Part shown: positions 1 through 52,345 of the stretch, one piece after another
How positions within the stretch are numbered: position 1 is the stretch's first letter
Layout: each line of letters starts with the position of its first letter
DNA from: Cytophagales bacterium
Lineage (GTDB): Bacteria; Bacteroidota; Bacteroidia; Cytophagales; Cytophagaceae
Reading direction: 5' to 3'
Assembly (NCBI GenBank): GCA_013297765.1
Contig: JAAFID010000004.1
Span: 1-52,345 of the forward strand
DNA: 52,345 bases
Notes under the pieces: generated by a model
Seen by the model: only the letters and a program-made list of their open reading frames with translations
Told to the model about the DNA's origin: nothing
Database searches by the model: none
Position numbers and translations under genes: made by a program

Positions 1-1200
1 AGTATCACAAGCCATGGCAATGTAATATCCGCCCGATGCTGCCACATCGGACATGGAGGCAATGATAGGTTTTACTTTTTTGGTCAAGTTTACTTCTCTC
101 CAAATCACATCAGAGGCAAGTGCACTGCCGCCTGGAGAGTTGATACGAAGCACTACTGCCTTTACCTCTTTGTCATTACGTGCCTTACGCAACTGTTCAC
201 AAAGCGATTCTGAACCTATGGTATTGTCGTCGCCCTTGCCCGACATAATTTCTCCATTAGCTATGATTACCGCTACTTTGGTAGCATTGTCGTTGCCCAA
301 TTTGGCAGGGCGGTTGGCCAATAAATTATTTCTATAATTAGCATAGTTGATGAAGTTTATTTTTTCATCTTCCTTCAGTTTCAGTTGTTGCTGCATAAAT
401 GTTTCTGCCGCATCGTAATATTCCATATTGGTAATTAGGCCTTTTTCTAAGGCATCTTTAGCCGTTTTTACCAGCATAGAATCGGATATCATTTTTAATA
501 ATTCTGCATCAATTTTTCTGTCATTAGCAATATCGGCAAGGTAGCTGTTATTGATAGAGGTAAGGAAAGATAACGTTTGGCGGCGACTAGGTTCGCTCAT
601 CTTGTCTAGTATCAGTGGCTCTACAGCACTTTTATATTCCCCCACTTTGAATATTTCTGGTTTCAATTCCAGTTTTTCCAAAGCTCCTTTTAAAAATATC
701 AATTGAGATTCTAATCCATTCAATTCCATCATTCCTGTAGGGGGAAGGTAAATTTTGTCGGCAACGGAGGCGAGGTAATACCCTTTTTCGGAATAAAATT
801 CACCGTAGGCTACCACAAATTTTTTGCTGGTTTTGAAGTCTGCCAATGCAGAGCGCAACTCTTGTAAAGTAGCAAAACCAGCACTTACCATGGGTGCGTC
901 GAGGTATATTCCTTTGATGGAAGAATCGGTTTTGGCAGCGGCGATAGCTTCTTTCAGTTCTATCAATCCAATAGAAGATTCACTTCCCGAAAACGGCTGA
1001 AAACGGCTGAAAAAATTGTCTGGCTCACGCTCTGTTATAGGGGCATCTAATTTTAATTTTAATACAGAATTGTCAGTCACATGGTCTTTCTTTTCTGGCA
1101 TAGCAGTCATTAATATAGCAATGCCTATTACTATGACCACGAATAAAAATAGGGCTAGACCAACAATGGTGGCCAATACATTTTTTAAAAATCCAAGCAT
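1..1200 (-). CDS. sppA: Signal peptide peptidase SppA, 67 kDa type (3' end cut by window edge)
   Basis: This is an inner-membrane serine protease that degrades cleaved signal peptides. The reading frame is open from an ATG at 1198-1200 to the window edge, giving the first 400 residues. The N-terminus starts MLGFLKNVLATIVGLALFLF, one membrane anchor over about residues 8-32. The N-terminal half carries VGEYKSAVEP with the presumed general-base Lys at about residue 190. The second half begins near VAVIIANGEI and carries INSPGGS. AASGGYYIA follows, with the presumed nucleophile Ser at about 389, just before the edge. Both members of the family's Ser/Lys dyad are therefore visible. The tandem-domain length fits the long SppA type. 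The last roughly 180 residues lie outside the window. Confidence 0.93.
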   Translation of the reverse strand, partial: MLGFLKNVLATIVGLALFLFVVIVIGIAILMTAMPEKKDHVTDNSVLKLKLDAPITEREPDNFFSRFQPFSGSESSIGLIELKEAIAAAKTDSSIKGIYLDAPMVSAGFATLQELRSALADFKTSKKFVVAYGEFYSEKGYYLASVADKIYLPPTGMMELNGLESQLIFLKGALEKLELKPEIFKVGEYKSAVEPLILDKMSEPSRRQTLSFLTSINNSYLADIANDRKIDAELLKMISDSMLVKTAKDALEKGLITNMEYYDAAETFMQQQLKLKEDEKINFINYANYRNNLLANRPAKLGNDNATKVAVIIANGEIMSGKGDDNTIGSESLCEQLRKARNDKEVKAVVLRINSPGGSALASDVIWREVNLTKKVKPIIASMSDVAASGGYYIAMACDT

Positions 1201-1244
1201 ATAAAAGATAGTTTATCAATCATGAAAAGTGTACCTGTGTTCAC

Positions 1245-1276
1245 CGAAAGTAGTTGTCAAAAACTAAGTCCAACAA
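1245..1276 (-). promoter_or_regulatory. Possible Bacteroidota-type promoter for sppA
   Basis: On the minus strand TACTTTCG (1245-1252) matches the -7 consensus TAnnTTTG at all but one position. Two TTG triplets lie upstream within 1271-1276, giving spacings of 18 and 21 bases. The predicted leader is about 40 bases. The assignment rests on consensus only. Confidence 0.3.
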
Positions 1277-1312
1277 TGAATTTACGTAAAATATTTGGAT
1301 ACAAAATAACAT

Positions 1313-1366
1313 AAAAAAAGCCACGAATGCACTGTAAATTTTTACAGCCTGTTCGTGGCTTTTTTA
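1313..1366 (-). terminator. Rho-independent terminator, possibly bidirectional
   Basis: A perfect inverted repeat, AAAAAAGCCACGAA (1314-1327) with TTCGTGGCTTTTTT (1352-1365), encloses a second stem CTGTAAA (1332-1338) with TTTACAG (1341-1347). An A-run on one side becomes a T-run on the other strand. It lies just downstream of the leftward gene ending at 1379, so it most likely ends that transcript before sppA. Confidence 0.85.
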
Positions 1367-1378
1367 GATAAAGACTTT

Positions 1379-2044
1379 CTAGAAATTAAATCGTACTCCA
1401 GTACCTATTAAACCTTGAATGTAGAAGGGTTCACGTACTATTTCCATGTATAAACCTGCATCTACAAACACAGATAAAGGAACTTTAGCAAAAGTGTACT
1501 CTGCACCAATAACCCCATCTACACCCACATTGGCTGAGACATAAGAGTCGCTAATTGGTCTTCCGAAACCATCGAAATATGAAAAAGAATAATGCAGTAA
1601 TTTTATTTGTGGACCAAAACCAAAGTACCAGCGTAGGCCACTCAAGGCTTTGATATCATTATGAATTAGGTAATGAAATTGAAAACTGTAAGCTCTAAAT
1701 GCGTAATTGCTGCCAAAATAGCCTCTGTAATATTTCCAATCTTTACCTTTCCAATCTCTGTAATAATCGTTGTTGATGTCGTAATATTTGTCATAATAAT
1801 AGTTTGCAAATCGCTCGTCGTATCTAGAGGTACTGCCCCAAACATTTGTTCTACCCACATTAAATTCTATGGCTTTGTTTCCACCAAAATATTTTTTAAT
1901 GGTAAGACCTGATGGGTCGCCTAGCCTCAAGCCTATACCCCAAGATTTAGGAGTACCACCTTTTTGAGCAAAAGTTTCATTTGGTTTAATTGCAAAACTT
2001 AATGTAAGTGCAAATATGCACATAGTAATCAATTGTTTTCTCAT
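1379..2044 (-). CDS. Exported outer-membrane beta-barrel-like protein
   Basis: This 221-residue protein has a clear Sec signal peptide (about residues 1-26, cut near TFA-Q). The mature part is rich in alternating Tyr, Phe, Gly and Asn: WGIGLRLGDPSGLTIKKYFG at the start, and GVRFNF with a terminal Phe at the end. The terminal aromatic residue and short amphipathic strands suggest a small outer-membrane barrel. No specific family could be named. A Tyr/Asp-rich stretch (about 75-100) looks like an extracellular loop. It stands alone between terminators, with thrC 90 bases upstream. Confidence 0.75.
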   Translation of the reverse strand: MRKQLITMCIFALTLSFAIKPNETFAQKGGTPKSWGIGLRLGDPSGLTIKKYFGGNKAIEFNVGRTNVWGSTSRYDERFANYYYDKYYDINNDYYRDWKGKDWKYYRGYFGSNYAFRAYSFQFHYLIHNDIKALSGLRWYFGFGPQIKLLHYSFSYFDGFGRPISDSYVSANVGVDGVIGAEYTFAKVPLSVFVDAGLYMEIVREPFYIQGLIGTGVRFNF

Positions 2045-2068
2045 GTTGTAATAAGTTAAATTTTTATC

Positions 2069-2093
2069 ATCATTTTACACTTGTAAAAATGAT
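2069..2093. repeat. AT-rich imperfect hairpin in the leader of the 1379-2044 gene
   Basis: ATCATTTTACA (2069-2079) pairs with TGTAAAAATGAT (2082-2093), with one bulged A and a 2-base loop. It lies between thrC and the barrel gene. It could be a weak end signal for thrC or part of the next gene's leader. The role is unknown. Confidence 0.3.
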
Positions 2094-2134
2094 ACCATTA
2101 AATAAATTTCTAGCTAAAGGAAAGAATGCAATAA

Positions 2135-3442
2135 TTATTTATTGGCCATCAAAAACGCTTTGAAACCTTCAAAGTCTTTGCCCATTTTGATGGCTACTTT
2201 TTCTTTGCTTACAATCGCTTGCAATCGCTCTGGCAATGGAACAGTGACACCTATTGCCGACTCTACCACGTCTAAAAACTTTGTAGGGTGTGCTGTGGCT
2301 AGAAAAACACCATTGGCATCTGTGCCTGATTCTTGCAAATATTCTTTGATACCCAAATAGCCTACAGCCCCATGTGGATCTAGTATGTAGCCGGTATTTT
2401 TATATACTTCTGTCATGGCTGCACTGGTTTCAGCATCGGTATAGCTTTTGCCTACCACGTCTTTTTTTACATCGTCAAATACATTCCCATACAAATCTGA
2501 TAGCCTTTGAAAATTGCTTGGATTGCCTACATCCATGGCATTGGATATGGTGCTAACAGAGGCTTTGGGTATAAATTGCCCAGTTGTTAAGTATTGAGGA
2601 ATAATGTCGTTGGCATTGGTTGCAGCAACAAACTTATCTACAGGCAAGCCCATTTTCTTGGCAATTAAGCCACCGCATAGATTGCCAAAGTTGCCACTGG
2701 GAACGCAGAACACAAGTGGTTTTCCTGTTTTCTTTAGCTGTGCAAACGCCCAAAAATAGTAAAATGATTGCGGTATTAATCTGCTAATGTTGATTGAATT
2801 GGCAGAACTTAAATTCATATTGGCATTCAATTCGGCATCAAGAAAGGCTTCTTTCACCAAACGCTGGCAATCGTCGAACACACCGTCTATCTCTAGTGCA
2901 GTGATGTTGTTGCCTAGTGTGGTCAATTGTTTTTCTTGAATATCGCTTACTTTACCGCTAGGATACAGAATGGTAATGCGAATGCCAGGCATATTTAAAA
3001 ACCCTTGTGCCACGGCACTGCCGGTATCGCCCGAGGTAGCTACCAAAATATTGATTTCTTTAGAGGCATCTTGCGACAAGAAATACGACATCAGTCGAGC
3101 CATAAACCTGGCACCAAAATCTTTGAATGCTAGCGATGGGCCGTGAAACAATTCCAATACATGAATATTGCCAGACACCTTTAAAACTGGAGCTTCAAAG
3201 GTAAGTACATCATTAATAATTTTTTTAATTTCTGCCTCTGGAACATCTTCACCGATAAGTGCCTTGCAAACCTCTATGGCTATTTCTTGAAAAGTATATT
3301 GCTCTATATTTTCAAAAAAAGACGTGGGCAATACGGGGATATGAGAAGGCATAAACAATCCGTTGTCGGCTGGTAGCCCTGTAAAAACTGCCTCTTTTAG
3401 GCTTGCGGTATTCGCTTTATTTTTTGTACTGTATAATTGCAT
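2135..3442 (-). CDS. thrC: Threonine synthase
   Basis: This enzyme converts O-phospho-L-homoserine to L-threonine using PLP in the cytoplasm, the last step of threonine synthesis. The 435-residue length fits the short bacterial class. GPSLAFKDFG places the presumed PLP-binding Lys at residue 107, the same number as in E. coli ThrC. VATSGDTGSAVAQGF and SGNFGNLCGG follow as expected cofactor and phosphate-binding loops. The N-terminus (MQLYSTKNK..SLKEAVFTGL) matches the family start. Neighbouring genes are not other threonine genes, so it appears to be a single-gene unit. Confidence 0.95.
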   Translation of the reverse strand: MQLYSTKNKANTASLKEAVFTGLPADNGLFMPSHIPVLPTSFFENIEQYTFQEIAIEVCKALIGEDVPEAEIKKIINDVLTFEAPVLKVSGNIHVLELFHGPSLAFKDFGARFMARLMSYFLSQDASKEINILVATSGDTGSAVAQGFLNMPGIRITILYPSGKVSDIQEKQLTTLGNNITALEIDGVFDDCQRLVKEAFLDAELNANMNLSSANSINISRLIPQSFYYFWAFAQLKKTGKPLVFCVPSGNFGNLCGGLIAKKMGLPVDKFVAATNANDIIPQYLTTGQFIPKASVSTISNAMDVGNPSNFQRLSDLYGNVFDDVKKDVVGKSYTDAETSAAMTEVYKNTGYILDPHGAVGYLGIKEYLQESGTDANGVFLATAHPTKFLDVVESAIGVTVPLPERLQAIVSKEKVAIKMGKDFEGFKAFLMANK

Positions 3443-3473
3443 GGGTATTGTATTGTATTCAATTGTTGGATTG

Positions 3474-3481
3474 CAAATTTA
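3474..3481 (-). promoter_or_regulatory. Candidate -7 element for thrC
   Basis: The minus strand reads TAAATTTG, a full match to TAnnTTTG, about 32 bases before the thrC ATG. No TTG triplet was seen at the expected 19-20 base distance upstream, so the promoter is only half supported. Confidence 0.35.
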
Positions 3482-3568
3482 AGAAACCTTGCCCAAATAG
3501 AGGGTGTAAGGAAGAATAAAATTAACTAGATGTTTGCATTTATGAACAACGCTTTGCTGTCGTTGCTA

Positions 3569-5821
3569 TTAATTTTCGTGAATTTTTAATTTGGCAAAAC
3601 TCAATATCAATGTTTTTACATCTCCACTAAAATCAATGGTTGCCTTTCTATCATTGCCCGAAACGTCCATAGATTGCACTAAGCCAAATCCAAATTTTGG
3701 ATGCTCTACCTTCATGCCAGCGGCTAAACCAGAGGTATCGCTAGGCTTGAAATCAGGAGAGGGCGTGTAGCTGACAGGCGTATTTCTTTTAAGAATTGAA
3801 GTATTGGTTTGAGCTTTTATTTTTGCAGTAATAATGTTTGGTCGGTCAATAACGGCGGCCTGTTTAGTGCTAATTTTTAAATAATTTTTATCCAATTCTG
3901 ATAAAAATCTGCTAGGCTCACAAGGTTTTACTCGCCCAAAACGATATCGACTGGTGGCAAATGACATGGTGAGCTTTTTCTCTGCCCTAGTGATGGCTAC
4001 ATAAAATAGCCTTCTTTCTTCTTCCAAATCGGCACGACTGCTCAGCATCATTTGCGATGGAAACAAGTCTTCTTCCATGCCTACTACATAAACATTGCGA
4101 AACTCTAGCCCTTTGGCAGAGTGAATGGTCATTAGTGTTACCTTGTCGTCGTTTTCTGGTTTGTCTTTGTTATCGGCATCGGTCACTAGGGTTATTTCTT
4201 GTAAAAATGCTCCTAGCGATTTGTCCTCGCCTTCAGGATTGTCAACAAATTCCTTGATACCGTTAAGCAGTGCTTGAACGTTTTCATAGCGGTTTACTCC
4301 TTCGGGCGTTTTGTCGTCGTACAGGTCTTTAAGTAAACCAGAGTTTTGAGCGATGTAGCTTGATATTTCAAAGGCATCTTTCTTGCCCAATTCTACCCTG
4401 AAAGCCTGAATATGGGTTACAAATTCTTCAATGGCCACAGCCGCTCGCCCCGGCAATACTGATTTTACGTTGCAAAGTACATCCCAAAGGGTAGCACCTT
4501 GCTCTTCGGTAACTACAAATAATTTTGCAACAGAGGTATCGCCAATGCCACGTTTGGGATAATTGATAATACGCTTGAAAGCCTCTTCATCGCTGGGGTT
4601 TACCACAAAACGAAGGTAGCAGATTAGGTCTTTTACTTCTTTTCGCTGGTAAAAGGAAACGCCACCCACTATTTTGTAAGGAATGTTACGGCGACGCAAG
4701 GCCTCTTCAAATGCCCGTGATTGGTAATTGGTACGGTATAGAATAGCAAAATCTTTGTTACCTAGTTGATGCTGCATTTTGTCTTCAAATATTGCATCGG
4801 CAACCAGCATTCCTTCTTCGTTGTCGGTACCAGCTTTCAATACTTCTATTAATTCCCCATCTTCATTGCTGGTCCACACATCTTTTTTAAATTGCTCTTT
4901 ATTCTTCTCTATCACAGAGTTTGCAACTTGCACTATGGTTTTGGTAGATCGGTAGTTTTGCTCTAGTTTTATGGTTTTTATTTCAGGGTAATCTTTTTCT
5001 AGGTTTAATATATTCTGAATATCCGCACCACGAAAGGCGTAGATGCTTTGAGCATCGTCGCCCACTACGCAAATATTTCGGTCTTTGGCCGAAAGCTTTC
5101 GGGTGATGGCGTATTGCGACAAGTTGGTGTCTTGAAACTCATCTACCATTACATATTTAAATCGATTTTGGTATTTGTAGAGCACATCGGGATGGTTTTT
5201 AAAAAGTACATTGGTATTAAAAAGCAAATCGTCAAAATCCATGGCTCCTGCCTTGAAACAACGCTGCTGGTATTGTTGGTATAATTTGCCCATTTGTGGT
5301 CTCATCGCTTCCTCATCATCGGCAATGATGGTGGGGTTGTTCAGGTATTCATTTACAGAAACGAGTTTGTTTTTTGCACCCGATATTCTGCCTAAGACAG
5401 TACTTGGTTTGTATAATTTATCGTCCAGTTGTAGTTCGCCTACAATAGTTTTTATCAGCGATTTTGAGTCGTCGCTATCGTATATGGTAAAGCTAGATTG
5501 GTAGCCAATATGGTGTGCCTCGGCACGCAGAATTCTTGCAAATACCGAGTGAAAAGTACCCATCCATAGATTGCGAGCATCGGTACCTACCACTTTTTCT
5601 ATTCTATTTTTCATCTCTCTCGCTGCTTTGTTGGTAAAGGTGAGCGATAAAATATTGAAAGGATCTACGCCTTTTTCAAGCAAATGAGCGGTGCGGTAAG
5701 TAAGTACTCTAGTTTTGCCCGACCCTGCACCAGCCAATATCATTAGGGGACCTTCGGTGTATAGTACAGCCTCACGTTGGGTGGGGTTCAGCGAATCTAG
5801 ATAATTTTCAGAAATGGCCAT
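3569..5821 (-). CDS. pcrA: UvrD/PcrA-type superfamily 1A DNA helicase
   Basis: This is an ATP-dependent 3'-5' DNA helicase with roles in excision repair, replication and removal of protein roadblocks. The 750-residue protein shows the SF1A motifs in order: Q motif near LNPTQREAV, Walker A AGAGSGKT (30-37), motif II VMVDEFQDTN, motif III GDDAQSIYAFRGAD, motif IV LEQNYRST, motif V TIHSAKGLEF and motif VI LFYVAITRAEKKL. The last about 50 residues (VEHPKFGFGLV to the end) resemble the small Tudor-like domain with which PcrA/UvrD contacts RNA polymerase. Start MAISENYLDSLNPTQ is a normal family N-terminus. PcrA and UvrD cannot be separated by eye. Confidence 0.95.
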   Translation of the reverse strand: MAISENYLDSLNPTQREAVLYTEGPLMILAGAGSGKTRVLTYRTAHLLEKGVDPFNILSLTFTNKAAREMKNRIEKVVGTDARNLWMGTFHSVFARILRAEAHHIGYQSSFTIYDSDDSKSLIKTIVGELQLDDKLYKPSTVLGRISGAKNKLVSVNEYLNNPTIIADDEEAMRPQMGKLYQQYQQRCFKAGAMDFDDLLFNTNVLFKNHPDVLYKYQNRFKYVMVDEFQDTNLSQYAITRKLSAKDRNICVVGDDAQSIYAFRGADIQNILNLEKDYPEIKTIKLEQNYRSTKTIVQVANSVIEKNKEQFKKDVWTSNEDGELIEVLKAGTDNEEGMLVADAIFEDKMQHQLGNKDFAILYRTNYQSRAFEEALRRRNIPYKIVGGVSFYQRKEVKDLICYLRFVVNPSDEEAFKRIINYPKRGIGDTSVAKLFVVTEEQGATLWDVLCNVKSVLPGRAAVAIEEFVTHIQAFRVELGKKDAFEISSYIAQNSGLLKDLYDDKTPEGVNRYENVQALLNGIKEFVDNPEGEDKSLGAFLQEITLVTDADNKDKPENDDKVTLMTIHSAKGLEFRNVYVVGMEEDLFPSQMMLSSRADLEEERRLFYVAITRAEKKLTMSFATSRYRFGRVKPCEPSRFLSELDKNYLKISTKQAAVIDRPNIITAKIKAQTNTSILKRNTPVSYTPSPDFKPSDTSGLAAGMKVEHPKFGFGLVQSMDVSGNDRKATIDFSGDVKTLILSFAKLKIHEN

Positions 5822-5983
5822 ATTGCAAAATATATTTTGGGAAATGAATTTTCAGTTGTGAAAATGCAAAGAGCAATTTACAACGAATGGACTAACACTT
5901 GAAATAGGAATAGGGAAATGGGGGATGTTTTTATCAACAGTGGGGTATAAATATTTTAATCCCGTTGTGCTTTGCCAAAGATA

Positions 5984-6502
5984 TTACAACACGATATTAT
6001 TGGGAATAATGCGAATAGCTGTTGAATGTTCTAATACGGAATAATGAGCAATATCAAATAGGCTAGCATAAGGTTTAAATTTTTTCTTAAACTGTTCGTT
6101 GATTAGCTGAATATCTTGTTTTTGTTTTTGGTCGCAGTGAATTATAGTAATAAAATTAAACCTAGTATTGTTATCAATAAAGGAGTTTGGGATGCATGAA
6201 GGCAAGTTCTCTGCGTAAGGATAACCGTGTTTTTTTGAGAGAAACATACAAAAACTATCAAGAGCTTTTTTCACTATATCCCAAGATTTCTTTTCAATGG
6301 TTTCGGCTGTAGTCAAAGATGCCAATGAAAAATCTTTTAATTCAATCAGCCAATATTGATTAGCCTTTATATCAAACCAGCATGCGTCCATTTCCTTAAA
6401 ATAGTGTGAGGAAAGATTTGTGTATGCTGCACAATCTTGTAATCTAAAAAAATTGCTGTCAGGGAAATTTAAGGTGATATTGCTTTCAGAAAATCCAGGC
6501 AT
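5984..6502 (-). CDS. Uncharacterised protein with a PD-(D/E)xK-like motif, partner of the AAA ATPase
   Basis: This 172-residue protein was not recognised as a named family. It contains CWFDIKANQYWLIELKDF, so Asp44, then Glu54-Leu-Lys56 across two predicted beta strands. That matches the D...ExK spacing of restriction-endonuclease-like folds. A helix-rich part (60-95) and a strand FNFITIIHCD (about 115-124) follow. It starts 11 bases after the AAA ATPase gene on the same strand, so the two are almost certainly co-transcribed. There is no signal peptide or membrane segment. A nuclease effector driven by the ATPase is an inference. An inactive structural partner is equally possible. Confidence 0.7.
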   Translation of the reverse strand: MPGFSESNITLNFPDSNFFRLQDCAAYTNLSSHYFKEMDACWFDIKANQYWLIELKDFSLASLTTAETIEKKSWDIVKKALDSFCMFLSKKHGYPYAENLPSCIPNSFIDNNTRFNFITIIHCDQKQKQDIQLINEQFKKKFKPYASLFDIAHYSVLEHSTAIRIIPNNIVL

Positions 6503-6513
6503 AGCAAAATCAA

Positions 6514-7578
6514 TTATAATCCTAAATCTAATATTACTTCCTCGTCTGACATTTTAATTGCCTCATCAGATATTTGATTTATTGGAAAATCATCTTTTAA
6601 ATCATAAATTTTACAAGTAATCGATTTTCCTTTTTCCCTCTCCAATGCATAACAATTTGTTGCTACATTATCTCTTTTTGCAGCAAGGTGCATTTGTTTC
6701 AATACAAAATAATCATGGGTTGCTACAAAAATTTGAATTCCGGCTTTGGCCATTAGCATAAGCATTTCTACTAATTCTCTTGTTGCCTCAGGGTGAAGTG
6801 CTGTTTCTGGTTCGTCTAAAAAGAGAACTGAATTTGAATTGAGCTGTCGATTACGTATTAAAGTAGTAAGTATGCCAATTTTTTTTACTCCTTCAGCGGT
6901 TAACTGCATGGGAAATTCACTATTACCCTTTTTAAATAGAAAATCATCATCTGAATGTTGTTCTATATGACCCTCAAATAGATTTTCTAATTTGTCATTC
7001 ACATCTTTCAACTCTTGGGTAATTTTTCCTTTTTGAGTAGGAATAACTAATGCCCTGATTAAATCGAGGTATGTATCATCAAAACCCGGCATTTCAAGAT
7101 TGTCTCTGGTTGCTCTTATCGCTTTTAATGATGTAAGCACTTCTTTGGCTGGAATAAATAGACAACGAAAACTGTCAGAAATAAAATTTATTTTCTCCTG
7201 GCAATCTACTATAGTATTGGTTGTAGATTCTCCAAAAGAGAAGTGCAATCGATCTGCGTAATTTAAGTGTGAATGATTAAATTCAACATCAACAGATAAT
7301 TTTTCTTTTGTGATTTTACTTGCTAATTCTCCCAAACCCTTTTTGCCTGGTTGGTAAGTATTAATAAGTTTTTCTGCCAAAAGTTTCTTTAAACTAATAT
7401 CTTCATTTTGCATCCTCTTACTATAGATGTCAATAGTTTTCGAAGAGGCATAAAGTAACTTTAATAAACCAGTTTTACCAGTGTCATTTTTCCCAATAAC
7501 TACATTTACAGGTGCAAATTCTTTGCTATTGAATTCACCATAGCCCATAAAATTTTTTAGAATTAAAGATTTTATCAT
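6514..7578 (-). CDS. AAA-family (ABC/SMC/OLD-like) ATPase
   Basis: This is a 354-residue cytoplasmic ATPase of the AAA_15/AAA_21 kind. Residues 1-28 form the N-terminal strands (MIKSLILKNFMGYGEF). Walker A is GKNDTGKT (29-36). A signature-like segment QLTAEGVKKIGIL starts near 235. Walker B is VLFLDEPETALHP (251-263) and the switch His is in VATHDY (288). The region at about 50-230 is the lineage-specific insertion or coiled region. There is no C-terminal Toprim domain, unlike OLD nucleases. The partner gene follows after 11 bases. ATPases of this kind are common in defence pairs with a separate nuclease (Septu-type, for example), but this pair was not matched to a named system. Confidence 0.88.
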   Translation of the reverse strand: MIKSLILKNFMGYGEFNSKEFAPVNVVIGKNDTGKTGLLKLLYASSKTIDIYSKRMQNEDISLKKLLAEKLINTYQPGKKGLGELASKITKEKLSVDVEFNHSHLNYADRLHFSFGESTTNTIVDCQEKINFISDSFRCLFIPAKEVLTSLKAIRATRDNLEMPGFDDTYLDLIRALVIPTQKGKITQELKDVNDKLENLFEGHIEQHSDDDFLFKKGNSEFPMQLTAEGVKKIGILTTLIRNRQLNSNSVLFLDEPETALHPEATRELVEMLMLMAKAGIQIFVATHDYFVLKQMHLAAKRDNVATNCYALEREKGKSITCKIYDLKDDFPINQISDEAIKMSDEEVILDLGL

Positions 7579-7668
7579 TATGCAAGAATTTGAACTTTCT
7601 ATTTATTGCTAAGTTAATGGTTTAACTAATATTTTTTTTATGATTTTAAAAACATACCTAATTCTTCA

Positions 7669-8538
7669 TCACACCAACACCTTCAATGCTTTCGGCAATA
7701 TGCTGATGGTAATGGTAGCGGGCATTTCGACTGGTTCGCCGTCAAAGTGTGCAGGGCCAGCTTGCAATCGGGTAAGTACAATATTTTTCGCAGTTACTAT
7801 TTTTACAAAATCAGTTTTGTGAATGGTTTTAGAAAATAATTTGACACCTACCCATAATAATTCATAAATGCGGAATGGACGCATGATACAAACATCAAGC
7901 AAACCATCGCTAATGTGGGCAAGTGGGGCTATGTGTGCATTGTTGCCAAACTGAGATGCATTGGCAAAAGTAATTAGAAATGCAGTGCTAGATATAGATT
8001 TTCCGTCAATGTTCAATTGATATGTGGCAGGCTTGTATTTCAAATAAGACTTTATCGAAGTTTTAAAATATCCCCAAAATCCTCGTTTGGTAAGACGAGC
8101 GAATTGGCTAGAAACATGGGCATCGAACCCAATGCCGCTGGTACAGAAAAAAAAGTGGTCGTTGATTTTGCCCACATCTATGCTTGTGGAAGTCGCATAA
8201 TTTAAGTGCTGTATTGCTTTGGCAGAATCAAGCGGTATGCCCAAATGCCTAGCTAGCCCATTTCCAGAGCCATTGGGAATAATTCCCAGAGCGACCGAAG
8301 TATTTACCAATTGGCTTGCAATTTCATTGATAGTACCGTCGCCACCAACTGCCACCACAACGTCAATATTTAAGGCTATGGCTTGCTGGGCAAGTGCCTT
8401 GGCATGACCAGGGTATTCGGTAAATATAATTGTAGGCTCAAACACGCTTTTATTCAAACTTTGTTGAATTAAAGTAGGCAACAATTGCTTGTCGATTCCC
8501 CCTGAAATAGGATTGATGATGAAATATATTTTTCTCAT
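7669..8538 (-). CDS. Diacylglycerol kinase-family lipid kinase (YegS/BmrU-like)
   Basis: It phosphorylates a lipid such as diacylglycerol with ATP on the cytoplasmic membrane face; the actual substrate is not known here. The 289-residue length is normal. The start MRKIYFIINPISGG is the family's opening strand and glycine turn. GGDGT (65-69) is the nucleotide-binding signature, followed by NEIASQL. IPNGSGNGLARHLGIP is the second conserved loop. The C-terminal beta sandwich ends with the HFDGEPV pattern expected for the family. Its ATG overlaps the stop of the ZIP gene by one base (TAATG), which suggests translational coupling. Confidence 0.92.
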   Translation of the reverse strand: MRKIYFIINPISGGIDKQLLPTLIQQSLNKSVFEPTIIFTEYPGHAKALAQQAIALNIDVVVAVGGDGTINEIASQLVNTSVALGIIPNGSGNGLARHLGIPLDSAKAIQHLNYATSTSIDVGKINDHFFFCTSGIGFDAHVSSQFARLTKRGFWGYFKTSIKSYLKYKPATYQLNIDGKSISSTAFLITFANASQFGNNAHIAPLAHISDGLLDVCIMRPFRIYELLWVGVKLFSKTIHKTDFVKIVTAKNIVLTRLQAGPAHFDGEPVEMPATITISILPKALKVLV

Positions 8539-9287
8539 TATCCAAATAATTTTTCAGCGGCTATAGCCATCAAGGCACCTAAAAATGATACAATCAACTT
8601 ATTTGCCTTAAATTGATGGTTGGGGCTAGATTCAAAAAAGATGGTGGTAGAGATGTAGAGAAAATTGCCCGCCACCAATGCAAAAAGAAACACAAAAGCA
8701 TCATCGGGCAGAAGGTTTGACGTGTAAAATAAATTGCTGCACAATAAACCTAAAGGTGACGCCAAAGAGAATAGTATGAGGAAAATCACAACCGTCGATT
8801 TTTTATTGAAGGCGTAGGTAAGTACTGCTGCAAGTGCCACGGCTTCGGGTATTTTATGCATAATCAATCCATACAACAAGGAATCTAATTGATGTGCCGC
8901 ACCATGATCATGCACAGGGTGCACCAGCAAAGTACCTTCTAAAAAAGAATGCAAACCGAGAGAGATAAGCAAGCCAAATAATATTTTTTTATTGGGCACA
9001 TGCTCGTGACCGCTATGGTGAATGTGCCCATGCTCAACCCCGCTAGAGAAAAATTCTAAAATCATTTGCAGGAAAAAGCCCGCCAATACATAAGTTCCTG
9101 TAATGGTAATGTCTTTAGCATCGTGAAATAATTCAGGAAGAATATGAATTACAGTAATAGAAAATAAATAAGAACCACTAAAGGCAAGTATAACCTTAAA
9201 ATTCTTTTTGCTTATGGCAGGGTACAATACTACCGAAAGCCCTGCTAACAGTGCGGAGAAGAATAGTATGAAAAAATTAAGATACAT
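8538..9287 (-). CDS. ZIP-family metal (zinc/iron) transporter
   Basis: This 249-residue inner-membrane protein has about eight hydrophobic segments. ZIP proteins import divalent metals such as zinc into the cytoplasm. The metal-site helices show LGLHSFLEGTLLV and LIMHKIPEAVAL, corresponding to the paired His/Glu motifs of transmembrane helices IV and V. A His-rich loop between helices III and IV (GVEHGHIHHSGHEH) is typical metal-sensing sequence. The gene sits between a methyltransferase (26-base gap) and the lipid kinase (1-base overlap). The chain alaS, methyltransferase, ZIP, kinase is probably one operon. Confidence 0.88.
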   Translation of the reverse strand: MYLNFFILFFSALLAGLSVVLYPAISKKNFKVILAFSGSYLFSITVIHILPELFHDAKDITITGTYVLAGFFLQMILEFFSSGVEHGHIHHSGHEHVPNKKILFGLLISLGLHSFLEGTLLVHPVHDHGAAHQLDSLLYGLIMHKIPEAVALAAVLTYAFNKKSTVVIFLILFSLASPLGLLCSNLFYTSNLLPDDAFVFLFALVAGNFLYISTTIFFESSPNHQFKANKLIVSFLGALMAIAAEKLFG

Positions 9288-9313
9288 TTATGGCAATTTG
9301 TTAATACTTGAAA

Positions 9314-10057
9314 TTATAATTTTGACAATACAAAAATCATGCGATCCGATTCTTTTTCGTCGTAAGGCTTCAAATCGTAGCTGCCATAGACTTTCTTTAC
9401 TTTTAGTTTTGCAAATTTGAAATAATCCATAAAATCTTTTTGGTAAATTATTCTTACCCTTTCTTCATAGTTATAGTCGCTGCCATGTGCTCTAAAACTG
9501 ATTTTTTTTACAATAAAATCATCAATTATAGATTTTGAAATATCAAAATGAATATGCTGTGCTACCTTAGTGTCGCTTGTGACTAGGCGATTGAGTACTT
9601 TGTTGGTATTCATAAAATCAATCACGATAAGGCCTTCTTGTTTGCAAGAGGCAGCCATGGCTGCTATGGCTTTGTAGTTGTCTTGATTGTCTTCAAAATA
9701 TCCAAAGCTGGTAAATAAGTTTAGCACCAAATCAAACTTGTCTTTTGCAAACACTTTACGCATGTCGTGCTCATGAAAATTCAACTGATCACTTTCCATT
9801 TTTTTGGCAAATGCTATACTACTTGGCGACAAATCTAAGCCTGTCACATTGAACCCTTTTTTAGAAAGGTAAAGTGCGTGCCGCCCTCTACCACAAGCAA
9901 TATCTGCAACGGTACTATTTATTGGCAATGCTAATTTTTTGGTCAGTTTGTCTATAAAACCTTCTGCCTCCAAAAAATCATGATTTTCATACAGTATATG
10001 ATAGTATTCCGAGTCGAACCATTGGCTGTACCAAGTACACTTTTGTTGTTTTGCCAT
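9314..10057 (-). CDS. Class I SAM-dependent methyltransferase
   Basis: This 247-residue protein has a Rossmann-like fold. Motif I is VADIACGRGRH (50-60). GFNVTGLDLS supplies the acidic residue for the ribose. LDLVLNLFTSFGYF-like sequence (DLVLNLFTSFGYF, about 115-130) follows as motif II. The N-terminus (WYSQWFDSEYYHILYENHD) is a conserved substrate-side lid. The substrate is unknown. It starts 45 bases after alaS and ends 26 bases before the ZIP gene, so it is likely co-transcribed with them. Confidence 0.85.
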   Translation of the reverse strand: MAKQQKCTWYSQWFDSEYYHILYENHDFLEAEGFIDKLTKKLALPINSTVADIACGRGRHALYLSKKGFNVTGLDLSPSSIAFAKKMESDQLNFHEHDMRKVFAKDKFDLVLNLFTSFGYFEDNQDNYKAIAAMAASCKQEGLIVIDFMNTNKVLNRLVTSDTKVAQHIHFDISKSIIDDFIVKKISFRAHGSDYNYEERVRIIYQKDFMDYFKFAKLKVKKVYGSYDLKPYDEKESDRMIFVLSKL

Positions 10058-10102
10058 TTGTATTTAGCCTAGGCTGATTGTGCGTTATGAATAGATGATG
10101 AA

Positions 10103-12724
10103 TTATATAGCCACTTGTTCATTGGCTATAGCCAGCACCCTGTCTAGCCCCGCTATGTTTTTACCGCCTGCAGTGGCGTAGAATGGCTGTCCGCCGCCGC
10201 CGCCTTCAATTTCTTTGGCAAGGTCTCGCACCATGTTGCCTGCGTGAAGGTTTTTTTCTTTTACCAAATTATCGGCAAACATCACGGTAACATTGGGCTT
10301 GCCCTGAACATCGGCTGCCAATATTAGGTAAAGATTTTCTAGTTTAGCTTTTAACTCAAACGCCACTTGTTTCAATACCTCGCTCGAGGAGATGCTCACT
10401 TTCTCTACGATACGGTTTACGCCATCTACGGACACTACTTTTTTCAGTAGCATTTCTTTCACTTGTTGCCCCTCTTTGGCATAAAATACTTCCATATTTT
10501 TTTGCAACTGGTTTCGTTCCTCAATAAGTGTTTCTAGTGATTTCACAACATCTTTAGGTTGTTTTAAAACCTCTTTGACTCCTTCTAATATTGCGGTTTG
10601 CTCAGCTACCCATAGTTCGGCTGCTTCGCCAGTAACTGCTTCAAGCCTACGCACACCTGCGGCTACAGAGCTTTCAGCTGTTATTTTTACAAAACCTATG
10701 TTGCCAGTGGCCTTGGTATGTGTACCACCACAAAATTCTACTGAATAGTTTTTGTCAAATGTAATGACACGCACATAGTCGCCATACTTCTCGCCAAATA
10801 AGGCTGTAGCACCCATTTTGCGGGCATCTTCAATAGGTACATTCCTTTGCTCGTAAAGCGGAATGTTTGCTCTTATTTTTGCATTGACGATACGCTCTAC
10901 TTGGGTTATTTCTTCATCGGTCATTTTTGAAAAATGAGAGAAATCAAAACGTAGAATTTTATCATTTACTAGCGAACCTTTTTGATTTACGTGTGCACCC
11001 AACACCTGCTTCAATGCCGCATGCAGCAAGTGTGTCGCACTGTGATTTATTTCTATATTGAATCTTTTTTTATCGTTTACCACAGCATCGAAATCAATAT
11101 CAAAATCAGTTGGCAACTTATCTACCAAATGAATGATAAGGTCGTTTTCTTTCTTGGTGTCCAATACTTTTATTTGTTCTTTCGCACTTTTTAAGATTCC
11201 AGAGTCGCCTACTTGTCCGCCACTTTCAGCGTAAAATGGGGTGGTATCTAGCACTATTTGGTACTGCTCTTTGTTGTTGGCTTTTACAGTGCGGTATTTT
11301 ACAATTTTTGTTTTTACTTGCAAATGGTCATAGCCTACAAACTCTACTTTATCGGTTTCTGAAATGGCTATCCAGTCGCCAGTTTCAGAGGCTGCCGCTT
11401 TTTTAGATCTTGTTTTTTGAATCAGCATGGCTTCGTCAAAGCCTACTTCATCTATCGTCCAGCCTTTTTCTCTTGCTATCAGTGCTGTTAAATCTAGTGG
11501 AAAACCATAGGTGTCAAATAATTCAAATACTACTTTGCCCTCAATTAATTTCGAAGCATTATTTTCAGCAGTTATTTGTTCTAATTTTTTCAATCCTATT
11601 TCGAGAGTTCTTAAAAATGAATTTTCTTCTTCTAATATTACCCTAGTTACAAAGTCTTGCTGGGCTTTTAACTCTGGAAATACTGCTGCAAATTGGTCGG
11701 CAATGATGGCCACTAATTTGTGTAAAAACGGTTCGTTGAACCCTAAAAAAGTAAAATAATACCGCACCGCACGACGCAAAATTCGGCGTATTACGTAGCC
11801 AGCTTTATTGTTCGATGGCAACTGTCCATCGGCAATGGTAAAGGCGATTGCCCTAATATGATCGGCCAATACACGCATGGCAATATCCGTTTTCTCCGCT
11901 GCACCATAAGCGATGCCACTTTGCTGGGCTATAAACTGAATGGTCGGTTGGAACACATCGGTATCGTAATTAGATGTTTTTTGTTGAATGGCCATACACA
12001 GCCTTTCAAAGCCCATACCTGTATCTACATGTTGTGCAGGCAGCAACTCTAGCGATCCATCGGCCTTGCGGTTGTATTGCATGAATACGTTGTTCCAAAT
12101 TTCTATTACTTCTGGATGGCTTTCGTTCACCAATTCTTTGCCAGGTATTTTGGCTATTTCTGCTTCACTGCGTAGGTCTATATGAATTTCGGTGCATGGC
12201 CCACAGGGTCCTTGAGCACCCATTTCCCAAAAATTATCTTTTTTAGAGCCATAGAGAATGCGGTCTTCAGTGGTAAATTTTTTCCATAGTTGAAAAGCTT
12301 CATCATCACGTTCTAAATTTTCTTTTTCATCGCCACCAAACACGGTCACATAAATTCGGTCTTTGGGTAGTTGATACACTTTAGTAAGCAATTCCCACGA
12401 CCATTCGATGGCTTCGGCTTTGAAGTAATCGCCAAAAGACCAGTTGCCCAACATTTCAAATAAAGTATGGTGATAGGTGTCTATCCCTACTTCTTCTAAG
12501 TCGTTGTGCTTTCCCGATACCCGCAAACATTTTTGCGTATCGGCAATTCTCGCATATTCTGATTCTTTATTTCCCAAAAAATAATCTTTGAATTGATTCA
12601 TGCCAGCATTGGTAAACATGAGTGTAGGGTCGTTTTTCAGCACTACGGGTGCCGATGCTACTATGCGGTGACCTTTGGATGCAAAGAAATCGAGAAAGGT
12701 TTGGCGAATGGTTTTAGAATCCAT
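10103..12724 (-). CDS. alaS: Alanine-tRNA ligase
   Basis: It charges tRNA-Ala and edits mischarged Ser/Gly. From the ATG at 12724 the product is 873 residues, the usual AlaS length, starting MDSKTIRQTFLDFFASKGH, the family's N-terminus. An ATG at 12826 would add 34 Lys-rich residues that match nothing in the family, so I reject it. The class II core spans about residues 1-240 (FTNAGMNQFKDYFLG, GPCGPCTEIH). The editing domain carries HSATHLLH and CGGTH zinc-site motifs. The C-terminal DHHA1 domain ends with GGGGGQPFYATAGGK. It is divergent from the M23 gene across 144 bases. Confidence 0.96.
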   Translation of the reverse strand: MDSKTIRQTFLDFFASKGHRIVASAPVVLKNDPTLMFTNAGMNQFKDYFLGNKESEYARIADTQKCLRVSGKHNDLEEVGIDTYHHTLFEMLGNWSFGDYFKAEAIEWSWELLTKVYQLPKDRIYVTVFGGDEKENLERDDEAFQLWKKFTTEDRILYGSKKDNFWEMGAQGPCGPCTEIHIDLRSEAEIAKIPGKELVNESHPEVIEIWNNVFMQYNRKADGSLELLPAQHVDTGMGFERLCMAIQQKTSNYDTDVFQPTIQFIAQQSGIAYGAAEKTDIAMRVLADHIRAIAFTIADGQLPSNNKAGYVIRRILRRAVRYYFTFLGFNEPFLHKLVAIIADQFAAVFPELKAQQDFVTRVILEEENSFLRTLEIGLKKLEQITAENNASKLIEGKVVFELFDTYGFPLDLTALIAREKGWTIDEVGFDEAMLIQKTRSKKAAASETGDWIAISETDKVEFVGYDHLQVKTKIVKYRTVKANNKEQYQIVLDTTPFYAESGGQVGDSGILKSAKEQIKVLDTKKENDLIIHLVDKLPTDFDIDFDAVVNDKKRFNIEINHSATHLLHAALKQVLGAHVNQKGSLVNDKILRFDFSHFSKMTDEEITQVERIVNAKIRANIPLYEQRNVPIEDARKMGATALFGEKYGDYVRVITFDKNYSVEFCGGTHTKATGNIGFVKITAESSVAAGVRRLEAVTGEAAELWVAEQTAILEGVKEVLKQPKDVVKSLETLIEERNQLQKNMEVFYAKEGQQVKEMLLKKVVSVDGVNRIVEKVSISSSEVLKQVAFELKAKLENLYLILAADVQGKPNVTVMFADNLVKEKNLHAGNMVRDLAKEIEGGGGGQPFYATAGGKNIAGLDRVLAIANEQVAI

Positions 12725-12868
12725 TGTTGGTTTGGTAAATTTATTTTTATTAGATTTAAACTCTTTTTTACTGCATTTTTCCAATATCAATGCAATTTCA
12801 CAATCATTTTTAGGCATAATGCCCAAATATAGGACATCAAATTTAGTACAAAATATTGAGGTAGAACA

Positions 12869-13840
12869 ATGGCAAAGATAAAATATTACTACGATACCGA
12901 GACTTGCAAATATGAGCGTTTGCGTACTTCCAAATCTGAAATTATATGGAACAGTTTGGGCTTTATTGTTACTTCTATATTGTTTGGTGCGGGGCTGTTG
13001 TATTTGTATGTGCAGTTTTTCAATTCCCCCAAAGAATTATTGCTCAAAAAAGACAATTCGGCTCTACTTTTTTATTACGATTTGATTAATAAAGAAATAG
13101 ACGAAGCCACTAAAACTATTGAACAACTAGAGGCTAGAGACAATAGTATTTACAGGGTCATATTTGAGGCACAGCCTATCAGTACTGCCGATCGCACTTC
13201 TGACGAGGGGCTAAATACCTACAAAGAGTTATTGGCAAAGGGCGTAAAGCCGCAAAAATTGATTGCCGCAACATTGAAAAAAATGGAACTGCTAAAAAAA
13301 CGTGTAGCCATACAGGGCAAATCGTTTGACGATATTATGAAACTGGCAAAAAATAAAACCAAGATGTATGCCAGTATTCCTGCCATTCAACCCATTTCCA
13401 ACAAAGAACTAAAAGCCTTGGCATCGGGTTTCGGTATGCGTATTCACCCTATTTATAAAGTAAAAATGATGCACACAGGCATTGATTTTACTGCCGTACG
13501 AGGCACTCCTATCTATGCCACTGGCGATGGGGTGGTGAAGGCTGTAGTTCCTAATCTAGGCGGCTATGGCAAAGAGGTAGAGGTAAATCATGGTTATGGC
13601 TATGTAACCCGCTATGCGCACATGGAAAAGTTCAATACACGGGTAGGGCAAAAAGTAAAACGTGGCGAATGCATCGGCTACGTAGGCAGCACAGGTACTG
13701 CAACAGCACCACACTTGCACTACGAAGTAATGAAAAATGGAGAAAAAGTAAACCCTATTTATTATTTTTTCAGCGATCTTACACCCACCGATTACGAAAC
13801 GTTGCTAAAACTAGGTTCTGTAGAAAATCAGTCGTTGTAG
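12869..13840 (+). CDS. M23-family (LytM-type) metallopeptidase, membrane anchored
   Basis: This 323-residue protein is predicted to cut peptidoglycan peptides in the periplasm. A single membrane segment lies at about residues 26-50 (IIWNSLGFIVTSILFGAGLL). A helical, coiled-coil-like stretch (60-160) precedes the catalytic domain (about 180-300). Zinc ligands are visible as H202 and D206 in HTGIDF, and H284 in the HLH of PHLHYEV, with H251 in RYAHM as the likely catalytic partner. All active-site residues are present, so it is probably a real hydrolase and not an EnvC/NlpD-like activator. It converges with the nuclease gene, leaving five bases between them. Confidence 0.92.
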   Translation: MAKIKYYYDTETCKYERLRTSKSEIIWNSLGFIVTSILFGAGLLYLYVQFFNSPKELLLKKDNSALLFYYDLINKEIDEATKTIEQLEARDNSIYRVIFEAQPISTADRTSDEGLNTYKELLAKGVKPQKLIAATLKKMELLKKRVAIQGKSFDDIMKLAKNKTKMYASIPAIQPISNKELKALASGFGMRIHPIYKVKMMHTGIDFTAVRGTPIYATGDGVVKAVVPNLGGYGKEVEVNHGYGYVTRYAHMEKFNTRVGQKVKRGECIGYVGSTGTATAPHLHYEVMKNGEKVNPIYYFFSDLTPTDYETLLKLGSVENQSL

Positions 13841-13845
13841 CTTTT

Positions 13846-16464
13846 TTATTTCTTGAGGATGGTTTGGAAATAAACTTCTTTTGAATCCTGAATTTTAAGA
13901 ATGTATAAGCCCAAAGGTAAAGCTGTGGTGTCTAGTTCGTAGCTTGTGGTTTTCTCTAATGGATATTTTTTACCTAATAAATCGAATATTTCTACTTTAG
14001 CATCTGCACTAATATTTCCTATGGTTATGCTATTTTGAAATGGATTAGGTGCAATAGTTATCGTTTTTACTTTTTCACTTTCTGTGCTGGTAATCATTTC
14101 AGGTTTCACCTGCACGCCAATAAGGATAGGGTCGTGGTCAGAAACCCTAAATGGATTAATTGCATACAAATCTGCTGTTTTAGGTTTTCTGGCCGATTCA
14201 TCATTGAAAGTGTAACTGATTACATTTGGCTCGTCGCAGTTGATATGCCACTTTTCCGCCCCTGTTACTTGTTTGGCAAAAGATGAGGTTGCAAAAGCAT
14301 GATCTAGTGAACCTGCCTCGCCCATGAATACAAACGAGTATGACAATCTTCCTTCAAACATATCTACCCAGCCTTTGCTACGCAGCAAATCTATAGGATC
14401 TTCTTGGGTATAGGCATTCAAGTCGCCTAGTATTACAATGTCTGAATCGCCTTTGGCAGCAATCAATCTATTGGCAAATGCAATTGCGGCTTCGGTTTGT
14501 ATTTTACGGTTTTCGTTGAAACAGGCTTGACCATCTTTCTGGTCTGCATTAAGGTCAGTAGCACCGCTGCAACCTTTGGATTTAAAGTGATTCACCATTA
14601 CGGTAAACTTCCCTCCGTTGCTATTCACTTTGAAAGTTTGAGCCAGCGGTACTCTATTGAACACGGCACTTTCGTCTAGTTCATAATCGCCTACTGGAGT
14701 TACAACTTTGGGTTTGTAGATGATGGCACATCTTATTTGGTCAGTACCTAGCAGACCCGCAGTATTGTTGGCAATGGTTCTAGAAGGTGAATTGATGAAA
14801 GCATACGTTCCTGCACCCGCCAATTGGTTAAGGCTATCAGTTAAAGTTTTGATGATAGAACTTTCTCCAAAACCGTCATTTTCTAACTCAATCATGCCCA
14901 GCACATCAGCATTTAAGGCATGTACGGCACGCATTGTTTTGGCTATTTGTCTTTTAAACTCTGCCAAGCTTTGTGCCCCACGAGAGTTGGCTGAGGTAAA
15001 TATATTGTCAACTCCATTAAACAAATTCTCCACATTGAATGAAGCAATTTTCACATTGCTGCTTCCTACAGCTGGCGGAGTAAGAGGGCGTTTGTTGTAG
15101 TTCCAAGTAATTTTTTCTGTGGGTTGCAAACGGTATTTGCCAAAACCATAACCTACTATTGCTTCTAAATTAGTAACCGATGAACCACTGCGAATGGTAT
15201 TTTCCAATGGGTCTAGGAATGGTATGGGGTTAGGCAATTCCTTATTACTATTATCGTCTAGTGTAATGGTTTTGGAAACATTTTCTAAAACATAATTATT
15301 GATGGCAGCGACATTTGAGTTGCCACTAAAACTATTTCCAGAAGCTGGGTCATCGTTAGGGTCAATAGTTACTGTTGCATTGTACATTCTCGCATCGGCC
15401 TTTAAAACCAATTCTCCATAGCGACCTAAGTTGTAATTTTCAGAAACGAACATGGTGTTATTTATTCTTACCCTCATACCCTCAAAATTTTCCCAAACAG
15501 TAGGCGGTTGCAAAGGAAGAGTAATGGAAATAGCAGCAGGCAAAGGGTTTGCAGAGGAAATAATGGATACCGTAGGGTTTGTCAATTCAGTTTGACCAAA
15601 GCTTTCATTTACCGTACCTGTTACCTGAACCTTATCTCCTTGTTTCACCGCACCTGTATAAGTAGTAGTGGTAAATATCCAAACACCTTCAGAAGTGGCG
15701 TTGTTGTTGTCTTTGTCGCTATCTTCTTCTTGCATATAAAAACCGCCGTAGCCGTCAATTCCCAGTGAAGTGTTGGTTACTATGCCTTCCACTGCTGCTT
15801 TTCCTGTAATTGTACTCGCAAAACCATCGCCTTGAATGTCATGTATTTTATAAAAATTAACGACAGGATTCTCCCCAGAACCTGAAGTACCCGTCAATAC
15901 AATATTGTCAAACCTTAATGTTCCTGAAGTCGCATAATTAGAGGCCGCAGTTGTAGCTTTATAAGTGTCACCATCAAATGCTGTTACAATTTTTAAAATG
16001 ATGTTAGCATTGTCATTTGTTTCAGCTTTTTTAGAAGAAAGATTAATGCTTCTTTTGATAAAGACTTCGCCAGTTGTCACTATAAAAGAATCAATAGCGG
16101 TAAAGGTCTCCCCATTATTGGTAGAAAGTAAAAATATTTCTTTATTGGCCGCAGTGTTGCTATGGCGAATATCTAAATTTAGCTGAATGTTGGAAAATCC
16201 AAGAGTACTAAAGGCTATAGAAATACCAGCAGTTTGATTGCCAACAGTAGCTGCAGGATAGCCCGAAGTGCCATATCCCTTGCCTGAACTGGGACTGCCA
16301 CCGGGAAAAGTGCCAACGACCCCGCCAATTGGGGCAATGACACCAGTTCCAGTTGTAGGGCTTAGCGAACTGGCATCAAAATCCCATTTGACAATTGTTT
16401 CTTGAGCATTAGTAGATGCAGCCGCAAGAGTAATTAAAAAAAGTAATAGGAAAATTTTTTTCAC
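13846..16464 (-). CDS. Secreted endonuclease/exonuclease/phosphatase-family protein with T9SS sorting domain
   Basis: This is an 872-residue exported protein. A signal peptide covers about residues 1-20. Residues 20-200 look like a beta-sandwich (KWDFDASSLSP.. FDNIVLTGTSGSGENPVV). Residues 205-330 resemble the OB-like domain that often precedes secreted nucleases. The catalytic EEP domain runs from about 468 (VKIASFNVENLFN) through MIELENDGFGESS, MVNHFKSKGC and ILGDLNAYTQEDP to SDHDPILIG (about 776). These segments cover the Asn, Glu, Asp and His residues of the family. The last about 80 residues (APNPFQNSITI to the end) are a type A T9SS sorting domain. It is likely an extracellular DNase or phosphodiesterase used in scavenging. 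Confidence 0.9.
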   Translation of the reverse strand: MKKIFLLLFLITLAAASTNAQETIVKWDFDASSLSPTTGTGVIAPIGGVVGTFPGGSPSSGKGYGTSGYPAATVGNQTAGISIAFSTLGFSNIQLNLDIRHSNTAANKEIFLLSTNNGETFTAIDSFIVTTGEVFIKRSINLSSKKAETNDNANIILKIVTAFDGDTYKATTAASNYATSGTLRFDNIVLTGTSGSGENPVVNFYKIHDIQGDGFASTITGKAAVEGIVTNTSLGIDGYGGFYMQEEDSDKDNNNATSEGVWIFTTTTYTGAVKQGDKVQVTGTVNESFGQTELTNPTVSIISSANPLPAAISITLPLQPPTVWENFEGMRVRINNTMFVSENYNLGRYGELVLKADARMYNATVTIDPNDDPASGNSFSGNSNVAAINNYVLENVSKTITLDDNSNKELPNPIPFLDPLENTIRSGSSVTNLEAIVGYGFGKYRLQPTEKITWNYNKRPLTPPAVGSSNVKIASFNVENLFNGVDNIFTSANSRGAQSLAEFKRQIAKTMRAVHALNADVLGMIELENDGFGESSIIKTLTDSLNQLAGAGTYAFINSPSRTIANNTAGLLGTDQIRCAIIYKPKVVTPVGDYELDESAVFNRVPLAQTFKVNSNGGKFTVMVNHFKSKGCSGATDLNADQKDGQACFNENRKIQTEAAIAFANRLIAAKGDSDIVILGDLNAYTQEDPIDLLRSKGWVDMFEGRLSYSFVFMGEAGSLDHAFATSSFAKQVTGAEKWHINCDEPNVISYTFNDESARKPKTADLYAINPFRVSDHDPILIGVQVKPEMITSTESEKVKTITIAPNPFQNSITIGNISADAKVEIFDLLGKKYPLEKTTSYELDTTALPLGLYILKIQDSKEVYFQTILKK

Positions 16465-16568
16465 TTGGCTTTAATTTAAATGGAATTGTAAAAGTACTAA
16501 AGTAAGATTATGGCTATGTTAGGTATATATTATTAAATAAAGTTATTTTTATAAGGTTTCTAGTTCTA

Positions 16569-17573
16569 TCAGCTTATTAAATAATTTCTTTTAGCATTGT
16601 ACATTAACATATACCCTCTTTTATTTGTATCACTTAAGTAGGATTGACTCACTAATGTTTCCACAAAAGGATGTTTTTCTAAAAAAGGACTTAGCAATTT
16701 CACTATTCTGCTTTCTGCTACACCTATTTTTTGGGCAAATGCTGTAAAATCACTTTTTGAAGGATGGCCGTTTCGTTTGTATTGCTCACTTTTAAAACCA
16801 TCGGCAAATAATCCTTTGGTTAAAGCAAAGTCAGTGTCATCTACATGTAGTTTTGTATTTACCAAATCGTAAGCTGGGCTTAACAAATAATCGCCTTTTG
16901 TTGATTCTAGCAGTGAAAAGTTTTTTAAGTGAGCATCCCCGTTAGAGAATAGAAAATTGAACACGACCAACGAAAAATATTTCTCTATTTCTACCCTCCA
17001 TGCTGGTAGATATTTCTGAATCAAAAGTCCTATTTCTTCATAGCTGTACTCATATTTTTCATTGGAATGTAAAGTTGTTTTACCAGCCAAAGACGCAAAA
17101 TCCTCCTGACCCCATTTCAATTTCTCCTTTACATCTTTAACATCAAACCTTTTGGTGATGTATGCAGGTTCGCCACTTTTAAAAAAAATCAAACCGTTTT
17201 CTGCTGTATTTATTCCATATACTTGGTGAGCAATTTGCATGGTCAAATGCTCATTAGCCGGAATCTCGTCTCTTTTTTTGAGCAATGAGGGTATAGGTTT
17301 CAGAATATGTGTACCCTGTTCACCTTCGTGTGTCAGTCGCAATACATTTTTGTCCAGCACCATACTTATCTTGGTTTGAAAACCAGATAGAGAAATCCTT
17401 TTCATGTTTTCTAAAAATGCTGCAAGTGTGGCTTCATCCTGTTGTGGCGAAGTAAGATTCAGGATGTGGCTTACGGATTTTCCGTAAAACAGCTTACGAT
17501 GGCATGAAGAACTATATGTCTCAAAACCCTTTGCCAAAGTGCCAGGGCAGTATTGTATTATTGGCAAACTCAT
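16569..17573 (-). CDS. HipT-like serine/threonine kinase toxin (HipA C-terminal type)
   Basis: This 334-residue protein is a HipA-type kinase lacking the N-terminal subdomain, which is encoded by the preceding gene. RISLSGFQTK carries Ser61-Leu-Ser63 ahead of GFQTK, the place of the Ser-x-Ser autophosphorylation motif of E. coli HipT. NGDAHLKN (D213) is the catalytic loop and SPAYD (D236) the metal-binding loop. Length and spacing agree closely with HipT (about 335 residues, catalytic Asp near 210). Known relatives phosphorylate aminoacyl-tRNA synthetases (HipA on GltX, HipT on TrpS); the target here is unknown. Its start overlaps the previous stop by four bases (ATGA). Confidence 0.9.
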   Translation of the reverse strand: MSLPIIQYCPGTLAKGFETYSSSCHRKLFYGKSVSHILNLTSPQQDEATLAAFLENMKRISLSGFQTKISMVLDKNVLRLTHEGEQGTHILKPIPSLLKKRDEIPANEHLTMQIAHQVYGINTAENGLIFFKSGEPAYITKRFDVKDVKEKLKWGQEDFASLAGKTTLHSNEKYEYSYEEIGLLIQKYLPAWRVEIEKYFSLVVFNFLFSNGDAHLKNFSLLESTKGDYLLSPAYDLVNTKLHVDDTDFALTKGLFADGFKSEQYKRNGHPSKSDFTAFAQKIGVAESRIVKLLSPFLEKHPFVETLVSQSYLSDTNKRGYMLMYNAKRNYLIS

Positions 17574-17899
17574 TTGTTCGGTATTTTTTTTACCGTAATG
17601 TTGCCAATAGTATCGGCAGTTGCGGTAGATAGTAGTAAGCCAAATTGGTCGTTTTCATCAATTTTTAAAAGCCAGCTTTGAGCCTTTCTATTTTCGCCCT
17701 CTGCTATCATATTGCTAAAAAAAGGGAATAAAAGTTCACCGCTGTATTCCTGCTGTGTTTTAGGGAGCGTTAAACTAATAGCAGGTTTCGTGGTATCGTT
17801 AAAATAAATGTCTTCATACCTGAACACAAAATGAGAACGATTGTGCTCGGTAAGCGTTCCAGCTAGTGTTCCATTGCGGAATATTTCTACAGCCCTCAT
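17570..17899 (-). CDS. HipS-like protein (HipA N-terminal subdomain 1 as a separate gene)
   Basis: This 109-residue protein corresponds to the N-terminal subdomain of HipA (Couple_hipA type): VEIFRNGTLAGTLTEHNRSHFVFRY at the start, then ISLTLP, then LFPFFSNMIAEG and a C-terminal GNITVKKI. In E. coli O127 the separate HipS, not HipB, neutralises the kinase, so this is the likely antitoxin; that is inference from the family. It overlaps both neighbours by four bases (ATGA), ensuring linked translation and a fixed antitoxin to toxin ratio. Confidence 0.88.
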   Translation of the reverse strand: MRAVEIFRNGTLAGTLTEHNRSHFVFRYEDIYFNDTTKPAISLTLPKTQQEYSGELLFPFFSNMIAEGENRKAQSWLLKIDENDQFGLLLSTATADTIGNITVKKIPNK

Positions 17900-18111
17900 G
17901 GATTTAGATTGCTTTTTATTTCTAGGCTCAGTTTCATACCCAATACCTCGGCTAGTTTGTTCAATACATTTAACGATGGATTTCCCTGTCCACGCTCTAG
18001 TTTATACAGTGTATTGGTACTTACCTTTGCCAACTCAGCCAAGTGAGGTTGCGTGATACCCAACTCTTTTCTTCTGCTTTTGATGGTTTCACCAAGTTCT
18101 CGAAATAACAT
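17896..18111 (-). CDS. HipB-like Xre-family DNA-binding protein
   Basis: This 71-residue protein is almost entirely one Cro/C1-type helix-turn-helix domain (LGETIKSRRKELGITQPHLA then VSTNTLYKLERGQGNPSLN). It probably represses its own operon and may bind HipS/HipT. It is the first of three genes joined by four-base overlaps. A direct repeat overlaps its start codon and recurs 60 bases upstream, consistent with autoregulation. Unlike E. coli HipB it has no long C-terminal extension. Confidence 0.88.
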   Translation of the reverse strand: MLFRELGETIKSRRKELGITQPHLAELAKVSTNTLYKLERGQGNPSLNVLNKLAEVLGMKLSLEIKSNLNP

Positions 18112-18212
18112 TATACTGTGATTTTGCCATAAAAATAGTTTTTATTTTTTATTTAAACAAAGAAATCATAGTATAATGTGATTTTGGGGGGTATGATTTA
18201 AGTATAATCATA
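18112..18212 (-). promoter_or_regulatory. Promoter and putative operators of the HipBST-like operon
   Basis: Two direct repeats of CAAAATCACA(G/T)TATA on the minus strand lie at 18112-18126 and 18172-18186, differing at one base and exactly 60 bases apart. Between them a TTTG (within 18158-18164), a 20-base gap and TATTTTTA resemble a Bacteroidota -33/-7 pair. Further upstream TATGATT (18192-18198) and AATCATA (18206-18212) form a 7-base inverted repeat. The layout, with a repeat on each side of the promoter and one abutting the start codon, fits repression by the HTH protein. Confidence 0.5.
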
Positions 18213-18239
18213 ATGCATGAGACGGTCGATGCTCCTATT

Positions 18240-18635
18240 TTAAACATCAACACTTACTTCACATTTCATTATATCTATGCAAAATTTATGTTCTTTCAAA
18301 AAATTAAGTCCAATTACCCCGTCGTAATCGGACGTAATTCCGTGGGCTAAAAAATCGTAAACTTGTACTTCAAAATTGGTTTTGATAATTCCTAAACATT
18401 CCAAATGTCCAATGTCGTAAGTTTCAACTACTATAATTCCATTGGAGGTTTCTATATCTTGTTCTCCTTTACTGCTTTTGAGTTCGTAGCCAGAAAAATA
18501 TAAAACATTGCTGTCAATTGTAGTGTGTGTCGCTGCTGTGTCAAGGGCTAATCGAAATGTAAATTTTCCTTCAATAGTTGCATTTACAATGATAACATCT
18601 TCTTCTGTAGCAAGGTCAAACTGAAATTTTTTCAT
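18240..18635 (-). CDS. Retropepsin-like (clan AA) aspartic protease, single domain
   Basis: This 131-residue protein has the half-size aspartic protease layout. The active-site motif is LALDTAATHTTID, with Asp at about residue 32, on a strand after EGKFTFR. DGVIGLNFL (about 107-115) is the second conserved hydrophobic-hydrophobic-Gly element of clan AA. One Asp per chain implies a homodimer. There is no signal peptide, so it should act in the cytoplasm. The Ala in DTAA replaces the more common Gly, which occurs in bacterial members. Its start overlaps the stop of an 81-residue gene by four bases. Confidence 0.8.
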   Translation of the reverse strand: MKKFQFDLATEEDVIIVNATIEGKFTFRLALDTAATHTTIDSNVLYFSGYELKSSKGEQDIETSNGIIVVETYDIGHLECLGIIKTNFEVQVYDFLAHGITSDYDGVIGLNFLKEHKFCIDIMKCEVSVDV

Positions 18636-18877
18636 AGCCTTTTCAGTATTCCTATTTTACGATGTTGTTTCAGATCTCCTGCAAAAGCAATAGTAACAGT
18701 GGAATAGTTTGCAGTTTTGTCTCTACCTATGTAGCAGACTTCTTTTTTATCTTTGCTGTGGAACAAAACAATACCTCCTAAAACAGATGTGTTTTTCATC
18801 TGGGGGTTGCCCAAAAGTACCCACTCATTGGGGTACAGCTTTTTGAGTTCGTCAAAACCTATAAATGAATTTTCCAT
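18632..18877 (-). CDS. Small uncharacterised protein coupled to the aspartic protease
   Basis: This 81-residue protein was not recognised. It begins MENSFIGFDELKKLYPNEWV and is soluble, with short strands (VLLGNP, VLGGIVLFHS, EVCYIGRD, STVTIAFAG) suggesting a small beta fold. It has no signal peptide. The ATGA overlap with the downstream retropepsin-like gene shows they are translated together, so it could be a substrate, inhibitor or targeting partner of the protease. That link is inference. Confidence 0.7.
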   Translation of the reverse strand: MENSFIGFDELKKLYPNEWVLLGNPQMKNTSVLGGIVLFHSKDKKEVCYIGRDKTANYSTVTIAFAGDLKQHRKIGILKRL

Positions 18878-19003
18878 GAATCAGAATATTTATTTGTAAA
18901 ATAGCAAAAATTGCTGATGTGGGAAAAAAATTTACGATTACGATTTGAATTCGCTAGACTTAAAAAATTAATATTAAGTTATTTCCTGAGGTTAATTCAA
19001 ATA

Positions 19004-19759
19004 TCATTTCATATTGTATACATCTTTAAATTTAATCATTTGCCAAATTCTTGTCTCATTTTCATTTGGAAAACCACATTCAGCTGCAAATCCATCAGCT
19101 TCTTTAAAAGTTCCAAATATTCTATCCCACCAAGTAATATCTCCAAAATTGTATTTATGAACGCCAATTTGATGATGAATCGAATGATGTTCAGGTCTTT
19201 GAATAAAATAACCTAGCCATTTTGGAGTAGAAATATTTGAATGATAAAAATATTCACCAGTTGCACCAAAAAAAGATGTCCATGCAGCCGATTCTGATGT
19301 AGCACCAAGTATGAAAAACAAAAATAAACCCGTTATAACTGAATCTGCAATTATTTCAATTGGGTGTTTATAAAAAGAAGTCAATAGCTCAATTCTTTTG
19401 GGACTATGGTGTATTTGGTGAAAAATGACCCAAAAGCCATTTGCATGTCTTAAACGATGCCACCAATAAAATACGAATGTTCCAAAAAACCAATATGTTA
19501 AACCTTCTGTTAGTGAATTATGCCAACTCCCGATGTTAATTAGAGAATATTCTCTGAAATATTTATTCCATGTGATGCCGCCCAGCCCAATAAAACTAAT
19601 TTGAAGTATGTTAATTATTATTGATCGTAAGTACCATCCCTTAGTTTCAGGTTGCTGTCTTCCAGGAAATCTTCGCTCAAGTATAAAGAAAATAAGAGTT
19701 ACCAAAATAATTGAAAGTGCTTGAATTCCTTGTGTAGTAAATGGTATTTTTATATCCAT
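19004..19759 (-). CDS. Sterol desaturase/fatty acid hydroxylase-family membrane protein
   Basis: This 251-residue integral membrane di-iron enzyme candidate inserts oxygen into a lipid using O2; the substrate is unknown. The His clusters of the superfamily are all present: HRLRH (101-105), HQIHH (114-118), and HHSIHH (191-196), followed by the family's NFGDITWWDRIFGTF. Four or more hydrophobic segments surround them. The gene stands alone in a very AT-rich stretch, unlike the neighbouring secDF region, so it may have been acquired. It ends FKDVYNMK. Confidence 0.9.
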   Translation of the reverse strand: MDIKIPFTTQGIQALSIILVTLIFFILERRFPGRQQPETKGWYLRSIIINILQISFIGLGGITWNKYFREYSLINIGSWHNSLTEGLTYWFFGTFVFYWWHRLRHANGFWVIFHQIHHSPKRIELLTSFYKHPIEIIADSVITGLFLFFILGATSESAAWTSFFGATGEYFYHSNISTPKWLGYFIQRPEHHSIHHQIGVHKYNFGDITWWDRIFGTFKEADGFAAECGFPNENETRIWQMIKFKDVYNMK

Positions 19760-20007
19760 AAATTATAGTCTCTAATATTTACTTGTTAAGTTATAAATAA
19801 AATATTTAATCTTGTAGATACTTTTAAAATCTACTTTGTTAAAAATTTCTTTATTTTAGTAGATTAAATATTATTGAACAATCTCACTTATTTTTTAGAG
19901 AAAAACATCTATTTTTTGTAACATATTTAATATCAAATTATTTAAACAAATTTCTCCCTTCACACCCTAAAACCAAAATCAACTATTTCTCTTTCAAAAA
20001 TTCTGTT

Positions 20008-20015
20008 TAGCTTTG
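20008..20015 (+). promoter_or_regulatory. Candidate -7 element nine bases before an ATG
   Basis: TAGCTTTG matches TAnnTTTG exactly. It ends eight bases before the ATG at 20024, so transcription would start almost at the start codon. Either the mRNA is nearly leaderless or translation starts later (Met13, at 20060). The rest of the gap 19760-20007 is AT-rich and holds no gene I can see. Confidence 0.35.
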
Positions 20016-20023
20016 CAATTCTT

Positions 20024-20368
20024 ATGTGCAAAAAAATAAAAATTAATTTTTCGGTGTTAATGCTGCTTTGTGTACTGCTGACAGGCCTTGTGGGCAAGTC
20101 GTACGCTTCTGCATACCACCATAATGCACCTAAGTCTATTGCAACAGACGATACAGAGCACCATGCCAAAGTAGATATTTACCAACTTTCGGTAGAGGCC
20201 ATAGTGCCATTGCTACATTTAGAAATAACCCAATATTACTGTGTTCTCTTTGCTGTACCCTGCGTGTCGCAACCAGTGGTAATGCCTACAGTGCAGCCGC
20301 TCACAAGAGTTCAAGAGCAGTATTTTAAAACACTTTTCCAAGACATTATTTCGCCCAATGCCCCCTAA
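20024..20368 (+). CDS. Small exported protein of unknown function
   Basis: This 114-residue protein has an N-terminal signal sequence (KKIKINFSVLMLLCVLLTGL, cut near SYA-S at about 29). The mature part has a His-rich start (AYHHNAPK, TEHHAKVD) and two Cys near the middle (YYCVLFAVPC). No family was recognised. It lies directly before secDF, separated by 82 bases that contain a separate promoter-like sequence, so it need not be co-transcribed. The minus-strand ORF opposite is a shadow. Confidence 0.6.
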   Translation: MCKKIKINFSVLMLLCVLLTGLVGKSYASAYHHNAPKSIATDDTEHHAKVDIYQLSVEAIVPLLHLEITQYYCVLFAVPCVSQPVVMPTVQPLTRVQEQYFKTLFQDIISPNAP

Positions 20369-20377
20369 GCAAGGCTG

Positions 20378-20407
20378 TTGTCTATACCCATTGCCCTGCT
20401 AGATTTA
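20378..20407 (+). promoter_or_regulatory. Possible secDF promoter
   Basis: TTG (20378-20380), 19 bases, then TAGATTTA (20400-20407), which differs from TAnnTTTG at the last base. The spacing is right for the Bacteroidota housekeeping sigma factor. The predicted leader is about 40 bases before the ATG at 20451. Confidence 0.4.
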
Positions 20408-20450
20408 GTAGGTTTTTACAATTCAATTATTTCACTAAATATTTATTACA

Positions 20451-23400
20451 ATGCAAAATAAAACAGGTGTAATTGTACTTACATCCATTTTCGTGGCTTT
20501 ATGTATTTTCAAGCTATCGTTTACCTTCGTTGCTAGGCAAGAAGCCAACAAGGCAACCGCCTATGCCACCGACGAAAAGGGGCAAATAAACCTAAGCAAA
20601 AAACAAGAATACCTTGACAAAATCTACGATAGCACAGTGTACAACTTTGCAGGATTGAAATACACCTACAAAGAAGTAAAAGAAACAGAACTATCGCTAG
20701 GTCTAGATTTGCAAGGCGGTATGCACGTAACGCTAGAAATTTCTCCTGTAGAAATATTGACCGCACTAGCTGGCACTAATAAAGACAATGCTAATTTTCA
20801 ACAAGCCTTGAAAGATGCGGCAGTGAAAGCCAAAGACAGCCAAAAAAGCTATACGGCTTTATTCTTGGAATCTTACAAAGAGGTTGCAGGTACAGAAAAG
20901 TTAAGTGTGGTATTTTCTAATGCTCAAAATAGAAACAGAGGCATAGATGCTCGTTCTAAAGATTCAGACATTGAGAAAATAATTAATACTGAAGTAGATG
21001 ATGCAGTAGTTCGTGCGGAGCAAATCATCAGAAATCGTATTGACAAATTTGGTGCGGTACAACCAAATATTCAAATTTTGAAAAACTCTAGCCGTATTCA
21101 AGTAGAACTGCCAGGTGTTGAAAACCCACAACGTGTGAGAAACCTATTGCAAGGTGCAGCCAAATTGGAGTTTGTAGAAGTGTATAGTTTGTTTGAAATC
21201 AGCAATTCACTTACGGCAATAAACAATTACTTGCTTACGGTAGAGAAACCAGCAAAAGCCAATGGCAAAGCACCACTAGATGCCGATGCTGCTGCCAAAA
21301 TGTTGTCGGGCGATTCTTCAAGCGTTGCTAAAGCAGATACTACCGCTCAAGCTGGAGACTCTGTAAATGCTGCTGTTGCTGCTGCTGACTCTAGCAAAAT
21401 CAAAGCCGATACTTCTGCCCCTAAAGCATCATCGTTTTTTACGTTGCTTAAAAGCAATGGCTATTCGCTAAGCTACATGGAAAAAGACACTGCCAAAATC
21501 AACAGAATATTGGCAATGGACAAAGTGAAATCACTACTTCCTAGCAATGTCAAATTTATATGGTCGCAACGTTCTGATAAAGAAAAACTAGACAAAGCAC
21601 CAATAGAATTGTTGCCTTTGATGAAGCCAAGAGGCGGTATATCACTAGGTGGCGATGTAATAAGCGATGCAAGAGCCGATGTGTCGCAAGATGGCAAAAC
21701 GTTTGAAGTATCAATGCAAATGAATGCTCAAGGTGCTAAAAAATGGAAAAAAATGACTGCTGCTGCAGCATCGAACCCACAAAACAAAAGACGCATCGCC
21801 ATTATTCTTGATAACTATGCAGTGTCTGCCCCTACGGTACAAAACGAAATACCTAATGGCAGCTCATCTATCACTGGCAATTTCACTTTTGAAGAAGCAA
21901 AAGATTTGGCAAGTAAACTGAAAGCAGGTAAAATGCCAGCCCCAGTAAGAATCGTGGAAGAAGCCGTAGTAGGGCCATCGTTGGGCAAGGAAGCCATCAA
22001 CAAAGGGCTACTTTCTATCTTGGCTAGTTTTATATTTGTAGTCATCTTCATGTTGGCCATATATAATGGTGCAGGTTGGGTAGCCGACATCGCCGTTATT
22101 TGCAACTTTGTGCTTCTGCTGGGTGTATTAGCCTCGCTAGGTGCGGCACTTACGCTGCCAGGTATTGCTGGTATCGTGCTTACACTTGGTATGGCTGTCG
22201 ATGCAAACGTGCTAATTAATGAAAGGGTAAAAGAAGAATTGGCTCTCGGTCGTCCTATTCGTGAAGCTATTGCAAATGGGTATAAAAATGCGTTCTCGGC
22301 AATCTTTGACTCTAACGTTACCACCATGATTGCAGGTGTGGTATTGCTTATCTTTGGTTCAGGTCTTATTTATGGCTTTGCTGTAACGTTGATTATTGGT
22401 ATCATCAGTTCATTCTACACTGCATTGGCGGTAACTAGGGTAATATTTGAATCTTCACTGGCAAAAAATAAAAACATTAGTTTTTCCAATTCATTTACCA
22501 AAACATTGCTTCGCTCTACCAACATAGATTTCATAGGCAAAAGAAAATACTATTATGCTTTCTCTGCCATTGTCATCATCGCTGGTATAGTATCGCTAAG
22601 CATGAAAGGTTTTAACTATGGTGTAGATTTTAAAGGAGGTCGTTCGTATGTGGTAAAATTTGACCAACCTGTTACTGCCGACGAAATACGCAGCAACTTG
22701 GCCGCTCCATTTACATCTGCACCCGAAGTAAAAACTTATGGGTCGGAAGATAAATTCAAAATCACAACGGCCTACATGGTAGATGACGATTCGGAAGCAG
22801 CAACAGTGAATGTAGAATCGAAACTGGCAGAAGGCTTAGCCAAATTTACAGGCAACAATTCAGAAGTATTGAGTACTTCTAAGGTTGGGCCTACTATTGC
22901 CAACGATATCAAAACCTCGGCAATGTGGGCGGTGTTGGTAGCGGTAATCTGTATGTTTATTTACATTTTGATTCGATTCAAGAAAGTAGGATTTGCATTG
23001 GGAGCCGTTATTTCACTAGCACATGACGTGTTTTTTGTCATTGCCTTGTTTACATTATTGCAAGATGTTGTTCCTTTCTCTTTAGAAATAGACCAAGCAT
23101 TTATAGCTGCAATTCTTACCGTTATTGGTTACTCCATCAATGACTCAGTGGTAGTGTTTGACAGGGTTAGAGAGTACCTAGACAATAATGTGGAAGGCAA
23201 AGATGCCGGCACCATCATCAACCAAGCGTTGAACGATACCCTAAGCCGTACCCTTATTACGGGTATGACTACTATCTTCGGTATCTTTATTTTATTCTTG
23301 TTTGGTGGCGAGGCATTGAAAACCTTCTCTTTCGCCATGCTTACTGGGGTAATTATAGGAACGTATTCTTCTATCTGTATCGGTACCCCTATTGTACTTG

Positions 23401-23480
23401 ACTTAGGTGGAAAAAGCTTGAACAAAAAACCTGAGCCTATTACCCCTGAAATATCAGGTAAAAAGGTAGCTACGGTTTAA
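20451..23480 (+). CDS. secDF: Fused protein translocase subunit SecDF
   Basis: This inner-membrane RND-type motor uses proton flow to complete Sec-dependent export. The 1009-residue fusion has the SecD half first: one N-terminal membrane helix, GLDLQGGMHVTLEI, a large periplasmic part, and five helices with GMAVDANVLINERVKEELA. The SecF half starts near residue 690 (NIDFIGKRKYYY) with GVDFKGGRSYVVKF and GYSINDSVVVFDRVRE. An Ala/Asp/Ser-rich low-complexity insert (about 275-325) sits in the periplasmic part. The fused form is normal for Bacteroidota. A strong terminator follows at 23498. Confidence 0.97.
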   Translation: MQNKTGVIVLTSIFVALCIFKLSFTFVARQEANKATAYATDEKGQINLSKKQEYLDKIYDSTVYNFAGLKYTYKEVKETELSLGLDLQGGMHVTLEISPVEILTALAGTNKDNANFQQALKDAAVKAKDSQKSYTALFLESYKEVAGTEKLSVVFSNAQNRNRGIDARSKDSDIEKIINTEVDDAVVRAEQIIRNRIDKFGAVQPNIQILKNSSRIQVELPGVENPQRVRNLLQGAAKLEFVEVYSLFEISNSLTAINNYLLTVEKPAKANGKAPLDADAAAKMLSGDSSSVAKADTTAQAGDSVNAAVAAADSSKIKADTSAPKASSFFTLLKSNGYSLSYMEKDTAKINRILAMDKVKSLLPSNVKFIWSQRSDKEKLDKAPIELLPLMKPRGGISLGGDVISDARADVSQDGKTFEVSMQMNAQGAKKWKKMTAAAASNPQNKRRIAIILDNYAVSAPTVQNEIPNGSSSITGNFTFEEAKDLASKLKAGKMPAPVRIVEEAVVGPSLGKEAINKGLLSILASFIFVVIFMLAIYNGAGWVADIAVICNFVLLLGVLASLGAALTLPGIAGIVLTLGMAVDANVLINERVKEELALGRPIREAIANGYKNAFSAIFDSNVTTMIAGVVLLIFGSGLIYGFAVTLIIGIISSFYTALAVTRVIFESSLAKNKNISFSNSFTKTLLRSTNIDFIGKRKYYYAFSAIVIIAGIVSLSMKGFNYGVDFKGGRSYVVKFDQPVTADEIRSNLAAPFTSAPEVKTYGSEDKFKITTAYMVDDDSEAATVNVESKLAEGLAKFTGNNSEVLSTSKVGPTIANDIKTSAMWAVLVAVICMFIYILIRFKKVGFALGAVISLAHDVFFVIALFTLLQDVVPFSLEIDQAFIAAILTVIGYSINDSVVVFDRVREYLDNNVEGKDAGTIINQALNDTLSRTLITGMTTIFGIFILFLFGGEALKTFSFAMLTGVIIGTYSSICIGTPIVLDLGGKSLNKKPEPITPEISGKKVATV

Positions 23481-23497
23481 TTTATTTTATTGCCATA

Positions 23498-23540
23498 ACG
23501 ACAAAGGACACTTCGAGTGTCCTTTGTCGTTTACAGTGAT
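23498..23540 (+). terminator. Strong rho-independent terminator after secDF
   Basis: A perfect 15-base inverted repeat, ACGACAAAGGACACT (23498-23512) with AGTGTCCTTTGTCGT (23516-23530), has a 3-base TCG loop and a following T-rich stretch. It separates secDF from folK. Confidence 0.9.
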
Positions 23541-23586
23541 TTTTTTGCTGAAGTATGTTTAACTTTAGGTTTAATTATAATTCAAA

Positions 23587-24081
23587 TTGAATACGATATA
23601 TCTTATTTTAGGTGGCAACCTAGGCGATAGAAAAACCAATATAGACAAGGCTTTGCGGCTTATTGAGGTTTCATTAGGCCATCTTTTAAAAGTATCCAAA
23701 TATTACCAAACCGCAGCCTGGGGCAATACCCAGCAGCCCGATTTTTTAAACTTGGCTTGTGTAGTTGCTACCGATAAAAATGTAGAAGAATGTTTAAAAA
23801 TAATATTAGCGATAGAGCAACAACTAGGGCGTGTACGCCTAGAAAAATGGGGTGCGAGGTTGATAGATATTGATATTTTGTATTTTAATAATGATATCAT
23901 TGCCACCGAAAACCTCACTGTACCTCATCCAGAAATAGCCAATAGAAAATTTGTATTGGTACCCCTTTGCGATATAGCCCCAGAGTTTGTACATCCACAA
24001 TTGCAATTGGCCAATCGGCAACTTTTAGATGGGTTAAAAGATTCGTTGGAGGTTTTGGAATATATGATGCGAAGAGATTAG
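23587..24081 (+). CDS. folK: 2-amino-4-hydroxy-6-hydroxymethyldihydropteridine diphosphokinase
   Basis: It transfers pyrophosphate from ATP to the pterin in folate synthesis. The 164-residue product matches HPPK: ILGGNLGDRKTNIDKAL at the start, AAWGNTQQPDFLN for pterin binding, and RLEKWGARLIDIDILYFN with the metal-binding Asp pair, then VPHPEIANRKFVLVPL. The start codon is TTG at 23587. An in-frame TAA at 23578-23580 excludes anything earlier, and the next ATG would delete the first conserved motif. It is probably weakly expressed. Confidence 0.95.
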   Translation: MNTIYLILGGNLGDRKTNIDKALRLIEVSLGHLLKVSKYYQTAAWGNTQQPDFLNLACVVATDKNVEECLKIILAIEQQLGRVRLEKWGARLIDIDILYFNNDIIATENLTVPHPEIANRKFVLVPLCDIAPEFVHPQLQLANRQLLDGLKDSLEVLEYMMRRD

Positions 24082-24127
24082 AATGGATTAGTAGCTAATT
24101 TTAAAATCCTTTCATCAAATTTTAAGG

Positions 24128-24220
24128 TTTGTTTGGGCAAGTTTACATTCCAAACAACCGAAAGTGTTATTTCACTTCAATTCTTATGTTATGTGCCACT
24201 ATAAACAACACCCAAACAAA
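24128..24220 (+). repeat. Long-range inverted repeat in the leader of the lipoprotein gene
   Basis: TTTGTTTGGG (24128-24137) is perfectly complementary to CCCAAACAAA (24211-24220), which ends one base before the ATG at 24222. A smaller AAGTG/CACTT stem lies inside. This could fold as a structured leader placing the start codon next to a closing helix, or mark the edge of a mobile unit. Confidence 0.4.
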
Positions 24221-24221
24221 A

Positions 24222-24872
24222 ATGAAAACAAAAAAATATTTAATTATTATTCTGACTGGATTTTTATTCTTTTGGGGTTGCGAAGAATTTTTTAGACGAA
24301 AAATTGGCGGCTTTGCGGGTAGTTATCCCTTTGTAGAATATTGGGACATCAAAGCAAGTGAACAGGAAATTATTGATGCAATAAAAGAACTAAATAAAAC
24401 TAACCTTAATTTCCGACCACCAAATAACGTGGAATTCATTTCCACTCGTGACACAAGTAATGAACAAGATTATTGGTTATACATAGACCTATATTATCCA
24501 GACACAAAGGAAATTGTTCACACGTGGACAAGACCCGACTTTGATCCATCAGTTACAACATTTGCATTTGTAAGTTTGAGTAGTTTGAACAATCCGACAG
24601 AGCATCGTTTAATAAATAGCGATTTTTGGTATATCGCAAACAAGAGACAAATCAATAAATTTAAGCGAACTTTTGTGGACAAAATACAAGAACAAATTGA
24701 CAAGAAAAGAAAAAGCGGCACACGGGGTTGGCAAAATGGGGGCAGATGTACTAACCTGAACATTTGTACTTCTATCAACATTAGTGGTTTATTGAACATT
24801 CGTACTTCTAATCCCCCACTTCGCCAAGCCCCAGCTCGAAAAATGAAACTACTAACAATCTTGGATATGTAG
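24222..24872 (+). CDS. Hypothetical lipoprotein with a repeat-derived C-terminal tail
   Basis: This 216-residue product counts from the ATG at 24222. An earlier in-frame ATG at 24129 adds 31 residues before the lipoprotein signal and is rejected. MKTKKYLIIILTGFLFFWGC is a type II signal with lipidated Cys at residue 20. The globular part (about 25-165) was not recognised and ends in a Lys/Arg-rich helix (VDKIQEQIDKKRKSGT). The last about 50 residues coincide with a palindromic repeat at 24722-24834 and look like accidental translation, so the ancestral protein probably ended near residue 167. Confidence 0.65.
   Translation: MKTKKYLIIILTGFLFFWGCEEFFRRKIGGFAGSYPFVEYWDIKASEQEIIDAIKELNKTNLNFRPPNNVEFISTRDTSNEQDYWLYIDLYYPDTKEIVHTWTRPDFDPSVTTFAFVSLSSLNNPTEHRLINSDFWYIANKRQINKFKRTFVDKIQEQIDKKRKSGTRGWQNGGRCTNLNICTSINISGLLNIRTSNPPLRQAPARKMKLLTILDM
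24722..24834. repeat. Palindromic, MITE-like repeat overlapping the lipoprotein 3' end
   Basis: Outer arms at 24724-24742 (starting GGGGTTGGC) and 24813-24832 (ending GCCAAGCCCC) are complementary at about 17 of 20 positions. Inside, TGAACATT(T/C)GTACTTCTA occurs twice as a direct repeat (24757-24774 and 24793-24810), 36 bases apart. The compact palindrome with internal repeats suggests a non-autonomous element or a recombination site. Confidence 0.5.
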
Positions 24873-24912
24873 GAATGGATATTAGCAACAGATTTTTTGC
24901 ATTATTAGCAAT

Positions 24913-24952
24913 AAAAAAACGTCTATGGAATTTCTTCAACAGACGTTTTTTG
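24913..24952. terminator. Bidirectional rho-independent terminator
   Basis: AAAAAACGTCT (24914-24924) pairs with AGACGTTTTTT (24941-24951) around a 16-base loop. It sits between the rightward lipoprotein gene and the leftward giant surface-protein gene and can serve both. Confidence 0.8.
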
Positions 24953-24968
24953 GGGGATTAGTTTGTAG

Positions 24969-27900
24969 TTATTTCAAAAATACTTCTTTCGAATATACCT
25001 GACCATCAACAATAGCCTTCACTACATAAATTGCTGCACTTGCATTGTCTAATTTTATTTCCACATTGCCCGAGCGAGCATCTACTGCGGCGGCTTTGTA
25101 AACATCTTGCCCCAGTATATTGGTTATTATCACATCTACCAATCCTGATTTACTTTTGTTTACAGTAAGGTTAATCGTGTTGTTGCCATTGCCAGTAATT
25201 TTAACAGAAGCAGTCGAATTAGCGTTATTGATATTGGTAATAACTGAAGGTTTAAAATTAATTATGAACCTATCTGCTGCATCGCCTTTGTTTGCGGTGA
25301 AAGTGTAGGTATCTTTCACCAGTAAATTTTGAGACAATTTGGTCTGTTTGTCATATAGATTCACTGCTGAGTAATCTTCCATATTTCCCAATTCAGAGAT
25401 GGCAATGGTATATTCGCCTGATATAGGTGTTACTACTCCCAATTGTACTTCGGTAGTATCAGCAATCTCTGGCAAAGAGTTAATATTATACTTTAATTTT
25501 TCAGACACGCTATATACTGTGGGTATGGCTGCGTTGTCTCCAGTATTGTACATATCATATCCATTGTCAAACTTTGTAGTTGCCGCACTACCAAACCTAA
25601 TATTGGTTTCATCTTTCCCTATCACATTAGATACAGACAATTTAAAACTTTGTGCTGTAGGCCGGGCTTCTCTATAGAACGATGGTACGGAAGGATATCC
25701 AGTAAAATCAGGAACACCCACTCTAGCAGCATTTCCAATGGTAACACTTCCATTACCAGCAGGTAATACTTGCACCCAAAAAGCTTGCATGGCTGGAATA
25801 AATGGAGAACCACCATTGTTTTTAGCCTCAGGGAACATGCCAACCGCAGGCATATAATCTGCATTTTGATTCGTCGCTGCATTGTAGTATGTGATTCCAT
25901 TTTCCAAATTTGTTTTGGTAACAGAAGCTGACCTCCAATCAATATAAGATGGGAAAGGGTTAGAAACCAACTGCCAACCATTGCCCCAAGCTTGACCGCC
26001 ATTGGTATAGGAAAGAGAACCTGTGGTATAGGAAACCGCTGAACCGTGAGTGTAAGTACCAGTAATATCAAGAGGCAGTGCCGACGGAAATTTAATTGCA
26101 TAACCTGTCATCAATGAACCTGGACCGCCTGTAAATCTAGGTCCAGCAAGAGATGTGGTCAATGGCAACGAAAGTGGTGGTGCCAATAATTTTTTCCATC
26201 TGGCTTGTATATAAATGTTTCCGTCGCTTTCGTTGTATCCAAAGAAGTTTGAAGCCGATAACGTAATATTATCATTAAAATCATTGAATGTAGCCCCACC
26301 CAATGGTGAACCTACATAATGCCAACCAGTGGATATTTCTGATGCGTTTCTTAATACAGTCATATTTCCCGTTACTGACCCCGAACCAGATTTATCTATA
26401 TTTCCCGTTGTTAGATTAACTGTAAGTTTTCCTGAAGAATTTAGTGCGCCAGAGGTAAGGGTTAATACTCCTGATACAGTAAGGTTAGAATTTAAGACAA
26501 CACCGCCTGAATTATTTATCGTCAAATTTTTAACAGTCCCCATATTTAATGCCGTCTGAGCAGATGAACCTAGATAGGAAACTGTACCGCCATTGTCTGT
26601 AAAAGTTCCGTTGTTTGTAAAATTACCATATATATTTAACCCAATACCACTTAGCAAGGTAAGTGTTGCACCGCTATTGATATTAATATTGTTAGCATTT
26701 GCAGTAGCAGTAATTTGCGGTTGAAATGTAGTACCCGATTGAATAATAGTATTGGTAGTACTTATGGGAACGCCACCGCACCAGTTGGCTGCTGTATTCC
26801 AGTTGCTGCTCGTGCTACCCACCCATGTACCATTTTGAAGTATTGATATTTTTAAACTACTGGTGGTATTTTTACATCCGCTGTTGATAGCATCTCTCCT
26901 ATACCAAGTTGAGTCTGTAAGAACCCCAGGTGCATAATTTTGAGCAGTCGCCGATGGTATATTGGTAAATCCTGTAGAAGCGGAAGTAGTACTCACCAGC
27001 CATTGATAGGTAAAGCCGCCCGAACCTCCTGTAGGCACACTACCATTTAGTGCTGCTGGTGTACCAGAACCACAAATGCTTTGTGCACTGGATATGGTAT
27101 TGTTAGCAATGGTGGTAGCACTTACCGATACTACTACTGGAACTGTTGTAGCTGTACATCCAGTAGCTGTAATTCTAGCAACAACGTTATAAGTACCAGC
27201 ATTGGCAGCAACAGCACTTGCTATGGAAGGATTTTGGCTAGTAGAAGTAAAGCTATTTGGACCAGTCCAAGAATAAGATGCACCTGAAATTGTTTTGGCT
27301 GTTAAATAAATGGGTGAAGCTGTACAAACTGGAGAATTAGAGCCTGTGGCAGAATTAACATTCAACGATGTGATTTCTGCGGCTGAAAGTTCTTTATTAT
27401 AAATCGCAATATCGTCTAATGAGCCATTGAAGTACAAACTTGTAGGCTGACTAGTCCACGTATTTAAATTGTCGTATCCTATTTTCCAATATCCTGAATA
27501 ATTTTGGGAGGTGGTAATACTGGCATTGGAAGCTGCCAAGACACCATCAATATACAACTTCATACCATTGGTGGATGATAAAGAAGCAATGACATGATGC
27601 CAATTGCCATCTCTTAAGGTAGTAGGGCTAGATATGGTCTGTACAGATCCAGGATACACACCAAAGATAATATTTCCTGCATTAGACATATAGATATGCT
27701 TATCGTAGCTACCACTTAAACCCGTTTGCACATCTCCGAAACCAATTAATTTGCCCCCTGTAGTTGTCGATGTTTTAAACCATAAACTTATAGCAAAATT
27801 CGTTGGGGTAGTCAATTGGGTAGTGGTACTAATGTATTGGTTAGTACCATTAAAACTATAAGCACTACCTGCAGTTAAAAATCTGTCGGTTACTAATGCA

Positions 27901-30900
27901 GGGGCATTTTGCAATGTTCCATTGTTATTACTGCCTCCAAAATCATTCGCATTTCCAGAAAAAACATAATTTGCTGTTAAGCCAGATGAAGGTATGTTTG
28001 ACATATCTGGATTTAATGCTGTATTGATAGAAGCACTAGTATATATTGGGTCAGAGATACAACCACTAGCCGCTGTTACAGTCAATGTATAAGTACCCAC
28101 ATTGGCATTGCTCATGTTTGCTATGGTAGGATTTTGAAGTGTACTCGCAAATGAGTTAGGCCCTGTCCAGCTATAAGATGCCCCACTAAGCGATGTTGCA
28201 GATATATTCAACGTACCTCCTGTACACACTGCGGGCGAACTTGCCCCTGTGGGATTGGAGTATGTAGTAGTTACTTCTGCTGCCGACAACTCTCTATTGT
28301 ATATTAATATATCGTCTAATTTTCCTTGAAAATACCTGCTGGTAGGCTGACTTGTCCAACCATCCAAATTGTCATAACCTATTCTCCAATAACCAGTAAA
28401 ATTTTGTGGCGTAGTAATGGCAGCATTGCTTTGAACTAATATTCCATCAATATACAACTTCATGCCATTGGTAGATGATAAACTGGCTGTTGCCAAATGC
28501 CATACTCCATCATTGTAAGAGGTAGTGGAGGCTATTGTTTGAACACTTCCAGAATACACTCCAAATACAATTGTACCAGCATTAGTCATATAAATATGCC
28601 TATCATAATTACCACTTACTCCTGTTTGGCCACTTCCAAATCCTATCAATTTGCCACCCGAGGTAGTTGTGGTATTGAACCATACACTTGCAGTAAAATT
28701 AGTGGGGTTATTGAATTGTGTGGCGGTAGAGACAAATTGCGAAGTACCATTGAAAGAATATGCGGTGTTGGTTTGCCCAAATCTGTCGGTAGTTGCTGTA
28801 GGTGCAGCTTGAAGCGTACCATTATTGCCGCTGCCACTAACATCTAAAGCATTTCCTGAGAAACTATATTGCCCTATTAGTCCGCTAGAAGGTATTTGAG
28901 AAATGTTAGGATTAAGAGCACTGTTAATAGAACCAAGTGTGCTTGCTGTAGCAGTAGTAGGGCATCCAGTCAATGAAGCTGTAACTGTGTAAATACCTGT
29001 TTTAGCAACACTCATACTAGATACTGTAGGATTTTGAAGTGCACTTGTAAATGAATTTGGCCCCGACCAACTATAGGTAACGCCTGATAAAGTAGAGGCA
29101 AATAGACCCAAAGTACCGCCTTGGCATACACCAGGAGAGGTAGCACCATTAGGATTGGTATAGATGCTAGATACTTCTGATGCACTTAACTCTCTACTAT
29201 AGATTGATATATCATCTAATGAACCTTGAAAAAAAGTACTAGTAGGTAAAGATGGCCAACCTCCTAAATTATCCTGACCTATTCTCCAATATCCGGTGTA
29301 AGCCGACCCAGTGGTTACAGAGGCGTTGCTCGCTACTAAAGCACCATCGACATACAATTTCATTCCTGCGGTGGAAAGCGATGCTGTTGCCATGTGCCAA
29401 CTACCATCGTTATAAGCACTTGGAGAGGAAATGGTTTGGGCACTGCCAGGATATACACCAAAAATCAAAGTACCAGTATTGGTCATGTACAAATGTCTAT
29501 CATAGTTACTACTGTTACCTGTTTGGTTGTTGCCATAACCTATTAATTTTCCACCAGAAGTTGTTGTAGTATTAAACCAAATACTAAAACTAAAGGTGTT
29601 GATAGCAGCAGACGAAGTAGTGGTAGAAACATATTGATTACTACCATTGAAAGTATAGGCACTATTGGCTTGTGTTATTCTATCACTTGAAGGTGTGGGT
29701 GTGTTTTGAAGTGTTCCATTATTACCATTGCCACTATTGTCATTGGCATTTCCCGAAAAATTGTACCTCGCAATGAGATTATTCGTTGGTATTTGCGAAA
29801 AAGACATGGTCATGCTTGTATTGGTAGCAGTTGCCGATGCAGTGCAATTATTCCCATCTGTAACTGTATGGGTATATGTACCTGCCATGGCTGCAGTTGC
29901 TGCATTATTAGAAACCGTATTCGATACATTAGTAGTACTCGAGGATGGTGCACTTGACCATCCATAACCATTAGGCCCTGTAAAAGTTGAAATGTAAGAG
30001 CCAGTACCTCCACTTCTAGTACCAGTCAATGTTATAGTACCTCCTACACAATATACAGAGGGAACACTTGCGGTTACCACAGGCAATGCAGTATTGGTAA
30101 CTACCAAAGCAGCATTGGACGATGTAGTAGATGAAGGGCAGGTACTGCTTACAACACAATTGTAATTTGCAGCAGCATCGCCAACCGCTACCGAGGGTAT
30201 GGTATAGGTAGCACTAGTGGCACCTACAATATTAGCAGCACCTTTTTTCCATTGATAAGAAAGACCTACACCAGTAGCTATGACATTAAACGTAGCGGTG
30301 TTGCCTACACATACCGTTTGGCTAGCAGAGGGCTGGATACTAATCGCTGGTGCTGCACCTACAGTGTATGAAATAATATTGCTAAATTGTGTACATCCTG
30401 ATATTGTTGCATTTCTTTTATAAAATATTGTTGTTCCTAAGTTATTAGGGGGGTCGAAATTTTGTGTAATAGTGCCAACATTGCTATATGTGCCATCAAT
30501 AGTTGGGCTAGACTGCCATACATATGTTGCACCAGTAATAGCTGAACCATTAATAATAGGGGTAGTATTTGTACCTGTACAAAAATCAACAGTTCCTGAA
30601 GCAGTAATGGTATTTGCAGTGGGGAAATTACAAAGATTATTTCCATTACAAGGGCCAGTAGTACAGTCATTAGAGTTACCAAAAAAAGTTCCCGCTCCAG
30701 TGATGGTACCACTACCAGTGGTATTTAATGTGCCGTTTCCTACCAAAACAGAGTTATTGCCCCCAGTAAAATTTCCATTTACAGTAACAGTTCCATTTAC
30801 TACCACTTTATCGCTATTGTTGCTATTATTAAAGCCACCATTTACAATGAGAGTAGCACCAGTACCTAGTAAAAAAGTACAGTTATTTTGTAAATCTAAC

Positions 30901-31154
30901 ACAATAGTAGTTGCGGGTGTTCCTGTAGCACCCACAGTAAGTACCGCTGGCGATAATATGTTTAGCGTACCACCATTATTTACTGTAATGTTATCATAAT
31001 ATGTACTGGAAGTAATATTTACCGTAACACCAGTGGTAACAGTCAATGATTGTGCTTTTATAAAAGCAACATTAAAAAAAACAGCTAATACAAAGGCAAT
31101 ACTACGCCAATGGAAAGGGCTGGTTTTTTTCGGTAACTGGTTAAATTGTTTCAT
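24969..31154 (-). CDS. Giant surface protein with three LamG-like modules and a T9SS sorting domain
   Basis: This 2061-residue secreted protein is predicted to be exported by Sec and T9SS and held at or released from the cell surface. A signal peptide covers about residues 1-35. Residues 36-160 are Asn/Thr/Gly-rich beta-helix-like sequence (TVNGNFTGGNNS). Ig-like segments follow to about 450. Three LamG/concanavalin-like modules lie at about 455-656, 755-951 and 1055-1255, each opening like YNFSGNANDNSGNGNNGTLQ and ending like LDDISIYSRELSA, each followed by an Ig-like SYSWTGPNSFTS segment. The last about 80 residues (NNTINLTVNKSKSG to VFLK) are a type A sorting domain. Likely roles are adhesion or glycan binding; no catalytic site was seen. 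Confidence 0.88.
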   Translation of the reverse strand: MKQFNQLPKKTSPFHWRSIAFVLAVFFNVAFIKAQSLTVTTGVTVNITSSTYYDNITVNNGGTLNILSPAVLTVGATGTPATTIVLDLQNNCTFLLGTGATLIVNGGFNNSNNSDKVVVNGTVTVNGNFTGGNNSVLVGNGTLNTTGSGTITGAGTFFGNSNDCTTGPCNGNNLCNFPTANTITASGTVDFCTGTNTTPIINGSAITGATYVWQSSPTIDGTYSNVGTITQNFDPPNNLGTTIFYKRNATISGCTQFSNIISYTVGAAPAISIQPSASQTVCVGNTATFNVIATGVGLSYQWKKGAANIVGATSATYTIPSVAVGDAAANYNCVVSSTCPSSTTSSNAALVVTNTALPVVTASVPSVYCVGGTITLTGTRSGGTGSYISTFTGPNGYGWSSAPSSSTTNVSNTVSNNAATAAMAGTYTHTVTDGNNCTASATATNTSMTMSFSQIPTNNLIARYNFSGNANDNSGNGNNGTLQNTPTPSSDRITQANSAYTFNGSNQYVSTTTSSAAINTFSFSIWFNTTTTSGGKLIGYGNNQTGNSSNYDRHLYMTNTGTLIFGVYPGSAQTISSPSAYNDGSWHMATASLSTAGMKLYVDGALVASNASVTTGSAYTGYWRIGQDNLGGWPSLPTSTFFQGSLDDISIYSRELSASEVSSIYTNPNGATSPGVCQGGTLGLFASTLSGVTYSWSGPNSFTSALQNPTVSSMSVAKTGIYTVTASLTGCPTTATASTLGSINSALNPNISQIPSSGLIGQYSFSGNALDVSGSGNNGTLQAAPTATTDRFGQTNTAYSFNGTSQFVSTATQFNNPTNFTASVWFNTTTTSGGKLIGFGSGQTGVSGNYDRHIYMTNAGTIVFGVYSGSVQTIASTTSYNDGVWHLATASLSSTNGMKLYIDGILVQSNAAITTPQNFTGYWRIGYDNLDGWTSQPTSRYFQGKLDDILIYNRELSAAEVTTTYSNPTGASSPAVCTGGTLNISATSLSGASYSWTGPNSFASTLQNPTIANMSNANVGTYTLTVTAASGCISDPIYTSASINTALNPDMSNIPSSGLTANYVFSGNANDFGGSNNNGTLQNAPALVTDRFLTAGSAYSFNGTNQYISTTTQLTTPTNFAISLWFKTSTTTGGKLIGFGDVQTGLSGSYDKHIYMSNAGNIIFGVYPGSVQTISSPTTLRDGNWHHVIASLSSTNGMKLYIDGVLAASNASITTSQNYSGYWKIGYDNLNTWTSQPTSLYFNGSLDDIAIYNKELSAAEITSLNVNSATGSNSPVCTASPIYLTAKTISGASYSWTGPNSFTSTSQNPSIASAVAANAGTYNVVARITATGCTATTVPVVVSVSATTIANNTISSAQSICGSGTPAALNGSVPTGGSGGFTYQWLVSTTSASTGFTNIPSATAQNYAPGVLTDSTWYRRDAINSGCKNTTSSLKISILQNGTWVGSTSSNWNTAANWCGGVPISTTNTIIQSGTTFQPQITATANANNININSGATLTLLSGIGLNIYGNFTNNGTFTDNGGTVSYLGSSAQTALNMGTVKNLTINNSGGVVLNSNLTVSGVLTLTSGALNSSGKLTVNLTTGNIDKSGSGSVTGNMTVLRNASEISTGWHYVGSPLGGATFNDFNDNITLSASNFFGYNESDGNIYIQARWKKLLAPPLSLPLTTSLAGPRFTGGPGSLMTGYAIKFPSALPLDITGTYTHGSAVSYTTGSLSYTNGGQAWGNGWQLVSNPFPSYIDWRSASVTKTNLENGITYYNAATNQNADYMPAVGMFPEAKNNGGSPFIPAMQAFWVQVLPAGNGSVTIGNAARVGVPDFTGYPSVPSFYREARPTAQSFKLSVSNVIGKDETNIRFGSAATTKFDNGYDMYNTGDNAAIPTVYSVSEKLKYNINSLPEIADTTEVQLGVVTPISGEYTIAISELGNMEDYSAVNLYDKQTKLSQNLLVKDTYTFTANKGDAADRFIINFKPSVITNINNANSTASVKITGNGNNTINLTVNKSKSGLVDVIITNILGQDVYKAAAVDARSGNVEIKLDNASAAIYVVKAIVDGQVYSKEVFLK
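27350..29790 (-). repeat. Three tandem about 900-base coding repeats (LamG plus Ig-like unit)
   Basis: The module starts lie near 29790, 28890 and 27990, so the period is about 900 bases. Corresponding segments are clearly alike at both DNA and protein level, with divergence concentrated in linkers. This points to internal duplication of a whole LamG plus Ig-like unit, a common route of length variation in surface proteins. Confidence 0.8.
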
Positions 31155-31231
31155 TTGAGTTGAATTTTAATTTTTTTTACAACAACAGTAATTTATGCAA
31201 TCGTTGCGGTTAAGTTGGTGAAAAGAGTTTG

Positions 31232-31253
31232 CAAAAATAAAGACACAAAGTTA
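31232..31253 (-). promoter_or_regulatory. Candidate -7 elements upstream of the giant surface-protein gene
   Basis: On the minus strand TAACTTTG (31246-31253) and TATTTTTG (31232-31239) both match TAnnTTTG. No clear -33 TTG accompanies either. They imply a leader of about 75-90 bases. The remainder of 31155-31441 shows no convincing gene. Confidence 0.35.
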
Positions 31254-31441
31254 CTATTATAATATGTAAATGAAAACCTAATACCGTAGGCTTACTTACA
31301 TTTTGAGTTGTTTTATAATTGCAGTTTGGATACGTTATGATATGATAAAAAGTGAATACTTTGGAATATATTATGACGAATACTGTTATTTTCCAGTTGA
31401 AATCAATTTAGGAATCCTTGTAGATATTGGTGTTAAAATTT

Positions 31442-34369
31442 TCATCTCAATGCTTCATACAATATTTCTACAGGGTGCATAGATTTTAGCCCAGTTCCAT
31501 CTTTTATTTGATGGCGACAACTGGTACCCGGGGCAGCAATGATACAGTCATTTGCTGCATTGCGTACCGCAGGAAACAATACCAATTCACCCACCTTGAG
31601 CGATATGTCGTAATGCTCTTTTTCATAGCCAAATGAACCAGCCATACCGCAACAACCTGAAGGTATCACCTGTACTTGATAGTTTTCTGGCAATGACAAT
31701 ATTTTTGTGGTATGGTCTAGCGACGACAATGCCTTTTGATGGCAATGCCCATGTAGCTTTATAGATTGAGTAACTGTGGTAAAAGCATCTTTGCCGATGT
31801 TGCCTTTGTCAATTTCTCTTGAAATAAATTCATCTATCAATAATGCATTTTGGGCCAATGCTTTGGCGGCGACTCTATCTTTGTCGTCCACTAAAGAAGG
31901 GTATTCATCTCTAAAGCCAAGTATTGCTGATGGCTCTATGCCAAGTAAAGGAGATTGTTCTGTAACAATATTTTTAAGTAACTGTACATTTTTAATGGCA
32001 ATTTTCTTGGCCTCACGAATCAATCCCTTTGACAAATAAGTACGTGCACTTTCCAAATGGGTGGGTACTACCACTTCATAGCCCAAAGCAGTAAGTAACT
32101 TTACGGCTTTAATGCCCAAATCTGCTTCATTAAAATTAGTATATTCATCGGCAAACAAATACACTTTCCCCTTGGCTGTTCCATTTTTTGGTTTTAACAA
32201 ATCATTATTTTTCTTTGCCCAATTTCTAAACGTGGTGATGGACATCAATGGCAAGGGGCGTTCTTGTGCTATTCCTAAAATAGCTTTCAAAATTCCGCCA
32301 GTAAATTTATTGCTCATGACCAAATTTGCCAACCTTGGCCAATTCGAATTTATTTCATTTGCTCGAGAGAAATTGGCAATCATCCATGACCTAAAGGGTA
32401 CTCCATTGGCATCGTAATACTGTTGCAAAAATTCGGCTTTCATTTTTGCAACATCTACATTCGAGGGGCATTCGCTTTTACAGCCTTTGCAAGAAAGACA
32501 CAAGTCCATCACCTCTTTTATTTCTTCGTGGTTGAATTTGTTTACTTTATCAGACCTGGTAAGAAATTCCCTTAAAATATTGGCTCTAGCTCTTGTAGTA
32601 TCCTTTTCACTTTTTGTCGCCATGTAGCTGGGACACATGGTGCCACCTATAACGGACGATTTGCGGCAGTCGCCACTGCCATTGCACTGCTCGGCCAACC
32701 GTAGTATTCCTTGGGTGTCGGAGAAATCCATCACCGTATCAAACTGCCTTGTTTCTTGCCCACTTTCGTACCTCAAAAATTCATTCATCTTTGGTGTGTG
32801 CACTATTTTATTGGGATTAAAAATATTTTGAGGATCCCATAATTGTTTTAAGTCGCAGCAGAGTTGGTAGTTTTTCTCGCCAATCATTTTTTTGATAAAC
32901 TCTCCCCGCACCCTGCCGTCGCCGTGCTCGCCACTAAGTGAGCCTTGGTATTTCTTCACCAAGGTTGCTACTTCATCGGTAATGGTGTAAAACAAATCTC
33001 TGTCTTTGGGAATTTTTAAATCCAAAATAGGGCGTAAGTGAATTTCCCCATCGCCAATGTGAGCATAGAACACGCTACGCATTCCGTATTTGTCAAGTAT
33101 CGCCTGAAACTCGTCAAGGTAGGCAGGTTGGTCTTCCACAGCTACGGCAGTATCTTCTATACAAGCCACGGCTTTGGCATCGCCTGGCACATTGGCCAAG
33201 AGACCAAGTCCTGCTTTACGCAACGCCCATACTTTATTGATATCTGCCCCATACAACACTGGGAAATAATAACCATAACCACTTGCTCGCATTTCTGCTT
33301 CCATCTGTGGCACAATCGCATCAATCTCTTCACGGGTATCTCGGGCAAATTCTACAATAAGCAATGCCCCGGGATCGCCCTGTACGAAAAATCTATTTTT
33401 CAAATGTTCAGCACTGGACTTGGTACATTGAAGAATGATATCATCCATCAATTCTATTGCACCGGGATGATATTTCAACCCTATCAAATTGGCATGAGCA
33501 GCTTCGTTGATGGTATTCAGGTGTACGGCTACCACTGCCTTGTGCTTTGGCGGGGCAGATACTAGGTTTAATTTTATTTCTGTAGTAAAGGCTAGCGTAC
33601 CGCCTGAACCTGTCAGTAATTTGCAAAAATTAAATGCTTCTTTGCCTTGAGTAAATGGTTCGGTTTCTAGCAACACATCTATGGGGTAACCAGTATTTCT
33701 GCGTCGTATAGATGGTTTGGGAAACTGTCTTCTTATTTCTGCTGCACGTTCACTATCAGATAGCATTGTCCGCATGCCTTGATATATCTGCCCTTCGAGC
33801 GTATTTAGTTTGCACTTTGCCTCAAATTCATCTAGTGAAAGATTTTTGAACGTTACTTCATTGCCATCGGCCAATATTGTTTTTAACTCCAATACATGAT
33901 CTCGGGTAGTGCCGTAAATAATAGAGTGCGACCCACAGGAATTGTTACCTACCATCCCTCCTATCATACAACGGTTAGAGGTCGAGGTTTCAGGCCCAAA
34001 AAAAAGATGGTATTGCTCTAAATGTTTGTTCAATTCGTCCAACACCACACCTGGCTGTACACGCACCCATTTTTCGGCGACATTTACCTCCAATATTTTT
34101 GTCCAATGGTACGATACGTCAACGATAATGCCCTTGCCTACTACTTGCCCAGCCAGCGAAGTGCCTGCGGTACGGGGTATAAGCGAGGTATTGTTTTTTG
34201 CTGCAAATGCAATGAGCTTTTTTACATCATCAATATCTTTAGGGCGACTTACTGCTTGGGGCATTTCTCTATACACCGACGCATCGGTAGCGTAGAGCGT
34301 ACGCATGGTATGGTCGGTAAACAAATCGCCTTTAATATCTTTCTTTAACTCTTCTAAATTCGCAAACAT
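31442..34369 (-). CDS. Fused FAD-linked oxidase and Fe-S/CCG-domain oxidoreductase (GlcD/GlpC-like)
   Basis: This 975-residue fusion resembles D-2-hydroxyacid (lactate or glycolate) dehydrogenases joined to their electron-transfer subunit. An FAD-binding PCMH-type domain occupies about residues 20-260 (PRTAGTSLAGQVVGKGIIVD). The FAD-oxidase C-terminal domain runs to about 530 (SGEHGDGRVRGEFI). Two Cys clusters for 4Fe-4S centres follow: CNGSGDCRKS...MCPSY (about 558) and CLSCKGCKSECP (about 620). Two CCG-type motifs end the protein: GHCHQKALS (about 870) and PSGCCGMAGSFG (about 904). It probably feeds electrons to the quinone pool. The exact substrate is not determined by sequence. Confidence 0.92.
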   Translation of the reverse strand: MFANLEELKKDIKGDLFTDHTMRTLYATDASVYREMPQAVSRPKDIDDVKKLIAFAAKNNTSLIPRTAGTSLAGQVVGKGIIVDVSYHWTKILEVNVAEKWVRVQPGVVLDELNKHLEQYHLFFGPETSTSNRCMIGGMVGNNSCGSHSIIYGTTRDHVLELKTILADGNEVTFKNLSLDEFEAKCKLNTLEGQIYQGMRTMLSDSERAAEIRRQFPKPSIRRRNTGYPIDVLLETEPFTQGKEAFNFCKLLTGSGGTLAFTTEIKLNLVSAPPKHKAVVAVHLNTINEAAHANLIGLKYHPGAIELMDDIILQCTKSSAEHLKNRFFVQGDPGALLIVEFARDTREEIDAIVPQMEAEMRASGYGYYFPVLYGADINKVWALRKAGLGLLANVPGDAKAVACIEDTAVAVEDQPAYLDEFQAILDKYGMRSVFYAHIGDGEIHLRPILDLKIPKDRDLFYTITDEVATLVKKYQGSLSGEHGDGRVRGEFIKKMIGEKNYQLCCDLKQLWDPQNIFNPNKIVHTPKMNEFLRYESGQETRQFDTVMDFSDTQGILRLAEQCNGSGDCRKSSVIGGTMCPSYMATKSEKDTTRARANILREFLTRSDKVNKFNHEEIKEVMDLCLSCKGCKSECPSNVDVAKMKAEFLQQYYDANGVPFRSWMIANFSRANEINSNWPRLANLVMSNKFTGGILKAILGIAQERPLPLMSITTFRNWAKKNNDLLKPKNGTAKGKVYLFADEYTNFNEADLGIKAVKLLTALGYEVVVPTHLESARTYLSKGLIREAKKIAIKNVQLLKNIVTEQSPLLGIEPSAILGFRDEYPSLVDDKDRVAAKALAQNALLIDEFISREIDKGNIGKDAFTTVTQSIKLHGHCHQKALSSLDHTTKILSLPENYQVQVIPSGCCGMAGSFGYEKEHYDISLKVGELVLFPAVRNAANDCIIAAPGTSCRHQIKDGTGLKSMHPVEILYEALR

Positions 34370-34566
34370 AGGTTGGCAATATTATATTGGTAAAACTGTA
34401 GGCTGGAAGATTGTAAATTTACCGTGTTTTGATTTTAATAACTAGAAAAAATTAAGTAGTGCCGGGTAAAATGGGAATGTATAAAATGCAATTATTAAAA
34501 AATAAACGCAGTATAAATGAATGCAACTTACAATTGGCAATTAGTAATCAAAGGCAGCAGCTTATA

Positions 34567-35634
34567 TTAAATTTTCTTCTTTTTGCCAGCTATTTTTTTT
34601 GCAGTTTTGGATACCTTTATTTCTTCTAGCTCTAATTGGTTTTCTATCTGTTCTATGGTCGGCAACTGGCTTTGGAAGTTTTTTGGCAGTGCATGTGTTA
34701 GCTTGTACTCGCTAATGCCAATAGGCTTTTTAATGTCTCGCAAAGAATACTCGGCTTCTATTTTGTCTTTGTGTTTACATAGTATAAGGCCTATGCTGGG
34801 GTTGTCATTAGGGTGTTTTAGCTGAGTATCTATAGCCGACAAATAAAAGTTGAGTTTGCCTGCATATTCAGGTTTAAATTTTCCTGCTTTTAGCTCTATC
34901 ACTATATAGCTGCGTAAATGTAAGTGATAAAAGAGCAAATCAATATGGTATTCATTATCGCTTACTACTACTTGGTATTGCCGACCAACAAAAGCAAAGC
35001 CTTTGCCCAATTCGATTAAGAATTTAGTGATATGATTCACCATAGCATTTTCAATATCTAATTCTAAGGCATCATTCCCCAATCCCAAAAAATCAAAATT
35101 GTAGGGATTCTTAAGCGTTTCAATAGCCAATGCAGATTGTAACTCTGGCAAAGTGTTTTTAAAATTTGTTACTGCCTTGCCTTTAGAGTGGTAATAATAA
35201 TTAAGAATTTGAAATTCTAATTGCTCCCTATTCCAACCATTTTGCAGGGTTGCATGGCAGTAAAATAGAGCTTCTTGAGTATTCTTAGTTTTAGAAATAA
35301 TGAGCCTATTATGCCCCCATGGAATTTGTGCCACAGCCTGTGGCACAAATTCGTTTTCTGCACTGTAAAATAAAAACCACTGCCTAATGGCGTATAGATT
35401 TCTGCGAGAGAAGCCGCTCATATCGGGGAAACTTAATTTTAAATCAAGTGCCAATTGATTTAAAACTGCATCGCCCCAATTGGCTTCATTTTGCTTCTGA
35501 ACAATGTCTTTACCCAGCTCCCAATAAAGCTCCATAAGCTGTGTATTGATGCTTACCGCAGCTTTAAACTGGGCTAATTTAATCTTCTGTTTTAGTTGTT
35601 TAAGCCACGCTTTATATGTTTTACCTACTATCAT
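34567..35634 (-). CDS. YhcG-family (DUF1016) PD-(D/E)xK nuclease-like protein
   Basis: This 355-residue protein has the two-part DUF1016 layout. The N-terminal helical domain (about 10-170) contains ELYWELGKDIVQKQ, LSFPDMSGFSRRNLYAIRQW and QIPWGHNRLI. The C-terminal nuclease-like domain has GRQYQV, then Asp232 in HIDLLFY and Glu247-Leu-Lys249 in IVIELK. The tail ends in a Lys-rich patch (KTAKKIAGKKKK). Family members are scattered, often near restriction or mobile genes; the biological role is poorly known. Residues about 95-104 are encoded by a perfect 31-base palindrome, and a similar palindrome lies in the leader. Confidence 0.92.
   Translation of the reverse strand: MIVGKTYKAWLKQLKQKIKLAQFKAAVSINTQLMELYWELGKDIVQKQNEANWGDAVLNQLALDLKLSFPDMSGFSRRNLYAIRQWFLFYSAENEFVPQAVAQIPWGHNRLIISKTKNTQEALFYCHATLQNGWNREQLEFQILNYYYHSKGKAVTNFKNTLPELQSALAIETLKNPYNFDFLGLGNDALELDIENAMVNHITKFLIELGKGFAFVGRQYQVVVSDNEYHIDLLFYHLHLRSYIVIELKAGKFKPEYAGKLNFYLSAIDTQLKHPNDNPSIGLILCKHKDKIEAEYSLRDIKKPIGISEYKLTHALPKNFQSQLPTIEQIENQLELEEIKVSKTAKKIAGKKKKI
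35322..35352. repeat. Perfect 31-base palindrome inside the YhcG-like gene
   Basis: Arms GAATTTGTGCCACAG (35322-35336) and CTGTGGCACAAATTC (35338-35352) are exact reverse complements around one base. The sequence is in frame and encodes about EFVPQAVAQI within the N-terminal domain. Confidence 0.85.
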
Positions 35635-35656
35635 AATTACAAATTAACATTTTTTT

Positions 35657-35687
35657 CTATTTGTGCCACAGCGTGTGGCACAAATAG
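35657..35687. repeat. Second palindrome of the same type in the YhcG-like gene leader
   Basis: Arms CTATTTGTGCCACA (35657-35670) and TGTGGCACAAATAG (35674-35687) are exact reverse complements around GCG. The core ATTTGTGCCACA/TGTGGCACAAAT is identical to the copy inside the gene, while the outermost bases differ on both sides in a matching way. It lies 23 bases upstream of the ATG. Confidence 0.85.
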
Positions 35688-35708
35688 GATGCCTTATATT
35701 ATTGTATT

Positions 35709-37022
35709 CTAGTTTTTTACATTGATTATTTTTCCATCTAGTTTTAAAAGTTCTAATTCTGAAATCTTCGCTTTGTACCTAGCATTCTCATAACGGTTCT
35801 GGGCTGCAATGTAAGAACGCTGGGCTTCTTGCAACTCAAAGGCACTAATAATTCCTAAATTAAATCTATCAATAGCAAGGGCAGATACCTGTTGGGCAAT
35901 ACTCATATTTTCATTTTCTAAAGTGAAAATATCAAGATTGGTGCTGTAAATCTTGTAGTACTGCAACAGCTTGGCTTCACTTTCTAATTTTGTTTTTTTA
36001 TAAACAATCTCGCTATTGATAGACGTAATTTTAGAAACCTGATAACTGGTGCGGCTACTAAGGCCATCAAACAAATTCCAAGAGGCCACTACACCGTAGG
36101 TAAAACCTGATGTTTGATTAAACAATACTTGACCTATCTGGGTTTGTGATTTTACATAATTATACCCTGCCGTAAGCCCTATGGTAGGGTAGAATTGCGA
36201 ACGTGTACTTTTCAAATCCAGGTTATTCATCAATCTATAATTGTCGGCCAAGTTCACCGCATTGTTTAATGCCAGGTTTACACCTTCTTTATTCATTCGC
36301 TGCCCAATAACTACAGAATCTACCACATCAAACTCTTCTTCTGTTTTTTTTGAAAGCAAAGTATTCAATTCTACTTTCGCATTTTCTAAAAGCGTTTTTT
36401 GTGTGTAGTAGTTTGCCTTGTAATTATTCAATTCTACTTGCGAAAACATGAGATCATATTTAGAGGCTGTACCTATGCTGAGTCTTGTATTTACCAAGCC
36501 TACAATCTTTTCATACATTTGAATATTTTGCTCTAGTGCAATCAATAATTTTTTTTGAAGTACTATTTGATAATATGTTTTTTGAATATCCAGAATGGTT
36601 TGTTGAATACTTTCTTTCAAATTAATTTTTTGAATTTCATTCATAGTTCGCAATCTATCATAAGACACAAACATATTGAACCCATCGAACACTGTCCAGT
36701 TCACCACAGCCGAGGCATTTAAGGCATTTGCTTTAGCACCTTTTGCTGTTCTTTCTGTGCCATTAAAAAATTTCAAAGTACTGTTGCTATTGGTATAGGT
36801 TTGGGATAAGGAAGTATTGAGTCTAGGCAAAAAGCCAGCATTGCCATAGGTAAAATTCTTTTGAGAAATATCTGTATTATTCTTTGAAATCAATATATCA
36901 TAATTTGCCAAAAGACCAGTATTTACAGCCTCTTCCAACGTAATGGTGTGCTGACAAAATGAAATCTGTGCAGATAAGAATAGATAAACAATGATATAAA
37001 AAAAGGAATATAATATTTTCAT
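35709..37022 (-). CDS. TolC-family outer-membrane efflux protein
   Basis: This 437-residue protein is the outer-membrane channel of the tripartite pump encoded here. A signal peptide covers about residues 1-23. Two repeats of the TolC helical hairpin are recognisable (QKNFTYGNAGFLPRLNTSLS and RSQFYPTIGLTAGYNYVKS). A conserved region DRFNLGIISAFELQEAQRSY near the end matches the family. It is the third gene of the operon, 24 bases after the RND gene. Confidence 0.92.
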   Translation of the reverse strand: MKILYSFFYIIVYLFLSAQISFCQHTITLEEAVNTGLLANYDILISKNNTDISQKNFTYGNAGFLPRLNTSLSQTYTNSNSTLKFFNGTERTAKGAKANALNASAVVNWTVFDGFNMFVSYDRLRTMNEIQKINLKESIQQTILDIQKTYYQIVLQKKLLIALEQNIQMYEKIVGLVNTRLSIGTASKYDLMFSQVELNNYKANYYTQKTLLENAKVELNTLLSKKTEEEFDVVDSVVIGQRMNKEGVNLALNNAVNLADNYRLMNNLDLKSTRSQFYPTIGLTAGYNYVKSQTQIGQVLFNQTSGFTYGVVASWNLFDGLSSRTSYQVSKITSINSEIVYKKTKLESEAKLLQYYKIYSTNLDIFTLENENMSIAQQVSALAIDRFNLGIISAFELQEAQRSYIAAQNRYENARYKAKISELELLKLDGKIINVKN

Positions 37023-37046
37023 GAAGAATAAATAATGGCTTAGGTT

Positions 37047-40000
37047 TTAAACAAAATGCTTTGCTGTAGGCGTTGCTATAGCTGCAACCAATGATTTTTT
37101 TCTAGACATGTAGGAATAGATGGAAGGAATAACATATAAGGTTAAAAACCCTGAAAATAAGAGACCACCCACAACGGCAACACCCAGCGACTGCCTACTA
37201 CCACCACCAGCACCTAGCGAAAGGGCAATAGGAAGTACGCCCAGTATGGTAGCCAAACTGGTCATCAATATGGGTCTTAGGCGACTCACTGCAGATATTT
37301 TTACGGCATCCATCGAGGTAAAACCTACCTCTTTCTTCTGATTGGCAAATTCTACAATCAAAATTCCATTTTTAGTTACCAATCCTATCAACATTATAAT
37401 ACCAATTTGACTAAAAATATTGAAGGTCATATTAAAGTACCACAGCGTAAGCATTGCACCAGCCATAGCCATAGGCACCGTGATGAGGATGATAATGGGG
37501 TCGGCAAAACTTTCAAACTGTGCCGCCAAAACTAGGTAAATAAGTACCAAGGCAAATACAAAAGCAAACAGCAAGCTAGACGAACTGTCTTGAAAATCTT
37601 TTGCCTGACCAGTAAGAGCGGTACTGAAGTTTTGCGACAACACCTTTTTCTTCACTTCGTCTAGTGCTTCTATACCGTCGCCTAGTGTGTAGCCCTTGTT
37701 CACATTGCCTTGTATAGTAGCAGAGGCATATCTATTGTATCTAAATCGAGAGGTAGGGTTGGCCTCTTCTTCAAAACTTACCACATTGTCTAGCTGAATC
37801 AATTGACCATGATTGTTGCGTACAAAAACATTGGTCAAATCTTGTGGATCATCTCTATTGGCACGGTTTACCTGACCTATAATTTGGTATTGTTTTCCAT
37901 TTCTTATAAAATACCCAAACCGCTGCCCACTAAATGCGAGTTGCAAGGTACGTGCAATATTCTCTACCGAAACGCCCAGCAACGATGCTTTTTCTCGGTT
38001 TATTTTTAGCCTCAATTCGGGCTTGTTAAATTTCAAATCAGAATCTACAAAAGTAAGCACGGGACTTTTTCTAGCCTCTTCCAAAAATTTGGGCAATACA
38101 GATTTTAAAGAATCAAAATGTGGTGCTAGTATCACGTACTGCAAAGGAGGCCCACCCATGCGGCTACCTATAGTTGGGGGCTGTATCACGGTAGTTCTTA
38201 TTCCCATCATTGATTTCATGTCTTTTGAAATCTTGTCGTAAATATCTTGTTGCGACCTAGCCCTGTTCGCAGGTTCTGTAATATAAATATTCTGCATGCC
38301 CGTATTTACAGCACCTGCACCACTAAAACCTGGTGCAGTAATGGATATGGTGGTAGTAACCTCTGGAATGGAATCTTTCACATATTGGGAAATTAAATCC
38401 ATGTTCCGCTCCATGTATTCAAAGCTAGCACCCTCGGGGGCAGTGGTAGAAATTCTAATATTGGAGCGGTCTTCTAGCGGTGCAAGTTCTTTTTGTAAAA
38501 TTTTTAAAAACAATGCAATCATTGCAAACGATGCCAATACAATGAACCACGAAGTCCACCGCATGGCCATAAAACTTTCTAAAGAATTTTTATAAGCATC
38601 TGTCAAACCCACAAAAAATGGTTCGGTTTTTCTATAAAACCAGTTCTTTTTTTCTGAATGTTTGAGCAGTTTGGAACTCATCATTGGGCTTAGGGTAAGT
38701 GCTACAAAAGCCGAAACCAGTACCGACCCAGCAATGACAATTCCAAATTCTCGAAACAACCTTCCAGTAAGACCTTGCAAAAATATTACAGGAAGAAACA
38801 CTGCCGCCAAAGTAATGGTGGTAGATATTACGGCAAAGTAAATCTCATTTGCCCCTTCTTTAGAGGCTTCCAATGGGGTTTTACCTTCTTCAATTTTGCT
38901 ATAAATATTTTCCAATACCACAATAGCATCATCACACACTAGGCCTATGGCAAGTACTATGGCCATAAGTGTAAGTACATTGATAGAAAAACCTGCCAAA
39001 TACATGATAAAAAATGCCGAAATAATAGATACAGGTATTGCCACTACTGGGATGATGGTAGAACGCCAATCTCTAAGAAAAATAAAAATAATCAACACCA
39101 CTAGACCAAAGGCTATGAGCAATGTTTCCTCTACTTCGGTAATCGCTTTCCTTACAAAAGCAGTAAAATCATATCCAATGTTCAGTTGTATGTCTTTAGG
39201 CAGCTCTTTTTTCAATGCTTCAAATCTCTTGTAAAACTCATCTGTTATTTCAATAGCATTTGCTCCTGGCTGTGGCTGTACTGCAACGCCCACCATGGGG
39301 ACATTGAATCTTTTCAAGCCAGTTCGTGGATTTTCTGCCCCTAGTTCGGCATAGCCAACATCTGCAAGCCGCACAAATTTATTGTCGGTCTCTTTAATCA
39401 ATAAATTATTAAAATCATTTGTATTTTCTAAAAGCCCCGATGTACGCACAGAAAGTTCAGTGTTGTCGCCTTCAATTCTGCCCGATGGCAATTCAACATT
39501 TTCTCTAGCCAAGGCACTTTGCACATCTTGAGGGGTTACATTGGCAGCAGCCATTTTCAGTGGGTCTAGCCATAGTCGCATGGCATATTTCTTCTCTCCA
39601 AATATCCTTACATTACTTACCCCTGGTATGGTTTGAACCTTTTCTTTAATAATATTTGAAGCTATATCACTTACCTCTAGTACATTTCTAGAATTACTAG
39701 AAACTGTCATGAAAACAAGTGCTTCGCCATTGGCATCCGATTTCTCTACTATAGGGTTGTCGATATCTTTAGGCAGTTGCCTCAAAGCCCTAGAAACACG
39801 GTCTCTTACATCGTTGGCGGCAGCCTCCAAATCCATTTCCAAATCAAACTCTACTCTTATTACACTGCTTTGCTCCTTGCTGGTAGAGGTTATTTGATTG
39901 ATACCATCTATACCATTGAGCGACTGCTCTAGGGGTTCGGTAATTTGCGATTCTATCACATCGGCATTGGCCCCAGGGTAATTGGTAGTCACAGTAATTA

Positions 40001-40130
40001 CTGGAGGATCCACAGCAGGGTATTCCCTCACACCCAAATAGAGAAACCCAACCACCCCAAAAACCACAATTAACAGAGAGAATACAACCGCTAAAACAGG
40101 GCGCCTAATGCTGATGGATGATAAACTCAT
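37047..40130 (-). CDS. RND-family (AcrB/HAE1-like) efflux pump inner-membrane subunit
   Basis: This 1027-residue proton-driven pump exports hydrophobic compounds from the periplasm. Twelve membrane helices with two large periplasmic loops are expected: helix 1 near VLAVVFSLLIVVFGVVGFLY, then PAVDPPVITVTTNYPGANAD. The helix-4 proton relay is visible as GLVCDDAIVVLENIY (about residue 395-405). QIGIIMLIGLVTKNGILIVE is the matching motif of the second half. Its ATG overlaps the adaptor stop by four bases. The substrate range is not predictable. Confidence 0.96.
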   Translation of the reverse strand: MSLSSISIRRPVLAVVFSLLIVVFGVVGFLYLGVREYPAVDPPVITVTTNYPGANADVIESQITEPLEQSLNGIDGINQITSTSKEQSSVIRVEFDLEMDLEAAANDVRDRVSRALRQLPKDIDNPIVEKSDANGEALVFMTVSSNSRNVLEVSDIASNIIKEKVQTIPGVSNVRIFGEKKYAMRLWLDPLKMAAANVTPQDVQSALARENVELPSGRIEGDNTELSVRTSGLLENTNDFNNLLIKETDNKFVRLADVGYAELGAENPRTGLKRFNVPMVGVAVQPQPGANAIEITDEFYKRFEALKKELPKDIQLNIGYDFTAFVRKAITEVEETLLIAFGLVVLIIFIFLRDWRSTIIPVVAIPVSIISAFFIMYLAGFSINVLTLMAIVLAIGLVCDDAIVVLENIYSKIEEGKTPLEASKEGANEIYFAVISTTITLAAVFLPVIFLQGLTGRLFREFGIVIAGSVLVSAFVALTLSPMMSSKLLKHSEKKNWFYRKTEPFFVGLTDAYKNSLESFMAMRWTSWFIVLASFAMIALFLKILQKELAPLEDRSNIRISTTAPEGASFEYMERNMDLISQYVKDSIPEVTTTISITAPGFSGAGAVNTGMQNIYITEPANRARSQQDIYDKISKDMKSMMGIRTTVIQPPTIGSRMGGPPLQYVILAPHFDSLKSVLPKFLEEARKSPVLTFVDSDLKFNKPELRLKINREKASLLGVSVENIARTLQLAFSGQRFGYFIRNGKQYQIIGQVNRANRDDPQDLTNVFVRNNHGQLIQLDNVVSFEEEANPTSRFRYNRYASATIQGNVNKGYTLGDGIEALDEVKKKVLSQNFSTALTGQAKDFQDSSSSLLFAFVFALVLIYLVLAAQFESFADPIIILITVPMAMAGAMLTLWYFNMTFNIFSQIGIIMLIGLVTKNGILIVEFANQKKEVGFTSMDAVKISAVSRLRPILMTSLATILGVLPIALSLGAGGGSRQSLGVAVVGGLLFSGFLTLYVIPSIYSYMSRKKSLVAAIATPTAKHFV

Positions 40131-41203
40131 ATTTTAACTTTTTTGATTTTCACGGGTGCACTAGGTTTCAATTGCATTATTCCACTCGTGATTAGTGTAT
40201 CGCCAACCCCTATTCCTTCTATCACTTGCACGTACTTTTCTTTTCTGATGCCCAGTTTTATTGGCGTTACCTCTGCTAGTCCATTTTTGTATAGATATAC
40301 TTTGTGACCTCTCACATCGGGTATTACCGCCTCAGTAGGTACCATAATGGCTTCTTTATTTTTATCGAATGTAAGTGCAATGTCGGCAAATGCGCCAGGC
40401 AATAGTTGGTTCTCTTTGTTTGGGGCTGTAGCTTTTACTTGTATTGTGCGTGTACTAGGCTCTATTCTTGGGCTGATGGCATATATCTTACCTTCAAATT
40501 CTTTCACCATACCCTGCACATGAAATTTGATGGTATTGCCCACACGTACTTGACCCGAATATTTTTCTGGAATGTTAAATTCTAGCTTCACCTGACCTAT
40601 GTCTTGCAGCATAACCAGCACATCGGCTTGATTAATGTAACTGCCTTCACTCAAATTTTCTAATCCAACAATACCAGTAAATGGAGCACGTATCTCTGTT
40701 TTGTTTATCTTAGCTTTTAATAACGCTATATCTGCGTCAGAACTACTGGTTTCATTAGTTGCAGCTTCCATCTCTACTTGACTTATACCTCCTTTTTCAA
40801 GTAGCGTTTGTTGGCGTTTTTCGGTATCACCTACTAATTTTAATTTCAGTTTTGCCTTTTTATATTCAGCTTGCAAGTCAGCATCGTTAATTTTTACCAG
40901 CAACTGCCCTTTGCTCACTTTTGTACCCTCTTTAAAATTTATTTTTATAATTTTTCCACTCGACTCGCTTCGCAACATTACTTCCTCATTGGCTTGTACA
41001 GTACCCACACACCTGATGCTGATATCAAGTGAAGTATTTTTCACTTCCAGTACTGTGATAGCTAGTGGCGGAGGGGTTTTGCCAGCATTAAGGGCTGAGC
41101 CTTTTTCATCCTTTTTCCCCTCTTTCAATTTGGGATAAATAATCAAACCTACCACAATGACCAATACACTGTAACCAATTGTTTTTTTCAAAAAAGGAGA
41201 CAT
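40127..41203 (-). CDS. Periplasmic adaptor (membrane fusion protein) of the RND pump
   Basis: This 358-residue protein links the RND pump to the TolC channel. One N-terminal membrane anchor (about 8-23). A lipoyl half-motif SGKIIKINFKEGTKVSKGQLLVKI (shown in part, about 80-110), a short helical hairpin, the second half-motif TEIRAPFTGIVGLENL, then beta-barrel and membrane-proximal domains (GAFADIALTF, VPTEAVI). It is the first gene of the adaptor-pump-channel operon. Confidence 0.93.
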   Translation of the reverse strand: MSPFLKKTIGYSVLVIVVGLIIYPKLKEGKKDEKGSALNAGKTPPPLAITVLEVKNTSLDISIRCVGTVQANEEVMLRSESSGKIIKINFKEGTKVSKGQLLVKINDADLQAEYKKAKLKLKLVGDTEKRQQTLLEKGGISQVEMEAATNETSSSDADIALLKAKINKTEIRAPFTGIVGLENLSEGSYINQADVLVMLQDIGQVKLEFNIPEKYSGQVRVGNTIKFHVQGMVKEFEGKIYAISPRIEPSTRTIQVKATAPNKENQLLPGAFADIALTFDKNKEAIMVPTEAVIPDVRGHKVYLYKNGLAEVTPIKLGIRKEKYVQVIEGIGVGDTLITSGIMQLKPSAPVKIKKVKI

Positions 41204-41264
41204 TTAAATAAATTTTGGTATTAAAATACAAAGGTTGTTGTATTAAATTTACATTAATATTTTA

Positions 41265-41272
41265 CAAACATA
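41265..41272 (-). promoter_or_regulatory. Candidate -7 element for the efflux operon
   Basis: The minus strand reads TATGTTTG, an exact match to TAnnTTTG, about 60 bases before the adaptor ATG. A T-rich stretch sits at the -33 distance but without a clear TTG. The gap is shared with the divergent gene at 41366. No binding site for a dedicated regulator was evident. Confidence 0.4.
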
Positions 41273-41365
41273 GAGCAAATTGATTCCGTGAAAATACAAT
41301 TTAACTCCTAATTTTATTACCTATTTAGATTAACCTGCTATTCTCGTAACTATAAGACTTAAATT

Positions 41366-42331
41366 TTGAAAATCTATACCTTTTTTATTTCTGTATTGAA
41401 AGAAACGTATCGTACAGCACTTACCATTTTCAAAATTATGATACCCGTTTCTGTAGGTGTTAAAATTTTAGAATATACAGGAATGCTAGATTTGCTAGGC
41501 GAGGCACTATCGCCACTAATGAAGCTAGTAGGCTTGCCAGGTGCTACAGGTGTTGTATGGGCCAGTGCTATGCTGTCCAATATTTATGGCGGCATGATTG
41601 CATTTGCCTCTATTCAAGGCGGAATCTCCCTAACTACTGCACAGGTTACAGTACTTTCATTAATAATGCTGGTAGCACATACATTTCCCATAGAGCTACA
41701 AGTGGCTTACCGAGCAGGCGTAAGGCTGCCCGTAATATTTGTGATACGCTTTGGATTCGCTTTATTGGGTGGAATGATACTGAATGCGATATACACCACC
41801 TTTAGTTGGGGGCAATCAAAATCTACCTTCAACTGGATGCCCAAAGAAGAAAGTTTAACACTAGACACTTGGCTATGGGCAGAACTAGAGCGATATGGCT
41901 ATGTAGTGATTTCCATTTTCTGCCTACTGCTGGTCATGAGGGTGCTCAAAATATCTGGTTTACTAGATTTACTTAGCAAAGCTTTAGCCCCTATTTTAGG
42001 ACTATTGGGAATAAGTCAAGCTGTAATACCTATGGCCGTAATAGGCCTAACTACTGGACTGCTATACGGCGGTGCACTCATCATCAAAGAAACGGAAGAA
42101 AAAGAAATACCAAAGCTAGATATCTTTTATGCCATGTTGATGATGGGCTTATGCCACGCACTGGTAGAAGATTCTCTGCTCATGATTTCGCTAGGAGCCG
42201 ATTTCTTGGGAGTGGTTATTTTTAGAATTGCATTTGCAGTTTTGATCACTTTTCTTGTGGTAAGAATGATAAAGAAAATTAATACGCCCATTGCCGAAAA
42301 AATACTTACCCGAATTACCCCAAAAATATAA
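41366..42331 (+). CDS. Nucleoside-recognition (Gate) domain membrane protein
   Basis: This 321-residue integral membrane protein has two related halves, each with the gate-domain pattern: ALTIFKIMIPVSVGVKILEY...LDLLGEALSPLMKLVGLPG (shown in part) and LLDLLSKALAPILGLLGISQAVIP. The family includes SpmA/SpmB-like and YjiH-like proteins; the transported molecule is unknown. The start is TTG at 41366, with an in-frame TAA at 41360 just before. An ATG start at Met25 would remove the conserved first segment. It is divergent from the efflux operon. Confidence 0.85.
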   Translation: MKIYTFFISVLKETYRTALTIFKIMIPVSVGVKILEYTGMLDLLGEALSPLMKLVGLPGATGVVWASAMLSNIYGGMIAFASIQGGISLTTAQVTVLSLIMLVAHTFPIELQVAYRAGVRLPVIFVIRFGFALLGGMILNAIYTTFSWGQSKSTFNWMPKEESLTLDTWLWAELERYGYVVISIFCLLLVMRVLKISGLLDLLSKALAPILGLLGISQAVIPMAVIGLTTGLLYGGALIIKETEEKEIPKLDIFYAMLMMGLCHALVEDSLLMISLGADFLGVVIFRIAFAVLITFLVVRMIKKINTPIAEKILTRITPKI

Positions 42332-42346
42332 AACCAATGGCATAGA

Positions 42347-42380
42347 TTTTTATTAGTGAGTATGACCAAACTAATAAAAA
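42347..42380. repeat. Perfect 11-base inverted repeat abutting the DUF4142 start codon
   Basis: TTTTTATTAGT (42347-42357) and ACTAATAAAAA (42370-42380) are exact reverse complements with a 12-base spacer. The right arm ends one base before the ATG at 42382. The T-run precedes the stem, so it is not a terminator. A -7-like TAGATTTT overlaps the left arm (42343-42350), suggesting an operator or a translation-control hairpin. Confidence 0.5.
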
Positions 42381-42381
42381 C

Positions 42382-42978
42382 ATGAAAACTACATCAAAAA
42401 CAAATCTTGTGTTGCTGTCAGCACTAGTGGGCACCATACTACTATCTTCTTGCGACAGCAAGAAAATGGAAGCCAACAAAGAAACCCCTACAGAAATAGC
42501 AGAAGAACACAACGAAGCCAAATTTGATGGAGATGAAGAAAAAAAAGCATACTACTTGGTAGATATGGCTGCTGCCAATCTTTCCATTATTAAACTAAGT
42601 GAACTGGCAGAGCAAAAAACCACCAACGAAAAAGTAAAATCGTTTGCGACCAAAATGGTGGCTACCCATAAAAAAATATCAAATAATATCAACGGCTTGG
42701 CGGCAAGTAAAAACATTACAATACCTGAAGATATGGGCTATACAGAGGCAGATGGATACAAAGACATATCTAGAGAAACTGGGCTAGATTTTGATAAAGA
42801 TTATGCCAATCAAATAGTAAAACAACATGAAGATTTTATCAATAAATTAGATACTACCAATGAAAATTACAAAGATGATTCTGTGAAAAAATTTATTAAT
42901 GAAATAACTCCCAAACTTCGCACCCATATTGACGAAAGCCTGGTTCTGAAAAAATATTTAGATGAAATTAAAAAGTGA
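42382..42978 (+). CDS. DUF4142-domain lipoprotein
   Basis: This 198-residue protein has a lipoprotein signal with Cys24 in LLSSCDS. Asn/Glu-rich linker follows to about residue 50. The DUF4142 domain (about 55-197) shows YYLVDMAAANLSIIKLSELA, KSFATKMVATHKKISNNI and the final TPKLRTHIDESLVLKKYLDE, a ferritin-like four-helix pattern. The function is not established. It is followed by a 58-residue membrane peptide gene after 19 bases. Confidence 0.88.
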   Translation: MKTTSKTNLVLLSALVGTILLSSCDSKKMEANKETPTEIAEEHNEAKFDGDEEKKAYYLVDMAAANLSIIKLSELAEQKTTNEKVKSFATKMVATHKKISNNINGLAASKNITIPEDMGYTEADGYKDISRETGLDFDKDYANQIVKQHEDFINKLDTTNENYKDDSVKKFINEITPKLRTHIDESLVLKKYLDEIKK

Positions 42979-42997
42979 TATTTTAACTATTTGAAAC

Positions 42998-43174
42998 ATG
43001 AAAAAGGTAGTAAAATTTATAGCCATAATGATTGTTTGTATAGTAGTTTTTGATGTTTGGCGAATAGGAATCAAAAAAAACAAACATAGAATTGCACAGC
43101 ACCATACTATACCCACCAATATGTTTGCAGAACCTATTAGTAATGGTCATGCCACACTTGTTTCTAACAAATAA
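42998..43174 (+). CDS. Small membrane-anchored peptide (58 residues)
   Basis: An ATG at 42998 opens 58 codons ending in TAA. Residues 4-20 are hydrophobic (VVKFIAIMIVCIVVFDV), with Lys on the N side and WRIGIKKNKH after it, so it is a signal anchor or signal peptide with a short polar tail (to HATLVSNK). It starts 19 bases after DUF4142 and just before a strong terminator, which supports it as the last gene of a two-gene unit. No family was recognised. Confidence 0.6.
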   Translation: MKKVVKFIAIMIVCIVVFDVWRIGIKKNKHRIAQHHTIPTNMFAEPISNGHATLVSNK

Positions 43175-43190
43175 AGCATCTGTTTATTTT

Positions 43191-43228
43191 AAAAAAAAAG
43201 CACTACAACAGTTGTAGTGCTTTTTTTG
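43191..43228 (+). terminator. Rho-independent terminator
   Basis: An A-run (43191-43199), GCACTACAAC (43200-43209) and its exact complement GTTGTAGTGC (43211-43220), then seven T. It ends the DUF4142/small-peptide unit. Confidence 0.88.
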
Positions 43229-43272
43229 CATTATATTATATCCATCAAACATTCATTTAAAACTTATAAAAA

Positions 43273-43722
43273 ATGAAAAAAATCAATATGCTATTCGAGC
43301 AATTTTCATCTGCTATTACCCACTATAGTGGCTCTACAGGGGCTTTTCTCACGGCATTGTCGGGAGTAGCGATTTGGGCAACAACAGGTTCGTTTTTTAA
43401 TTATTCTGAAAACTGGCAACTGGTCATCAATACCACCACCACTATCATTACTTTCTTAATGGTTTTTTTAATACAAAAATCTCAAAATAAAGAATCTATT
43501 TCGATGCAAATAAAACTAAACGAACTAATCGCATCAAATGAGCGTGCAAGCAATCGTATAGTAGGGATTGAAGATTTGTCAGAGGAAGAAATGAAAGTTT
43601 TAAAACAGTTTTATACCAAGTTATCGGCTTTGGCCAAATCAGATGGAGATTTGATGTCGTCGCACTCTATAGACGAGGCAGTGGACAATCATCAAGAAAA
43701 AAGTGCTACTAAAAAACAATAA
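43273..43722 (+). CDS. Low-affinity iron permease-family protein
   Basis: This 149-residue protein has two membrane helices: AFLTALSGVAIWATTGSFF (about 24-42) and VINTTTTIITFLMVFLIQ (about 51-68). A cytoplasmic tail contains QIKLNELI and ASNRIVGIEDLSEEEMKVL, typical of the bacterial members of this family. Named for the yeast Fet4 relative, the bacterial forms are not proven iron transporters. Terminators lie on both sides. Confidence 0.85.
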   Translation: MKKINMLFEQFSSAITHYSGSTGAFLTALSGVAIWATTGSFFNYSENWQLVINTTTTIITFLMVFLIQKSQNKESISMQIKLNELIASNERASNRIVGIEDLSEEEMKVLKQFYTKLSALAKSDGDLMSSHSIDEAVDNHQEKSATKKQ

Positions 43723-43725
43723 AAA

Positions 43726-43760
43726 AGCGTTGAGCAATAGTTTGACTATTTATCAACGCT
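43726..43760. terminator. Terminator hairpin between convergent genes
   Basis: AGCGTTGA (43726-43733) pairs with TCAACGCT (43753-43760), with an inner AATAGT/ACTATT stem (43736-43741, 43745-43750). An A-run precedes the left arm, so on the minus strand a T-run follows. It lies between the iron permease homologue and the DUF748 gene. Confidence 0.7.
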
Positions 43761-43779
43761 AGAACCACATTTACTGAAT

Positions 43780-44904
43780 TTACTTTTCTGTGTCTTTTTT
43801 CTTGCCAATTTTGAAAAATAAAAATTTCTTATCTTTTTGTTCTTTATTGGCTTCAAAACTTACAGTGTTGTCTATCATTTTTGGATAAGCTTTGATGAAT
43901 GTATTTTTAAGTACATTGATGATGGTAGGAAATACGGGAGTATTAATATTGGCAAGCGACCCTTCAATAGGCACCTTGGTCGCAAATTGTTTCTTAGGAT
44001 GGTTTTTAAATATATCCATTGTAACACCTATTAACCCTTGCCAAAGTTTTTGCGTCACATTTTCATCTTCCTTGACCCAGTCTAGCACACGCACATTTTC
44101 TACAATCGGCTTTACATAACCTAATATTTTTGAATCGGCCAAGGATAGTTCACTAAATATAGATAAAGTGCCTTTTTCAAAATCAAACTTTCCATAGGCC
44201 TTTGCAAAATCATTCAATGCGGGCAATTGAATATGGGTAAATTTCATATTTAAGTCTGCGTCTGGAATTTCTTTTAATACGTTCATATTTCCCGTTATCA
44301 AAAGGTTGCCGTTGCCTACAGAATTGCCCTCTACAACCAATACAGATGGTAGTTTTTTATTTCCATTTTCTAAATTTGATAAGTTGGTCGCTAGCAAATG
44401 TAGCTGTTTGATATAAACATCTACCTTGGGCGATGCATTCAAATCTTTATAACTTACTTTCCCATTTAGTATTTCAAATCTATTTATTTGCAAAGGCATG
44501 AGCTTTTTCAGAGGCTTTGTCCAGTCGGTTTCTGTACCTGCTTGGGTCGATTTTTCTGTCTTTCCTGCCACAAAATTCAAATCGGCATGGTTAAAAATAA
44601 CTTCACCTTTAATAGCCCCTTTAAATATTGCCTTCCATTCTATAGACAAGTCAATAGATTTGGCTGCTATAAATGGTATAGAAGTTTTATTTTCTACCTT
44701 TTCAAGTTTTAGCCCATGTATTACATAGGCACCCCGAATAAGTGCTATATCTATATCGTCAATGCTACCTTTATAGCCTTCAATATTAGCGAGCACTTTG
44801 TTTACATAATTTTTTACAAAGTAAGGCAACATTAACCTAGCTATAATCAATACAGCAACAATGCTAATGATGGCTATCTTTTTCTTAGAAATTTTATTTT
44901 CCAT
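43780..44904 (-). CDS. DUF748/AsmA-like envelope protein
   Basis: This 374-residue protein has an N-terminal membrane anchor (about 8-24) followed by the DUF748 opening (YVNKVLANIEGYKGSIDDID, IALIRGAYVIHGLKLEKVEN). The rest is a long repetitive beta structure (LSIEWKAIFKGAIKGEVIF, FEKGTLSIFSELSLADS). AsmA-related proteins span the periplasm and are linked to lipid transport between membranes; whether this short form does so is inference. The C-terminus is Lys-rich. Confidence 0.82.
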   Translation of the reverse strand: MENKISKKKIAIISIVAVLIIARLMLPYFVKNYVNKVLANIEGYKGSIDDIDIALIRGAYVIHGLKLEKVENKTSIPFIAAKSIDLSIEWKAIFKGAIKGEVIFNHADLNFVAGKTEKSTQAGTETDWTKPLKKLMPLQINRFEILNGKVSYKDLNASPKVDVYIKQLHLLATNLSNLENGNKKLPSVLVVEGNSVGNGNLLITGNMNVLKEIPDADLNMKFTHIQLPALNDFAKAYGKFDFEKGTLSIFSELSLADSKILGYVKPIVENVRVLDWVKEDENVTQKLWQGLIGVTMDIFKNHPKKQFATKVPIEGSLANINTPVFPTIINVLKNTFIKAYPKMIDNTVSFEANKEQKDKKFLFFKIGKKKDTEK

Positions 44905-44933
44905 AATAAATAATGGTTAAAAGTGGAACATAA

Positions 44934-44957
44934 AAAAAGGCCGAAAACGACCTTTTT
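44934..44957 (-). terminator. Short terminator hairpin
   Basis: AAAAAGG plus CG pairs with CG plus CCTTTTT around AAAA, with one mismatch, followed on the minus strand by T-rich sequence. It lies just downstream of the 44977-45468 lipoprotein gene and ends that transcript. Confidence 0.65.
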
Positions 44958-44976
44958 ATTTTATCAAGTATTATCC

Positions 44977-45468
44977 TTATTGGGCTGTATAGGTTTCTAT
45001 ATAAGTATATTTTCCATCTATACCACTTTCAGAATAAGTAGTTTTTAAAGTAGTTGCCGATACTTCTACCACAGTCATACTTTTTTCGGCACTACCTTTC
45101 TTCTCTGTTATGGTAGAATTATCAGAGTTAAACAACCACGTTCCAGCTACACTTTGGGCATCATCGGTTTTACATTTTGTTGCACCTTCATCAAACATCA
45201 TTGACCCGTCGCCTTTATAAGATTTCACATTGTCTTTTTCACAAGCTTCCAATTGTGCATACCAATCCGTTACTTTGTCTTTAAAAAATCCCGGCGACTT
45301 AGCAGGGTCTACAGTTTTGGCTACTAGCTTCCACGATTTGTCAAGCAATTTTTCTCTTGTTACAGAATTGCCACCTACTGTGTTTGGAGGGTTTATTTTA
45401 TCTTCTTTTTTGCATCCCGACATGAGTTGCACACCAACAATGGTGGCTATAAATAATATATTTTTCAT
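44977..45468 (-). CDS. Lipocalin-like lipoprotein
   Basis: This 163-residue protein has a lipoprotein signal (Cys19 in LMSGCKK). The mature domain opens with LLDKSWKLVAKTVDP and has GDGSMMFDEGATKC, GTWLFNSDNSTITE and TTLKTTYSE. This is the pattern of the short lipocalin-like domains frequent in Bacteroidota. Two Cys (EACEKD and TKCKTD) may form a disulphide. The ligand is unknown. Confidence 0.75.
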   Translation of the reverse strand: MKNILFIATIVGVQLMSGCKKEDKINPPNTVGGNSVTREKLLDKSWKLVAKTVDPAKSPGFFKDKVTDWYAQLEACEKDNVKSYKGDGSMMFDEGATKCKTDDAQSVAGTWLFNSDNSTITEKKGSAEKSMTVVEVSATTLKTTYSESGIDGKYTYIETYTAQ

Positions 45469-45495
45469 AGTTTATAATATTGAATTTTAAAGAAA

Positions 45496-45526
45496 TGTTC
45501 CATAGCACATCATGCACTATGGAACA
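45496..45526 (-). terminator. Terminator after the lmo0937-like gene
   Basis: TGTTCCATAG (45496-45505) and CTATGGAACA (45517-45526) are exact reverse complements around an 11-base loop. On the minus strand the stem is followed by a T-rich stretch, 10 bases after the small gene's stop. Confidence 0.65.
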
Positions 45527-45536
45527 GATGTAATAG

Positions 45537-45695
45537 TTATACAGTAGTTTTACTTTTGCCAAATAAATTGACACCCAATATTACTACACCTACAACTAAT
45601 AAAAGATGAATGATAGCAGGTGCGGCAAGGAAAAAGAATCCCCAACCCCAACCAAAAATCATTACAATAGCGAGAAACCATAAGATAGTTTTCAT
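45537..45695 (-). CDS. Small lmo0937-family-like membrane protein (52 residues)
   Basis: An ATG at 45695 opens 52 codons to a TAA at 45537. The product has two hydrophobic segments: LWFLAIVMIFGWGWGFFFLA (about 5-24) and IHLLLVVGVVILGVNLF (29-45), then GKSKTTV. This fits the two-helix lmo0937/DUF5670 type seen in many stress regulons. A terminator hairpin follows immediately, and a YtxH-like gene lies 36 bases upstream on the same strand. Confidence 0.75.
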   Translation of the reverse strand: MKTILWFLAIVMIFGWGWGFFFLAAPAIIHLLLVVGVVILGVNLFGKSKTTV

Positions 45696-45731
45696 AATTT
45701 TTTAGAATTTAAAATGTGAAATAGTTTTAAT

Positions 45732-45938
45732 TTAAATAGCGTTGCGAACAGACTGCTCTGCTTCAGTAGCATACTGATTTGCTTTTTTTTGACCTTCATC
45801 ATATAGGTCTTTGGCTTTATCAGTAAGGTCACAAGCTTTATCGCTTACGCTTTCCATAAATGCTTTACCTTTTTTCGAGCTTAAAAACATAGCAATACCT
45901 ACTCCTGCGGCAATGCCCAATAACAAGTTTAATTTCAT
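45732..45938 (-). CDS. YtxH-like small protein
   Basis: This 68-residue protein begins with a Gly/Ala membrane segment (LLLGIAAGVGIAMFLSSKKGKAF in part, about 4-20). An amphipathic helical tail follows (SDKACDLTDKAKDLYDEGQK), as in YtxH/general-stress proteins. The exact role is unknown. It is upstream of the lmo0937-like gene and likely co-transcribed. A 6-base inverted repeat (CTCATT/AATGAG, 45958-45972) lies in its leader. Confidence 0.8.
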   Translation of the reverse strand: MKLNLLLGIAAGVGIAMFLSSKKGKAFMESVSDKACDLTDKAKDLYDEGQKKANQYATEAEQSVRNAI

Positions 45939-46056
45939 AATTTAGTAGTTTAGAAGCCTCATTAATAATGAGCTCGGTTACAAATAATATTTTATTTATT
46001 TCAAGAATTAAAATAACTATGCCACAGTATTAACTTGGCTTTAAAAATTAAAATAC

Positions 46057-46695
46057 ATGATACATCAGAAATCAATTATTGATATTTACAACAAACATGC
46101 AGCAGATTACGACCACAAATTCCGTCACTTTGATTTGTACAATGACACATTTAATGATTTTTTAAATCTAATCTCACCTACAGCTAGCTTGCTAGAATTG
46201 GGTTGTGGACCAGGCAACGTAATAAAATACATGCAAGAAAATAGCCCACATTTGCAGATAACAGGAATAGATTTGGCAGAAAATATGATTGCCTTAGCAC
46301 GAAAATATTGCCCTAGGGCTTCTTATAAAGTAATGAATGTATTGGATATAAATTCTCTTGATGGAAAATTTGATGCTATTGTTGCCGCTTTTTGCCTTCC
46401 CTACATAGCACCCGAAAATTTAGATACTTTTTTTAATAATCTAGAAACAAAAACAGAATCAAAAGGATTGATTTACCTAAGCTGCATGGAAGGAGAAACA
46501 GAAAAATCAGGCTTTGAAAAAACAAGTTTTACAGGCGATAGTGACTTATATATTTATTACCATCAGCGTGCAATATTGGAATCGAAAATGAAACAATGTG
46601 GCTTCAACATCATTAAAAGCTATACTAAAGATTACCCCGAAACAGATGGCACTACCACTACAGACCTCATTTACATAGGTCGCAAGCAAGATTAG
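46057..46695 (+). CDS. Class I SAM-dependent methyltransferase
   Basis: This 212-residue protein has the SAM-binding motif LLELGCGPGNVIKYM (about 45-59), then ITGIDLAENMIALA for the ribose-binding Asp. DAIVAAFCLPYIAPENL is motif IV-like. The substrate is unknown; the N-terminal YNKHAADYDHKF is a common lid of small-molecule methyltransferases. It stands alone in its orientation. Confidence 0.85.
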   Translation: MIHQKSIIDIYNKHAADYDHKFRHFDLYNDTFNDFLNLISPTASLLELGCGPGNVIKYMQENSPHLQITGIDLAENMIALARKYCPRASYKVMNVLDINSLDGKFDAIVAAFCLPYIAPENLDTFFNNLETKTESKGLIYLSCMEGETEKSGFEKTSFTGDSDLYIYYHQRAILESKMKQCGFNIIKSYTKDYPETDGTTTTDLIYIGRKQD

Positions 46696-46813
46696 GGCAT
46701 CATTTAATCAATAAACATGTATTATACTAGTTATTAAAAATTCCTTTCCACTATTGGTGAACGGCTGTATGCGTGTTTAATGACGTAGGTGAAGAAATAA
46801 TCTTTCATTATTA

Positions 46814-46850
46814 TTTTATACCTTTTGGTATAATACCATTTAGTATAAAA
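46814..46850. repeat. Nested AT-rich palindromes between convergent genes
   Basis: An outer pair TTTTATAC (46814-46821) and GTATAAAA (46843-46850) encloses TTATACC-TTTT-GGTATAA (46816-46833) and the palindrome GGTATAATACC (46827-46837). These overlapping half-sites form a compact multi-palindrome. Low GC makes it a poor terminator. The rest of 46696-46905 holds nothing I recognise. Confidence 0.45.
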
Positions 46851-46905
46851 TTATAACATTATTTGATACTAAATAAAATTGATTTTAGTGCTGTATCTAT
46901 TGCTA

Positions 46906-47688
46906 TCATTCATGCTCGGGGGTAAACATAATTCTTACTGGGCTATCGTAGGCCATACCCAAAAGTTCACTGGCATTGCCAAGGCTAATGGCCAACTCGA
47001 GTAAATGATTGCTGTTGAATACTGCCAACACATCGCCATTTTCAGTTTGGTCGTACGAAATAGAGATTTTTTCTAGCGATTCTCGGCCAAAAATAATTTC
47101 AAAAGAACGCCCAGCACAGGCTTTATCAAAAGCCTCTACCGTAATATTGGTAATCAAATTGCCATAGCTATCTACATGCACCACTTGACCAGCAATCATA
47201 TTTTTGGTAATCCTGATTTGCCTATTCAGCATTTGTTTGATAGCAGGCACTTGTATGCCGAGGTTATAGATTTGCATACCGCTAGCCAACGACACAGCGG
47301 CAGTAGCAAGTGCTGTACGCTCGGGAAAAATATTTGCCATAGCATCTCTATTTAGCTCTACAGCTATGGGCATAATGGGTTTATCGCTAAGCAAAGAAAA
47401 TAAACCATTGTCAACACCTACAAAATAATGTTCTTCAAACTTTACCGCTAGTAACTTATCCTGTGCATTATTAGGGGCATTAACCGACACTAGGTGTACC
47501 GTGCCTTTAGGAAAATCTTTGTACACCGACCGCAGCACATAGGCCGCATGAGGAATATTGAATTGCTCTATTTGATGGCAAATATCTACAATATTAATAT
47601 TAGGATTGATGCTGTATATCTTTGACTTTACGGCAGCTACATAATGATCTCTATGCCCAAAGTCTGACATAAATGTAATAATGGCCAT
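46906..47688 (-). CDS. SAM hydroxide adenosyltransferase/DUF62-family protein
   Basis: This 260-residue protein belongs to the fluorinase-like DUF62 family, whose usual members hydrolyse S-adenosylmethionine to adenosine and methionine. It opens MAIITFMSDFGHRDHYVAAVKSKI (in part) and contains VDICHQIEQFNIPHAAYVLR, HYFVGVDNGLFSLL and VDSYGNLITNI, the last two being characteristic. Halide-forming activity is not implied. It is divergent from phoH, with a palindrome in its leader. Confidence 0.88.
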   Translation of the reverse strand: MAIITFMSDFGHRDHYVAAVKSKIYSINPNINIVDICHQIEQFNIPHAAYVLRSVYKDFPKGTVHLVSVNAPNNAQDKLLAVKFEEHYFVGVDNGLFSLLSDKPIMPIAVELNRDAMANIFPERTALATAAVSLASGMQIYNLGIQVPAIKQMLNRQIRITKNMIAGQVVHVDSYGNLITNITVEAFDKACAGRSFEIIFGRESLEKISISYDQTENGDVLAVFNSNHLLELAISLGNASELLGMAYDSPVRIMFTPEHE

Positions 47689-47723
47689 AGAGCGACAGTG
47701 AAAAGATTTTGTTTTATATTTAC

Positions 47724-47755
47724 TTGTGTTAGTTATAACACAATAAGCAAAAATA
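47724..47755 (-). promoter_or_regulatory. Promoter and palindromic operator candidate for the DUF62 gene
   Basis: TATTTTTG on the minus strand (47748-47755) matches TAnnTTTG. Just downstream, TTGTGTTA (47724-47731) and TAACACAA (47736-47743) form an 8-base inverted repeat with a 4-base spacer over the expected start of transcription, a repressor-type position. Confidence 0.35.
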
Positions 47756-47797
47756 TATAATTTTTAAGCATTCGCAATCAAATAAAAACAAATTAGC

Positions 47798-48760
47798 TTG
47801 GCAGAAAAAACACTATTGCTCGACGATGTATCTCCATTAGAGTTTTTAGGATTGGAGAACAAATTAATCAAAGAATTATCATCAATATTCCCCAAAAGTC
47901 GCATTGTGGCTAGGGGCGATGAAATTAAAATCATTGGTTCAGAAGAGGAAACCACCAAAATTGGAGATTTGATTGAAACACTTAAACAGCATTTCAACAG
48001 GTTTGGTAGCATTACCGAAGATGTACTGAATATGCTGCTGCGAGAGGAAGAGGTGTTAAATGCCCCTTTGACCGATGGCGTAATATTATTTGGTGATAGG
48101 GGTATCGTAATCAAACCCAAAACCGATAATCATAAAAGGTTGGTTGCGGCAGCAGTGGCAAATGATTTAGTGTTTGCAATAGGCCCTGCGGGTACAGGCA
48201 AAACATATATTGCTGTAGCATTAGCAGTAAGAGCATTGAAAAATCAGATGGTAAAGAAAATCATTATTACCAGACCTGCTGTGGAAGCTGGTGAAAACTT
48301 AGGTTTCTTACCTGGTGATTTGAAAGAAAAATTAGATCCTTACCTTCGCCCCATTTATGATGCCCTAGAAGATATGTTGCCAAGAACAAAACTAAAATAT
48401 TACTTAGAAAATAATATTATAGAAATAGCACCACTCGCATACATGCGTGGGCGTACGCTTAGCAATGCTTTTATATTGCTAGACGAGGCACAGAACACAA
48501 CCCCTATGCAAATGAAAATGTTTCTAACAAGGCTTGGCAACAATTCCAACATGATTATTACCGGGGATAGGTCGCAAATAGACCTGCCTAATAAGCAAAA
48601 ATCGGGATTGATACATGCCGTGGAAACCCTACAAAATATAGACGGAATAGCTATTGTAGAGCTTGATGGTAAAGATGTAATGAGGCATAACTTAGTGGGA
48701 AAAATTATCAATGCATACCAAGTTAAAGAAGAAACTAGGACTATAGAGGCCACTTATTAA
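47798..48760 (+). CDS. phoH: PhoH-family ATPase
   Basis: This 320-residue protein is a PhoH-like P-loop ATPase, linked in other bacteria to RNA metabolism (YbeZ works with the RNase YbeY). Walker A is GPAGTGKT (129-136) and Walker B is FILLDEAQN (about 228-236). NMIITGDRSQIDLP follows as a conserved motif. A KH-like N-terminal part (about 15-70) is usual. The start is TTG at 47798; in-frame TAA at 47783 excludes longer forms. It is 11 bases from the next gene. Confidence 0.93.
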   Translation: MAEKTLLLDDVSPLEFLGLENKLIKELSSIFPKSRIVARGDEIKIIGSEEETTKIGDLIETLKQHFNRFGSITEDVLNMLLREEEVLNAPLTDGVILFGDRGIVIKPKTDNHKRLVAAAVANDLVFAIGPAGTGKTYIAVALAVRALKNQMVKKIIITRPAVEAGENLGFLPGDLKEKLDPYLRPIYDALEDMLPRTKLKYYLENNIIEIAPLAYMRGRTLSNAFILLDEAQNTTPMQMKMFLTRLGNNSNMIITGDRSQIDLPNKQKSGLIHAVETLQNIDGIAIVELDGKDVMRHNLVGKIINAYQVKEETRTIEATY

Positions 48761-48771
48761 TATACCATAAA

Positions 48772-50541
48772 ATGTCACGCCCACTACTTTTTTTAGTTTT
48801 ATTATGGATGGCTATAGCAACATGGGCTAACGGTCAAGCCCATGAACAGTGTGGGCATGGTGCATATAAAAAATATTTAGAAAATAAATACAGTAGCTAC
48901 AAAAATACCGTAGAAGAATTAGAAAAAAATATTGCCCGAAAAAAATTATTGAGAGAAGGAATAACTGGTGCTGCGACCAATGTTTATAAGATACCTGTAG
49001 TGTTTCATATTGTTTATAATACCGAATCGAGAAACATTTCTGAAGCTCGCATTGCAGACCAATTAATGGTATTGAACCAAGATTACCAAAAATTGAATCG
49101 AGATACAGTCAATATTCCTAGTGAATTTAAATCTATTGCTGCCAATGTTGGTTTTCAATTTTGCCTTGCTACCCGCAACCCCAAAGGCGAGGTGACAAAT
49201 GGAATCAATAGAATACGTACAAGCCAAATTAGCTATGACTATAACTTTGACGATGAAAAATTAAAAGCAATTTCCTACTGGCCTAGCGACCAATACCTCA
49301 ATATTTGGGTCACACAGTTGAGCGATGATATATTAGGCTATGCTCAGTTTCCTGGAAATACCAGCCTTCCAGATTTGTCTAGCAAAGAAATAGAAGAGTT
49401 AGACGGTGTGGTGGTTGATGTGGATGCTTTTGGGTTGAAACAAAATAATTCTAGATACAACCTAGGTCGCACACTTACACATGAAGTGGGCCACTGGCTG
49501 GGGCTGTTGCATAATTTTGAAGGTGCTCCATGTGGTAATGACTTCATAGACGATACGCCGCCACAAGACAGCAGCAGCCAAAATCTGAAGCCCTCATTTT
49601 GCGAGCATTTTTCATATTGCAGTGGTTTGAAAAGCCTAGATATGTCGGGTAACTTTATGGACTACTCGCCCGATGTGTGTATGAATATGTTTACGCTAGG
49701 GCAGCGAGAACGCATGCATGCCGTAATGCAGAGTGCCCCATTGAGAATTAAAATATTGAACTCTTTTGCATGCTACAACCCTATTTACACGGCACCTCTA
49801 CCCTATTCTGAAAATTTCAATTCGGGAATTATTCCTGTTCCTGATACGGCAAATACCAATACCACTCTTCGCTGGGAATTGATAAAAATAAATCCTGAAA
49901 ATGCTTACCTAAAATGTGCCAATACCCTTTTCAATAAAGGACAACGATTAAATTATAACTTTCCTTTTATTGATTTTACTAAATCAGCAACACCAGTATT
50001 ATCATTCCAAATCGCTAGTGCGGCTAATGCACTCAGCAAAACAGATAGCATTGTAATCAGCCACAATCCTAATCCACAATTGAGGTATGTATTGGCAAAA
50101 TTAACGGGCAGCCAATTGACCAATGGTAAGACCAAACCGCTGAACTCTCCTGATAGTGCTTGGCACAAGATAAAGATAGACCTCAAAACCCTTGCTGGGA
50201 AATACAATACGGGATTAAAAATTGAATTTTATTCCAAAGGCATTAGCAATGTTTACCTAGACGACGTTCGGGTATATGAAAATCAAACCAATAGTGAGAT
50301 AAAATTATATCCTGTTCCCACCACAGGCGAGCTTACAGCCAGCATAATTCAAGGCGAGCAGGAAGAGATGAGTTTTGAAATTGTCAATTGCTTAGGCAAA
50401 AGTATTCGTACTTGGCAGGTGAAAAAAGAAACCGAAAAAGAAAACATCAGCACTATTGATTTGGCAGCGGGATTATACTTCTTACGCACCACATTTTTAC
50501 AAAGTCAGGAAGTAAAAATTAGCAAATTTTCTATCGAATAA
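48772..50541 (+). CDS. Secreted M43-family metalloprotease with T9SS sorting domain
   Basis: This 589-residue secreted zinc protease has a signal peptide (about 1-20). The pappalysin/cytophagalysin-type catalytic domain spans about 70-320. The zinc site HEVGHWLGLLH begins at about residue 237, followed by the Met-turn region GNFMDYSPD (about 300). Four or more Cys around it (APCGND, SFCEHFSYC, DVCMN) fit the M43 disulphides. A jellyroll-like domain follows, and the last about 75 residues (LYPVPTTGELTASII to the end) are a T9SS sorting domain. It lies between phoH and comEC with 10-11 base gaps. Confidence 0.93.
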   Translation: MSRPLLFLVLLWMAIATWANGQAHEQCGHGAYKKYLENKYSSYKNTVEELEKNIARKKLLREGITGAATNVYKIPVVFHIVYNTESRNISEARIADQLMVLNQDYQKLNRDTVNIPSEFKSIAANVGFQFCLATRNPKGEVTNGINRIRTSQISYDYNFDDEKLKAISYWPSDQYLNIWVTQLSDDILGYAQFPGNTSLPDLSSKEIEELDGVVVDVDAFGLKQNNSRYNLGRTLTHEVGHWLGLLHNFEGAPCGNDFIDDTPPQDSSSQNLKPSFCEHFSYCSGLKSLDMSGNFMDYSPDVCMNMFTLGQRERMHAVMQSAPLRIKILNSFACYNPIYTAPLPYSENFNSGIIPVPDTANTNTTLRWELIKINPENAYLKCANTLFNKGQRLNYNFPFIDFTKSATPVLSFQIASAANALSKTDSIVISHNPNPQLRYVLAKLTGSQLTNGKTKPLNSPDSAWHKIKIDLKTLAGKYNTGLKIEFYSKGISNVYLDDVRVYENQTNSEIKLYPVPTTGELTASIIQGEQEEMSFEIVNCLGKSIRTWQVKKETEKENISTIDLAAGLYFLRTTFLQSQEVKISKFSIE

Positions 50542-50551
50542 TTTTGATACG

Positions 50552-52060
50552 ATGCTGAGAAGAATTCCATTTTTAAAATTTTCTTTAGCCTTTATTTTTG
50601 GAATTATTCTAGCAAATACATTTGCCATAAATCAATTACTGCCTTGCTATATTGCCCTAATAGCAATTGCGACGGCGTATCTACTGGTGCATATATACAT
50701 CAAAAACTCCGTGGCGTCGCATACCAAATCGCAATGGTTAGGCTTAATGTCTATGTTGTTTTTAATGGTCGCTGGCTATGTGTTGCATGCACAATCATTG
50801 CCAAAACATATTGTAAAACATGTTGGTAATTTTACCAATATACAGGCTGTATGCGGTACTGTGGCTCAATCTGTCGTAAACCATGAGCAATACGCTAGTG
50901 TGGTGCTAGATTGTGAAAAAATATACGCTCAAGACAAGTGGCAGCAATGCAAAGGAAAGTTGCTAGTTACTATTTTAGGAAATAAACAACTCGCTGTACC
51001 ATGCGGCGACCGCTTGATAGTGCGAGGCAACCTTCAGGCAATTCTCAATAAGAAGACACTAGGGGCTTTTGATTTAGAAAAATATTTTGCCCACCAGAAT
51101 ATTTATCAAAAAATAATAGTGGAAGAGCGACAATGGGCAAAATATGGAGTGAATAGTGGCTATTATTTAAGAAGAATTTCTGAACAATGCCGCCACTACT
51201 GCGAGCAAATCATTGATAAGAATATTACAACACCCAATGAAGCGAGCATTTCCAAAGCCTTGCTACTAGGCGTTCGCACGGCTGTAGATAAAGATTTAAA
51301 ACAAGCGTATTCTAATGCAGGCGTAATTCATGTGTTGGCAGTATCGGGTCTGCACGTAGCTTTGCTTTTTATATTGTTTCAGTTCTTTTTCAAACGATGG
51401 ATGATTTACCCGTGGGGAGAAAAATACTTGCCCTATTTATTTCTGCTATTGCTATGGGCTTTCGCTTTTCTTACTGGCTTATCGGCCTCGGTAGTGCGGG
51501 CCGTGGTCATGTTTTCATTTTTGCTATTGGCACAGCTGCTGGGCAAAAAGAGCAATACCACCAACACGGTATTTGTATCGGCAATGGCCATGTTGCTATA
51601 CCATACACATTATCTTTTCGATGTCGGTTTTCAACTATCCTATTTAGCAGTCTTAGGCATTGTGTGGGTACACCCTTGGCTGGTGCAGAAGCTAACGTTT
51701 AAAAACATTGTATTCTCTACAATATGGGAAGCAACATCTATCACTCTAGCAGCACAGTTAGCGACTGCACCGCTTTGTATTTATTATTTTCATCGTTTCC
51801 CAACCTATTTTTTACCTGCTAATCTGCTTATTGTTGCCATTACCAATGGCATCATGTATTGCCTAGTGGCGTTGATGGCGTTTTCTGCTTTTGTACCTGT
51901 TGCAAAACTATTGGGAATGATGGTTCAGTATTTACTTTTCTTCACCAATCGCCTAGTGCTATCAATAGATCAGCTACCTATGTCTATCATTCAATTTATA
52001 AATATGAACGTAGCTCAAACCATATTGCTGTACTTATTTCTATGGGTGTATTGTTGCTAG
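50552..52060 (+). CDS. comEC: ComEC/Rec2-family DNA-uptake channel protein, frame broken near the end
   Basis: This reading frame gives 502 residues of the inner-membrane channel for transforming DNA. It has an N-terminal membrane pair, a DUF4131 region (about 30-180), and the competence domain (about 225-490) with ALLLGVRTAV, HVLAVSGLHVALLF, LTGLSASVVRAVVMF and FDVGFQLSYLAVLGI. It stops at 52060 within ILLYLFLWVYCC. The adjacent frame from 52042 continues plausibly as the ComEC C-terminal part. There is no sign of the metallo-beta-lactamase domain within the window. Confidence 0.88.
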   Translation: MLRRIPFLKFSLAFIFGIILANTFAINQLLPCYIALIAIATAYLLVHIYIKNSVASHTKSQWLGLMSMLFLMVAGYVLHAQSLPKHIVKHVGNFTNIQAVCGTVAQSVVNHEQYASVVLDCEKIYAQDKWQQCKGKLLVTILGNKQLAVPCGDRLIVRGNLQAILNKKTLGAFDLEKYFAHQNIYQKIIVEERQWAKYGVNSGYYLRRISEQCRHYCEQIIDKNITTPNEASISKALLLGVRTAVDKDLKQAYSNAGVIHVLAVSGLHVALLFILFQFFFKRWMIYPWGEKYLPYLFLLLLWAFAFLTGLSASVVRAVVMFSFLLLAQLLGKKSNTTNTVFVSAMAMLLYHTHYLFDVGFQLSYLAVLGIVWVHPWLVQKLTFKNIVFSTIWEATSITLAAQLATAPLCIYYFHRFPTYFLPANLLIVAITNGIMYCLVALMAFSAFVPVAKLLGMMVQYLLFFTNRLVLSIDQLPMSIIQFINMNVAQTILLYLFLWVYCC

Positions 52061-52345
52061 TGTATTATAAAAAATTAGTCTACAGTTGCCTCTGTTTATT
52101 TGCAGCTATAGGTTTTTCGGCGATCACTGTGGCGAACAAATGGAAAATTTCTCACAGAAAAGAATTGGTAATCATTTCTAGCGACCAATTAATTGCAGGC
52201 ATTCTACAAGGCAATACCCTATTACTACCTATGAAGAATCAAAAAATTAATAGCATATTGAAAGATAAGTTATGGAACTATGGGGTAGTTAATATTGAGT
52301 ACACATTACCCACACGAGAAATAGACAGTAGTCTTTATTTGCATT
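52042..52345 (+). CDS. comEC: Continuation of comEC in the -1 frame (cut by window edge)
   Basis: From an ATG at 52042, overlapping the previous frame by 19 bases, the sequence is open to the window edge (about 101 residues). It begins MGVLLLVYYKKLVYSCLCLF, another membrane helix, then KWKISHRKELVIISSDQLIAG, like the soluble C-terminal part of Bacteroidota ComEC proteins. This suggests either a frameshift (mutation or sequence error) or a true split gene with coupled translation. Confidence 0.55.
   Translation, partial: MGVLLLVYYKKLVYSCLCLFAAIGFSAITVANKWKISHRKELVIISSDQLIAGILQGNTLLLPMKNQKINSILKDKLWNYGVVNIEYTLPTREIDSSLYLH

Follow-up and report, generated by a model that had tools for sequence, protein, structure and literature searches.

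Intragenic operators of autoregulated genes consist of a dyad site within the gene plus one near its start; they are not known to be conserved at one codon across phyla, and pairing is not expected at positions that differ between copies. In the REP/RAYT systems (REPtrons), short palindromes lie beside a nuclease-type gene and are specific to it, hairpin recognition is possible, and sequence classes vary between genes with pairing maintained, all of which recalls the palindromes described here. REPs lie outside genes in high copy number, and RAYTs belong to the HUH tyrosine enzymes (PMC2817692, PMC8266576). Rickettsia palindromic elements (RPE), likewise palindromic DNA translated in frame, are selfish elements of ~100-150 nt inserted in many unrelated genes (PMC4316617). 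The family considered here, YhcG/DUF1016, is a common uncharacterised nuclease family and a phage-defence candidate in PADLOC (PDC-S02); it has been placed near DUF91 and Holliday-junction resolvase-like enzymes (Kosinski 2005, PMC1189080), and in that work its DNA cleavage is a prediction only.

In YhcG genes, as with intragenic operators, a dyad inside the gene may be accompanied by one near the start, as seen in the window (the whole 52,345-nt stretch of Cytophagales DNA analysed here) and in the loci L004, L011 and Arthrobacter L115, four loci in two phyla with same-core copies 35-64 bp before the start; such upstream copies belong to a small minority of loci and are absent from most. Unlike those operators, the YhcG site occupies one codon across phyla and keeps its pairing where copies differ. 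Compared with REPs and RAYTs, YhcG sites are few, bound to their locus and inside an ORF, and the enzyme is of the PD-(D/E)XK type rather than an HUH tyrosine transposase. Assignment to REP/RAYT was rejected, the palindrome being present only at DUF1016 loci and the gene encoding a PD-(D/E)XK nuclease. Assignment to RPE was rejected as well, since the sites are found only in DUF1016 genes and their remnants, that is, in one gene family, at one codon position, over 27 bp and in nearly all members. To our knowledge, a palindrome in DUF1016/YhcG genes has not been described before, and a literature search of limited reach returned no report of one.

Judged by its sequence, the window protein is a full member of the YhcG/DUF1016 family. 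Both domains match above cut-off and near full length (DUF1016_N, PF17761, E 6e-38; YhcG_C, PF06250, E 2.5e-64), the alpha-helical DUF1016_N preceding the YhcG PDDEXK nuclease domain, and PADLOC returns PDC-S02 (1.6e-142). The predicted nuclease motif of the E-D-ExK type is intact, with the columns of E191 and of the predicted catalytic D232 and K249 invariant in the family alignment and ELK at residues 247-249. Structure comparison gives NucS/EndoMS as the best fold match of the nuclease domain (E 3e-5), which agrees with the published placement cited above (PMC1189080). A search of the PDB by sequence gave no match, and by fold a good match to the nuclease domain only; no solved relative of the DUF1016 N-terminal domain was found there by sequence or fold. 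In an AlphaFold2 model (50 sequences, pLDDT 83, pTM 0.53), residues 94-104, encoded by the palindrome, connect helix 77-91 to helix 106-115 as a linker modelled with lower confidence, where change and insertions can be tolerated. The gene, with its ATG at 35634, is flanked by genes for an outer-membrane efflux protein and a FAD-linked oxidase.

Table 1. Coordinates of the DUF1016/YhcG gene of the window and of its palindromes.
Feature	Position	Strand	Description
DUF1016/YhcG gene	34567-35634	minus	355 aa, ORF; DUF1016_N + YhcG_C PD-(D/E)XK nuclease
In-gene palindrome GAATTTGTGCCACAG-C-CTGTGGCACAAATTC	35322-35352	minus	arms 15, 1-base centre
Third, weaker in-gene palindrome TTTTAAATCAA...TTGATTTAAAA	35437-35465	minus	arms 11, 7-base centre
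Upstream copy CTATTTGTGCCACA-GCG-TGTGGCACAAATAG	35657-35687		arms 14, 3-base centre, innermost pair G.G mismatch

An earlier note on this DNA had claimed a perfect 31-base palindrome in the coding region, and this is confirmed (Table 1). Its family-conserved part is a 27-bp dyad (35324-35350, ATTT-N9-n-N9'-AAAT), whose axis is the first base of the Ala codon that precedes Val in EFVPQAVAQIP. The upstream palindrome lies where that note had placed it, ending 22 bases before the ATG; its description as perfect was slightly overstated in view of the mismatch at the centre. The two are 335 bp apart from axis to axis, and their outer two bases indeed differ (GA/TC vs CT/AG) and are complementary within each copy. 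Folded as ssDNA, both 31-base palindromes give hairpins (14-bp stem, 3-nt loop; -14.6 and -14.2 kcal/mol) of a stability reached by 0 of 200 shuffles; these palindromes are not due to chance. By alignment, the third palindrome stands at the equivalent of the second site in E. coli-type relatives, 105 bp from the main one, a position that may be coincidence. The core palindrome is confined to the two main places within this genome (3.56 Mb); elsewhere in the order (194 genomes searched) it is present in a single other genome, inside a DUF1016 gene. A generic genome-wide scatter without a DUF1016 link was sought and did not occur; the suspected link of the core to DUF1016 genes proved close to exclusive, in this genome and in others.

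Relatives were drawn from Bacteroidota genomes, viral contigs (in which a single-protein scan gave no match and an alignment-based search 73 loci), E. coli, and plasmids of several phyla (Fusobacteriota, Cyanobacteriota, Actinomycetota, Deinococcota, Planctomycetota, Pseudomonadota). The common form of the site is W4-N9-n-N9'-W4, 27 bp long, with A/T at the four end positions, most often AATT. In nearly all homologues, the gene's best palindrome is centred on the first codon base of one and the same residue in the alignment. A set of 178 DUF1016 genes, taken from Bacteroidota and other phyla and from plasmids and phages, was scored over the 11 arm pairs d3-d13. At least 10 of 11 are formed in 123 of these genes and in 5 of 221 control ORFs from the same loci, all five being duplicate DUF1016 copies. 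A few genes, including those of L110 and L080, are without a clear site, and some others that have none are truncated. The half-sites, given from d9 to d1, are diverse: GTGCCACAG in the window, GTCCAACAA in Vibrio, CTCGTATCA in Pseudomonas, TGGCAGACG in E. coli, and CTCTCAGCA and GCGAAACAA in other Bacteroidota. Dyad length is nearly invariant across sites.

The note had also offered a REP-like element inserted in frame, with EFVPQAVAQ as the insertion. Alignment of homologues speaks against this: the segment is the aligned, near-universal site position, and the palindrome is not dispersed. In-frame insertion is thereby ruled out as the origin of the site, extra tandem units being insertions in some genes, and a dispersed repeat is ruled out by the lack, in the genomes searched, of copies away from DUF1016 loci and remnants. 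Domain swapping at the palindrome, considered for matches that start at residue ~95, was set aside because these mostly reflect in-frame extra palindrome units. The site class TTGCMACAGNCTGTKGCAA is present in 19 of the 395 Bacteroidota genomes searched; 17 of the 19 loci examined have DUF1016 domains, and the other two resemble decayed remnants by context. In the one E. coli chromosome searched, with up to 2 mismatches, the site is found at the yhcG locus only. The window genome has eight DUF1016 nuclease-domain matches, among them six intact paralogues, each with a different N9 site; six different sites would be expected if each site-protein pair must be distinct, and simple divergence would look alike. 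Copies in this genome are on contigs C225, C269, C27, C120, C245, C58 and C70 of G000; the C70 copy is broken, yet retains a perfect site.

Beyond position, the pairing itself is conserved. The note's impression, drawn from two copies, that structure rather than sequence is kept holds family-wide, with arms that covary while their letters vary. Of the 13 stem positions, 12 (d2-d13) form Watson-Crick pairs in 65-74 of the 74 non-redundant sites, where column compositions would give 23-56. None of 2000 permutations reached the observed pairing, and up to four pair types are used per position (at d7, 45 GC, 19 CG, 9 TA and 1 AT). In close pairs of sites, 932 differences in one arm are matched by a compensating change in the other, where arms varying independently would give 215; the pairs are not phylogenetically independent. 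Protein constraint alone is ruled out by a synonymous-codon null, in which the peptide was fixed and codons were sampled according to the usage of the gene concerned: the null gives 6.5 of 13 pairs where 11.7 are observed (combined z = 30), and 66 of 74 genes depart from it at p<=0.01. The pairing counts and the null comparison are both somewhat inflated by taking the best site in each gene and keeping those with at least 9 of 11 pairs; the control ORFs indicate that choosing the best palindrome alone does not produce such sites. The innermost position is relaxed (d1 paired in 42 of 74 sites, 33 expected) and its neighbour strict (d2 paired in 65 of 74, 28 expected), which fits a duplex dyad with an uncontacted centre and a DNA hairpin with a 3-nt loop alike. 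These comparisons of homologous sequences show the palindrome to be a DNA-level element that is fixed in position, conserved in pairing and, as far as searched, restricted to DUF1016.

The explanation that we favour, at a probability of roughly 0.45, is that the in-gene palindrome is a functional DNA element and a putative self-recognition site of YhcG, most likely autoregulatory. A covarying palindrome at one codon suggests that the gene carries, within its coding sequence, a DNA signal for its own protein. As the protein always present with the site, YhcG itself would be the reader, of either a two-fold symmetric duplex or an extruded hairpin or cruciform (12-bp stem, 3-nt loop). Such a role would fit a nuclease domain with kinship to NucS/EndoMS and to Holliday-junction resolvases, and a hairpin or cruciform is favoured by outer triplets that differ but stay paired in copies served by one protein. 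A strictly sequence-specific dimer is not favoured, since copies in one locus differ at d7-d9. Partial distance correlations are uninformative and do not point to the N-terminal domain in particular as the source of specificity. In the most tentative step, binding of YhcG to its own gene and to the copies near the start might keep a nuclease of defence type, potentially toxic, at low expression or activity. The rarity of the upstream copy implies that promoter-type autoregulation is not general, and the E. coli copy after the stop codon cannot regulate initiation of yhcG transcription. Being inside the gene, the site is inseparable from it when a single gene moves between genomes. YhcG/DUF1016 may then, tentatively, be a new class of self-recognising genes with the site in their own frame, site and protein evolving jointly into mutually distinct pairs that serve self-control or one-gene mobility.

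A covarying palindrome locked in the gene across phyla points to a likely substrate or ligand of YhcG, and would be a rare case of a coding sequence tied to a DNA-level signal strictly enough for the peptide to change with it. It also provides a testable entry to YhcG function in K-12; a full-length match at the yhcG locus (at least 80% query coverage) is present in 3308 of 5426 complete E. coli genomes.

The main rival to self-control, which we consider somewhat unlikely, is a REP/RAYT-like mobility or gene-conversion site, where YhcG would nick or cut the hairpin or cruciform and the gene could be copied, replaced or multiplied as a one-gene cassette. Near-identical DUF1016 genes with unrelated flanks, the homology stopping at start and stop, show transfer of single genes and are what such a cassette predicts, but ordinary homologous recombination also gives cassette-like exchange in restriction-modification operons. 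The locus L004 has in-gene and upstream palindromes in the same arrangement and spacing as the window, and DNA homology between the two starts at the upstream palindrome, the neighbourhoods beyond being unrelated. Flanking copies point the same way: E. coli and L087 have one ~30 bp after the stop, and on the Moraxella osloensis plasmid L114 another palindrome, AAACTGTGGCAAATTGCCACA, different from the in-gene site, brackets the gene at -34 of the start and +14 of the stop. In most genes, however, the in-gene site stands alone, sites are not dispersed in genomes, and neither defined ends nor target duplications were seen.

In E. coli K-12 BW2952, yhcG (L204:12498-13667) contains three palindromes spaced by 39 bp (13 codons), with further copies 28 bp after the yhcG stop and ~28 bp after gltD (L204, centre 5315). 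The three in-gene copies and the one after the yhcG stop share a CAGAC core near the axis, and their outer triplets differ and are mostly still paired, with compensated changes around CAGAC (TTCGC/GCGAA, TTTGG/CCAAA, TTCTG/CAGAA). The O157:H7 allele (L200) has one in-gene copy and 26 codons fewer. Tandem in-frame units with the 39-bp period recur in unrelated lineages (L035, L041, L042, L043, L047, L013 and E. coli), as a multiplying element would lead one to expect; other spacings of in-gene units are 36, 48, 54, 105-111 and 183 bp. Strain R2 (L199:2900-3050) has no yhcG and retains a perfect 27-bp site between the adjoining gltD and nanQ, and in 944 E. coli genomes a match in one place covers at least 80% of the 301-bp gltD-nanQ stretch. 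This apparent empty site would suit a mobile cassette, but with K-12 copies after gltD and before nanQ, deletion between the two flanking copies is its simplest account.

It is improbable that the site is read by another protein, such as a restriction-modification subunit, an integrase or a host structure-specific nuclease, with the YhcG genes as its customers. DUF1016 genes often stand beside hsdM/hsdS/hsdR (type I restriction) or a site-specific integrase, and the dyad length is typical of recombinase sites; however, no common partner gene was found, none being near the gene in the window, in L004 or in E. coli K-12, and the association of the site with DUF1016 holds across phyla.

Also quite improbable is the absence of any function, with a chance palindrome either kept perfect through hairpin-templated mutation (quasipalindrome correction) or imposed by the amino acids. 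Templated correction predicts restored stems and a spared loop, which is the pattern observed, and the peptide motif h-x-x-Q-x-V-x-Q recurs at the site among homologues. Against this reading stand the failure of the synonymous-codon null described above, an encoded peptide that changes along with the palindrome, the absence of such sites from other ORFs of the same loci, and a position, 27-bp extent and A/T ends that stay fixed even in GC-rich hosts.

An mRNA hairpin, with arms pairing in the transcript (5'-UTR and coding region) to control translation or decay of yhcG mRNA, is highly improbable: stems are perfect in the transcribed region, one lying just before the window's ribosome-binding region, and the relaxed d1 is loop-like, but a transcript hairpin should tolerate G.U and the coding-strand arm mismatches show no such excess (G.T 27 vs A.C 50; 14 vs 21 in the non-redundant set), the E. 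coli copy lies after the stop, and Rfam gave no match.

Remnants of DUF1016 genes were observed behind duplicated hsdS-like 3' ends in related Bacteroidota (L225:1322-9291, L226, L227, L232 and L237). One remnant class starts 6 bp from the palindrome, a single old deletion behind hsdS that is common to several genomes. The window itself holds two more perfect hairpins, at 23497-23531 (arms 16) and 43193-43227 (arms 17), the latter ending in a run of T and resembling an intrinsic terminator.
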